From a virus, in IMG/VR virus record IMGVR_UViG_3300046714_000370, positions 1 through 37,802 of that record: a stretch of DNA of 37,802 bases; one strand, given 5' to 3'. Both the position numbers and the translations under genes were made by a program. The notes beneath the pieces are model-generated. The model searched no databases. It was given only the letters and a program-made list of their open reading frames with translations, and was not told the origin of the DNA. This document shows positions 1 through 37,802 of this stretch, in pieces (positions within the stretch are counted from its first letter, which is position 1; every line of letters begins with the position of its first letter).

Positions 1-127
1 TCGGCTCAGGCTAGTGTTAGTTAGCACTCACTAACGTCGGCTCGGCCGAGCGCGCGCGCACGGAAGTTAGTTAGCACTTACTAACGTTACCATGGATGGC
101 CGAAACCAGGGCTCGACACATTAGCGA
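1..127. repeat. Terminal direct repeat, left copy
   Basis: Bases 1-127 are identical to 37676-37802. A 127-base exact overlap equals a common maximum assembler k-mer, so this most likely marks a circular assembly graph (a circular or circularly permuted molecule) and not a physical terminal repeat. It contains two of the 20-bp iterons and a perfect 12-bp palindrome, GCTCGGCCGAGC, at 40-51. Confidence 0.95.
16..85. repeat. Iterons 1 and 2 (20-bp near-palindromes)
   Basis: Two copies of the consensus GTTAGTTAGYRCTYRCTWAC occupy 16-35 and 66-85, separated by a GC-rich palindromic block. Each copy is an imperfect dyad (GTTAGT at one end, ACTAAC at the other), typical in form of a protein-binding site. 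They also appear at 37691-37710 and 37741-37760 in the terminal repeat. Confidence 0.9.
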
Positions 128-243
128 CAGTCGTGGAGAGTTGGCAAATAATTAAATAAACTATTTACAAGTCCAGGGTTATGCGCTATGCGCGATGCCC
201 GCACTATATAAATAATTGTCTACAAATAATTTGCGATTGACTG

Positions 244-272
244 TTTACAAATCTAGTGTAGAAATATATAAT
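244..272 (+). promoter_or_regulatory. Promoter P0 for the first plus-strand gene
   Basis: TTTACA (244-249), a 17-bp spacer and a perfect TATAAT (267-272) match the element repeated at other operon heads of this genome. It lies about 55 bp before the start of the gene at 328 and is followed by a perfect inverted repeat that could be an operator. Confidence 0.65.
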
Positions 273-280
273 TATCATGT

Positions 281-299
281 CTAATAAATAATTTATTAG
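281..299. promoter_or_regulatory. Inverted repeat CTAATAAAT-A-ATTTATTAG
   Basis: This perfect 9-bp inverted repeat around one base begins 8 bp after the -10 element of P0, close to the expected transcription start. Its position suggests an operator or a 5' UTR hairpin, but its function is unknown. Confidence 0.5.
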
Positions 300-327
300 A
301 TATTCTTTAACATAACTGGAGATTTAA

Positions 328-702
328 ATGGAAGACCAACAGCAGGTAGTGGGTAGTATTCCCGGTGGACAAATGACTAAAGAACAGATCAAAGCCAACG
401 AAGCGAAGTCCCATGGCGCGAGCCAAGTTTTGGCAGATGAGTTTGAACCGCCGAAGAAAAAATCGAAGGGCAAGGGCAAAGACAAGAAACAGCCCAAAGC
501 CAAGACCGCCGCGAAAGTGCAACGTTCCAAGGCAAACGGCATCGGGGCACTCGCCAAGAAGATGATTCTCAGTCCGAAGTTCAAAGAGTGGACGAACGAG
601 AAGATCGCCGCAGAAGTGCGAAAGGCCAAGAAGTCCCACACTACGGGCAGTTGCATCGCATGGTATAAGGCGAAGATGCGGCTGGATGGTGAACTGAAGT
701 AG
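328..702 (+). CDS. Small basic protein, putative early DNA-binding protein
   Basis: The 124-aa product has a lysine-rich, probably disordered middle (residues about 42-67) and a compact C-terminal domain (71-124) with the pattern GIG..AK......TNEKI..EVRKA...TT..CI.WYKA. The same domain occurs at residues 155-205 of the protein encoded at 9816-10550, so the two are paralogous in part. A ribosome-binding site (CTGGAG) precedes the ATG. The gene has its own promoter (244-272), a strong terminator right after it, and iterons on both sides, which fits an early regulator or nucleoid-type protein. No named family is recognised, and the DNA-binding role is inferred from its charge and context only. 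Confidence 0.85.
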   Translation: MEDQQQVVGSIPGGQMTKEQIKANEAKSHGASQVLADEFEPPKKKSKGKGKDKKQPKAKTAAKVQRSKANGIGALAKKMILSPKFKEWTNEKIAAEVRKAKKSHTTGSCIAWYKAKMRLDGELK

Positions 703-710
703 AACCTGGA

Positions 711-736
711 GGGCGACGCGAGTCGCCCTTTTTTTT
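711..736 (+). terminator. Rho-independent terminator after the first gene
   Basis: GGGCGAC-GCGA-GTCGCCC forms a 7-bp GC-rich stem with a four-base loop and is followed by eight T residues (729-736). It starts 9 bases after the stop codon of the 328-702 gene and isolates that gene from the replication operon. Confidence 0.92.
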
Positions 737-758
737 CGGTCGCGCGCGGCCAGCCCTT

Positions 759-826
759 GTTAGTTAGCGCTTACTTACATTTCGACGGCCTGACGCGACC
801 TGGCATGTTAGTTAGCGCTTACTTAC
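759..826. repeat. Iterons 3 and 4, downstream of the first gene
   Basis: Two identical copies (GTTAGTTAGCGCTTACTTAC) occupy 759-778 and 807-826. Both differ from the upstream group by CGCTTACTTAC at the right half. With the upstream group they bracket the gene at 328-702, so one factor could act on both sides of that gene. Confidence 0.9.
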
Positions 827-998
827 ATGTGGATGCGGCCAGGGTCACGGGCTTTGGGCCACACCCATGCCACATAGGGCTATGACAACGGTCTATGTGT
901 GTTGCGCGATGCGTTTCGCACCATCCACTTTGACACACACCTTGGCGGTCGCGCATCGCGCTTTGGACACCCGCTTACGGAAAGACATTGACGACGCC

Positions 999-1298
999 AA
1001 CGTCACAACGTCACAACGTCACGTCAAATTTTTAAACGTATTATATATATATATATTATCTAATATTATATTATATTCTCTTTTCTTTATAAAAAAGATG
1101 TGATGTTGTGACGTTGCAGCCTTTCATTAAGAAAATCAAGGACTTACAACGTCACACGAACATCACATCTTTTAACAAAATCACACCTTTTTCAACCCTT
1201 TCATGTGACGTAGAGATAATAGCCGACTGTTTTAGTCATCTTCCATGCCTGAGTTACCTAGTAAAACATGTGACCTCATGTGACGTTAAAATGACGTT
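999..1298. repeat. Octamer array, GTGACGTT or AACGTCAC
   Basis: AACGTCAC is repeated three times head to tail at 999-1022. On the other side of an AT-rich core are GTGATGTT and GTGACGTT in tandem (1100-1115), then AACGTCAC (1148-1155), AACATCAC (1159-1166), AAAATCAC (1177-1184), GTGACGTA (1205-1212), GTGACCTC (1270-1277), GTGACGTT (1280-1287) and ATGACGTT (1291-1298). Copies occur in both orientations and stop just before promoter P1. Confidence 0.8.
1028..1096. other. AT-rich core, possible DNA-unwinding element
   Basis: About 70 bases are almost entirely A and T, with alternating TA runs (about 1040-1056) and a run of A at the end. It is flanked by octamer repeats on both sides, and the replication genes follow. 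This arrangement resembles an iteron-type origin with an unwinding element; function is inferred. Confidence 0.5.
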
Positions 1299-1309
1299 AA
1301 AAATATAGG

Positions 1310-1338
1310 GTTACAACGAAAAACGAACGCGTTATACT
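1310..1338 (+). promoter_or_regulatory. Promoter P1, replication operon
   Basis: GTTACA (1310-1315), a 17-bp spacer and TATACT (1333-1338). The upstream sequence AAAAATATAGG closely matches that of P2 and P3, and ACGAACGCGTTAT at the -10 end resembles the minus-strand promoters. It lies about 75 bp upstream of the micro-ORF at 1413 and directly after the octamer array, which could regulate it. Confidence 0.65.
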
Positions 1339-1412
1339 ATTGTCCGTTTGCGTCGAACTTGGCGTCGGCCGTGTCCCCCGTAAGCGGACTGTCTAACCTG
1401 GAGGAAACTGAT

Positions 1413-1481
1413 ATGAATTACATACCCACGCGCGAAAAGCCATGGCTTCCGGACGAAGAAGAGGAGGATGACGATGAGTAA
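1413..1481 (+). CDS. Acidic 22-aa micro-ORF coupled to the next gene
   Basis: ATG at 1413 follows a good ribosome-binding site (CTGGAGG, 1398-1404) and encodes 22 residues ending in a run of nine Asp and Glu residues. Its stop overlaps the best start of the next gene as ATGAGTAA (1474-1481), and its last codons supply the GAGGAGG ribosome-binding site for that gene. It is the first open frame after promoter P1. It could be a real acidic microprotein, or a leader peptide whose translation feeds the downstream gene. No family is recognised. Confidence 0.5.
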   Translation: MNYIPTREKPWLPDEEEEDDDE

Positions 1482-1836
1482 GAACCAGGACCGTGATAAA
1501 CTATTGCGCGACGCGCGTAAGGCACAGGCTCGCATCCGTGCCGAAGCGTCCCTCGAGCTGCAGGATATCATGATCGGCAGGCTCCCCACGCAGCTGCTGG
1601 CCATGCCGCCGTCACGCGTGCATCGGCTGTTCCGCGACCCGGTGCCGTCGCCGATGGTGCCAAAGCGGCCGGAAGGACTCGAGGTGCACGAGGCGGTGAA
1701 GCGCGTCCACCGTGAGACGACGCGCTCACGCCGTGCAAAGGAGCGCCTGGCCAGGGAGAAGGCGGAGGCGGAGCGCATCAACAACGAGATGGCAGACCGG
1801 CTGGTCGACAGCATTACGGTGCCTTGGATTGTGTAG
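1474..1836 (+). CDS. Hypothetical highly charged alpha-helical protein
   Basis: The 120-aa product is rich in Arg, Lys, Glu and Ala. A Pro-rich central part (residues about 40-65) separates two likely helical segments; the second (about 70-110) has the composition of a coiled coil. I place the start at the second of two in-frame ATGs (1474), which lies 6 bases after GAGGAGG, whereas the first (1468) touches it. It is the second gene after P1 and precedes the primase-helicase, so an early or replication-accessory role is possible. No family is recognised. Confidence 0.7.
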   Translation: MSKNQDRDKLLRDARKAQARIRAEASLELQDIMIGRLPTQLLAMPPSRVHRLFRDPVPSPMVPKRPEGLEVHEAVKRVHRETTRSRRAKERLAREKAEAERINNEMADRLVDSITVPWIV

Positions 1837-1875
1837 TTTCGGCCGGTTGTGCAAGTGGTGGCTCCCGCATACAAC

Positions 1876-1912
1876 ATGTCGCGCGATTCCCTAGGTGCGT
1901 CGATCGCGACAT
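1876..1912. promoter_or_regulatory. Inverted repeat ATGTCGCG ... CGCGACAT
   Basis: Perfect 8-bp arms (1876-1883 and 1905-1912) separated by 21 bases lie in the 129-bp gap before the primase-helicase gene. It could be an operator or an RNA hairpin. There is no T-run, so it is not a standard terminator. Confidence 0.35.
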
Positions 1913-1965
1913 AATGTGTGTTCCTCCGTAAGTCCTTGATTCGTAACCCTATTCTTGGAGATAAC

Positions 1966-4020
1966 ATGGTTAAACCCCAGGCCAAACTGTCATCTGTAAA
2001 GGCTGTTTGGCAGACGTTTGAAGACAAAGAGTCAGACCTATACAATAGAGCAGAGGCGTTTATGCAGGCGCGCCTCAGCATTAGTGGTCTAGGAGCCAAG
2101 GATATAGGCTCAGAGCCAGTGCAGTTCCAGGGGTTCCTTGATGTGCCGGCGTTCGTGATACCGTATCCAGGCACAAACCATTGGCGGGTGCGGCTGGACC
2201 TGCCTGAAGGGAAATACAGGTCGCCGAAGCGGCCGCTCGATGGCTCCCACTCCCACATACGTGCATACTTCCCGCCAGGTGTCACGCGCAAACACTATCG
2301 TTCGGCCAATAAGAAGTATATTTGCGAGGGTGAACTAAAAGCGGCGTCACTCTATAAGCATCTCAAAGACAATGTCATTGCCATAGGCGGATGCTACATG
2401 TTCTCAAGGCCTGGCGCATCGGGCAACGTGCTGATCGACGATATCCAGGAGATGCTAAAGCCAAGAGATGAGGTCTATTATATCGCAGACCGTGATATCG
2501 TAGACCCGACCAAGCCTGGCATAGCGCAAGCCGCGACATCATTGAAGGTAATGGTCGAGCGGGCAGGGTGCACATGCACAATCCTGGTTCCTTCCGAAGA
2601 GTATAAAGGCATTGACGAATGGCTGGCAGATGGTCATGACGTGCTGGCTGAGCTCGAAGAGTTCGACATCGGTGCACTCTTCTCATCAGACTATCTGCTC
2701 TCTCAAGGTGTGCAGTTCAAAGCCGCTAAGGATGGTTCTAAACCATTATCAAACGCATTGCTTGACGATAACAACAGCATGATCGTCGCGAACCTAGTGC
2801 TTAATGGTGGTGACGTCATATCCTATGACAAATACACTGGGCTGCAGTTCAGGGGGGACGACATGCCGTTCAACAAAGCGGCACAGATGCTACGTGTAGA
2901 GATCAACAAGCTCATGCCTGGGTTAAGGCTTAAAGAAGAGATAGTGCAGACGACGCTCGAGACGCATGCCATGAAGATGTCAAAGCTCGGCAATAAGGTC
3001 AGTGACTATATACGTGCCCTCGAGTGGGACAAGATATCACGGCTCGAATCATGGCTCCCGCAAGTGATGGACATTGGCCGCAAAACGCCTGATGGTGTAG
3101 CCGCGAAGGCCGGCTTCATGTTAATATGCGCGTTGCTCGCGCGCGTGATGGAACCAGGATGCCAGCAGGACTACATGTTCGTGCTAGTGGGACCACAAGG
3201 TATCGGCAAGACCACGTTCTTCAGGACGCTCGGCGACTTCCCTGTGCATAAGGGCTATGCCATCACCAACAATATCGAGCTGTCTAAAGAGGTCAGCACT
3301 ACGTTCGCACTTAAGCTTAGGTCTGCCGTGGTGCTGGACTGCGATGACGTCGAGTCGTTAGGGCGTGGCGCGCAAGGCCATCTTAAGCAGTTTCTGTCTC
3401 GGCCATTTGATACATGGCGCGAGCTCTACTCCTCCTTAAGAATAGATGAACTGCGCGGGTTCATTGTCGTAGGTTCATCTAATACGCCTACATTATTGTC
3501 AGACCCGACGGGCGCACGCCGCTTCATAGTCCTAGACGTCACCGATATACGCGGCAAGCAAGGGCCATACAGATGGTCTCCGTCTGTCCGTGACCAGCTA
3601 CTGGCCGAGGCCTGGTATAAATGGGACACACTCAAAGACACCTGGTGGCAGGCAATGAGCGTGAAGGATATCCAGGACTCGACGTCACAATTCCGGTGGC
3701 AAGATAGTATTTCTGCTGCTATTACTGAGATGTTAGAGAATGATAAGATAGCATCTTATGGTAAGCACGGCAAAGTGCTAAGCGCATCGGCCATCTCAAC
3801 CTGGATTGACAGCCCTAATCGTGAGTCTACGCCTGATGCTGTCAGTCGTAAGCTCGCAGCCTTGATTGGTTCTCCCGTTTGTCCATTCATCATAGACAAT
3901 AAAGTCATGGTCTATACAGCTAAACTGCTCGAAGGTATGTCAGATGATATGCGTCGTCTCTATATACCAAAGAACAAAGTGGAGAAACTCTGGGTATACC
4001 CGATTAAACCCAGGACTTAA
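1966..4020 (+). CDS. Primase-helicase, DUF3854/Toprim plus VapE-type ATPase
   Basis: The 684-aa protein combines two domains. The N-terminal half resembles the DUF3854 Toprim-like fold: an EGE motif (121-123), a DRD motif (175-177) and a DEWL motif near 217. The C-terminal half resembles virulence-associated protein E (VapE/VirE) ATPases: Walker A GPQGIGKT (409-416), an acidic VVLDCDD strand, a GSSN sensor (503-506) and TGARRF shortly after. Such proteins act as replicative primase-helicases in phages and mobile elements that lack a DnaB-type helicase, and no other replicative helicase is encoded here. The start at 1966 has a good ribosome-binding site (TTGGAG); an in-frame ATG at 1918 does not. 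It lies in the P1 transcription unit. Confidence 0.85.
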   Translation: MVKPQAKLSSVKAVWQTFEDKESDLYNRAEAFMQARLSISGLGAKDIGSEPVQFQGFLDVPAFVIPYPGTNHWRVRLDLPEGKYRSPKRPLDGSHSHIRAYFPPGVTRKHYRSANKKYICEGELKAASLYKHLKDNVIAIGGCYMFSRPGASGNVLIDDIQEMLKPRDEVYYIADRDIVDPTKPGIAQAATSLKVMVERAGCTCTILVPSEEYKGIDEWLADGHDVLAELEEFDIGALFSSDYLLSQGVQFKAAKDGSKPLSNALLDDNNSMIVANLVLNGGDVISYDKYTGLQFRGDDMPFNKAAQMLRVEINKLMPGLRLKEEIVQTTLETHAMKMSKLGNKVSDYIRALEWDKISRLESWLPQVMDIGRKTPDGVAAKAGFMLICALLARVMEPGCQQDYMFVLVGPQGIGKTTFFRTLGDFPVHKGYAITNNIELSKEVSTTFALKLRSAVVLDCDDVESLGRGAQGHLKQFLSRPFDTWRELYSSLRIDELRGFIVVGSSNTPTLLSDPTGARRFIVLDVTDIRGKQGPYRWSPSVRDQLLAEAWYKWDTLKDTWWQAMSVKDIQDSTSQFRWQDSISAAITEMLENDKIASYGKHGKVLSASAISTWIDSPNRESTPDAVSRKLAALIGSPVCPFIIDNKVMVYTAKLLEGMSDDMRRLYIPKNKVEKLWVYPIKPRT

Positions 4021-4029
4021 AAATACTGG

Positions 4030-4058
4030 GTTACAACTGCATTCGTTCGTGTTATCAT
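4030..4058 (+). promoter_or_regulatory. Promoter P2, polymerase operon
   Basis: GTTACA (4030-4035), a 17-bp spacer and TATCAT (4053-4058), preceded by AAAAATACTGG exactly as at P3. It begins 10 bp after the primase-helicase stop and lies about 40 bp before the gene at 4097, so it would drive the polymerase and nuclease genes. Confidence 0.65.
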
Positions 4059-4096
4059 TGTAATCGCAGCGACTTGTCTGCATACTTGGAGGGCAC

Positions 4097-4477
4097 ATGG
4101 TAACACCGACATTAGGTCGTATGATCGACACACTGTATAGTATGCGCGAGACGCGCATCGCCGCGCAGCGTCAGGTCGAGGCAATGAAGGGCACTGAGAA
4201 GGAACTGCAGGCTAAGATCATGGAGGCGCTCGAGAAGCAGGATGCGCAGAAGGCATCGGGCAAACATGCTACTGCAAGCCTGACGGAATCGGAAGTGCCG
4301 AAGGTAGAAGACTGGAACAAGTTCTATGCTTACGTGCATAAGAACAAGGCGTTCGAGCTGCTGCATAGGCGCATCGCTATCACGGCGTGGCAGGAACGTG
4401 CCGATGCGAAGGTCAAGATTCCAGGTGTCACGTCAATGAAGGTCCAGGACCTATCACTCACGAAGTCAGGAGGCTAA
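4097..4477 (+). CDS. Conserved phage replication-module protein, unknown function
   Basis: The 126-aa product has an N-terminal charged helix (residues about 5-52, probably coiled coil). A domain follows with the pattern ...VEDWNKFYAYVHKNKAFELLHRRI..., and the protein ends in PGV..MKVQDLSL. Small proteins of this layout are common in podovirus replication modules next to single-strand-binding and polymerase genes (recalled family resemblance, not searched). It has a strong ribosome-binding site (TTGGAGG) and is the first gene after P2, with the ssDNA-binding candidate next. A helper role in replication is plausible but unproven. Confidence 0.8.
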   Translation: MVTPTLGRMIDTLYSMRETRIAAQRQVEAMKGTEKELQAKIMEALEKQDAQKASGKHATASLTESEVPKVEDWNKFYAYVHKNKAFELLHRRIAITAWQERADAKVKIPGVTSMKVQDLSLTKSGG

Positions 4478-4537
4478 TGGCATAACACAAAGCACTAAGG
4501 ACTAAGACTCTAACTCATACACACAAAGGACATACAC

Positions 4538-5311
4538 ATGGCAACAAAAGACAAGCTGGTCAAGCGTGAGCCCCAGCAGACGGCAGTCATCACGATGGAC
4601 GACAACCTCAAGCAACAGATCGCCAAGCAGCAGCAGGCACTGTCCAAGATCGTCACCTCCACGAAGTTCATCTCGTTCAAGGGTGGGCAGATCATCATTG
4701 ATAACAAGGTGGTTCCCGGCGGCAAGACAGACGTCGTGCTCCTCGCATTCATGGGAGAACGGTCGTTCTTCCCGGATGGCTATGACCCGGACGTGCGCCA
4801 GTCGCCGCTGTGCTACGCCTACTTCAACACGGAGGACGACGCCGATGAGACCAAACCGCATCCAAAGGCTAAAGAAGCGCAGGCTAAGACGTGCGCGGAG
4901 TGCGCCCATAATGAGTGGGGCTCGGCTAACGTCGGCCGTGGCAAGGCTTGCCGCGAGTCGGTTCGCATTGCTCTATTACCTGCTGTGCAAGATATGTCTA
5001 AGGCTCAGATTTGGCATGCTCGCGTCCCTATTACATCGGTGGGGGCGTTTAAAAGCCATATCAGCGACATCCTCTCAGCGGAGCGGCCGGTGTGGGCTGT
5101 CGTCTCAGAGCTTACGGTTACACCGGATGCTAAGACATTCTTCAAGATCAGCTGGGCGGTGAAACGTGGCATCACGCAAAACGAGGTGGCTGTTCTTTCG
5201 GCCAAAGCGATTAGCGCCGAGCGCGACATTGCCTTCGAGTATCCGGACTTCGAAGAGACGGCTGCGCCAGCGAAACCGGTTAAGAAGCTTAAGCAGGGTA
5301 AGTCCAAATGA
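4538..5311 (+). CDS. Zinc-binding, candidate single-stranded DNA-binding protein
   Basis: The 257-aa product has four Cys residues spaced as a metal site: C92, C119-x2-C122 and C138, in the context CAECAHNEWGSA...GRGKAC. The C-terminus is Lys-rich and lacks the acidic tail of classical SSB. Proteins with this CxxC...NxWGSA...GKGKAC layout sit beside family A polymerases in many podoviruses and are often annotated as ssDNA-binding; I rely on that recollection. Its stop overlaps the polymerase start (ATGA at 5308), so the two are translationally coupled, which supports a role at the replication fork. Confidence 0.7.
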   Translation: MATKDKLVKREPQQTAVITMDDNLKQQIAKQQQALSKIVTSTKFISFKGGQIIIDNKVVPGGKTDVVLLAFMGERSFFPDGYDPDVRQSPLCYAYFNTEDDADETKPHPKAKEAQAKTCAECAHNEWGSANVGRGKACRESVRIALLPAVQDMSKAQIWHARVPITSVGAFKSHISDILSAERPVWAVVSELTVTPDAKTFFKISWAVKRGITQNEVAVLSAKAISAERDIAFEYPDFEETAAPAKPVKKLKQGKSK

Positions 5312-7089
5312 AGACAACCCTGGTTCTGGACTTTGAGACTGAAGCCATTGAACCGCAGGCAGGCCCACCTAAGCCGGTGGGTTTTGCTTTCTATTTAGAT
5401 GGCAGGCAGGGTTACGTGGCGTGGGGACACCCTGTCGGCAATACTTATACACGCGAAGAGGCAGAGCTGACGCTGTTCGAGCTCATGTCCGAAGCCAGCA
5501 ACGTGGTCTGCCACAATGCGCAGTTTGACCGCGGCGTGTTCGAGAAGCACATGAACCTCAAGCTGCACCACATGTCATGGGACTGCACAATGGCCATGGC
5601 ATTCCTGGCCGACCCGTATCAGCCGCTGGCGTTGAAGCCGATGGCAGAGCGTCTGCTTGGCATGCCGCCAGAAGAGCAGGATACCTTGACCGACTGGATT
5701 GTGGCCAACGTGCCAAAGGCAACGCGCAAGACGGCGGGTGCATACATCAGCAAGGCACCTGTAGACCTGGTGGCGCCGTATGCCATCGGCGACGTGGTCA
5801 GGACTAAAGGCCTGCATGATCGCTATTTTGGCGAGACGGGCGGCATGGCTTACCGCCGCGAGATGCTGCTATTGGACTGCATCCTGAACATGGAAGACCA
5901 CGGCGTCAAGATAGACTTACCTCAGCTAAAGAACGACGTGAACGACGGCTACAAATGGCTGGACAACCTGGACCGTCTCATCAAAGGTAAGATCGGCGAT
6001 GTGGACATCGACTCAGATGCCGATGTCGCTGAAGCCTTGGCCAAGCGCAAGAAGCTCAAAGAAGACCTGCCGCTGACGGATAAAGGCAAGCCCTCTACCA
6101 GCAAAGGCGCGCTCATCAAGTGCGTCAATGACAAAGACTTGCTTGGCAGGCTGCTGTTGCGCAGCTCGCTGGCCACATCGGTCAGGACGTTCATGTCGCC
6201 ATGGTGTGACGCGGCAAGCGCACACAAGAAGGGCAGGCTCATGTTCAGGTTCTCCCCCATCAGGTCGGACTATGGTGTCGGCGCCCGCACAGGCCGGCTG
6301 TCATGCGCGCCGTCGCTGATGAACATCCCGTCTGAGTGGGAGCTGCTCTTCAACACGTTCAAGTCAATAGGCTATGTCCCGCCGTTTGAGATGCCGAACG
6401 TGAGGCGCTACATCCTGCCAGATGACAACCACGTGCTCATCTCTGCGGACTACTCGCAGATAGAGATGCGTGTCTTTGCGCATTACGAGGACGGTGAGAT
6501 GCTGGCAGCATACCAGAACAACCCGACGATAGACGCCCATAACATGGTGGCGGAGATGGCAGGCGTGTCGCGCAAAGTGGCTAAGACATTGAACTTCGCC
6601 GCTTTGTATGGTGCCGGCAAAGGTGTCATCATGTCGCAATTGGACTGCACGGAGCAGGAGGCGTCTAACTTCAAGCGCATCTATGCACGGGCATTTCCAG
6701 GTGTCAAGGAGCTGAACGATTCTATCAGGCACTCACTCTCCACCGAGGGCTACATCACCACTATCGGCGGGCGGCAATACAAATGCGAGGAGCCTAAGCA
6801 TGTCAAGGGTGTCCTCCGCACGTTCGAGTATAAGCTCATCAACTACCTGTGCCAGGGTGGGGCGGCTGACATCATGAAGGAGGCGATGAACCTTTACTTT
6901 AACCATGAGCATCGGCGCGGGCGGCTGATGTTCACGGTGCACGACCAGATGATCGTGTCCTGCCCGAAGTCCAGGATTAAGACAGAGGTGAAGATCATAG
7001 AGCAGTGCATGGCCAACGCGCTCAAGGACTATCTTGACGTGCCGCTGGCCGTGAACATAGAGATAGGCAGCAGCTACGCAGAAGTTTAA
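5308..7089 (+). CDS. DNA polymerase, family A, with 3'-5' exonuclease
   Basis: The 593-aa replicative polymerase has a DEDDy exonuclease domain: D8 and E10 (DFE), D74 (CHNAQFD), and Y158 with D162 (YAIGD). The polymerase domain shows motif A (SADYSQIE, catalytic D381 and E386), motif B (R422, K426, F430, Y434, matching R754, K758, F762 and Y766 of E. coli Pol I) and motif C (VHDQ, H545-D546). There is no 5'-3' exonuclease domain. All catalytic residues appear intact. It is coupled to the ssDNA-binding candidate upstream and followed by recombination-type nucleases. No thioredoxin-binding insertion is evident, so the processivity factor is unknown. Confidence 0.97.
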   Translation: MKTTLVLDFETEAIEPQAGPPKPVGFAFYLDGRQGYVAWGHPVGNTYTREEAELTLFELMSEASNVVCHNAQFDRGVFEKHMNLKLHHMSWDCTMAMAFLADPYQPLALKPMAERLLGMPPEEQDTLTDWIVANVPKATRKTAGAYISKAPVDLVAPYAIGDVVRTKGLHDRYFGETGGMAYRREMLLLDCILNMEDHGVKIDLPQLKNDVNDGYKWLDNLDRLIKGKIGDVDIDSDADVAEALAKRKKLKEDLPLTDKGKPSTSKGALIKCVNDKDLLGRLLLRSSLATSVRTFMSPWCDAASAHKKGRLMFRFSPIRSDYGVGARTGRLSCAPSLMNIPSEWELLFNTFKSIGYVPPFEMPNVRRYILPDDNHVLISADYSQIEMRVFAHYEDGEMLAAYQNNPTIDAHNMVAEMAGVSRKVAKTLNFAALYGAGKGVIMSQLDCTEQEASNFKRIYARAFPGVKELNDSIRHSLSTEGYITTIGGRQYKCEEPKHVKGVLRTFEYKLINYLCQGGAADIMKEAMNLYFNHEHRRGRLMFTVHDQMIVSCPKSRIKTEVKIIEQCMANALKDYLDVPLAVNIEIGSSYAEV

Positions 7090-7101
7090 CCAGGAGATTA
7101 C

Positions 7102-7773
7102 ATGACAAGCATTGCATACAAGCAGCCTCACGGCTGGTCTAAGCTGGACAAATACCGTGGGTGCCCGCAGCAGTTCAAGTATGTCTACATTGACAAGCTC
7201 AAAGAGCCTGAGTCCAAGGCCTTGACGCATGGTTCCGAGGTGCATGGCGGCCTCGAGACCTACTTGAACGGATGGGGCAAGACCATGCCGGACGGCGTGC
7301 TCAAGGTGTGGCACAAGCGCATCGACAAACTCAAGGAGCGCCACGATGTCAAGACGGAGGCTGCATGGGGAGTTACACGCGATTGGCTGCCTCTTAGCAA
7401 TTGGCTGCATCCTGATTGCTGGATTAGGGCTAAGTCTGATTTTTTCTATTTTGATGGGGACACCTTAGTGCTCGGCGACTTCAAGACCGGCCAATACCGT
7501 GTGCCGAGCGACGACCAGATAGAACTATATGCCGTGATCGGGCATGCCATGTTCCCTCTCGTCAAGAATGTAAGGGCGTCATTCTGGTTTGTCGAGCAGG
7601 CGGTTGACCCGTTAGAACTTTTGTATACGGACAAGCAGCTCATCAATCTGCGGGGCAAGTTCACCCAGGAGTTCATCAAAATGGAGAAGGAGCGCAAGTG
7701 GGCGCCGACACCGTCCAACAAGTGCAAGTGGTGCACGTTCTCGAGGCAGAAGAATGGCCCTTGCAAATACTGA
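7102..7773 (+). CDS. Cas4/RecB-like PD-(D/E)XK nuclease with Fe-S cysteines
   Basis: The 223-aa product shows the RecB/Cas4-type nuclease pattern: H48, D113, D126-F-K128 (DFKTG) and Q139-x3-Y143. One N-terminal Cys (C21, in RGCPQQF) and three C-terminal Cys (C208-x2-C211-x9-C221) fit a 4Fe-4S cluster as in Cas4 and AddB. It would process DNA ends as an exonuclease in replication, recombination or degradation of host DNA. It follows the polymerase with a good ribosome-binding site (CAGGAG) and overlaps the VRR-NUC gene by 20 bases. There is no CRISPR array in the genome, so a spacer-acquisition role is not supported. Confidence 0.9.
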   Translation: MTSIAYKQPHGWSKLDKYRGCPQQFKYVYIDKLKEPESKALTHGSEVHGGLETYLNGWGKTMPDGVLKVWHKRIDKLKERHDVKTEAAWGVTRDWLPLSNWLHPDCWIRAKSDFFYFDGDTLVLGDFKTGQYRVPSDDQIELYAVIGHAMFPLVKNVRASFWFVEQAVDPLELLYTDKQLINLRGKFTQEFIKMEKERKWAPTPSNKCKWCTFSRQKNGPCKY

Positions 7774-8038
7774 GCGGGAATCCAAGCTTGAGAATCGGTG
7801 TATTGCCTATTGCATGAAGCACAACGGCATGACCGTCAAGATCGTAGGCTCCAAAGGGTGGCCTGACCGCATCTTCGTCACAGAGGAGGGCAAGATACTC
7901 TTCTGTGAGTTCAAGGCGGTATGGGGCCATATCAGCGCAATGCAGGAGTATGTGGCAGACAAGCTCCATGCCCGCGGCATTGAGGTCTACATCATAACAG
8001 GATTCAAACAGTTCAAGGAGACATACAATGCAGTTTGA
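7754..8038 (+). CDS. VRR-NUC domain nuclease
   Basis: The 94-aa product is a minimal VRR-NUC nuclease: acidic E13 in the first helix, GSKGWPDRIF (D38), E52-F-K54 (CEFKA) and Q64 in the helix after it. This stand-alone form is common in phage replication modules, where it is thought to act as a structure-specific endonuclease, for example on branched intermediates. It overlaps both neighbours: the Cas4-like gene by 20 bases and the SNF2-type helicase by 11 bases. Confidence 0.93.
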   Translation: MALANTERESKLENRCIAYCMKHNGMTVKIVGSKGWPDRIFVTEEGKILFCEFKAVWGHISAMQEYVADKLHARGIEVYIITGFKQFKETYNAV

Positions 8039-9452
8039 AGCATCAGCTAAAGCCATAGACTGGGTGCCTATGCAATACCAGCTAGACGGCATTAAGTGGC
8101 TGACGTCGCGCCCGTCCGCTGCATTGTTCTGGCGTCCAGGCCTAAGGAAGACCAGCACGGTCATCGCCTCGTTCCTGGATTTGCGCAAGAACAAAAGGTT
8201 AGGCGTCAAGCGCATGATCGTATTCGCCCCGCTCAAGGTGTGTCAAGGCGTGTGGCGCCAGGAGGTTGGCAAGTGGAAGCAGTTCGCAGGGCTGAAGGTC
8301 GGGTTTGCGCATGGTCCCAACAAGCGTGAAATCATCAAGGATATGTCTAACGACATCGTCCTGCTCAACTATGACGGCATCTTGTGGGCGCTTGACCGCG
8401 GGCAGAACTACCTGAACGGTTTCGAGGTGGTATGCTTCGACGAACTCACGCGCCTTAAGGCAACTAACACCAGGAGGTTCAAATGCATGAAAGTCGCGCT
8501 GCACCTGTTTATGTTCCGCTGGGGACTTACGGGCTCACCCGCGCCCAACGGCTTAATGGATTTATTTGGGCAGGTTTTTATGTTGGACGGGGGACAAAGG
8601 TTGGGTCCGTTCATCACTCGTTTTCGTTTAGAATACTTCCATCAGAAGCCCTTCGACACTTGGTCGTGGTATCCAAATAACGACACGCCAAGGCGCATCA
8701 CGCTAAAGCTGAAAGACCTCGCCCATTACATCGACGAGAAGTATTGGAACAAGATGCCTACGCTCATCGACGTCAAGCTTGAGGTTGAGCTCGAGACGCC
8801 TGCCATGAAGGCCTACAAGCAGCTGGAACGCGACTTCCTTATGAAGCTGGAGAACGACGTGGTCACCGCCGCCAATGCCGCCGTCCTCTCAGGCAAGCTG
8901 CGGCAATGCGCATCGGGTCAGGTGTATGACGAGGCCAGGAACGTCATCAAGGTGCACGAGTCCAAGGTCGACGCGCTCGAGAGCCTGGTGGAGGAACTGG
9001 CAGGAGACCCCGTCATCGTGGTCGTGGCGTTCCTGCATGAGGTGACGGCCATCCGCGAGCGGCTGGGTGAGAAGACGCCATACCTGGGCGGCGGTGTCGC
9101 CGACGGGCAAGTGGCAAAGATCATCCAGAACTGGAACCTGGGCTGGACGCCTGTGCTGCTGGTGCACCCGACGACCGTGGCGCATGGGCTCAACCTGCAG
9201 GGCGGCGGGCATAACATCTGCTGGTTCACGATGACCTGGAATGCAGAGGAATGGGAACAGCTAATTAGGCGTCTCTATCGCACCGGCCAGAAAGACCATG
9301 TCATGAATTACGTGCTCATTGCCAAAGGAACTATTGATGAGTATATAGCACAAGTCTTAGTAGACAAGGCAGCTGTTCAACAAAACTTATTAGACGGATT
9401 GAAACATCACTATGGCATCGAAAAAAAGCGAGTATCACAGAAAGTGGTGTAG
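8028..9452 (+). CDS. SNF2/DEAD-type helicase with variant Walker A
   Basis: The 474-aa superfamily 2 helicase starts after a good site (AAGGAG). Motifs in order are a Q-motif-like VPMQYQLDGIKWL, motif I as R36-P-G-L-R40-K41-T42, motif II as CFDEL, motif III as LTGSP, and motifs V and VI as HGLNLQGG and QLIRRLYRTGQ. The SNF2-style C-terminal half suggests branch or D-loop remodelling with the neighbouring VRR-NUC and Cas4-like nucleases. Motif I is unusual: the glycine before the catalytic lysine is arginine (AGG codon 8145-8147), one base from GGG. This may weaken ATP binding, be a sequencing error, or be a tolerated variant. The last 41 bases overlap the HNH gene. Confidence 0.9.
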   Translation: MQFEASAKAIDWVPMQYQLDGIKWLTSRPSAALFWRPGLRKTSTVIASFLDLRKNKRLGVKRMIVFAPLKVCQGVWRQEVGKWKQFAGLKVGFAHGPNKREIIKDMSNDIVLLNYDGILWALDRGQNYLNGFEVVCFDELTRLKATNTRRFKCMKVALHLFMFRWGLTGSPAPNGLMDLFGQVFMLDGGQRLGPFITRFRLEYFHQKPFDTWSWYPNNDTPRRITLKLKDLAHYIDEKYWNKMPTLIDVKLEVELETPAMKAYKQLERDFLMKLENDVVTAANAAVLSGKLRQCASGQVYDEARNVIKVHESKVDALESLVEELAGDPVIVVVAFLHEVTAIRERLGEKTPYLGGGVADGQVAKIIQNWNLGWTPVLLVHPTTVAHGLNLQGGGHNICWFTMTWNAEEWEQLIRRLYRTGQKDHVMNYVLIAKGTIDEYIAQVLVDKAAVQQNLLDGLKHHYGIEKKRVSQKVV

Positions 9453-9747
9453 GGCTAATGCAGAACACTTGCATGCTTATCGTAATGCTAGGTCTGCTGC
9501 ATATTATCTAAAGGATAAGCTTAAGCAAAATGCTAGAACTAAAGCTTGGAATGCAGCTCACCCTGAAAAAAAGCGTGCATCAAGCACTTTGAACAATGCC
9601 ATACGTGCTGGTAAGATAAAGAGAGGTTCATGTGAAGTATGCGGTAAGCTCAATGCTCATGGGCATCATGAAGATTACACCAAGCCATTAGTTGTTCGGT
9701 GGCTATGTTCATTACATCATCGTATCGAACATAGGAAACATAAATAA
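9412..9747 (+). CDS. HNH endonuclease
   Basis: The 111-aa product has a basic N-terminal helical region (residues 1-70) and a zinc-finger HNH core. The core comprises C74-x2-C77 (CEVCG), H83 with H85-H86-x-D88 (HGHHED), and C99-x2-HH (CSLHH, 99-103). Such small free-standing HNH genes in phages are often homing endonucleases that spread within polymerase and helicase neighbourhoods. The gene begins inside the helicase frame, and its base composition is clearly richer in A and T than that of its neighbours, which fits recent insertion. P3 lies 10 bp after its stop. Confidence 0.9.
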   Translation: MASKKSEYHRKWCRANAEHLHAYRNARSAAYYLKDKLKQNARTKAWNAAHPEKKRASSTLNNAIRAGKIKRGSCEVCGKLNAHGHHEDYTKPLVVRWLCSLHHRIEHRKHK

Positions 9748-9756
9748 AAATACTGG

Positions 9757-9785
9757 GTTACAAAAACAGAAGAGCGCTGTATAAT
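9757..9785 (+). promoter_or_regulatory. Promoter P3, nucleotide-metabolism operon
   Basis: GTTACA (9757-9762), a 17-bp spacer and a perfect TATAAT (9780-9785). The upstream AAAAATACTGG is identical to that at P2. It lies about 30 bp before the start of the 9816 gene and would drive the genes through 12590. Confidence 0.7.
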
Positions 9786-9815
9786 GCTTCTGTAGTATAA
9801 CACTTGGAGAGCGAA

Positions 9816-10550
9816 ATGGAAATAGAGTTGGGGATGAACTATAATTCGAAGTGCGCACTGGCAATAGAGCAAAGCGAGCACCAGTATGACGTGGTAAACA
9901 TTGAGGCGCATGGGCTGGAGTATCAGTCCATGAGCCGCAGTAACTTTCTCCGGGAGTATTACAGGGACATCCTGGAAGAACAGTGGATTGTGCTTTGCAA
10001 GTTCCTGAAAGTAGCAATGATGAAGGACGGTAACAATCCCGTTGCCGTTCAGATACTTATGAAAGGACTGGAAATGAAGTTGAAAGAACTGAAGGACAAG
10101 TCGATGGCTGAGCTGGTCGAGATGTATAACCCGCTGGCCAAAGCGGCAGGCAAGAAGGAACTGACGAAGTTCAAGACGCTCGAGGCAGGGCGCCTGGAAA
10201 TCGTCAAGCTGGCCAATGCCAAGCCGAAGACGGCTTCCGGCGAAAGCAAGGGCACCGGCACGGGTCGTGCGCGCCTCGGTATCGGCGTGTTCGCCAAGGA
10301 CTTGCTGCGGGCTGGCAAGTCGGTCGCGGATACGTTCGAGGCAGTGCGCAAGAAGTTCCCTACCGGCCAGACCACGAAGGCGTGCATCAGCTACTACAAG
10401 AACGCACTCGTCAAGGCGGGCGACCTGAAGAGCGGCCGCACCGAGAAGACCGCCAAAGAGAAAAAGAAGGTCAAGAAGGTGAAAGCCGCCAAGACCGTCA
10501 AACCCTCGGCACCGGCACAAGAACCTGCACAAGACCCCATACAGCAGTAG
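9816..10550 (+). CDS. Basic DNA-binding-like protein with domain shared with 328-702
   Basis: The 244-aa product has an N-terminal alpha-beta region (1-95), a helical segment with LVEMYNPLA followed by a lysine-rich stretch (about 95-140), and a GIG...AK...EAVRKKF...TTKACISYYKNAL domain (about 155-205). It ends in a Lys, Ala and Pro-rich tail. The 155-205 domain matches residues 71-124 of the first gene of the genome. I use ATG 9816, which follows TTGGAGAG; an upstream TTG in frame overlaps that site. It is the first gene after P3. Chromatin-like or regulatory binding is a guess from its composition. Confidence 0.8.
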   Translation: MEIELGMNYNSKCALAIEQSEHQYDVVNIEAHGLEYQSMSRSNFLREYYRDILEEQWIVLCKFLKVAMMKDGNNPVAVQILMKGLEMKLKELKDKSMAELVEMYNPLAKAAGKKELTKFKTLEAGRLEIVKLANAKPKTASGESKGTGTGRARLGIGVFAKDLLRAGKSVADTFEAVRKKFPTGQTTKACISYYKNALVKAGDLKSGRTEKTAKEKKKVKKVKAAKTVKPSAPAQEPAQDPIQQ

Positions 10551-10560
10551 TCAACCTGTG

Positions 10561-10585
10561 AACATGGGGCGGAGACGCCCCTGTT
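10561..10585 (+). terminator. Hairpin after the 9816-10550 gene, weak terminator
   Basis: AACA-T-GGGGCG-GAGA-CGCCCC-TGTT forms a GC-rich stem with one bulged T. Only CCCTTT follows in place of a real T-run, so it may be an attenuator or mRNA-stabilising hairpin and not an efficient terminator. The next gene has its own ribosome-binding site 20 bp on. Confidence 0.5.
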
Positions 10586-10600
10586 CCCTTTGGAGACAAC

Positions 10601-10918
10601 ATGACTAAAGAAGAGTTTATGAAGACGGCCGAGGTCGTGGCCAACTTGGTGGGCAAGAAGCACCAGGACTACCAAGCAGGGCAGGCATCGCTCGAGGACT
10701 ACTTCGCCTTTCATCACTACAGCTATGTCCAAATGCTATGGGTCAAGATGCTGCGGCTGTTGAGCCTTACCCGCAAGCGTGAAACAGGCGTTGAGCCCGT
10801 ATTTGAAGGTATTAAAGACACTTGTATTGACCTCATCGCCTACGGCGTTTTCTATTTGGCGTTCTTGCTCAAGTATGAAACCAGGTCTGACCATAAGGAA
10901 AGGAGAGAACATGAATAA
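10601..10918 (+). CDS. DUF1599-like, nucleotide-modification-associated protein
   Basis: The 105-aa all-helical product shows KKHQDYQAGQ near the N-terminus, a central FHHYSYVQMLWVKMLRL and a C-terminal GIKDTCIDLIAYGVFY. This is the layout of DUF1599, also called nucleotide modification associated domain 1, as I recall it. That family tends to be encoded next to thymidylate synthase homologues, which is exactly the context here: its last 8 bases overlap the start of the next gene. It has a good ribosome-binding site (TTTGGAG). Its biochemical activity is unknown; I infer involvement in the pyrimidine nucleotide pathway. Confidence 0.7.
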   Translation: MTKEEFMKTAEVVANLVGKKHQDYQAGQASLEDYFAFHHYSYVQMLWVKMLRLLSLTRKRETGVEPVFEGIKDTCIDLIAYGVFYLAFLLKYETRSDHKERREHE

Positions 10919-11774
10919 CTGGGAATTAGACTATATCAACCTGGTCTCTGACGTCATCAAGTATGGCGTCCCGCATGAGACCAGGGTCGGTATGGCGCAT
11001 GCAGCGCTTGGCACGGGGCTGTCGATCAAGGTCGCCGATGGCGAGTTCCCTCTGCTCACCACCCGCAAGCTGTTCTACAAGCCGGTATTCGGGGAGCTGA
11101 CGGGATTCTTGATGGGTTCTGCCCATAACTTTGACTTCACCAGTAACGGCTGCAACTACTGGACGCCCAATGCACGTGCCTGGGCCGAGAAGGTGTATGG
11201 TGAACGTGCCAAGGACATCGCCGATGAAGACCTGCCTGTGGGTCATATCTACGGATATCAATGGCGCAGATGGGCTGTCAAACCTGGTTTAGGCTTTGAC
11301 CAGTTGGCCGAAGCGCAACGCCTTATAAAGAAGGAACCTAACTCCAGGCGTATCATGGTAACAGCATGGGAACCGGCAGACCTTCATAACATGTGCCTGC
11401 CGCCTTGCCATACACATTTCCAGTATCATGTGCTCGGCGACAAGCTGCATTGCAGCGTGTATATGCGCTCGGTGGATTTGTGCCTCGGCCTGCCTGCCGA
11501 CATCACGCTCTACTACGCCCTGCTGATTCTGATGGCGAAGGATTGCGACATACTCCCCGGCACGCTGCATTTTCACTTCGGCAATGCACATGTGTATGCC
11601 GACCATATCGTGCCGTTCCTGGAGCAGCAGCCACGTGTCATCAAAGCACCGCCCGTCTATTGGCTGCAGGCTATAGAGCATGGTGAACGCTATATAGATG
11701 ACTTCAAGCCCGACCTGCTGAAGATAACGGAGTATGAGCCTGCCGACGCCATCAAATACGAGCTGCTAGTATGA
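10911..11774 (+). CDS. Thymidylate synthase homologue, probable dCMP (hydroxy)methylase
   Basis: The 287-aa product has the thymidylate synthase fold signatures: catalytic C166 in LPPCHTHFQ, R186-S in the phosphate loop and LGLP before the nucleotide-binding residue. That residue, exactly 31 positions after the catalytic Cys as in E. coli ThyA (C146, N177), is Asp (D197, LGLPADI) and not Asn. Asp at this position is the known determinant of cytosine over uracil recognition, found in T4 dCMP hydroxymethylase (C148, D179) and in engineered Asn-to-Asp synthases. The likely substrate is therefore dCMP and the product 5-methyl- or 5-hydroxymethyl-dCMP. The start at 10911 follows AAGGAGAG and overlaps the previous gene; its stop overlaps the MazG-like gene. 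Confidence 0.9.
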   Translation: MNNWELDYINLVSDVIKYGVPHETRVGMAHAALGTGLSIKVADGEFPLLTTRKLFYKPVFGELTGFLMGSAHNFDFTSNGCNYWTPNARAWAEKVYGERAKDIADEDLPVGHIYGYQWRRWAVKPGLGFDQLAEAQRLIKKEPNSRRIMVTAWEPADLHNMCLPPCHTHFQYHVLGDKLHCSVYMRSVDLCLGLPADITLYYALLILMAKDCDILPGTLHFHFGNAHVYADHIVPFLEQQPRVIKAPPVYWLQAIEHGERYIDDFKPDLLKITEYEPADAIKYELLV

Positions 11775-12187
11775 GCACATACAAAGACCCGCCAAGCATG
11801 TTCGCCCAAGTCAAGGAGTTCCAGAAAACCGTGCTAAACAACTGGGGTGCCAAACCGCCGTCTGTCCTGAGCTTTGAAGAGTCGATGTATCTGGTCAAGT
11901 GCGTGAACGAAGAGCTTGCCGAGTTCAAAGACGCGCGGCTGTCTGGAGACCTAGCAGGTATGGCCGACGCACTTGCCGATGCCATCTACTTCCTGCTGGG
12001 TTTCGCCGCCAAGATGGGCCTGCCGTTTGACGAAATCTGGGACATTGTGCATGAGGCCAATATGCAGAAGGTGGCAGGCAAGACCAAGCGTGGCATGCCG
12101 AACGATGCGGCTAAACCACCTGACTGGAAAGACCCTAAAGACAAGATAAAGGAGCTGCTCTATGGACCAGACCCGACCCTCGATTGA
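11771..12187 (+). CDS. MazG/PRA-PH-like nucleotide pyrophosphohydrolase
   Basis: The 138-aa all-helical protein has the metal-binding pattern of the MazG/HisE superfamily: E47-E48-x2-E51 (NEELAEF) and D66-x3-D70 (DALAD), then an NMQK motif near residue 114. Members hydrolyse nucleoside triphosphates to monophosphates plus pyrophosphate. Lying directly after the dCMP-type thymidylate synthase homologue (ATGA overlap) and before dCMP deaminase, it could act as a dCTPase. It would then supply dCMP and lower unmodified dCTP, as T4 gp56 does. The substrate is inferred from context only. Confidence 0.88.
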   Translation: MSTYKDPPSMFAQVKEFQKTVLNNWGAKPPSVLSFEESMYLVKCVNEELAEFKDARLSGDLAGMADALADAIYFLLGFAAKMGLPFDEIWDIVHEANMQKVAGKTKRGMPNDAAKPPDWKDPKDKIKELLYGPDPTLD

Positions 12188-12590
12188 CCGCGTGATGCTC
12201 AACATCGCGGTGTGCCTCGCCCAACGCGCGACGTGCTACAAGCTCGCCGTAGGGTGCGTTCTAACCGACCATGACGGCAGGATACTATCGGCAGGCTACA
12301 ACGGGAAGCCGAAGGGCTTCACGCATTGCCTGACGAACAGGTGTGACGGCGACGTCTGTCTCGCCACGCATGCGGAGACCAATGCCCTCATGTCGTGCCG
12401 TGGCATGCAGTCCATACACACCTGCTACACGACGCACTCGCCTTGCATGTCCTGTGTCAAGCAGCTGATTCAGACCAACTGCCGGCGTATCATCTATATG
12501 CATGAGACGCCGGAGATATTGCTCGCGCATCGCCATTGGCAACATGCTGGGCGTCAATGGTTTCAGTATAAACACGAGTTAAAAAGTTGA
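12162..12590 (+). CDS. dCMP deaminase family protein
   Basis: The 142-aa zinc deaminase shows H70-A-E72 (HAETNAL) and P-C95-x2-C98 (SPCMSC), the zinc ligands and catalytic glutamate, with the GYNG substrate loop typical of deoxycytidylate deaminases. It would convert dCMP to dUMP, feeding thymidylate synthesis by the host enzyme. With a neighbour that probably uses dCMP, the two compete for one pool, as in T4, where both cd and gene 42 are encoded. It overlaps the MazG-like gene by 26 bases and has its own site (AAGGAG). Confidence 0.92.
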   Translation: MDQTRPSIDRVMLNIAVCLAQRATCYKLAVGCVLTDHDGRILSAGYNGKPKGFTHCLTNRCDGDVCLATHAETNALMSCRGMQSIHTCYTTHSPCMSCVKQLIQTNCRRIIYMHETPEILLAHRHWQHAGRQWFQYKHELKS

Positions 12591-12653
12591 TACGAACGTA
12601 TATCTTTTTTGTCTAAGTTTCTTTAAACGATCGTATACACGAACGTCGTGCGG

Positions 12654-12682
12654 TTTAAATCGCTATTATTTCGATATATAAT
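12654..12682 (+). promoter_or_regulatory. Promoter P4, small-protein operon
   Basis: TTTAAA (12654-12659), a 17-bp spacer and a perfect TATAAT (12677-12682). The spacing equals that of the other promoters, although the -35 lacks the C. Upstream lie ATACG-AA-CGTAT (12590-12601) and CACGA-ACG-TCGTG, dyads that could be operators. It lies in a 191-bp gap and would drive 12782-14016. Confidence 0.55.
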
Positions 12683-12781
12683 AACGATGTTGCGCATGCA
12701 GCCGGTGCATTTCTCCAAGGACGTGGCGGTGGGCGCGTTACCGGTGGTCCACCAACCCTTCAACTCTAGCAGGAGGTATTG

Positions 12782-13156
12782 ATGAAAAAGAAGACCAGGG
12801 TTATTATCATCGACACTGTTACCCAGTCTGTCAAAGAGGCATTGTGGGACGGAAACTCGAAGCAGCTGCGTGCATGGGTAGGCGCAGAGACCCTCGACAG
12901 TGCATCGGGTCCCACGAATGCCAAGGGTCATCGCGGCGTTGCGTTTGTAGACGACATGGGTATGGCGACGAATAAGCCTAGGTGGTTCTGGCCTGAGTTC
13001 TATCCACGGCCGCTGATCGGCAACGCCATGATATTCGGCGCCAACAGGAAAGGCGAGACGGTCGATGCGCCTTACTCATTGGACGAGATGAGCGGCAAGA
13101 TATTCTTCCAGGATGTGCTGAGTGAGCTCGACACTAAAAGGATGCCGCGCGCATGA
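12782..13156 (+). CDS. Hypothetical protein, weak DUF3846 resemblance
   Basis: The 124-aa product starts with a basic tip and a beta-strand (RVIIIDTV). It then has a central GVAFVDDMGMATNKPRWFWP and a C-terminal PLIGNAMIFGANRKGE. That order, a short alpha-beta unit followed by an I-G-N/xA-hydrophobic-G-x-N loop, is reminiscent of DUF3846, a common phage family of unknown function, but the match is weak. ATG 12782 lies 5 bases after AGGAGG; an in-frame TTG at 12779 is too close to that site. It is the first well-supported gene after P4. Confidence 0.75.
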   Translation: MKKKTRVIIIDTVTQSVKEALWDGNSKQLRAWVGAETLDSASGPTNAKGHRGVAFVDDMGMATNKPRWFWPEFYPRPLIGNAMIFGANRKGETVDAPYSLDEMSGKIFFQDVLSELDTKRMPRA

Positions 13157-13365
13157 ACACACAAGCCCAGCTGTTATACAAGCTCAAAGACTTAGGCTGG
13201 ACTGTATCGATGTGTGGCTCCCAGCATTACAAGCTAGTCCCGCCACACCGAGATATGCGCATCGTCATAGCATCCTATACGGCGAGCGACCATCGCGCCT
13301 ACATGAATATACGGGCGGACATACGAAGGGCATACAAAGTAACTGGCAGGGAATCACCCATATAA
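13153..13365 (+). CDS. Small hypothetical protein, HicA-like or nucleic-acid-binding
   Basis: The 70-aa product follows the pattern LLYKLKDLGWTV...SQHYKLVPP...IVIAS...DHRAYMNIRADIRRAY. This resembles small phage proteins with a dsRBD or HicA-like fold, in which a helix is followed by a three-stranded sheet and a final helix. The HicA catalytic His is plausibly H26 (SQHYK), but there is no HicB partner next to it, so a toxin role is not supported. It overlaps the previous stop (ATGA). Confidence 0.7.
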   Translation: MNTQAQLLYKLKDLGWTVSMCGSQHYKLVPPHRDMRIVIASYTASDHRAYMNIRADIRRAYKVTGRESPI

Positions 13366-13377
13366 AAGGAGACTAAC

Positions 13378-13533
13378 ATGTATGATTACAAGCGTGAGCA
13401 TTTTAAGTTTGTGCGCTGCTCAGGACTGAAGCGGTCTGACTTTGAAGGCGAACTAGACCACTCTGGCAGTTGGCTGGCTTTAGGGGTCGCTCTTACCATT
13501 CTTGTCATTTTAATTGTAGGGGCAACCCTATGA
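13378..13533 (+). CDS. Small single-pass membrane protein
   Basis: The 51-aa product has a charged N-terminal half (residues 1-30, cytoplasmic by the positive-inside rule) and one C-terminal transmembrane helix (about 32-51) rich in Leu, Ile and Val. A strong AAGGAG site lies 7 bases before the ATG. Its stop overlaps the start of the next gene (ATGA). It is the first of four tiny membrane-protein genes at the end of the plus-strand arm and a candidate holin- or spanin-type lysis component; no family is recognised. Confidence 0.7.
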   Translation: MYDYKREHFKFVRCSGLKRSDFEGELDHSGSWLALGVALTILVILIVGATL

Positions 13534-13712
13534 CCATCACGCTGCATTGGTGGTTGGCACCGTTGGCGCTGGTGCTCTTGGCTGCGTGGTTTTTCTTCAC
13601 AGCCAAGCCATCCAGCGATTACGATTTCGTAACCCCGCTGATTGGGGCGGGTGTTGCCCTTGCCCTCATTGCGGGGGCAGTTCTTTTCACATTGGGAAGG
13701 TGGACAGCATAA
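13530..13712 (+). CDS. Small two-pass membrane protein, holin candidate
   Basis: The 60-aa product has two hydrophobic helices (about residues 7-24 and 36-54) joined by a short polar loop containing KPSSDYD, with very few charges at either end. Size and topology match class II holins, but no sequence family is recognised. It overlaps the previous stop (ATGA) and the next start (TAATG), so it is expressed only together with its neighbours. Confidence 0.65.
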   Translation: MTITLHWWLAPLALVLLAAWFFFTAKPSSDYDFVTPLIGAGVALALIAGAVLFTLGRWTA

Positions 13713-13864
13713 TGCCAACAGAAGACGAGAAAAGAATATACAAGCGGATGTGGACTAATGGCTTTGACGAAGGAAGGTGGCAGGGCAAGATCATGGGCTT
13801 CATCTGGGGCTTCATGGCTGGCGCATTCCTTACCCTCATCGTAGCCATAATGGTGATGAAATGA
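13712..13864 (+). CDS. Small membrane protein, paralogue of the next gene
   Basis: The 50-aa product has a charged N-terminus (residues 1-27) and a Gly- and Phe-rich transmembrane helix (about 28-48) with a terminal Lys. The stretch from NGFDEGRWQGK onward resembles DGYHCGFHRAW in the next gene, and both continue as a glycine-spaced helix, which suggests tandem duplication. Start and stop overlap both neighbours. Confidence 0.65.
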   Translation: MPTEDEKRIYKRMWTNGFDEGRWQGKIMGFIWGFMAGAFLTLIVAIMVMK

Positions 13865-14016
13865 AACTCTCAGACTTCGAATCTGCCCATAAACATAAGC
13901 AGAGCTTGTGGGAAGATGGCTACCACTGTGGGTTCCACCGTGCATGGTGGCTTGGCTACGCCTTGGGCATCTTAATGGGTGGCTTCACCACAATGATGAT
14001 CGTATGGCTGAGCTAA
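13861..14016 (+). CDS. Small membrane protein, last gene of the plus arm
   Basis: The 51-aa product has a His-rich polar N-terminus and a C-terminal transmembrane helix (about residues 29-50) with repeated Gly. It resembles the preceding protein in size and layout. Its stop meets the stop of the convergent minus-strand arm (4-base overlap at 14013-14016), with no room for a classical bidirectional terminator. Confidence 0.65.
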   Translation: MKLSDFESAHKHKQSLWEDGYHCGFHRAWWLGYALGILMGGFTTMMIVWLS

Positions 14017-14216
14017 GCCTTCTTCACCAACTGCAAGATGGGTGTGTAAAGGCTGACATAGAAGAGGTTTGAATTAGGCGCAGGTGTGCGCATAATCCAG
14101 TAGTTCAGCGTATTGGTTGGCAGGGCGACGACAACGCCAATTGTCGTCAGCCCCCTGCCGTCAATGATGTTGACGGTATCGCCAATTTCAATCTTGTTGG
14201 GGTCTGGTGCGGCCAT
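14013..14216 (-). CDS. Small beta-rich hypothetical protein, SH3-like
   Basis: The 67-aa product reads as a small beta-barrel: IEIGDTVNIIDGRG, TIGVVVALPTNTLNYWIM and FYVSLYTPI. The pattern V-I-D-x-R-G-x-x-x-x-G-V-V is typical of SH3-like or KOW-type folds, but no family is assigned. The ATG overlaps the stop of the upstream small membrane gene (TGATG). It is the last gene of the minus-strand structural operon. Confidence 0.6.
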   Translation of the reverse strand: MAAPDPNKIEIGDTVNIIDGRGLTTIGVVVALPTNTLNYWIMRTPAPNSNLFYVSLYTPILQLVKKA

Positions 14217-14356
14217 CAGCGACCAACAATGAGGGACAGACCCCAAAAGAACATGCCCAGCCAGCCAAGCTGCACAGGGTTTTGCCATGGCATTGGTATT
14301 GCCGCTAAGAACAGCATAACCAGGCCAATAATCATCAGTATAAGGGAAGCTGTCAT
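14216..14356 (-). CDS. Small two-pass membrane protein
   Basis: The 46-aa product has two short hydrophobic helices (about residues 3-21 and 30-45) around MPWQNPVQLG. It has an excellent AAGGAG site 7 bases before the ATG, overlaps the previous gene by ATGA and ends in TGATG with the next. A small hydrophobic protein downstream of the tail fibre could be a holin. This is stronger by position than the plus-strand set, since late lysis genes often follow tail genes, but it is unproven. Confidence 0.65.
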   Translation of the reverse strand: MTASLILMIIGLVMLFLAAIPMPWQNPVQLGWLGMFFWGLSLIVGR

Positions 14357-14694
14357 GATGGGTCTCCTTCGGTAGGTGCTTCAACCAGCTTGGGTGTCAT
14401 TTCCAACAGGTCGTAGACTTGCCCGACGACCAACGGGCCATACGCTTTGCCCACCAGCAGTTTGAGCAGGGTCAGCTGCTCAACGGTCAGGTCAACCCTG
14501 CCAGGGTTCGCCTGAATCTTCATAGCGACATGGTAGCGGTCGGCCTTCTCCTTGCCCGTCAGGGTCTGCTCATCTGGGTAACTGTTCATCAGCGCGTTGA
14601 CGCACACCGTGGACAGCATCACCTGTTTCTTCTCCTCGTCCAATAGCGGGGCGTTGAGCAGGTTGTGCAGCGGCTGTTGCAGGTCTCTCTTCAT
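14353..14694 (-). CDS. Conserved phage helical protein after the tail fibre
   Basis: The 113-aa all-helical product includes LTGKEKADRYHVAMKIQ and LTVEQLTLLKLLVGKAYGPLVVGQVYDLLE. Short helical proteins with LTGxEKADRxxLAxKI are frequent near the tail or lysis genes of phages (recalled pattern, function unknown). The start at 14694 follows a GGAG site and lies just after the tail-fibre stop. A longer frame upstream overlaps the fibre and is not credible. Confidence 0.75.
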   Translation of the reverse strand: MKRDLQQPLHNLLNAPLLDEEKKQVMLSTVCVNALMNSYPDEQTLTGKEKADRYHVAMKIQANPGRVDLTVEQLTLLKLLVGKAYGPLVVGQVYDLLEMTPKLVEAPTEGDPS

Positions 14695-14695
14695 T

Positions 14696-16675
14696 TTATG
14701 GCTCCAGTTGTTGTAGACGTGAGTGAAGTTCCTGTATCGCGGCGCATAGCCACGGCACAAGCATTGAAGAATCAACGCCCTGATATTTGGGCGTGCCGTT
14801 AGGATGCAACGCATCCTTCTCCCCTGCAACGGCATCAGGGAAATACTCTTGCAATTCGTGGGCGATAAACCCATGGCCATTACCGCCAGAATTCCAGTCA
14901 AAGTTTACTGGGCGCATCTTCATGACCTGCTCTACACCATTCAGTATAGGGACGACATTACTCTTAAGACGGTAGTCTGAGGAAGTAGCATAGTTAGTCA
15001 GTAGCCCATTGGTAGAAATCATGCCTACGATACCGTTACCATTCACAAATACCTGATGGCCTATAAAAGCTGTTGTCGGCTGTAGTGTGGCGATACAATA
15101 CACTGCGCTCGCACCGTCAATGCTAAGCTCTACCGGAACGCCTGAACCAGTGATATTTTCATTTTGTGTATTTATCAAGAATTTATTGGCAGGTGTCACA
15201 AATATCGCAGGACCAAAGCCGCCTGCGCCAAGACCAAGGAACCCACCCGTAGTGGACAGCGTAGGGAAACCACCAGGAGCGCCGCCTTGCAGAGTTAGCG
15301 TGCGGTCAGTGCCTGCAACGTGCAGGACTTGAGCCTGCCCTTGCGCTGTTAGATAGCCACCAGTAAAGAACTGGATAGCGCCAATGCCTTTGGAGAACAG
15401 GCGTATACTGCTGTCAGAGGCAGAGTTTTGAGCAAAGATATCATGGAGGCCTGGCGCCTCAGAGAATCCTGTTGAGCACAGTGGGTCGGCAGCTGACGAT
15501 ATAAAGGTGATGCCAGAAGCAGCCTTTAAAACAATACTGCCGGCATTGGTGCCCATGATCGGATTGCCAGGACTGCCTGTTACCGTCAGAACATTAGTTG
15601 CTCCAACCGTATGTGTAATGGCAAACTGCGGAACGCCTGTGCCATAACCACCTGTGAAGAACTGGTGGGAACCTGCTCCTTTAGTCCAGTAGCGCAAGTA
15701 ACCATCAGCCGCCAAGTTCTGAACAAAGATATCGTTTAGAATATCATTGGCAGCATGACCGATGGCATTGAGCGGGTTATTGCCTGCGGTGTAGACGACG
15801 CCTGTGGAGGCAGTTAGCACAAGGTCACCGCCACTGGTGGTTACTTTGGGATTACCACCGCCCAGTAAGATAAGCAGGTTCGTAGCCGCAGGAAAGTTAC
15901 CGATAGCGGCTTGCGCATTGCCGCCCGTGTAGAACAGTATCGGCGCATTGCCCTTGGCTACTAAAGCCAAAGGTATATCAACATCTACGCCTATGGCATT
16001 GATAGAAGGTGCATTGCCTACAATACCGCCTTTAACTGAAATGATGTTGACTGCATTAGCCGTATGGCTGATAACAAACTGATGGCTGGCAAAACCAAGC
16101 CCAGTGTAGTAGTGAAAGTCACTGTTGTTATCAACGAACATATAGCCAAGTTGGTTAGCACCCGAATTGCTGGCAAATTGGAGCGCACCAATATTGTCTA
16201 CCGCCCTGCCGCGAATCTGGATACTGAAGCCGCCAGGGTCTGACCCTACACTCATCGTGCCTTTAATCCGCACGAAGTCGGCATCTGTAGCCAGAATACC
16301 TGGATTTGGTGAATACCAGCCATTAGGCGTCGGCGTAAGCGACAGGTTGAACGCAACGCCAGCCGGGATTGTCAAAGCACCAGGGCTAAAGGTAAGGACG
16401 TTGGCACCTGCCGAGACGGCATGCCACGTATCTGAAGCACTGCGCCATAAACCGTTGTCGGCATCATTAAGGAAGGACAACCCTGGGGAGACCATCACGC
16501 CATCGGCAATCCTGAACGGGGCGAGCATACCGCCACGCCCGTTACGGTCGAGTGAATTGGTGAACTCCGCCGCCATATCGTCCCGTGTCGTATTCTCATC
16601 AGGGGCGTCGATGGTAGTGCCTGGCACCCGAGGCGGGTCGGGTAAGGTATAGACGCCTGCAGCATTCCGTGGCAT
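14696..16675 (-). CDS. Tail fibre protein with C-terminal S74 chaperone domain
   Basis: The 659-aa product has a short N-terminal virion-attachment region (1-70) and a long Gly, Asn and Thr-rich repetitive beta region (about 80-550). Within it the pattern (F/Y)(F/Y)TGG recurs and AxNxASDxxxRxxxKGxGxxQF-like units suggest a trimeric beta-helix. It ends in a peptidase S74 intramolecular chaperone domain (565-659) with S566 and K571 (SDYRLK) as the self-cleavage dyad, then HGFIAHEL and a terminal coiled coil. Trimerisation and self-cleavage would release the last 94 residues. It is the likely host-recognition protein and the most variable gene expected between relatives. Confidence 0.9.
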   Translation of the reverse strand: MPRNAAGVYTLPDPPRVPGTTIDAPDENTTRDDMAAEFTNSLDRNGRGGMLAPFRIADGVMVSPGLSFLNDADNGLWRSASDTWHAVSAGANVLTFSPGALTIPAGVAFNLSLTPTPNGWYSPNPGILATDADFVRIKGTMSVGSDPGGFSIQIRGRAVDNIGALQFASNSGANQLGYMFVDNNSDFHYYTGLGFASHQFVISHTANAVNIISVKGGIVGNAPSINAIGVDVDIPLALVAKGNAPILFYTGGNAQAAIGNFPAATNLLILLGGGNPKVTTSGGDLVLTASTGVVYTAGNNPLNAIGHAANDILNDIFVQNLAADGYLRYWTKGAGSHQFFTGGYGTGVPQFAITHTVGATNVLTVTGSPGNPIMGTNAGSIVLKAASGITFISSAADPLCSTGFSEAPGLHDIFAQNSASDSSIRLFSKGIGAIQFFTGGYLTAQGQAQVLHVAGTDRTLTLQGGAPGGFPTLSTTGGFLGLGAGGFGPAIFVTPANKFLINTQNENITGSGVPVELSIDGASAVYCIATLQPTTAFIGHQVFVNGNGIVGMISTNGLLTNYATSSDYRLKSNVVPILNGVEQVMKMRPVNFDWNSGGNGHGFIAHELQEYFPDAVAGEKDALHPNGTPKYQGVDSSMLVPWLCAAIQELHSRLQQLEP

Positions 16676-18465
16676 TATTGTCTTCTCCTGTATAGTTCTT
16701 CTCCAGCTTCACGGCCTGCGACACCGCCCGTTGTGGCGAGCGAACGCACGAAGTCTGGGTCTTGCAATAGTTGCGAGAGCATCAACTGTGTCTCTGTCCT
16801 GCCGGTCAATGCCCGTTGCCCTGTGCGCGTGCCGAATCCTGCCAATAAGCCGGCACCCATCGGTATCGCCAACGTGCTGCCTCCGGCTAAGTGCGGAGCG
16901 CCTAGCACGAACGCCGCACGCGCAGCATTAGAGATAGTGCCTGGGTCCTTGGTCATCAGCGGATGCATGAGCTGGGCATAGTTGAGCAGGCGGTCATTAT
17001 TGCTATTGCGGGCGGCAGTGGCCAGTTGCTCCATGGAATAGTCGCCGCTCACAGGCACGCGGCCTGCGGCATTCTCTACAGTCATGAGCCTGTGCATCGG
17101 TTCACGCATGCGATTCAGTTCGCGACCGGTAACCGGAAAGCGACGCTGTATCGAATCGTATACACGATTGCTAGCATCGATTAAGGCCTGACCGTATGCG
17201 CGTTCTGAGCTCATTTCAGAGCCACGAGCACGATAACCTTGTCTGCGCACGTCTGACTGACTCGCGAACATATCGGCAAGCTCAGACCTTGGCGGCAGGA
17301 CGTTCTGCCCAGGCGGTATCTGACGGTCGAAGAGATGCGCCTCCACCATGCCGCGAGCACGGGCGCGGTCTTGCTCGGTCATGGAGAGGCGGGGATTGGC
17401 CGTAGCGGCATTGACCTCGTTCTGGAACCGTTGCGTTAGCGGGAAGCTGCGGTTGGCAAGCAAGGTGTCATAGCGATTGCCGACGTTGGTGTTCACACCC
17501 TCGAGGACGGCAGTCGTCGTGCGCGGGTCATTGGCGCCACGCGCAGCCGGCACCGCGACATTGAGGTCGGCCGCAGCCTCACGGATGGGCAGGTCACGTA
17601 TCCCGCGACGTGCCGCCTCGCGTTGCGCCTTGACGGCAGCACCCAGGAACGGTATCGCCGCGGTGGACTCTTCTATCCAGCGCATGCCGCGGCCGATAGC
17701 AGTATTGGGGTTAGACGCAAACCCAGCCGTCAGCGGCACGCCGGCATCCATGGCTTCACGGGCACCTGGTGCCATGTCGATCGGCTGCGCGACGCGAGGC
17801 ACCAGGCGTGAGAGGATTTGCTGGCCGACCGCACCGCCGACACCGCCATGCACGGCGCCTTTGGCCGGGTCGTCAGGCGACAGGTAGGCACCGGCAGCGG
17901 CGCCTTCAGTGGCCGCACGGCCGGCTGGCAGAATGCCACGAATCCACTCCGGCGCATTTGCCGCGTAGCGCGAACCCCATTGCTGGACGGCCTGCGGCAA
18001 CCTGGACGCGGCGCTACGCAGGAGCGTGCTTGTGCCACCGGTCGCGGCAAGGTCAGCCAAGAGACCGCCGGCGACACCCGCACCGCCTGCCTCTTTGCGA
18101 TACTGCCTGGAAAGGTCCTTGGCTTCACCCATCGCCTCACGACCCAGATACGGATTGTCAGGCATCATGGCAGATACAGGTTTCAACAACGTGCGGCCGA
18201 CATCCATAGAGTTGGCAGCGGCACCTTTGAACATGCCTTGCGCGGAGGACACCGCCTGCGGCGAAGTCGCTGCAGCTACGGCTGGCCCAATAAGGGGCGT
18301 GGCAGCGGAGTAGAACGGCGCCTTAGGCGCTTCCTTTCCAGGGGTGCGTCCACTCTGCTCGCGACGTAACTGTTCCAGCTCTTCACGAGGGTTAGGCTGA
18401 GCGGCAGCGGCTTCACGCCCTGACTGCTCTGCTCGTAACGCTTCGAGTTCTTCACGTGGGGTCAT
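16675..18465 (-). CDS. Putative internal virion or ejection protein
   Basis: The 596-aa product begins with two tandem copies of PREELE(A/Q)LR(A/R)EQSGR (residues 3-17 and 26-40). Low-complexity Ala/Gly-rich hydrophobic segments follow (about 55-95, 125-155 and 185-215), then a helical, Arg-rich region. Large Ala/Gly-rich proteins between tail-tube and fibre genes are typically ejected with the DNA and form a channel in podoviruses. No lytic transglycosylase or lysozyme motif is seen. It is tightly coupled to its neighbours (ATGA and TAATG). The assignment rests on position and composition. Confidence 0.65.
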   Translation of the reverse strand: MTPREELEALRAEQSGREAAAAQPNPREELEQLRREQSGRTPGKEAPKAPFYSAATPLIGPAVAAATSPQAVSSAQGMFKGAAANSMDVGRTLLKPVSAMMPDNPYLGREAMGEAKDLSRQYRKEAGGAGVAGGLLADLAATGGTSTLLRSAASRLPQAVQQWGSRYAANAPEWIRGILPAGRAATEGAAAGAYLSPDDPAKGAVHGGVGGAVGQQILSRLVPRVAQPIDMAPGAREAMDAGVPLTAGFASNPNTAIGRGMRWIEESTAAIPFLGAAVKAQREAARRGIRDLPIREAAADLNVAVPAARGANDPRTTTAVLEGVNTNVGNRYDTLLANRSFPLTQRFQNEVNAATANPRLSMTEQDRARARGMVEAHLFDRQIPPGQNVLPPRSELADMFASQSDVRRQGYRARGSEMSSERAYGQALIDASNRVYDSIQRRFPVTGRELNRMREPMHRLMTVENAAGRVPVSGDYSMEQLATAARNSNNDRLLNYAQLMHPLMTKDPGTISNAARAAFVLGAPHLAGGSTLAIPMGAGLLAGFGTRTGQRALTGRTETQLMLSQLLQDPDFVRSLATTGGVAGREAGEELYRRRQ

Positions 18466-19682
18466 CTTGGTGCCTGTCTCGCTGCTGCCCTGCGTTGCTG
18501 CAACTCAGCTTCCTCTTGAGGCGATAACTGGCCAGGTCCTGGTGCTGGAGACCTGGAGCCACGTTGTTCCGAAAATGGCGGCGGTGTAACTTGACCACCT
18601 TTGCCAGGTGCATTGAAACCAGGTATCTGCGTAACGTCGGTATAGCGCTCAGACATGAACTTGGATAGCGGCGCGCCAAGCTCCATCTCACGCATAACTG
18701 TCTCATACTGGATACGGAAGTTGAGCAGTTTCCATTGAATAGTCGCTGGCGTGTCGCGTGACAGGTCTGGCACGAACGGCCGCAGGCGTGGTATCTCAGC
18801 TGCAGGCACAGCGGCACCTGAACGCTCATGCACCTTCGCGCTGCCCAAGTCAGACACGGCAACACGGACGTTGACGCCGCCTTCACCAGATTCAGTCGGC
18901 CACCGTTGCGCTATCCAGTCAGGCAATGCGGCCACAGCACCGACGGCATCTGGATTGTTCTCTACCAACTGCTGCGCTATCTTGACTTGCGACAGCTGCG
19001 CGGCATTCTTGACGTAGGCATTCTTGGTCGTATCGCTCGGCTCGTTGAACTTCGGCACGATACTAGGTCCGCTGGGACCGCCACCAGCACCACCTGGCGG
19101 AGGACCATTATAGGGCGTAGCAGCACCTGTTGGCCCTTTGATGATGAGGCCATGCTTGGAGTGGTTATAAATCGGTATGCCTTCTGGTGTGTTGCCAACC
19201 CATGTCACATTACCAGGTTCTGCATGCGGCCGGCTGGCTATAATCGCCGCGCGCAACTGCTGATTCTCAAAGGCGCGCTGGCGATCATCCTGCCACTTCT
19301 GGTATGCGCGAGACTCGTTGGCGCGTGCCGCATCGAGCTGCTTGCCAGTGCGCTCGATATCCAGCTGCTGGCGCACTTGCGGGAAATACTTAAACTCGCC
19401 AGACATAGGGCTGTATTCGCCATGGTCTGTATACTTAGGCTTCTGCGCTTCCATGGCCTGCTGCAGCATAGGTTTAGCAACAGCGCTAATACCTTTGTCA
19501 CCAGTTATAGCACCCAGCGTGCCCATCTGAATCTGCCACTCAATCTCCTGCTTGCGGCGGGCGGCTTCCTCAGGCGAGAACATAGGCGTAAGAGGCCGGT
19601 TCACAGCCTCATCGTAACGCCTGCGCAGTTCACCTACCTGCGGCGTATAGTAGTTCTGGAACTCTTGTTCTTGTGTAGCCAT
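18462..19682 (-). CDS. Putative virion protein with coiled-coil N-terminal half
   Basis: In the 406-aa product, residues 1-170 are strongly helical and charged, with coiled-coil character around 95-165 (QQLDIERTGKQLDAARANES...). A Gly/Pro-rich linker lies near 190-215. The next part (about 220-350) contains a long helical domain ending in LNFRIQYETVMREMELGAPLSKFM, and the tail is Pro/Gln-rich. It lies between two other putative internal virion proteins and overlaps both. The layout fits an internal virion protein; no family is recognised. Confidence 0.65.
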   Translation of the reverse strand: MATQEQEFQNYYTPQVGELRRRYDEAVNRPLTPMFSPEEAARRKQEIEWQIQMGTLGAITGDKGISAVAKPMLQQAMEAQKPKYTDHGEYSPMSGEFKYFPQVRQQLDIERTGKQLDAARANESRAYQKWQDDRQRAFENQQLRAAIIASRPHAEPGNVTWVGNTPEGIPIYNHSKHGLIIKGPTGAATPYNGPPPGGAGGGPSGPSIVPKFNEPSDTTKNAYVKNAAQLSQVKIAQQLVENNPDAVGAVAALPDWIAQRWPTESGEGGVNVRVAVSDLGSAKVHERSGAAVPAAEIPRLRPFVPDLSRDTPATIQWKLLNFRIQYETVMREMELGAPLSKFMSERYTDVTQIPGFNAPGKGGQVTPPPFSEQRGSRSPAPGPGQLSPQEEAELQQRRAAARQAPR

Positions 19683-20083
19683 TATTCCCCCGGGATAGCT
19701 CCATCAACCTGAGAAATGTTCTGCTCCCTATCCTTGCGATATAAGTCTGGCTCACGCTGTTTGCCGCCGCCAAATAGAGAATCATAATACATCCTGCGAT
19801 TGTCCAGGCGCTCTTGACGCATGGCTTTCTGCTCAGTCAAGAGCTGCTTAAGGCGCATCCCGCCTGCAAGACCTGTGCCTGCCTGGCCGAGTGCGCCGAA
19901 GAAACCAGCCCAACGAGAACCCAGTTGCCGCGGCTGGACGCCCTCCAAGATAAGCTTGTCGGAAAGAGCCTGCTGCCGCTTCATGTTCTCCTCGTCTTGC
20001 TCCTGCTCAGACAGGCCAATAATCGCACCAGTCTGTTGGGGGTTCGGTATTTGGCCGACGTTGTATCCGCTACTGTATGCCAT
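19682..20083 (-). CDS. Small virion-associated hypothetical protein
   Basis: In the 133-aa product, residues 15-50 are charged and helical, residues 55-78 form a Gly/Ala-rich hydrophobic stretch (WAGFFGALGQAGTGLAGGM), and the rest is helical and basic. The combination of a glycine-rich hydrophobic segment and amphipathic helices is common in small ejection proteins (T7 gp14-like in size and position), but sequence identity was not checked. It has a strong GGAGG site and overlaps the previous gene by 14 bases. Confidence 0.65.
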   Translation of the reverse strand: MAYSSGYNVGQIPNPQQTGAIIGLSEQEQDEENMKRQQALSDKLILEGVQPRQLGSRWAGFFGALGQAGTGLAGGMRLKQLLTEQKAMRQERLDNRRMYYDSLFGGGKQREPDLYRKDREQNISQVDGAIPGE

Positions 20084-21431
20084 TTAAGCCTCCATAGTTC
20101 ACCATAAGGTAACCGCTCGGGTGCATAAGCACCAGGTCAGGACGCACGTGCAACAGGTCTTGAGCCATAACGCCACGCTCGCGGCGGCCGAAGATATCGT
20201 AGTCGTAAATGGGGACCCCGACTGGGTGCATACCCACATGCTCGATATTGGACTTCAGGCGAACGTCTGAGAACACGCCCAACGCATAGAGCGACGCGCC
20301 TGCACCTGCCGCTTGGCCGATACCGCCCCACAGTCCCGCGTTGGCCTGCTGGTCGGCAAGGTAGCGCTGCATATCAGATTGACCCTGCATCTGTGCAGCG
20401 CCAAGATAATTGGGCGCAGTGCCGGCAGATGCCTGGTTAAACGACGGCATTTGGTTCGGCTGCACCATCTGGCCGGTCAGCAAGGCGTTCATCTCGTTCA
20501 GCGACATGCCGCGTGCCTGCGCCTGCTCTGCAATGGCCTGCTGCCGCAACTGATTCTGGTAGTTTGACTGCTGCAGCTGCTGGTTGAAGTTCTGTTGGTT
20601 AGCGCCCATCTCCTGGCCAAACTGCTGCTGACCAGCCTGGTTATAGAACTGTCCGGCCGTTGCGCCTTGCCCGAAGGCCTGCTGCTGTTGGGCAAGCATC
20701 TGTTGGTTCATGCGCTGCTGCTCTTGACCGCCTGCCTGGATGGCATTCCAACGTTCAAGGCCTTGATTACCCTCGAGGCGGCGGAGTTCAGTGTTATAGG
20801 CCTCACTACCCGGCGTCAGACCCTGGTTGGCGAGCATGGCACGCGTATCATTGGTCTGACGCTGATGCTCAGGCTGCATGGCATCCCACATCGCCTGCGT
20901 ATACTGCTGGCGCTGGTCGGCAAACGCGGGGGCATTGGTTGTCCCTGTCGTCTGCGGTATATACGACTGTGTTTGATATGTGCCGGTGCCCGTCGCATTT
21001 GGCCCCTGGGACATACCTGGCAAATCTTTCCAGTTAAACGGCTGCTGGTAATCCTCAGCCACACGACCCATAAAGTTACCAGCAAGATTTGAGCGCTGGT
21101 TTACAAGGCCTATCTGCTGGTCAAGAGCAGACTGCAGCTCAGGGTTTAGCGTCTGCTGCTGTGTCCAGCTTGTTACTGGTTTACCAGTCGCAGGGTCAAC
21201 AGACTGCGCAGTATTCCACGTGGTTGAACCCCATGGAGAGTATTGGTCAGGACGGTCGGCAAATGTCTTCTGCGTGGCGATGTTCTCGCTAGCAGCAGAC
21301 TGCGTCTCAGCCGCGCCTTTGTAATCGGGCGCAGCGGGAGGACTGCCGCCTTTGCCTTGCGGGCAGCAATAGTAGTGCAGCAGACCGTCAGGAACGCCGT
21401 TCCTGATTAACTCACGCAGCCTGGAGCTCAT
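20070..21431 (-). CDS. Gln-rich virion protein with short S74-like C-terminus
   Basis: In the 453-aa product, residues 1-130 are Pro/Gly-rich and polar. Residues about 160-330 are very rich in Gln, Asn and Ala (long helices such as NQQMLAQQQQAFGQ). Residues 350-385 form a Gly/Ala hydrophobic segment. The last 67 residues form a short S74-like domain: FSDVRLKSNIEHVG (S388, K393), then GVMAQDLL and a final VNYGGL. Proteins of this architecture are common in podoviruses as internal virion or needle proteins. Whether this minimal domain self-cleaves is unclear, since it is shorter than the fibre version. It starts after AGGAG. Confidence 0.8.
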   Translation of the reverse strand: MSSRLRELIRNGVPDGLLHYYCCPQGKGGSPPAAPDYKGAAETQSAASENIATQKTFADRPDQYSPWGSTTWNTAQSVDPATGKPVTSWTQQQTLNPELQSALDQQIGLVNQRSNLAGNFMGRVAEDYQQPFNWKDLPGMSQGPNATGTGTYQTQSYIPQTTGTTNAPAFADQRQQYTQAMWDAMQPEHQRQTNDTRAMLANQGLTPGSEAYNTELRRLEGNQGLERWNAIQAGGQEQQRMNQQMLAQQQQAFGQGATAGQFYNQAGQQQFGQEMGANQQNFNQQLQQSNYQNQLRQQAIAEQAQARGMSLNEMNALLTGQMVQPNQMPSFNQASAGTAPNYLGAAQMQGQSDMQRYLADQQANAGLWGGIGQAAGAGASLYALGVFSDVRLKSNIEHVGMHPVGVPIYDYDIFGRRERGVMAQDLLHVRPDLVLMHPSGYLMVNYGGLNGIQ

Positions 21432-21864
21432 CTTGGTTCTCCTGTGCCAGCCACCGGCAGCCGGCTTTATCCATACTATAAATCAGCATATCTTCAGTTT
21501 CAGACCAGCCTTGCGGCAGCTTAGCCAGGAACTCAAAGCCCATGCGCTGTATCAAGCGGTTAGACCTATGGTTCTTGGCAGACGCAGTGACTACGATATG
21601 GTTCAGCTCACATGTCTTGAACGGATACCCAAACGCTTCACGAATCAATTCACGGCTAATCCAGTTACCGTCGCCAGCCACATGCATCGCGCAAGTCATG
21701 CAGTTGAACGAGTTATAGGCCACGACACCCATAATGTTTCTAGCAGAGTCAATACGACCAAAGGCATTGAAGTCATTAGTCATAGCTACATTCACGCCAT
21801 GGTCGTTCAAGAACCGTAGCGCTACTGCTTTATCCTCAGGTGTGCGTGCGACAATAACCATCAT
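21412..21864 (-). CDS. GNAT-family N-acetyltransferase
   Basis: The 150-aa product has the GNAT layout: N-terminal VARTPEDKAVALRFL, a central pair of strands with IMGVVAYNSFNCMTCAMHVAG, and ISRELIREAFGYPFKTCELNHIVVTASAKNHRSNRLIQRMGFEF. The last part corresponds to the acetyl-CoA loop and the N-x-(R/A)(S/A)xRLxxRxGF helix. It would transfer an acetyl group from acetyl-CoA to a protein or small molecule. GNAT genes between tail genes are common in podoviruses; the target is unknown, possibly a virion or host surface component. It overlaps both neighbours. Confidence 0.85.
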   Translation of the reverse strand: MMVIVARTPEDKAVALRFLNDHGVNVAMTNDFNAFGRIDSARNIMGVVAYNSFNCMTCAMHVAGDGNWISRELIREAFGYPFKTCELNHIVVTASAKNHRSNRLIQRMGFEFLAKLPQGWSETEDMLIYSMDKAGCRWLAQENQDELQAA

Positions 21865-22301
21865 TCATCACCACCACCGTCACCGCCGCCATCATCGCCG
21901 CCCATTGACTGCATGCCGCGGTGACGGCGAGCCTCTTCAAGTTCAGCCAACAGCTGCTCTTGCTCTATCTGCTTGGCCAATGCCGCCTGACGCTCAAGCT
22001 CACGCTCGTGCACAAGATTACCGCTTTGAGTGTTGCGCTGGTTCATCATGTCAGCATACCAAGGCTGACCACCAGGTTGACCACCACCACCTGGCGGAGG
22101 GCCTCCAGGCGGAGGTAACGGCGAACCTTGCGGAAGCCACGGCGGCTGGCCTTGCATTGTCGGCGGATTCATACTGCCCATAGGCGGAGGCCGGCGGATT
22201 AAGCCATTCGGCAACTGCTGAGGCGGACCTCCAGGCATCATACCGCCACCACCTGGTCCCATAGCCGCTGGTCCAGCTTGTCCTTGACTGTTTTGGCCCA
22301 T
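21861..22301 (-). CDS. Pro/Gly-rich low-complexity virion-region protein
   Basis: In the 146-aa product, residues 1-85 are almost all Pro, Gly, Gln and Met with polyproline runs. Residues 88-130 form one charged helix rich in Glu, Leu and Ala (probable coiled coil), and the tail is Gly/Asp-rich (GGDDGGGDGGGDE). It is likely disordered in part and may be a linker or assembly protein of the tail. GGAGG precedes the ATG, which overlaps the stop of the nozzle gene (TAATG). No family is recognised. Confidence 0.7.
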   Translation of the reverse strand: MGQNSQGQAGPAAMGPGGGGMMPGGPPQQLPNGLIRRPPPMGSMNPPTMQGQPPWLPQGSPLPPPGGPPPGGGGQPGGQPWYADMMNQRNTQSGNLVHERELERQAALAKQIEQEQLLAELEEARRHRGMQSMGGDDGGGDGGGDE

Positions 22302-23971
22302 TACATTATACCTCCAGGTTCATAGACATATTTCCAACTGGTAAAGAGCGTCCCAGGAGGACCTTGCACAGACATGCGCAGTGAAGCAAAGCAGCCAAGG
22401 CCTTCACAGCCAAGCCAAAGCTGATACGTGTTGTCGGCACCACCCCATTGCGCCTGGTTCCACTTCGCCTGGTCCCATAGCGCCTGCGGATTCATGGTAT
22501 ATGGAGGCGAACCAGGAACGCCTTGAACGTTCCACTCGGTATTGATTTGCGCCTTGACCATCGGCGGCGTAGAGCCCGTGAACATCGGCATAATGAACTG
22601 AGACCGCTTCAAACTCATCTTGTCATTCTCAGGCGCCACGAACGAGGTCTGTAAATCACAGTTGACCGTGCGTCCTGGCGTGCCGTCAAACAGCTCGTCG
22701 TCAGTCAAGCCATAGAACGCCTTGCACACTGTGCCGTCGTGCGTTCCGAAGTAAAGGTCGCCCTGCAGTTCCTCGGCACAGGCCATCGCCATGCCTTTCA
22801 TACGGCTCCAGCCCATGGCAAGCGGAGAGTAGCAGTATTGCATGCCAGCGACACCGGTATTGTGCGGGGTGATTATCATCATGCACTCTTCGCCAGACAC
22901 ATAGATGAGCCGCCAAAAGGTTTGATTGCGGGTGGAGCGCACATCACGGCCTATAATCTCATTAAAGCGGCGCACAGGGTCACGTGGCTGCGTTTCAGGG
23001 TCAAGCTGCCCGAGACCTTGCATGATGCGCGACATGTATTCAATACCGCGCTCAGTGATAATGGACAGGTCGCCGCCATACTTGTTGAAGAACCTGCGCC
23101 CTGCGGGCGGCTGTCCTATAAACCAACGGCCTACGATATTGAAGGAAGACGCAACGGCAGGGTTCGTGCCGCCATAAATCAGCAAGTCGCCCGATGCGCT
23201 TGCCACTACCAGCTTATCGTCAATGCCGTCACCGCCGTCCACTGTCCAAGATGCCATGGCTTTCAAATCGCCGCCATGCACGAACAATGGGCCGAAGTCA
23301 AACAGGTTGGCAGTGCCTTGAATGGCACCTGGGTCAAGATACCAGGCTTTGGTCGTATTGTCCTCGATAAACCAGAGACGGTTCTTCCAAGCCATAACAA
23401 AGTCAAAGTTGATCGCAGCACCAGCACCTGGACCTGTGATATTGGCAGTGCGGTTAATCCAGCCGCCAATATTGTCATATGTCCAATAACCGCCGCCACC
23501 AATGCATATGCAAAGGTAGTTAGTGCCTACTGTGGCGAACTGAGTCCAGCTGAACTCACCAGGTTCAGTCTGGCCTGGAATCGTTACAGATATTGGCGGG
23601 ACGAACGCCTCATTATGCCGGTCTTGAACCTCATACAAGTTACGGTCTGTGCATGCGGCGAACATCTTCGGCAGGAACGCAGTCGCCGCACCACGCGGCG
23701 GGTAGTATGCCATGAGGGAGCGCACAGGCGATGGCGTCGCAGCACCGCCAAGGTTTGTGTTCCAGCGCAGTGAGCCGGCACGAATCTCATTGCCATAGCG
23801 GCGGCAGAACCAGTTATCGAGTATCACGGCACCCTGAGGGTTCATGGATACAAACGGCTGGGTTATATCTAGCCCCTGGGTCGGTGCCGGAAACACATTG
23901 AACATGTGATTACGGCCTTGCGCCCCTGCGCGTGGCACTTTGTATGTAGGGACTGCTACTTTGAGCGGCAT
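22301..23971 (-). CDS. Tail nozzle protein (tail tubular protein B-like)
   Basis: The 556-aa beta-rich product contains repeated blade-like units: residues about 60-160 (PVRSLMAYYPP...KMFAACTDRNLYEV), 160-260 (GTNYLCICIGGGGYWTYD, AWKNRLWFIE) and 260-400 (DKLVVASASGDLLIYGG, DLSIITERGIEYMS). The order of a beta-propeller followed by a C-terminal beta-sandwich fits the tail-tip nozzle or DNA-stabilisation protein of podoviruses. It sits directly after the tail adaptor gene, the usual order. The exact family (T7 gp12-like or P22 gp10-like) cannot be settled by eye. Confidence 0.75.
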   Translation of the reverse strand: MPLKVAVPTYKVPRAGAQGRNHMFNVFPAPTQGLDITQPFVSMNPQGAVILDNWFCRRYGNEIRAGSLRWNTNLGGAATPSPVRSLMAYYPPRGAATAFLPKMFAACTDRNLYEVQDRHNEAFVPPISVTIPGQTEPGEFSWTQFATVGTNYLCICIGGGGYWTYDNIGGWINRTANITGPGAGAAINFDFVMAWKNRLWFIEDNTTKAWYLDPGAIQGTANLFDFGPLFVHGGDLKAMASWTVDGGDGIDDKLVVASASGDLLIYGGTNPAVASSFNIVGRWFIGQPPAGRRFFNKYGGDLSIITERGIEYMSRIMQGLGQLDPETQPRDPVRRFNEIIGRDVRSTRNQTFWRLIYVSGEECMMIITPHNTGVAGMQYCYSPLAMGWSRMKGMAMACAEELQGDLYFGTHDGTVCKAFYGLTDDELFDGTPGRTVNCDLQTSFVAPENDKMSLKRSQFIMPMFTGSTPPMVKAQINTEWNVQGVPGSPPYTMNPQALWDQAKWNQAQWGGADNTYQLWLGCEGLGCFASLRMSVQGPPGTLFTSWKYVYEPGGIM

Positions 23972-23972
23972 G

Positions 23973-24722
23973 CTATAACCCGTATCCAGTAGGCGGCAGA
24001 GACGTCAACGGACTGATAAGCGGTATGCCATACGACGGCGACAAGGACAGCACAGGCGCACCTTTGTCAGAACCGGCACGGCTGCTGAAGATGGCAAGGA
24101 AGTCACGTGTTGCGGCAGAAGCATCAAAGCCCTTCCACTCAAGATATCGCGCCCGCGCCAGCAGCATAATCATATAACCATCCAGGAAGAACTTATCGCC
24201 ATTCTTGTCGGCGATGTTCTTGAAGATAGTGGGGTCATCCTGGTCAATGACCTGTGCACGAGACAAATACATGTAGTCAAAGTTAGCAGGCGTCGGGAAC
24301 GGCGGGTTCAGCACGTTCAGCATGTCGTTGCGCATCTGCCAGAACAGCGTGAGCTGTGGCGTCCAGTTACGCACGGTGTAGGCCATCCAAGCCTGGTTAG
24401 ACACAGGCCCCATTGCCGGAATCAAAGAACCAGCGTTCCACTGAGACTGATCGATGAAACGGTAGAAGTCAGCCGGCAGAGGATACGCCTGCTCTTTAAT
24501 ACCTGCCGCCGATGCCACAATCGGCAATGTGGCCTTGACCGTCAGGTCTTGCCACTCATGCATGGTCAGAAGTTCACTGAGCGCATTGTTGACAGCGGCG
24601 CCCATCTGAAGCACGGCAGAATCGGTAGACCCCGCCGGGTCAGCAGGAATAGGGTGCCCTACCAGACGGCATATCGTGACGATGGTGCTGCCATAGTCAA
24701 AGTTGGTTATCTGGACGGGCAT
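23973..24722 (-). CDS. Tail adaptor protein (tail tubular protein A-like)
   Basis: The 249-aa product has an N-terminal helical bundle (SAVLQMGAAVNNALSELLTMHEWQDLT), then YPLPADFYRFIDQSQWN and a helical C-terminal half (GDKFFLDGYMIMLLARARYLEWKGFDASAATRDF in two helices). The W-x-x-L-t, Y-x-LP-x-D-F and late-helix pattern matches podovirus head-tail adaptors that sit between the portal and the nozzle. The gene order adaptor-nozzle supports this. GGAGG lies just before the ATG. Confidence 0.78.
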   Translation of the reverse strand: MPVQITNFDYGSTIVTICRLVGHPIPADPAGSTDSAVLQMGAAVNNALSELLTMHEWQDLTVKATLPIVASAAGIKEQAYPLPADFYRFIDQSQWNAGSLIPAMGPVSNQAWMAYTVRNWTPQLTLFWQMRNDMLNVLNPPFPTPANFDYMYLSRAQVIDQDDPTIFKNIADKNGDKFFLDGYMIMLLARARYLEWKGFDASAATRDFLAIFSSRAGSDKGAPVLSLSPSYGIPLISPLTSLPPTGYGL

Positions 24723-24730
24723 CCGGCCTC

Positions 24731-25315
24731 CTATTTACCTTTCTTGCTCTCGCGCATGGCCTTGAGTTCTTCGGCCTGGTCTTTAACCGCCTGGGTCAAA
24801 TCTGCGATTTGCTGGTCACGCTTCACCAGCTCTGCGTTCATCGCCTTAAGCGGGGCGCCTTCTTTAGCCAAGGCCAGAAACTGAATGGCGCGTTGCTTCA
24901 AAGGCGTCGCGCCCATGATCTTGCCGCAGATGTCATCGCTCAACGTCGCCATCTGGTCAATCGTGCGCACGCCAAAATAGCGGTATTCCTCGATTTGCGC
25001 CAAGTTCATAATACCCCAGGCATCTAGCGGGGTGCCTTGCAGCATCTCTTCTTCCTTCGTCCTTTTCCAGTGGTCATACTGCTTCTGGAAGCGGTCGACG
25101 TCTTGCACACTGATGGGGCGGACAATCGTATTGGAACGGTCGCCGGGTATTACGATTTGGATGTAATCGAACTCCTTGAAGATAGGCCGGCCTTGAATCG
25201 CCGTCTGGTCACTGTCCTGCATGGCCTTGGTAAAGAAACGGACGGCAAGCTTTTCATCGCCTGCGCGTGCACGCATGAACTCGTGCTGGTCACCTTCAAA
25301 TGTCTGCAATTCCAT
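24731..25315 (-). CDS. Conserved phage head-module protein, unknown function
   Basis: The 194-aa product has an early EFDYIQIVIPGDRSNTI strand pair, QDVDRFQKQYDHWKR, GTPLDAWGIMNLAQIEEYRYFGVRTIDQMATLSD, and a C-terminal coiled coil (about 150-194). The combination of PGD, a RFxxQY helix, GTPLxxW and a helix on gIxTVxQLA recurs in many phages next to capsid genes (recalled, not searched). It could be a virion or assembly protein. It has a good AGGAGAG site. Confidence 0.75.
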   Translation of the reverse strand: MELQTFEGDQHEFMRARAGDEKLAVRFFTKAMQDSDQTAIQGRPIFKEFDYIQIVIPGDRSNTIVRPISVQDVDRFQKQYDHWKRTKEEEMLQGTPLDAWGIMNLAQIEEYRYFGVRTIDQMATLSDDICGKIMGATPLKQRAIQFLALAKEGAPLKAMNAELVKRDQQIADLTQAVKDQAEELKAMRESKKGK

Positions 25316-25379
25316 GGTTCTCTCCTAGTGCTGTCACGCACATCGTGCGGGGAATCCGCCTTAGTCGTGCACAGTTGCT

Positions 25380-25559
25380 TCAATAGTTCCTACGTGTCCC
25401 GCTGCGCAGCTTATATGCCATCTGCGCCTGCTTGCGCAATTCGTCGGCACGGTTATAATCCTGGCCGACGCTCTGCGGTATCTGCACCTTGGCGGCGAAG
25501 TTAGGGTTATGCGCCACCGCTTGCATAAGGCGCATTTGCGCCGGTGATTTAGAAGGCAC
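25380..25559 (-). CDS. Small conserved phage protein with KSPAQ N-terminus
   Basis: I place the start at GTG 25559, giving 59 residues that begin MPSKSPAQMRLM and continue AVAHNPNFAAKVQIPQSVG and then ADELRKQA. This (K/S)-S-P/x-A-Q-x-x-L-M-x-A-x-A-H-N-P pattern is familiar from small phage proteins of unknown function, which argues for the GTG start over the in-frame ATG at 25535 (51 aa). It overlaps the end of the 30-aa membrane gene by 11 bases. The start choice is moderately certain. Confidence 0.6.
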   Translation of the reverse strand: MPSKSPAQMRLMQAVAHNPNFAAKVQIPQSVGQDYNRADELRKQAQMAYKLRSGTRRNY

Positions 25560-25641
25560 TTGTGATGACCCAGATGATGGCGAGGACCGTGAAGACTGCG
25601 CACATGCCGAGCACGAGCAAGCCACGGTCCTCGTCCTTCAC
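25549..25641 (-). CDS. 30-aa single-pass membrane protein with GTG start
   Basis: This tiny frame starts with GTG inside the upstream stop region (AAGTGA: stop TGA and start GTG overlap). It encodes six charged or polar residues (KDEDRG) followed by one transmembrane helix (residues 7-29). The tight stop-start overlap and the clean topology argue that it is a real, translationally coupled microprotein. Its function is unknown; a small membrane protein within the head module could belong to lysis timing or to superinfection exclusion. Confidence 0.5.
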   Translation of the reverse strand: MKDEDRGLLVLGMCAVFTVLAIIWVITSAF

Positions 25642-25958
25642 TTTTTGCCCTTTGCCTTCGGCTTGTCTTCGGATTCCTCTTCGTCTTCCTCGACGTAGCC
25701 AATAGGCCTTGGGTCTATCTTCGTCACCGGCTGTGCCGCTGCCAGCTCCGCCGCAACTGACTCGTCCCATTTCTTGCACTCCTCGGTTAGTGAATAATGG
25801 GGACGCTCCAGCGGACGCACGTAAGGAACCTCTGCCACTTTAGGTTCCGCAGCCTTGTCCTTCTTGAGTCCGGCTTGATACTCAGCCTCGGCGTCCTTCT
25901 CGGCCTTGATGACGGCGTCGTGTTCAGCCTTACTATCATGCTTGTGGTCGGCGGTCAT
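25638..25958 (-). CDS. Charged, probably disordered head-module protein
   Basis: The 106-aa product begins with a His, Lys, Asp and Glu-rich helix (residues 1-40). A short ordered part includes VPYVRPLERPHYSLTEECKKWDES and PIGYV, and the end is an acidic then Lys-rich tail (EEDEEESEDKPKAKGKK). It overlaps the previous gene by ATGA and the 30-aa gene by 4 bases. No family is recognised; it may be an assembly accessory. Confidence 0.7.
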   Translation of the reverse strand: MTADHKHDSKAEHDAVIKAEKDAEAEYQAGLKKDKAAEPKVAEVPYVRPLERPHYSLTEECKKWDESVAAELAAAQPVTKIDPRPIGYVEEDEEESEDKPKAKGKK

Positions 25959-26599
25959 GCTGGCGCTGCCGTGGCTGCCAAAGTGGAGCCAAACACGGAC
26001 TGGCTAGCGACAAGAGCCACTCCACTGCGGTTAATAAAGCCAGCTTCCACTGCCACGCCGTTTGCCACGGCGCCGACTGCGGTTACCATTTTGAGACCAA
26101 AGCCGGTGAAGGCAGGGCCGGCACCACCGTCACGCGACCCGCCATTTCCAGCGGCCAGAATGCCAACGCCGGCTGTATAGGGTTGCGGCGTGCTCTTGCC
26201 AAGAGTGGAAGGACCCACCATGACATCACGACCACCACCAATATACAGATAAGTGGAGTCAACAGTGTTCTGTGCCGCAGCAGGGCGCCCAAGCGGCGTC
26301 GTGCCGGCCAGTTGGTCATCATCAAAACCCGCCTTGCGAATGCCATTCACGGTGTTGCTGATGATGGGGTCCGAGATGGGGCCGATGATCGGAGGCGAAC
26401 CATACCCGATGCCGGTTGACAGCGCTCCGGTCGAGCAATTCGCTGGGTCGGGAAGAAACGCCCCGCCAGCTGGGTTCGGCTTCTTTGCATCAAGAGGCGA
26501 ACCTTTCGGCCCAGACAGCGGGTCGAACGTAACCATGCGACCCAGAGTCGGGTTCGCTTGGTTTTGAACCAGGGTTGAACCTGGGAGGGAAGCAGGCAT
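25955..26599 (-). CDS. Gly/Ala-rich head protein, possible decoration protein
   Basis: The 214-aa product is rich in Gly, Ala, Pro, Ser and Thr with no long helices and little charge, for example STGIGYGSPPIIGPISDPI and GGRDVMVGPSTLGKS. A beta-rich protein without charged helices in the head module, downstream of the capsid gene, could be a decoration or minor head protein. No family is recognised. AAGGAG precedes the ATG, and a terminator lies between it and the PEP-CTERM gene upstream. Confidence 0.65.
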   Translation of the reverse strand: MPASLPGSTLVQNQANPTLGRMVTFDPLSGPKGSPLDAKKPNPAGGAFLPDPANCSTGALSTGIGYGSPPIIGPISDPIISNTVNGIRKAGFDDDQLAGTTPLGRPAAAQNTVDSTYLYIGGGRDVMVGPSTLGKSTPQPYTAGVGILAAGNGGSRDGGAGPAFTGFGLKMVTAVGAVANGVAVEAGFINRSGVALVASQSVFGSTLAATAAPA

Positions 26600-26611
26600 G
26601 TAGTTCTCCTT

Positions 26612-26640
26612 GAAAAAGAGCGGGAGCTTTCACCCCCGCT
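26612..26640 (-). terminator. Rho-independent terminator after the PEP-CTERM gene
   Basis: Read on the minus strand, AGCGGGGG-TGAAAG-CTCCCGCT forms an 8-bp stem with one G-T pair and is followed by CTTTTT. It lies 21 bases after the stop of the PEP-CTERM gene and just before the AAGGAG of the next gene. It would reduce expression of downstream tail genes or define the end of a capsid transcript. Confidence 0.8.
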
Positions 26641-26661
26641 TAAGACTCACGGCATGAAACT

Positions 26662-27360
26662 CTATTGCTTCGTCTTGCGACGAACAGTGAAGCCAAGGCC
26701 CATCAAGCCTAAACCCAGCAGGGCCAGCGAACCAGGCTCAGGGACATTGACAGCGTTCGGGAAGGCAACGAGATAAAAACTCTCGCCACCATCCGAAGCG
26801 CCTGACCATTGAGCGCGAAACAACAGACGGTCGCCGATGTTTACGCTTGACAAGTCAAAGCCAGTTAGCAGGTAATCGCCCTTACCGTTGCCATTGAAGA
26901 TGTCCGGCAAAGCGATAGGCCCATCGATGTCGAAGATAATCTTCTGGCCGAGCGGCTTATCCAGGTCAATCAGCTGGAATGTCTGCAGAGTTTCACCTCC
27001 ATGCGCCGTATTGATATCGATGGCAATGCCAAACGTGAAGAGTGGGTCGCCAGCATTCTGAAGAAACGTGCGCAGAAACCCAGAGGTATATGGCGTGACA
27101 TTGATATCGTCGTTGTTGCCAAATGCACCCGTGATGGCCGAGGAAAACAGGTTGAAGCTGCTGTCATTCCCTTGACTGTCAAAGTTGTTAAAGCCAAAGC
27201 CGGCGGGGTTCTGCGCCTGTGTAGCGCAAATCACGCAGGGATTGCTGGACGACTGCGGCACCGGGTTTGGCAATGCCGACAACGTCAAGTTATTGATGGC
27301 GTCTGCGTGCGCCAATGCTGCCATCAGAGCAAGGCCTGCTGCAAGTAGTAACTTCTTCAT
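26662..27360 (-). CDS. Secreted PEP-CTERM sorting-domain protein
   Basis: The 232-aa product begins with a Sec signal peptide (MKKLLLAAGLALMAALAHA, cleavage likely after residue 19). A short C-x2-C (C42, C45) follows, then a polar, mostly beta ectodomain with NTAHGGETLQTFQL and DYLLTGFDLS. The end is a canonical PEP-CTERM tripartite tail: V-P-E-P (206-209), a hydrophobic helix (about 211-225) and a basic end (RRKTKQ). In bacteria, exosortase cleaves this tail and moves the protein to the exterior, often with exopolysaccharide. The phage encodes no exosortase, so it depends on the host enzyme. Its late position and flanking hairpins suggest an acquired accessory gene. AAGGAG precedes ATG 27360; a longer frame upstream crosses the hairpin. 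Confidence 0.9.
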   Translation of the reverse strand: MKKLLLAAGLALMAALAHADAINNLTLSALPNPVPQSSSNPCVICATQAQNPAGFGFNNFDSQGNDSSFNLFSSAITGAFGNNDDINVTPYTSGFLRTFLQNAGDPLFTFGIAIDINTAHGGETLQTFQLIDLDKPLGQKIIFDIDGPIALPDIFNGNGKGDYLLTGFDLSSVNIGDRLLFRAQWSGASDGGESFYLVAFPNAVNVPEPGSLALLGLGLMGLGFTVRRKTKQ

Positions 27361-27379
27361 GCTTGTTCTCCTTAAAGGT

Positions 27380-27401
27380 GCTGAGGGCCGAAGCCCCCAG
27401 C
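27380..27401 (-). terminator. UUCG-loop hairpin between capsid and PEP-CTERM genes
   Basis: On the minus strand, GCTGGGGGC-TTCG-GCCCTCAGC gives a 9-bp stem (one G-T pair) capped by a very stable cUUCGg tetraloop. No T-run follows (ACCTTTAAGG), so it may act as a partial terminator or protect the 3' end of capsid mRNA. Confidence 0.6.
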
Positions 27402-27414
27402 GGTTTGACAACTG

Positions 27415-28491
27415 TTAGTTCGACGTCAAGCGGCCTTGGAACGCATCGCCGCAGGAAGTCATTGCACCGGCAAACGCCAGGATTGCCACTTCGGCGTCCT
27501 GGTTCACTGCGTAGCGCCGGTTCGGGGACAGCGGCACCATGTTACGTGCAGAGTGCGGGCGCCATTTCAGGTATTTCGTGTTAAGGAAATACATGGTCTT
27601 GGCGGCAGCACCTGGACCAAACGCCGATGACGGGAAATACAACCCGCCGTCCAGCACCACGTCAGCATCCATATACTTGATTACCGGGAAGCCCAGCTTT
27701 GCAGCGTTCGGGTCGGTGAAGCGTTGCTGCGCCTGCAGGCTGGACAGATACAGCTGCCACATGAACGTATCGGCGATAATCACATCAGGACGGTCGCGAC
27801 CGCGCACGAGGTTACCCCACACGGTATTCATCTCACCTTGGATTGTGAGATTGGTCAGGGCAGCGGCGGGATGTGATGCCCAAGGACGCCAGAACCCCCA
27901 TGTGACGCGGTCGATAGCCCCATATGTGCCGGTCGCGATACGCCCGCTGGTGCCCGACGCATTGGCAGGAATCGCCGCCTCGAGACCAACGATCATCTTG
28001 CCGCCTGCGCCTGTGCCGTCGGCATAGAAGCCTTGGCTCACCAGGTTGGCCATGGTGGATTCCGCAACGCCGAGGCGTGCATCCATCAGGTCGATCATCT
28101 GCTCTTTGCCTGCTACCTGCAATTCTTCCAGGCCAGAGATGATGACAGGCACCGCGCATTGCTTGAGGGCGAACTGCGCAGCGCTCAACACGTCCTGCGC
28201 CGCGATCGGCAACAGGTCGTAGCCAGAATACCAACCGGCATTTGCGTTCTCCGCGAAGCTGATTTCTTCGAGGATGGTGGAACCGCCAGAAATGGTCTTG
28301 ACATTTCCCTTGTCTTTGATATAGGCAAGGCCGGCATTGTTGTTCGTCACGTTGTCCTGTATGACACGGGTGCGTGACTCGATGGCTGTCGCCACAATGT
28401 CGGTAACGTTTGGAAAAGCAGAAAGAATAAAGCCCATCCGGCTAAGGTAGCCGAACAGCACTGCGTGAAGCTTATTAAGTAGCCAATTCAT
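27415..28491 (-). CDS. Major capsid protein
   Basis: The 358-aa product lies directly after the scaffold gene. It has an N-terminal helical region (1-30), then VTDIVATAIESRTRVIQDNVTNN. A central part contains EEISFAENANAGWYSGYD and SGLEELQVAGKEQMIDLMDARLGVAESTMANLVSQG in helices, a Gly/Ala-rich insertion, and a C-terminal part with DVIIADTFMWQLYLSSLQ and YFLNTKYLKWRPH. This order fits an HK97-fold coat protein. It is the only gene with a dedicated promoter inside the structural operon (28625-28653), as expected for the most abundant virion protein. TGGAGAT precedes the ATG. Confidence 0.85.
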   Translation of the reverse strand: MNWLLNKLHAVLFGYLSRMGFILSAFPNVTDIVATAIESRTRVIQDNVTNNNAGLAYIKDKGNVKTISGGSTILEEISFAENANAGWYSGYDLLPIAAQDVLSAAQFALKQCAVPVIISGLEELQVAGKEQMIDLMDARLGVAESTMANLVSQGFYADGTGAGGKMIVGLEAAIPANASGTSGRIATGTYGAIDRVTWGFWRPWASHPAAALTNLTIQGEMNTVWGNLVRGRDRPDVIIADTFMWQLYLSSLQAQQRFTDPNAAKLGFPVIKYMDADVVLDGGLYFPSSAFGPGAAAKTMYFLNTKYLKWRPHSARNMVPLSPNRRYAVNQDAEVAILAFAGAMTSCGDAFQGRLTSN

Positions 28492-28624
28492 GGCATATCT
28501 CCATATAAGGGTTAAAGTCGAAACTCTTTGCCTTGTTTTGGTGATGGGCCCGTAGGCTTCACGCTGCCGTCAGACTTGCGGCCAACTCCGGGCTTTCCTC
28601 TGCGGATGGAACCCAGGAATTTCA

Positions 28625-28653
28625 ATAATAACGCGTTCAAATTAAAATGTAAA
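28625..28653 (-). promoter_or_regulatory. Promoter Pm2, capsid gene
   Basis: On the minus strand, TTTACA (28653-28648), a 17-bp spacer and TATTAT (28630-28625). The spacer ends in GAACGCGT, as at P1, and the whole stretch closely parallels Pm1 at 37192-37220. It gives the capsid mRNA a 5' leader of about 125 bases. Confidence 0.7.
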
Positions 28654-28660
28654 CGTTTTT

Positions 28661-29785
28661 TTATACCGCTTGGGCCTCTATGGCGTTCTCAATAGCTTCG
28701 CGTATGGAGGGACCCTTCTCGTTCGTTATGCCAGTGCTACCGGTCTGGCTTGGTGCGCCTACCGTAACGCTGGATGCGGCGACACGGCGGGACAGTAGGT
28801 CCTTCTTGCCAGCCGCTGCCGCTTTCGCCGCTGCCCGTTGCGCGATGACCTTCGCTATATCTGGGTTCAGCTGGGCGGCAGTGTGGTAAGCGTCGGCCAA
28901 AGACACTACACGCCCGCGCTCTACGCCCACGCGCAAGATAGCACTGATGTCTTCGCGCAAGTCTTCGAAGAACTCGAACTCAGGCTTAGCTGCGAACTCG
29001 GCTATCTCACTCGACAACTCGCTCTCCATCCTTTCCTGCTGAGCATATTCCTTATCCTGCATCTGCTGGAGCAGCTGGTCGACGCGAGGGTCGTGATACG
29101 CCTGTTGCTGCTGGCCTTGCGGCTGCGGCAAGGGCTTACCACCCAGCACTGCAGCCAATGCGCCATCCAGCATGGTGACGTCGACACCAAACGTGTGAAT
29201 CGCCTGTGCCACGGCATGCGCCTTCTCTACCGGCGTGCCCATGCGGAGGACAGACGCCGTCTTGAGGTAATCGCCAAAGGCTTTCATCGGGTCGCCACCC
29301 TCGAGGGCTATGACCTGCTGGTATGGGCCTATGGTTTCACCGAAGCGCTGTATGACCTGCCGTGCCTGTGCCGAGTCCTGCAAGGCAACCTGGGTTTCGC
29401 GCTCACGCCGTAGCACTTCGTTCTGCACTGCCGGCGGCAATGCTGCAAAGTGCTCACGTGCAGCCGGTTTCCATGACGCCGGTGGCTTGGCGACACGCGG
29501 TGTCTGGGATGGTGTGTCCGTCAGCGAAGCTGCGGGTTTGGTTTGTTGCGGTTCCTTGGCAGGAGCAATCCCGAGCCCGGTGTCTTTGACGGCACCTGGA
29601 GTATCGCCTGCTGGAGCTGTCTGGCCGGCTTCTTGGCCTGTTTGCTGAACCGGAGTATCCCCGGCCCCCTGCGTATCGCCATGTGTTTCATCCTTTTCCA
29701 AACCTTCAAATGCTGAGGCCAGCGCGTCGCGCGAGCTGGGTGGGGGTGTGTTGCCGTTAAGTCCTGCTGCTACATCAGGTTCCAT
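28661..29785 (-). CDS. Scaffolding protein
   Basis: In the 374-aa product, residues 1-105 are acidic, Pro, Gln and Thr-rich and disordered. Residues 106-175 are helical (KPAAREHFAALPPAVQNEVLRRERE...). A Gln-rich linker lies near 225-240. A long helical part (240-375) ends in basic and Ala-rich segments. Position immediately upstream of the capsid gene plus high helix and disorder content are hallmarks of podovirus scaffolds, which guide procapsid assembly and then leave. GGAG precedes the ATG. Confidence 0.8.
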   Translation of the reverse strand: MEPDVAAGLNGNTPPPSSRDALASAFEGLEKDETHGDTQGAGDTPVQQTGQEAGQTAPAGDTPGAVKDTGLGIAPAKEPQQTKPAASLTDTPSQTPRVAKPPASWKPAAREHFAALPPAVQNEVLRRERETQVALQDSAQARQVIQRFGETIGPYQQVIALEGGDPMKAFGDYLKTASVLRMGTPVEKAHAVAQAIHTFGVDVTMLDGALAAVLGGKPLPQPQGQQQQAYHDPRVDQLLQQMQDKEYAQQERMESELSSEIAEFAAKPEFEFFEDLREDISAILRVGVERGRVVSLADAYHTAAQLNPDIAKVIAQRAAAKAAAAGKKDLLSRRVAASSVTVGAPSQTGSTGITNEKGPSIREAIENAIEAQAV

Positions 29786-29788
29786 GAT

Positions 29789-30100
29789 TTATGCTCCTGT
29801 AAGTTTATGGATGGCCTTTGAAACGTGCTCTTTCCTGCTTGGGTCATAACCGCTGTTGACCTTGTTACGCTGCTCTTCCTGCTTCCGCCATTGCTGATGA
29901 TAGTCACTGGCAGTCGTCAAGCCCTGCTGCTTCATGTATTCCTGGTGTTGCTTGCGGGAGGCGAACCTTGGGTCGCCCATGTCCTGGTAGGCACGGTCAT
30001 TCCAGAGTATGCTGTCCTGCACGCTACGAGCATCGGGGACATAGTCATCCCCGACCTCGATAGCCTCGCACCCGCGGTAAATCCATCTGCGTCTCATCAT
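29789..30100 (-). CDS. Small conserved head-module protein
   Basis: In the 103-aa product the N-terminus RRRWIYRGCEAIEVGDDY is followed by ARSVQDSILWNDRAYQDMGDPRFASRKQHQEYMKQQGL and a basic Arg/Lys-rich tail. The R-R-W-x-Y-R start and S-R-x-x-x-x-x-Y-M-K-x-x-G-L helix recur in small proteins between portal and scaffold of podoviruses (recalled). Its role is unknown. Its start overlaps the portal stop. Confidence 0.72.
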   Translation of the reverse strand: MMRRRWIYRGCEAIEVGDDYVPDARSVQDSILWNDRAYQDMGDPRFASRKQHQEYMKQQGLTTASDYHQQWRKQEEQRNKVNSGYDPSRKEHVSKAIHKLTGA

Positions 30101-32130
30101 TGCACCGTTTGTGGAGGCGGATAGTTAGGGATTGCCGTCTGCGGCGGACGTCCAGGCCCACCGCCGCCTGGAGGCAACTGCACCTGGCCTTGCGGACCTT
30201 GCGGCGGAGGACCCGGTGGCTTGGAACCCGGCGGGATTTGCGCGAGCATCTCCGGCGAATACCCGTTGCGCATGAGCGCAGCCATGGTCTCGGCATTGGT
30301 CTGCTTCGCCTCTGCCGTGCCTTTCTCGGCGTCGGCATGCTCCTTGAGCTCTTTGGGCGTAGGCGGCTTCGGTGGCGGCGGCGTTGCGAGCGACAGCTTG
30401 AGCGCATCGACAGCCTGGTCAAGCACGCCCTCTATTTCCTTGCCGGCCTTGAACCCGGTCGCAGCCCATTGCAGCATCTGTATCAGGAAGATACCGGACC
30501 CAGGATGCTGCTGTATCAGCGGCATGCTCATACCAATGAATTGGGACGTCGCCTGCAGGAAGTCAATACGCTGCTGTTTCTCCTGGTTCCAGTCTGGCGC
30601 CGCTGTCGTGTCTGCGGTTATCTTCAGCCGCAGGGCGATTTGCGACGAACTCTTGAGCAGCATCACCGCCTGCTGGGCAAGCTTGGCATCCGGCGTCTGC
30701 ATGATCTGCGAGCGCTCGATGATCGTCTGGGGTTGCCAATGGTTACAGATGATCTCCGCGCGTATCTGCGTGGACGTGGTCAGGAATTTGGCAATGTCAT
30801 CCTGCGAGCGGCTGATACGCGCGAAGCCATATTGAGACTTGAGCTGCTGCGCCGTCGCTGTCTCAGAGGCAACCGACATGCCGCGCATCAAGTCCGACAG
30901 TCCTAGAATTTCGTAGACCTCTTGGAGCAATGCCTTCTTGCGCTCTGTCATCTGGACGAGCGTCGATATCACCATGTCCAACGGCAGCCAGTCGATGGCG
31001 CCCTTGATACCGCCTGCTTCGGCGAACATCGCCCAGTTATCCACCGGGATAAGCTGGTTCATGCCGGCCTGGTTCAATAGCCGTTGCACGCCGTCCGCCG
31101 TCTTGTTATAGACGCCCACAACCTTGAGCGCCTCTGTCAACAGCTTCATGCGTGACGCCAGCAGGTTCAGCTCGCCATATTGGTCCTGCACCATGGCGAA
31201 GTCAGGTCGCGGCAGGAACGCATTGGTCAAGTGCGACGCGATCAGCGGCTTGGCGACAGGGTAGAACCCGGTCAGCCCCAGCGGGTTCGCCTTGAAGTCA
31301 AGTATGACGGCAGCACCGATGCTGAACCAGAACGTGCCGCCGAACTCCTCGCACCAAATCTCGATGATTTCACCCAGAGGTTCCGGCGACTGGCGCATCG
31401 GGTCCTCTGCCGCCAGCGACTTTGACTGGCCTGACTTGAGCTGCACCTGCTCGGCAATCACCTTGCCAAACCGTTCTATGATCTTGCGCTTGTTCATATA
31501 CACGCGGCGCGCGAGCCAGCGCTTCTCCTGCCATGTGCGGCACGGAGAATAGAAGAAGTCATCCCACCGGACATAGTCTATAGGCGCGCGTTCGTCGGTA
31601 ATGACGGTCATCTCCACTTGCGGCGCCAGTTCACGCGTGCCGTCTGGGCTCATAATGGGCGGAGACACCGTCGTCTGGGACTGGAACTCATACCTTGGCC
31701 AGACGATGCCGATTCCTGGCACGAACCTGTCTTGGATGGCCAGCTTGTAGATATCCTCAGGAGACTCGCGGGGGTCGTCAAGCTCAAACTCAAATATGCG
31801 CTGCAGCATATTGGCAGCTACCCTCGCGACGTCGTCATTCTGGTCCAAGTGGAGGCGATCTACCTCAGGCGCCGGCAGTTTCGCGTAGACTGTCGCCAGC
31901 ACTACTTGGACATTCGCCCAGAACACGTTGAAGCGGGCGTTGTTGCCCTCATCCTGCTGCTCCATGTGCTGCGACAGATACTCCGCCTCCACCTTGCGTC
32001 CTGCCGCATGGTAAGACTGCATCCACTTCTTGGAGGCATTGAACTCCTTCGTCCAGTAGCTCGCCCAATCCTGAGGCGTATACTTGGCAAAGTCGTCGTC
32101 GCTCTTGCCGCTGTAGTTGCTTTCACTCAT
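30097..32130 (-). CDS. Portal protein
   Basis: The 677-aa product sits between large terminase and scaffold. The N-terminal part has a helical wing domain (about 1-120, SYHAAGRKVEAEYLSQ and NVQVVLATVYAKLPAPEV). The middle contains beta strands with DYVRWDDFFYSPCRTWQEKRW. A long helical stem and crown region (about 280-560) includes LNLLASRMKLLTEALKVVGVYN and VYEILGLSDLMRGMSVASETATAQQLKSQYG in turn, and the tail is Pro/Gly-rich (600-677). This matches podovirus portals that form the dodecameric head vertex and DNA entry pore. I use ATG 32130, which overlaps the terminase stop; an upstream ATG at 32142 is less likely. Confidence 0.9.
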   Translation of the reverse strand: MSESNYSGKSDDDFAKYTPQDWASYWTKEFNASKKWMQSYHAAGRKVEAEYLSQHMEQQDEGNNARFNVFWANVQVVLATVYAKLPAPEVDRLHLDQNDDVARVAANMLQRIFEFELDDPRESPEDIYKLAIQDRFVPGIGIVWPRYEFQSQTTVSPPIMSPDGTRELAPQVEMTVITDERAPIDYVRWDDFFYSPCRTWQEKRWLARRVYMNKRKIIERFGKVIAEQVQLKSGQSKSLAAEDPMRQSPEPLGEIIEIWCEEFGGTFWFSIGAAVILDFKANPLGLTGFYPVAKPLIASHLTNAFLPRPDFAMVQDQYGELNLLASRMKLLTEALKVVGVYNKTADGVQRLLNQAGMNQLIPVDNWAMFAEAGGIKGAIDWLPLDMVISTLVQMTERKKALLQEVYEILGLSDLMRGMSVASETATAQQLKSQYGFARISRSQDDIAKFLTTSTQIRAEIICNHWQPQTIIERSQIMQTPDAKLAQQAVMLLKSSSQIALRLKITADTTAAPDWNQEKQQRIDFLQATSQFIGMSMPLIQQHPGSGIFLIQMLQWAATGFKAGKEIEGVLDQAVDALKLSLATPPPPKPPTPKELKEHADAEKGTAEAKQTNAETMAALMRNGYSPEMLAQIPPGSKPPGPPPQGPQGQVQLPPGGGGPGRPPQTAIPNYPPPQTVQ

Positions 32131-33515
32131 ATGCGTAACCATCCTCTTTTATCATTTGCGGCATCTTCATGGAGCTGCTCAAGCGTGAAGGTGTAGCATG
32201 CGCCGTTCGGCACCCACACTTCACTCTGCTGCTCCAGGTTAAGCGGTGCTTTACTCCAGTCCTTCATCTCTGCGCTTAGCACGACGGACAGATACGTATA
32301 GGCATCCCCGCCGTGTGAAGCCCAGTTGTGCAGCGGTTCCTGGCTGAACACCTTGCGCACGTCGTCCCACTGGAATGACCACTCGCGCAATGCCATCAGC
32401 CCGCGCTCGCAGTGTGTCCGGCTGAACCTGCAATATGGCAACATCGTCCGCGCGGCATTGATACGGTCGAATATCTTAGTGCTCGGCACGATGCTCACAA
32501 CACTAAATGCACCCAGGAACTGTTCCAGCACCGAGTGCTTGGAGGCGAACGTCTTGTTCCTAGCATCGTGAGGCAACCATACCTTGCCAACATCGTAGCG
32601 TGAGTTCTTTATCCTCTTCGTCCAATCACCCGCGTCCAGACCCGCCGCCTCATCATAACCGACAAGCTCCGGGCCTGTTGCCTGAACCTGGACATACCAG
32701 ACGGCGGTAGTGTCACGGAAGCCGATGTCGAGGACGGCCATAACCTGTTCACCACTGGACTTGTAGAGGTCTTCATCGAGTATTCTCCCTTCCTTCTCTG
32801 CCGCTTCGATATACCCGCCGAGCACTGCGCCTACGTTCGCCGCCGAGAAGTCACAGTAGAACTCCTGGCGTATCAGCTCCTTGGGCATGCCGTCGTCGGC
32901 TTCCTTCTGGATGTCGGCCGGTGTCAGGACATGCGTGTCGTCTACCGTCTTGCGGGAGTAGAACCACTCAGGATTGTCTTTGGCAATCTCGGCAATGTCG
33001 AAGCCGTGGTTATAGCCGCGTGGCGTGTAGATGAACCACGCCCATCCACCGTTTTCCACAAGTATCGGCCGGATGAAGTCCCACACACGCGGGTCGGTAA
33101 GGGACCACTCGCTAAACACGACGCCCACTGGGTTAGACCCAATGAGCGCGCTGTAATTGTCCGACCCAACCACTTGGTAATTTGACCCGCATTTGAGCGG
33201 GATGCGCATTTCCGTAGAGTTCGGGTTGCCTTTACGTAACGGGCTTGGGAACGCCATGTCAATGAGCCTGTGTCCCTCTTTTGTGAGTGTCTCCCATACC
33301 ACCTTACGACCCTGACGCTGTGTAGGGAGACAATGATAGTATAGTCCCCGACGCTTGTGCGCCATCTTCGCGATCTGGTGTATAGCAACGAAGTCCTTTC
33401 CGGCACGTCTGTGCCATACCGATGCCCCGCGCAACCCGCCGTTGTCAAAATAGGCCATCGCCTCCTGCTGGTATGGCCGGAGTGTCGACGTGTTGGGGAG
33501 TATGATGTTAGTCAT
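32127..33515 (-). CDS. Terminase large subunit
   Basis: The 462-aa DNA-packaging ATPase and nuclease has a Walker A of the RRAGKD type (HRRAGKD, 35-41, with Asp replacing Ser/Thr). Walker B is GVVFSE with E136, and a coupling region TPRG lies near 164-167. The RNase H-like nuclease domain starts at AVLDIGFRDTT (D263, D268) and ends with HGGDAYTYL. All expected acidic residues are present. It moves DNA through the portal, encoded directly downstream (ATGA overlap). It starts in a TAATG overlap with the 1081-aa protein. Confidence 0.95.
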   Translation of the reverse strand: MTNIILPNTSTLRPYQQEAMAYFDNGGLRGASVWHRRAGKDFVAIHQIAKMAHKRRGLYYHCLPTQRQGRKVVWETLTKEGHRLIDMAFPSPLRKGNPNSTEMRIPLKCGSNYQVVGSDNYSALIGSNPVGVVFSEWSLTDPRVWDFIRPILVENGGWAWFIYTPRGYNHGFDIAEIAKDNPEWFYSRKTVDDTHVLTPADIQKEADDGMPKELIRQEFYCDFSAANVGAVLGGYIEAAEKEGRILDEDLYKSSGEQVMAVLDIGFRDTTAVWYVQVQATGPELVGYDEAAGLDAGDWTKRIKNSRYDVGKVWLPHDARNKTFASKHSVLEQFLGAFSVVSIVPSTKIFDRINAARTMLPYCRFSRTHCERGLMALREWSFQWDDVRKVFSQEPLHNWASHGGDAYTYLSVVLSAEMKDWSKAPLNLEQQSEVWVPNGACYTFTLEQLHEDAANDKRGWLRI

Positions 33516-36500
33516 TAGCGATACGCAGATGCATAACCTAATGAGTTCAGTATGCCCGGCAGATTCTCGCGGTCGACGGGGTCAAGCACGCGTTTTTCCT
33601 TCAGCTTCTCCAGCTTGCCCGCTGCGCGTTCTATAGCCTGCTCCACCATATTGATATTAGCGCCGGGCCTTCCCCTGACCGCCGTCAATAGTTGCGCAAT
33701 GTGCTCATCCACTGACGGCACACCCTGATAGCCTACGCCAGACCTGGACAATAATACATTCCCGCGCGGATTATCGAGTTTACCCGCCGTTACCATCTGA
33801 CGTATTAGGTCAGTGTTCATTTGGGAGAACCGCGGCGACGGCGTAAAGTTGTTGTCCACGTAGTATTGCTTGAGCTCCGGCGGCGGACGCCCTACGTGAG
33901 GTTCCTGCTCTGCCTGCGCCATGCGCTCCAGGTAAGGCGCCAGCCGCGGTTCCATATCAGGATGCATCGCCAAAATGCTCCGCACTTGCGCCGGGCCCAG
34001 ATGGCCTCTGTCCGGCACGATGAACCCGCCGCCTGGGAGCGGCACTTGCTGCTCGTTCGGTATGCCGAGACGTTGTTGCTCTGCCTGCCACGGGCGATAC
34101 CGCCGCTGCATGATAAGGTCGCGTATCTCGGCACGCGGCACGAAGAACGCAGGGTTGCGCCGTATCTGCTCGGCACCTTGCACTGTATTGAACGCGCCAC
34201 CCGGCAGTCCCTCCGGCGTCCTCGTCGCGAACACCTCGCCTTTATCTCCAAATATATCCTTGATGTAGGTGTTTGTGTCACGCGCATAAGCCTCACGGTT
34301 GCGACCCTGCACGCTTTGCGCATCACCGCCTTGCGGCACCATCTCCTGCGGCCACTTCTGCTGCTTTGTAATGTCCCGCAGCGGCACCCAGCGGCCTTCC
34401 TGAAGCCTCTCCGGCGGCAACAGCTTCTCTACATTATACATCCCGCCGCCCAGGCAATTCCCGCCAAAGCACGAATCCACCGACAATGCGTTCTTCACAT
34501 ACTCAGGGTCCATGCCCTTATGGAAGCGGAGGACACTGCCTTCGGGCCTCTGTATCACGGGTTCGTCAGGGTGCAGCGCCAGAATCCTGCCCGCTGCCTC
34601 CTGCTGCCTGCCCAGCAATGCCTCCGCCGATCTGGACTCAGCCGTCTTGATCTTGTTCGCTTCGATCAAGAGCTGCGGTATTGTCATCTTCTCCAGCTTG
34701 CGCGCCGGCACCTGGCGCATGTATGGCCTAAGCTCGTTCAAGTATATCTTGAGATCGTCCGTCGGCTTCAGGTCCCACACCATGTCATTCGCCCTGCCGC
34801 CTGGCGGCCGCATCTCCTGCGGCACCTCTTGGAACGGCGCGCCCTTGATGGACTTATCCGTCAGCTGCTCATATGTCCCCTGAGGCCCGCCGCGCTCACG
34901 GGAGACCACCGGCAGCGCATTGGCCGGGTCCACCGTCGTGCCTGCGTGCTGCCGCAGATAGTTCGTCGCCGCCTTCTCCAGCCACGCCGTATGCTCTGGC
35001 GTATTGCTGAAGCGATACAGGCGTTGCGCCTCGGCCAATGACCTTGGCGACCACTCGCCGCCGCGCGGCTTCACGGCGCCGATCTGCGCGGCCAACCCGC
35101 CTGCCGCAGGACCCTCTGGCATCGTCGCCAAGCGCATCGGCACGTTCGCCGCCGCCATCTTCGCGCCTTGCATGGCGGGGCCGACGCCTGGCACATATGG
35201 CGGTATCTTGAGCGTGTCGAGCGCATTGCCGAACTGCTCAATCGCGCCCTGCCCATACTCGGTCCTTGGCGCATAGCTCATCATGCGCATCGTGTCCTTG
35301 AACGCGTCCTCGCTCGGGCGACCGCCGCGTATGTGGGACGCGAGCTCCGTGCCCACGGCGAACGGGAACGCACCCATGGACGTGCCGATGGCGGCGGCCG
35401 ACTCCACCGCGCCACCCGCCGTCTTGAGCATCCTGGACAGGAACCCCTGGCCCTTGAGGAGCTCCTTGTCGCGGTCCTTCTCCTCGATGGGGCGCTCACG
35501 CACTTGCTGCGTCTGGATGCGCTTTGTGATGTCGTCGTCTTGTGCCATGGCATTGCCCTCGTCTGTTCCCAATAGCGCCATACCGCCTGCCGCCCCCGCG
35601 CCTTTTATCTTCCACCCAAGTTTCGCCGCTGTGTCCTGCCGCAGCTTGTCCGCCGCCAGTTCCTTGGCGTTAATGTCGCCCATGCGGGCGGCATCACGCT
35701 GCGCCGTGTCGGCATCCTTCTTCACCCTGCGCGCTTCGCGCATCGTGTCCAGCGTTTCCTGCGCCGCGGCGATGCGGTCCTCGTTCCCTGACTCCTTCGC
35801 CGACGACAGCCGCTTCCGCGCCTGGTCTATCGCCTTCCACTCCGGGTCCGACGCCGCCATGTCCTGGCGCCACACCCTCGCCGTGTCCAGCTGCCGCTGC
35901 CGGAACGCAGGGTCGCTGTGATAGCGTTCCGTCGTCCTCGCCAGCGCCGCCTGCTTGTAAAGCTCATAGTCCTCGGGGGACATGGTCTCACGCGCCTTGA
36001 ACGCCCTGTCTGCGGGGGACAGGCCCCTGACGCCTGGCACTTTGGGCTTCGCCGCCTCCGCCTCGTCTGGGTCACTCAACGCCAATGCCGTCGCGCCTGC
36101 CGCCGCTGCACCCAGCTCACCGGTGCGCTTCGCCCTCAGTTTCGCCTGCAAGCCGCGCAATTCGGGAACCAGGTCGTTGGCCTCAACCTCTTTCCCCTGC
36201 TTGCGCAGATACGTGATCTGCGCCTGCTTGTTCTGCATCGCACGGAAGTCAGGGTCTTCGCGCATGCGTGTTGCATACGCGCTTTGATTGGGGGCCTTGA
36301 GTGGATTCTCAGCCCGAATCGCTTCCTTCTCGGCTATCGTCTTCTCACGGGCGTCTTCTATCCCTTGTAACCGCGCTGCCGTCCGCTCCTGTTTCTCCAG
36401 CGCTCTGCGCTCTGCCCTTGCGGCGCGGACCTCATTCAGGTTCGCTTCAAGTTCCGCGACCTTATCCGCATTGCCTACACGCTTGTGGTAAGCAAGTAAA

Positions 36501-36760
36501 TTAGACAAAGCCGCTCTCTGTTTAAACTCTGGGTCATTCTGATACGCGTTACGCGCGTTCTCCGCGCGGCGCGCCCGCTGTTCATCTCTGAACTCCGGGT
36601 CGTTCGCCCACCTATCTCTTTGATACGCATTCATGTAGTCACGATGCGCCTGACGATCTTCTGGAGACAAATCCTCGAAATATTTCCAGGATTTATCCGC
36701 CTGGGAAATTTCATTTACGCCTTTAATGCGTATTTTAGGCGGTTTAGGCGGCAGAGCCAT
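33515..36760 (-). CDS. Large multi-repeat protein between terminase subunits
   Basis: The 1081-aa product of unknown function is the largest gene. Residues 31-115 and 260-344 are an ungapped 85-residue duplication, each starting (L/M)SPED and containing DP(E/A)FR, DPE(F/W), GN and REAR/VRAAR. A third partial copy lies at about 160-212. Residues 360-470 include Ala/Gly-rich hydrophobic stretches. The C-terminal 500 residues are mixed alpha-beta with an unusual Cys/Gly motif VDSCFGGNCLGGGMYN (near 770-785). Size, repeats and Ala/Gly segments suggest a virion or ejected polyvalent protein, though its position between the small and large terminase is odd. Confidence 0.75.
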   Translation of the reverse strand: MALPPKPPKIRIKGVNEISQADKSWKYFEDLSPEDRQAHRDYMNAYQRDRWANDPEFRDEQRARRAENARNAYQNDPEFKQRAALSNLLAYHKRVGNADKVAELEANLNEVRAARAERRALEKQERTAARLQGIEDAREKTIAEKEAIRAENPLKAPNQSAYATRMREDPDFRAMQNKQAQITYLRKQGKEVEANDLVPELRGLQAKLRAKRTGELGAAAAGATALALSDPDEAEAAKPKVPGVRGLSPADRAFKARETMSPEDYELYKQAALARTTERYHSDPAFRQRQLDTARVWRQDMAASDPEWKAIDQARKRLSSAKESGNEDRIAAAQETLDTMREARRVKKDADTAQRDAARMGDINAKELAADKLRQDTAAKLGWKIKGAGAAGGMALLGTDEGNAMAQDDDITKRIQTQQVRERPIEEKDRDKELLKGQGFLSRMLKTAGGAVESAAAIGTSMGAFPFAVGTELASHIRGGRPSEDAFKDTMRMMSYAPRTEYGQGAIEQFGNALDTLKIPPYVPGVGPAMQGAKMAAANVPMRLATMPEGPAAGGLAAQIGAVKPRGGEWSPRSLAEAQRLYRFSNTPEHTAWLEKAATNYLRQHAGTTVDPANALPVVSRERGGPQGTYEQLTDKSIKGAPFQEVPQEMRPPGGRANDMVWDLKPTDDLKIYLNELRPYMRQVPARKLEKMTIPQLLIEANKIKTAESRSAEALLGRQQEAAGRILALHPDEPVIQRPEGSVLRFHKGMDPEYVKNALSVDSCFGGNCLGGGMYNVEKLLPPERLQEGRWVPLRDITKQQKWPQEMVPQGGDAQSVQGRNREAYARDTNTYIKDIFGDKGEVFATRTPEGLPGGAFNTVQGAEQIRRNPAFFVPRAEIRDLIMQRRYRPWQAEQQRLGIPNEQQVPLPGGGFIVPDRGHLGPAQVRSILAMHPDMEPRLAPYLERMAQAEQEPHVGRPPPELKQYYVDNNFTPSPRFSQMNTDLIRQMVTAGKLDNPRGNVLLSRSGVGYQGVPSVDEHIAQLLTAVRGRPGANINMVEQAIERAAGKLEKLKEKRVLDPVDRENLPGILNSLGYASAYR

Positions 36761-36762
36761 GC

Positions 36763-37164
36763 TTAGCTGTCCAGGCGGAAGGGGAGCTCAGGGGGAACCA
36801 CCTTCGGTTCGAGCTCCACCTTGTGGGAGGACCCGTCTGCGGCGATGATCGTGACGCTGATGGGGGCCTTGTCAGCGCCCAGGAGCTCGAGCGGCAACGT
36901 GCGGCCTAATACTTGCAGGAACGCGCGTGCATTCTTGTCATCCGCATAGACGAAGTCGACAATCCACTGGGCGCCGCCCAATGCGTCCAGCGCGTCGCGC
37001 AACAGTGCACGCAGTTCGCGCTTGGTCGCCGCCGGATTCTCCTTTTCCTGTATGACTTCGGGGATAAAGGCGGGATTGGAGACAGTCTTGCGGACGAACC
37101 TCCAATTCGGATTGTGGGGCGCTTGTTCGGGCACCTGCGGGACTTCCTTTTTCTTGCGGGCCAT
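36763..37164 (-). CDS. Terminase small subunit candidate
   Basis: The 133-aa product has a basic N-terminus (ARKKKEVPQVPEQAP), helical RFVRKTV, KRELRALLRDALDALGGAQWIVDFVYADDKNARAFLQVLGRTLPLELLG, and then a beta strand (APISVTIIAADG). The helix followed by NxxAFxxLxGRxLPLE recurs in putative small terminases of podoviruses. It is the first gene of the packaging operon, the usual place. I use ATG 37164, which lies 6 bases after the GAAGG site; ATG 37170 is too close to that site. Confidence 0.72.
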   Translation of the reverse strand: MARKKKEVPQVPEQAPHNPNWRFVRKTVSNPAFIPEVIQEKENPAATKRELRALLRDALDALGGAQWIVDFVYADDKNARAFLQVLGRTLPLELLGADKAPISVTIIAADGSSHKVELEPKVVPPELPFRLDS

Positions 37165-37191
37165 GGCCATCCTTCGGGTCAGATTTTTGTA

Positions 37192-37220
37192 TTTATAACG
37201 CGTTTGAATTTAATTGTAAA
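37192..37220 (-). promoter_or_regulatory. Promoter Pm1, late structural operon
   Basis: On the minus strand, TTTACA (37220-37215), a 17-bp spacer and TATAAA (37197-37192). The spacer ends in CAAACGCGT, very like GAACGCGT at Pm2 and P1. It lies about 28 bp upstream of the start codon at 37164 and would drive the whole minus-strand arm. Confidence 0.7.
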
Positions 37221-37393
37221 TACTGTCGTATAAACATGACATTGTCATAGGATTCACATGTAGGGTATAGGTATTTCTAAATGCGGTTTGCCCGATGCGC
37301 GCTGCCGTCGAAGTTTGCGACAGCCGGCCACCGTCTCTCCCACCCCCCTGGGCCAAGAGTTACGCGCGATGCGCGAGCACGGTCGATGCTAGC

Positions 37394-37413
37394 GTTAGTT
37401 AGTGCTTGCTAAC
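37394..37413. repeat. Iteron, outermost left copy
   Basis: GTTAGTTAGTGCTTGCTAAC is the most divergent copy of the 20-bp iteron. It stands alone 115 bp before the next copy and about 175 bp upstream of the minus-strand promoter at 37192-37220. Confidence 0.85.
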
Positions 37414-37508
37414 ATTGCAAGACAAGTGTTCACACACTTATCTCGAGTTTTGTGTTACAATGAAAATTGTAAAAACAAATCTAAAAAATGAACTAACTAA
37501 CCTCAAAG

Positions 37509-37651
37509 GTTAGTTAGCACTCACTAACGTTATGCCTGAGCCTGGTCTGGCCAGGCACGTTAGCACTGGTGTTAGTTAGCACTCACTAACGTATTTGCCT
37601 GAGCCAGGTCTGGCCAGGCGCCAGGGCTTAGGTTAGTTAGTGCTCACTAAC
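37509..37651. repeat. Iteron cluster of three, about 60-bp period
   Basis: Copies lie at 37509-37528, 37571-37590 and 37632-37651, followed by 37691-37710 in the terminal repeat. An additional half-site (GTTAGCACT) lies just before the 37571 copy. The near-constant spacing would place the sites on similar helix faces, as in replication iterons or cooperative operators. Confidence 0.9.
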
Positions 37652-37675
37652 GTATGAACCAGCCGAGGCCAGGTC

Positions 37676-37802
37676 TCGGCTCAGGCTAGTGTTAGTTAGC
37701 ACTCACTAACGTCGGCTCGGCCGAGCGCGCGCGCACGGAAGTTAGTTAGCACTTACTAACGTTACCATGGATGGCCGAAACCAGGGCTCGACACATTAGC
37801 GA
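37676..37802. repeat. Terminal direct repeat, right copy
   Basis: This is the exact second copy of bases 1-127. Removing it gives a 37,675-bp circle in which the control region upstream of the first plus-strand gene is continuous with the region upstream of the minus-strand operon. Confidence 0.95.

Follow-up and report, generated by a model that had tools for sequence, protein, structure and literature searches.

Four overlapping genes on the plus strand of the viral record IMGVR_UViG_3300046714_000370 encode, in this order, a DUF1599/Nmad1-like protein, an Asp-type thymidylate synthase homologue, designated TS(Asp), a MazG-type pyrophosphohydrolase, and a dCMP deaminase. The record is from a virus of bacteria, and its entire length of 37,802 nt was analyzed (the window). 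The TS(Asp) gene (10911 to 11774) starts with ATG, overlaps the gene upstream by 8 bp, and encodes a protein of 287 amino acids. A longer frame could be opened from a GTG at 10779; the N-termini of the homologues agree with the ATG at 10911. Residues 7 to 286 of TS(Asp) cover the whole PF00303 domain (E = 6.1e-67), and the protein scored 183 bits against TIGR03284, whose cut-off is 108. TS(Asp) is thus a member of the ThyA/dCMP hydroxymethylase superfamily.

The first gene of the operon (10601 to 10918) encodes a 105-amino-acid protein resembling DUF1599, also called "nucleotide modification associated domain 1". Its PF07659 score of 22.2 bits is slightly under the cut-off of 25, and PF07659 was matched by 10 of the 13 DUF1599-like homologues from Asp-type operons (best E = 4.6e-7). 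K20, D23, Y24, Y34, F35, S41, Y42, M45, K49, R52, E69, D73, D77, and Y81 are invariant among the DUF1599-like proteins. In a structural search of the PDB with an AlphaFold2 model of moderate confidence (pLDDT 77), the top two matches were iMazG, and several dCTPases, including mouse dCTPase with 5-Me-dCMP, were also retrieved; since all of these matches had E values above 1, they give only a hint of a MazG-like fold. A sequence profile of the protein gave no significant match in the PDB, and a literature search on DUF1599 and phage base modification found no paper naming DUF1599. The third gene (11771 to 12187), joined to that of TS(Asp) by an ATGA overlap, encodes a MazG/PRA-PH type nucleotide pyrophosphohydrolase of 138 amino acids (PF01503, E = 2.4e-14), a probable dCTPase. 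It matched phrog_671 and phrog_18404, and its relatives in the PDB are DR2231 and other MazG-type pyrophosphohydrolases. The fourth gene (12162 to 12590) overlaps the MazG gene by 26 bp, and its product of 142 amino acids has the HAE and PCxxC zinc motifs of a dCMP deaminase (PF00383, E = 2.4e-17); its best relatives in the PDB are the dCMP deaminases 4p9c, 2hvv, and 1vq2, the last from T4.

An exact direct repeat of 127 bp is found at both ends of the window (1 to 127 and 37676 to 37802), as in a circular or complete assembly, and probably arose where a circular assembly overlaps itself. The genome is therefore probably complete at 37,675 bp. Megablast revealed no close relatives among phages, and the highest protein identity to phages was 37%. 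TS(Asp) is the only thymidylate synthase in the genome. Neither ThyX nor a DNA C5-methyltransferase was detectable in this probably complete genome, and DHFR, a thymidylate kinase-type enzyme, and dUTPase were likewise not detected, so that several steps must depend on host enzymes. The protein encoded among the virion genes at 26662 to 27411 on the minus strand begins like a signal peptide and carries a PEP-CTERM sorting motif (PF07589) at its C-terminus; this is unusual for phages and points to a host that has an exosortase. Two PHROG families of unknown function, phrog_17205 and phrog_38698, match both of the plus-strand proteins encoded at 328 to 702 and at 9804 to 10550, which may have a common domain; the related contig L026 has a protein of similar size at the matching place upstream of its operon.

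Alignment placed the catalytic nucleophile C166 at codon TGC (11406 to 11408) and D197, in the motif LGLPADI, at codon GAC (11499 to 11501). D197 corresponds to N177 of E. coli ThyA and D179 of T4 gp42. The initial annotation had pointed to a spacing of 31 residues between these positions, and the alignment bore this out: the spacing is the same between C146 and N177 of E. coli ThyA and between C148 and D179 of T4 gp42 (numbering of PMC6400193). The change of the preceding residue, F176 in E. coli, to A196 was likewise correctly noted. In addition, E. coli position 165, a Gln in ThyA, is occupied by Met. The equivalents of R21, E58, Y94, R126, R127, R166, S167, D169, H207, and Y209 are all kept, as are H147 and Leu143 (E. 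coli positions), and the protein ends in IKYELLV. An AlphaFold2 model of TS(Asp) (pLDDT 95.1) was superimposed over its full length on thymidylate synthases with Z of about 36.

The IMG/VR collection was scanned by motif for the two versions of the enzyme, giving 120 loci of the Asp version and 120 of the Asn version, and all enzymes found were aligned. The two samples were drawn by separate patterns, and their counts are therefore no measure of natural relative abundance. Met165 was found in 53 of the 126 Asp-type viral enzymes and in none of the 118 of the Asn type. At position 176, a residue other than Phe was present in 122/126 Asp-type enzymes and 4/118 Asn-type enzymes, Phe occupying this position in the remaining 4 and 114, respectively. 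His147 was kept in 58/126 and 117/118, respectively. Similarity to the query retrieved 80 cellular ThyA proteins, every one of which has H147, Q165, F176, and N177, and cellular Asn-type ThyA proteins were the sole matches in a pattern scan of genome contigs. The window enzyme has Asp at 177, Met165, and a non-Phe residue (Ala) at 176, a pattern of change like that of the Asp-type phage enzymes. Given the invariance of the cellular proteins, this joint change at positions 165, 176, and 177 excludes chance as the explanation of the Asp.

A phylogenetic tree was built with the trait columns 147, 165, 176, and 177 removed. TS(Asp) fell into a clade of eight phage enzymes that all have Asp (the window enzyme with L026, L091, L113, L051, L036, L131, and L021) with a support of 94/89, the bootstrap value being slightly under the level at which the tool stars a branch. 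Placement of TS(Asp) in the ThyA clade, comprising cellular and phage enzymes, was rejected (AU p = 0.0036); the initial annotation had named such a placement as an outcome that would refute its reading. A single clade of all Asp-type enzymes was also rejected (AU p = 4e-9), indicating that the switch of specificity arose more than once in phages, and at least four changes were located on starred branches. The window enzyme and the enzymes of the Xp12 group (PaMx28 and AXL1) were separate in the best tree, and a joint clade of the two was not rejected (AU p = 0.22).

It has been described that the N-to-D change at position 177 turns thymidylate synthase into a dCMP methylase (PMC8670742 and references therein), and that T4 dCMP hydroxymethylase requires D179 (PMC6400193). 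Published N-to-D mutants prefer dCMP, in keeping with the initial annotation, which took from established work that Asn-to-Asp switches specificity from dUMP to dCMP. For TS(Asp) itself, the Asp residue, the correlated changes in the active site, the grouping in the tree, and the operon it has in common with the Xp12 group all point to the same specificity, and its main substrate is very probably dCMP. TS(Asp) might instead be a conventional thymidylate synthase in which Asp is tolerated and dUMP is still converted to dTMP, and the TIGR03284 score, the structural Z value, the retention of H147 and Leu143, and an adjoining dCMP deaminase that would supply dUMP are all compatible with this. However, the invariance of Asn177, Phe176, and Gln165 in cellular relatives, the coordinated changes at these three positions in TS(Asp), the exclusion from the ThyA clade, and the behavior of the published mutants speak against such an enzyme and make it very improbable.

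The genes around the enzymes were compared using non-redundant loci flanked by 2 kb or more, loci that had been selected for MazG being left out. At least one of the partners (dCMP deaminase, MazG, and Nmad1) was encoded within 2 kb on the same strand at 10 of the 18 Asp-type loci and at none of the 9 Asn-type loci (Fisher p = 0.009). dCMP deaminase was the most frequent neighbor of Asp-type enzymes (9/18 versus 0/9). The four genes have an identical order in L026, where they lie downstream of the same replication genes as in the window, whereas a second group (L023, L037, L058, L071, and L123) has the order MazG, DUF1599, TS(Asp), and deaminase. In the Xp12 group, represented by PaMx28 and AXL1, a single MazG-DUF1599 protein is encoded directly upstream of TS(Asp) and deaminase. 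These fused proteins are annotated as the "hydrolase" phrog_18404 (38778 to 39575, minus strand, in PaMx28, L006; 7561 to 8334, minus strand, in AXL1, L008), annotations that omit the DUF1599-like second half. DUF1599/Nmad1 is thus tied to one type of operon in separate lineages and fused to MazG, which suggests a function in the control of the dCTP pool.

We propose, with a probability of roughly 0.6, that TS(Asp) is a dCMP C5-methylase in a dCTP-pool operon and that 5-methylcytosine replaces cytosine in the DNA of this phage. The sequence, fold, operon, lineage, and co-occurrence on which this reading draws were observed directly; from them we infer the substrate, the product, the roles of the partners, and the presence of 5-methylcytosine in the virion. 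MazG would convert dCTP to dCMP, thereby removing normal dCTP and supplying the substrate, and the DUF1599 protein would probably serve as a partner of MazG or as a second pyrophosphohydrolase domain. The Asp at the base-recognition site would protonate N3 and help the binding of cytosine, retargeting the enzyme from dUMP to dCMP; TS(Asp) would then form 5-methyl-dCMP with methylene-tetrahydrofolate, most likely by the hydride transfer of ordinary thymidylate synthases. Host kinases would phosphorylate 5-methyl-dCMP to 5-methyl-dCTP, which the phage family A polymerase would place in the DNA instead of cytosine, as in phage Xp12. Part of the dCMP would be converted by dCMP deaminase to dUMP for the thymidylate synthase of the host. 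The active site and the operon shared with relatives of Xp12 make it probable that virion DNA contains modified cytosine.

The initial annotation had left the product as either 5-methyl- or 5-hydroxymethyl-dCMP. Modification of dCMP is supported, and the choice could be narrowed to methyl as the likelier product. The ternary structure of T4 gp42 provides a signature of hydroxymethylation, in which the third residue ahead of the catalytic Cys is acidic and a Ser/Thr-x-Tyr pair is present (PMC6400193); this signature is based on few tested enzymes. In the window enzyme, the acid is replaced by Leu163, and the T4 pair S94-x-Y96 by His-Ile-Tyr, with Ile at the position of T4 Ser94. Enzymes of the Xp12 group also lack an acid three residues before Cys. 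Because this signature is absent and the enzyme keeps a thymidylate synthase-like tail ending in Val, which is missing from T4 gp42, 5-methyl-dCMP is predicted to be the product, and methylation probably prevails over hydroxymethylation. If TS(Asp) were a dCMP hydroxymethylase, water rather than hydride would attack the methylene intermediate to yield 5-hydroxymethyl-dCMP, as in T4, with which TS(Asp) shares the Asp and the spacing of 31 residues. Furthermore, a 5-hydroxymethylcytosine carbamoyltransferase occurs with Asp-type thymidylate synthases on contigs of the MetaGPA study (PMC8670742), from which it appears that some Asp-type enzymes other than that of T4 probably hydroxymethylate. In addition to the replaced signature and the retained tail, however, no sugar or carbamoyl transferase was recognized among the window proteins scanned, and a search for the MetaGPA carbamoyltransferase beside all loci gave only two weak matches, both at Asn-type enzymes and none at an Asp-type locus. 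Hydroxymethylation by TS(Asp) is therefore possible but rather doubtful.

The co-occurrence with dCMP deaminase is also what would be expected of a cytosine-first route to thymidylate, in which TS(Asp) forms 5-methyl-dCMP and the neighboring deaminase converts it directly to dTMP. With the enzyme pair in place of a synthase that depends on dUMP, 5-methylcytosine would not have to be present in the DNA; the lack of an Asn-type thymidylate synthase and of ThyX in a probably complete genome is in accord with this route. On the other hand, the MazG/dCTPase and the existence of a relative with an equal gene set and known 5-methylcytosine favor base replacement, and the cytosine-first route is quite unlikely. 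An arrangement in which 5-methyl-dCMP is split between thymidylate synthesis and the replacement of cytosine, and in which the DUF1599 protein directs how nucleotides are distributed, is similarly unlikely.

It had also been suggested that modified cytosine serves this phage to evade restriction. The observed/expected ratio (O/E) of C-containing 4-bp palindromes at non-redundant loci was 0.935 for Asp-type and 0.768 for Asn-type phages (p = 1e-5; GC-adjusted t = 4.3), a comparison that includes 16 Asn-type loci after redundancy removal and is made between different viruses with unmatched hosts and lifestyles. AT-only palindromes, used as an internal control, gave 0.972 and 0.945, respectively (p = 0.21). 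The weaker avoidance of C-containing palindromes in Asp-type phages fits modified cytosine at the level of the group. The window was off this trend, with ratios of 0.837 for C-containing and 0.827 for AT-only palindromes, and palindrome statistics were accordingly rejected as proof of modified cytosine in this phage. GTAC does not occur in the window (1 to 37802), although 76.5 occurrences were expected from the 2- and 3-mers of the genome itself, and is the most depleted of the 256 tetramers; GATC occurs 51 times versus 115 expected. GTAC is not avoided in L026. The equal avoidance of C-containing and AT-only palindromes and the absence of GTAC indicate that restriction pressure is not fully lifted by modification: if the cytosines are modified, a residual pressure remains on GTAC and GATC. 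AXL1 DNA is resistant to most restriction enzymes, and the few enzymes with C-containing sites that have been reported to cut it in part include KpnI (GGTACC). One may speculate that this partial cutting is compatible with a GTAC nuclease that tolerates 5-methylcytosine. Evasion of restriction through modified cytosine may apply to the window phage, although its own palindromes show no relief and GTAC has been eliminated from it.

The kind of system proposed here, a dCMP-modifying thymidylate synthase homologue with nucleotide-pool genes, is already known, and the window adds another example. It provides a well-supported dCMP-type homologue beyond the enzyme lineages of T4 and Xp12, and if 5-methylcytosine does replace cytosine, a compact phage of 37.7 kb would obtain substituted DNA by means of four small genes. 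Overall, ThyA resembles TS(Asp) more closely in sequence and fold than T4 gp42 or the Xp12-type enzyme does, which, like the retained H147, counts against the proposed methylase. It shares with E. coli ThyA the fold, the catalytic residues, the C-terminal Val/Ile tail, and the Leu three residues before Cys, and differs in having Asp, Ala, and Met in place of Asn177, Phe176, and Gln165. The features common to TS(Asp) and T4 gp42 are the Cys148/Asp179 spacing, the Met preceding the conserved Arg-Ser, and the expected substrate, dCMP; the two sequences are very distant, equivalents of Asp145 and Ser94 are absent from the window enzyme, and only the latter has the thymidylate synthase-like tail. 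In the MetaGPA study (eLife 2021), the excerpts of PMC8670742 describe Asp177 thymidylate synthases in a neighborhood of PRA-PH and dCMP deaminase on cytosine-modified contigs, and both Asp177 and neighbors with PF01503 and PF00383/PF14437 domains recur in the window. These excerpts do not mention DUF1599, which is present in the window operon, whereas a carbamoyltransferase was not recognized in the window and His147, lost in many Asp-type enzymes, is retained. Phage Xp12 (MT664984), for which PaMx28 and AXL1 stand in here, has 5-methylcytosine in place of all cytosines. As in the window, its group (Pamexvirus/Bosavirus: PaMx28, DLP4, and AXL1) combines TS(Asp) in one cluster with MazG, dCMP deaminase, and a DUF1599-like domain, but MazG and DUF1599 are fused, the latter forming the C-terminal half, and DHFR is present. 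Its enzymes have Pro147 and Tyr176 and lack the Leu three residues before Cys, whereas the window enzyme has His, Ala, and Leu. The window system is most likely a dCMP methylase of a separate enzyme lineage, combined with nucleotide-pool genes like those of the Xp12 group.

Follow-up and report, generated by a model that had tools for sequence, protein, structure and literature searches.

Phage-encoded putative exosortase substrates with exchangeable C-terminal sorting tails

Could a phage encode a protein that is addressed to the sorting machinery of its host? Here, we describe a gene in the IMG/VR virus record IMGVR_UViG_3300046714_000370 (the whole stretch analysed, 37,802 nucleotides, is called the window below), which probably is mobile phage cargo encoding an exosortase substrate, whose product would leave the cytoplasm by Sec and then be sorted by the host exosortase, ending at the cell surface or in the polysaccharide. 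To judge from its sequence and those of its relatives, it is not one odd gene and appears to belong to a family spread over many phages, whose members encode substrates of the exosortase type and exchange their labels. As outlined by Haft et al. (2006; PMC1569441), the bacterial substrates of the PEP-CTERM/exosortase (EpsH) system carry a signal peptide, a PEP motif, a transmembrane helix and a basic cluster, and their ectodomains, often several per genome, have little homology to known proteins. The phage protein shows the four elements outlined there; unlike the bacterial substrates, it is encoded among phage genes, in a record without exosortase. The word "phage" does not occur in the text of that article, and no published description of phage-encoded exosortase-type substrates was found in the open-access literature.

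The gene, which begins with an ATG at 27358-27360 and stops at 26662, and its surroundings are listed in Table 1. A sequence-only reading had already delimited this open reading frame; the frame is real and its coordinates hold, while its strand is corrected here to minus. Several stops are present in the plus strand of 26662-27360. The protein starts with MKKLLLAAGLALMAALAHA^D... and ends in NVPEPGSLALLGLGLMGLGFTVRRKTKQ. It matches the Pfam PEP-CTERM model PF07589 (E 6.6e-8, 32.8 bits, cut-off 20.7) and TIGR02595 (26.2 bits, cut-off 16; 30.5 bits in a second scan, in which none of 14 control genomes matched), and with both scores above the cut-offs the earlier description of a complete PEP-CTERM protein (signal peptide, ectodomain and tail) in a phage is borne out. 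Between signal and tail (residues 20-203), the structure model consists of strands with a single short helix, without any further transmembrane helix. The protein falls far under the cut-off of every named NCBIfam PEP-CTERM subfamily (THxN, EDSAP-1, PepA, XDP1, FxDxF and others), and its subfamily scores are mostly derived from the tail (THxN 36.2 against 85, PepA 25.1 against 80). The architecture of signal peptide plus tail, defined by a rule of our own that recovers 50 of the 64 complete family members, occurs in only 2 of 453 other reading frames of at least 120 aa at 43 related loci, both of which are themselves PEP-CTERM proteins. Therefore, the architecture of the window protein is not due to chance.

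Table 1. Features of the PEP-CTERM gene and its neighbourhood, in window positions
Feature	Position	Strand	Evidence or remark
Terminase large subunit	32127..33515	-	phrog_2, E 3.7e-22
Portal protein	30097..32142	-	phrog_12082, E 2.4e-149
Major capsid protein gene	27415..28491	-	phrog_9953, E 6.9e-94; 54 nt upstream of the PEP-CTERM gene
GC-rich UUCG hairpin without T run, between capsid and PEP-CTERM genes	27380..27401	-	z -2.45 (60-nt stretch)
Ribosome-binding site AAGGAGA	27367..27373	-	read from the sequence; AAGGAG 6 nt 5' of the ATG
CDS of the PEP-CTERM protein, 232 aa	26662..27360	-	reading frame, Pfam and TIGR02595 matches, identical copy in another contig
Putative Sec signal peptide, aa 1-19	27304..27360	-	sequence reading; predicted SPase I site AHA^D, without lipobox
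Ectodomain, aa 20-203	26752..27303	-	predicted beta-sandwich (AlphaFold2); conserved CxxC and DGGESFY motifs (family alignment)
CVIC, aa 42-45	27226..27237	-	Cys-x-x-Cys conserved in most family members
PEP-CTERM sorting tail: VPEP, hydrophobic helix, RRKTK	26674..26745	-	TIGR02595; helix aa 210-231 in the model
Terminator-like hairpin with CTTTTTC, 3' of the PEP-CTERM gene	26619..26640	-	z -1.97
Downstream neighbour, 214 aa, function unassigned	25955..26599	-	no PHROG match; relatives near the capsid gene in some capsid relatives

Profile scans of IMG/VR gave 48 and then 66 loci, and 69 loci with relatives of the gene (36-100% identical) are known in total. With the window added, the family set has 70 rows and falls into 43 clusters at 95%. 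Two of the rows (L124 and L134) are halves of a single gene and are located at both ends of the contig IMGVR_UViG_3300028802_000206, which is probably circular, because one gene spans its two ends. The 100% identical copy of the window gene is carried by the contig IMGVR_UViG_3300046499_000504 from a different sample, and a single-sequence search revealed a 62% relative between the portal and scaffold genes of a phage with a different capsid. Invariant positions in the family alignment are PC-I, FG-NN, D-N, G-G-D and DG-ESF; the first Cys of the CxxC motif is invariant and the second almost so (lost in L126 and L132). Our own signal-peptide rule is passed by 62 of the 64 complete members.

Every member with its C-terminus present ends in a sorting-like tail, and at least four forms could be distinguished, that is, VPEP.., V/TP(L/I/V)Px.., VPEASTWAMM.. 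(like PEPxxWA) and VPGPIVGAGxPGL... Among 32 members scanned with NCBIfam at E 0.01, the tails of nine match VPLPA-CTERM (TIGR03370) and those of four match PEP-CTERM (TIGR02595); the window tail is of the PEP type instead of the VPLPA type. It should be noted that no NCBIfam model was met for VPGPIVGAGxPGL. This tail, which ranks among the two most frequent classes, is treated as a sorting signal only on account of its form.

Then, is the tail class simply inherited with the ectodomain? We placed the classes on a tree of 41 ectodomain rows with the tails removed (L153, which has no motif, was dropped and L134 was left out), on which 17 rows are PxPA, 15 GAGxPG, eight PEP and one PEPxxWA. The tree requires 12 changes of class, while the least possible number is 3 and the mean for shuffled tails is 19.1; thus, inheritance accounts for part of the tail pattern. 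Sister to the window (PEP), with support of 95/89, is L090 (GAGxPG), L112 and L094 form a second supported PEP/GAGxPG pair, and L106 (GAGxPG) falls within a supported group (100/99) holding five VPLPA-like members. In four pairs, the first of them compared with L089, a near copy of L090, the ectodomains are 69-94% identical at the amino acid level and the tails 37-54%. The labels are exchanged between phages, presumably to match the enzyme of whichever host is in use.

The tails of single phages were compared by searching 50 records with a GAGxPG tail profile, VPLPA-CTERM and PEP-CTERM. Two tail proteins, often neighbours, were found in 12 of them: nine GAG+GAG, three PEP+PEP and none mixed (P 0.002 by shuffling the paired tails, 0.005 without the three records known to be double beforehand). 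Ten of these pairs were read letter by letter, and in G071 and G105 the second member was taken by its profile score; a 54-aa frame in G080, a 15.5-bit third match in G098 and a 97-aa frame in G075 are not counted as tail proteins. At L165, L172, L190, L203, L112 and L144, paired tail proteins with unlike bodies and one tail class lie close by. One tail class per phage is expected if the label must fit the enzyme of the host, and unmixed tails within a record could also arise by duplication of neighbouring genes or tails in place. The exosortase model TIGR02602 has no match in 46 phage records. That the relatives keep a tail, swap its type and have one type per phage in records without exosortase speaks for the earlier suggestion that the host exosortase would be used.

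Could the Arg-bearing helix be a mere anchor, with no exosortase involved? The protein would then be a membrane-anchored periplasmic protein that acts in lysis, as a spanin does, or on the membrane itself. A signal peptide, a periplasmic beta domain and a C-terminal helix also describe a type I membrane protein, and an endolysin-like cluster is present no more than four genes away in 6 of 43 contexts (genes of the cluster stand beside the members L094, L100, L101 and L149, the identity of the endolysin coming from L101; in L094 and L100 it lies about 25 nt directly upstream). However, non-lysis neighbours prevail in most contexts. One-part spanins are held in the outer membrane through an N-terminal lipobox; none of the 64 complete members has a lipobox, so an outer-membrane anchor of this kind is absent. 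Moreover, curated models of sorting signals recognise the tails, and closely related ectodomains bear tails of different class. A plain anchor needs neither, and its class would not need changing while staying within the known sorting classes. Consequently, we consider this explanation unlikely.

Where the gene is located differs between the window phage and its relatives. The window gene follows the capsid gene, whose product is 59.6% identical to the major capsid protein of Stenotrophomonas phage BUCT555, and the opposite arm of the window holds replication genes (helicase/primase, DNA polymerase, helicase and thymidylate synthase). No integrase was found in the window record by phrog_1, and the tRNA search found none. 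Host assignment through the terminase and portal proteins of the relatives was also tried and rejected, the nearest named phages (Microcystis, Rhizobium, enterobacteria and others) being too distant at about 40-50% identity. A 1081-aa protein with repeated DPEF-like segments and no PHROG match adjoins the terminase (33515-36760, minus strand). Because hairpins flank the PEP-CTERM gene on both sides, it might form a small unit inside the structural operon, a weak indication; with 4 terminator-like sites in the region against 3.6 expected, these sites themselves are weak. No sigma-70-type promoter above chance was detected near the gene.

The interval behind the capsid gene (25315-27415 in the window; L002-L081) is a slot that varies in length and content within the phage group, and in the capsid relatives having both genes the capsid gene and the relative of window 24731-25315 are 379 to 3279 nt apart. 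Among the best 80 of 592 capsid relatives, none carries the PEP-CTERM gene, so the gene is cargo in the window phage. For the family, PHROGs were run on 30 neighbours from 23 loci, delimited with a crude reading-frame caller of our own. The neighbours include integrase (L095, L098, L099, L120, L152), terminase (L089, L122, L145, L148, L150), portal (L114), scaffold (L091), prohead (L145), virion structural protein (L112), baseplate-like protein (L094), endolysin (L101), tail fibre (L120, L126), helicase (L108, L153), DNA polymerase (L130), and exonuclease with ssDNA-binding protein (L147), while the remaining seven have no PHROG match or one of unassigned function. Therefore, adjacency to the capsid gene, which the sequence-only reading had put forward, does not hold as a rule. 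Of 46 records, 11 have an integrase, which in 8 cases lies within 1.5 kb of the family gene; the P value of 6e-6 for this proximity is optimistic, because the 1.5 kb limit was chosen post hoc and several of the integrases are related. A gene beside the integrase is typically one that the lysogen expresses, and the position in these temperate relatives fits such expression. Action late in infection, also proposed earlier, is thus retained for the window alone, where adjacency to the capsid gene suggests late expression.

What could the ectodomain be? AlphaFold2, with 61 rows, predicts a beta-sandwich with fair confidence (pLDDT 85.5, pTM 0.86). Foldseek gave no match at E 0.001 or better (the first model against PDB and BFVD, the second against PDB), and a PDB sequence search gave no match. 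The top structural rows are 8pxu_C (Z 7.4, rmsd 3.3, 117 residues aligned) and 2c26 (Z 5.5, rmsd 4.2, 127 aligned); the neighbours, all with Z below 8, include many carbohydrate-binding modules (CBM32/35/27-like) and lectins, mixed with capsid jelly rolls and TGF-beta entries. As Foldseek gave none and the neighbours are mixed with capsids, the likeness to carbohydrate-binding proteins may serve as a lead only.

The protein might also be read as a virion decoration (cement) protein with a signal-like N-terminus by chance, the position beside the capsid gene being the clue. The model has a weak likeness to chains from the capsid entries of a Bordetella phage (3j4u_H, Z 5.0, rmsd 4.0, 106 aligned) and of Carin1 (8cjz_A, Z 5.0, rmsd 3.6, 103 aligned). 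However, in this comparison lectins and carbohydrate-binding modules reach the same values of about 5, the gene is missing from the capsid relatives noted above and its own relatives sit by integrases and replication genes. In addition, the persisting signal peptide and tail would take the protein from the cytoplasm, the site of head assembly. We therefore regard a role in the capsid as very unlikely.

The scattered presence of the gene and its absence from close capsid relatives would also be found for a passenger recently captured and functionless in the phage. However, the gene recurs across many phage lineages, and the ectodomain is under purifying selection: dN is 0.07-0.27 and dS at least 0.93 in all three computable ectodomain pairs, two of which have dN 0.16-0.27 against dS 1.3-2.6. 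A functionless passenger is, accordingly, very improbable as well.

The family was also sought outside IMG/VR. In 84,980 bacterial and archaeal genomes, scans seeded with two sets of peptide patterns gave 210 and 43 pattern matches and no relative; of the 70 known members, 3 contain the first set and 66 the second, and more distant chromosomal relatives may escape the scan because the second set was derived from these members. Four family members had no relative in INPHARED by tblastn: the window had a chance-level match only (14% covered, E 10), L155 had matches of E 0.1-0.5 only, and L118 and L125 had none. No relative was found on plasmids (PLSDB) with the window and L130 as queries, nor any match of the tail peptide, which the low-complexity filter may explain. 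Sought by three families or a neighbour scan, a terminase turned up in 27 of the 46 records of the family and in 10 of 21 further records, all three families having been applied to part of the records only. At L193 and L228, pairs of tail proteins are on opposite strands and have LILASGGLLAWWRRRQ-type ends, and host DNA is possible in these contigs. The members could be genes for bacterial surface proteins, in contigs that are misassigned or flank a provirus, as their restriction to IMG/VR, the many fragments, the terminase in just 37 of 67 records and the chromosomal look of the tails at L193 and L228 would allow, but this is the least credible explanation, since capsid, portal and terminase genes lie upstream of the window gene on the same strand, many relatives are a few genes from terminase, portal, scaffold or prohead genes, and no relative appeared in the pattern-seeded scan of the bacterial and archaeal genomes, where chromosomal genes should be commonest.

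For the phage-encoded exosortase substrate, the following steps are proposed. Sec would export the protein via its signal peptide, and the C-terminal helix would hold it in the inner membrane with Arg/Lys inside. The host exosortase would cut at the VPEP motif and deliver the ectodomain, a beta-sandwich, to the surface of the cell or to its exopolysaccharide; that is, ectodomain and label would come from the phage and the sorter from the host. Sec export and C-terminal anchoring are proposed because both can be read from the sequence, and cutting because the tails fall in sorting classes and are exchanged. Display at the surface or matrix has been proposed for bacterial PEP-CTERM proteins (PMC1569441, PMC9850573); for example, exopolysaccharide is reported to move from the soluble to the bound state with PepA, a bacterial PEP-CTERM protein (PMC9850573). 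Cleavage and display of the phage protein are what we infer from these likenesses, which suggest that phages may dress the surface of infected cells using host machinery.

What would such display be for? Possibly, though with somewhat less than an even chance, the displayed domain would mask receptors on infected or lysogenic cells or alter their polysaccharide coat and so lower adsorption of other phages. The sequence-only reading had likewise proposed that the protein may block superinfection or change matrix adhesion, and that it may point to the host range. Phage superinfection-exclusion or lysogenic-conversion surface proteins exist, including LPXTG-anchored ones. The present proteins resemble them as would-be cargo changing the cell surface, located beside the integrase in temperate relatives; they differ in their exosortase-type tails. 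Chances seem about equal for and against a broader proposal, in which phages of polysaccharide-coated Gram-negative bacteria would share an exosortase-addressed pool: ectodomains and labels would be recombined, the label would follow the host, so that tail class predicts the exosortase class of the host, the proteins would coat infected or lysogenic cells and alter attachment, and VPGPIVGAGxPGL would be a further signal class. So far, exosortase substrates have been bacterial surface or matrix proteins of largely unclear purpose. If phages carry such substrates and refit their labels to the host, they target the sorting pathway, simple adsorption assays could address what the substrates are for, and the label hints at the host of phages that only metagenomes have revealed.

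The tails are not confined to this family. Pattern scans of IMG/VR found 82 stretches with VPGPIVGAG and 17 with VPEPGSLALLG; all 101 in-frame matches lie within 60 aa of the frame end, and a hydrophobic run with basic residues is seen at the ends inspected. Several unlike phage bodies (L157-L238) frequently end in VPGPIVGAGxPGL, which no NCBIfam tail model matches and which by its sequence is a candidate sorting-signal class. Three GAG-tailed phage proteins (L158:2026-2565, L172:5230-5778 and L203:9292-9846) match the ectodomain of the bacterial FxDxF family (NF038126; E 6.9e-12, 45.9 bits, under the cut-off of 50), from which they differ by their VPGPIVGAG tails, while in the window protein the match to this model is confined to the tail. 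Since FxDxF ectodomains carry GAG tails here, some bodies may have been taken from bacterial surface proteins and their tails refitted.
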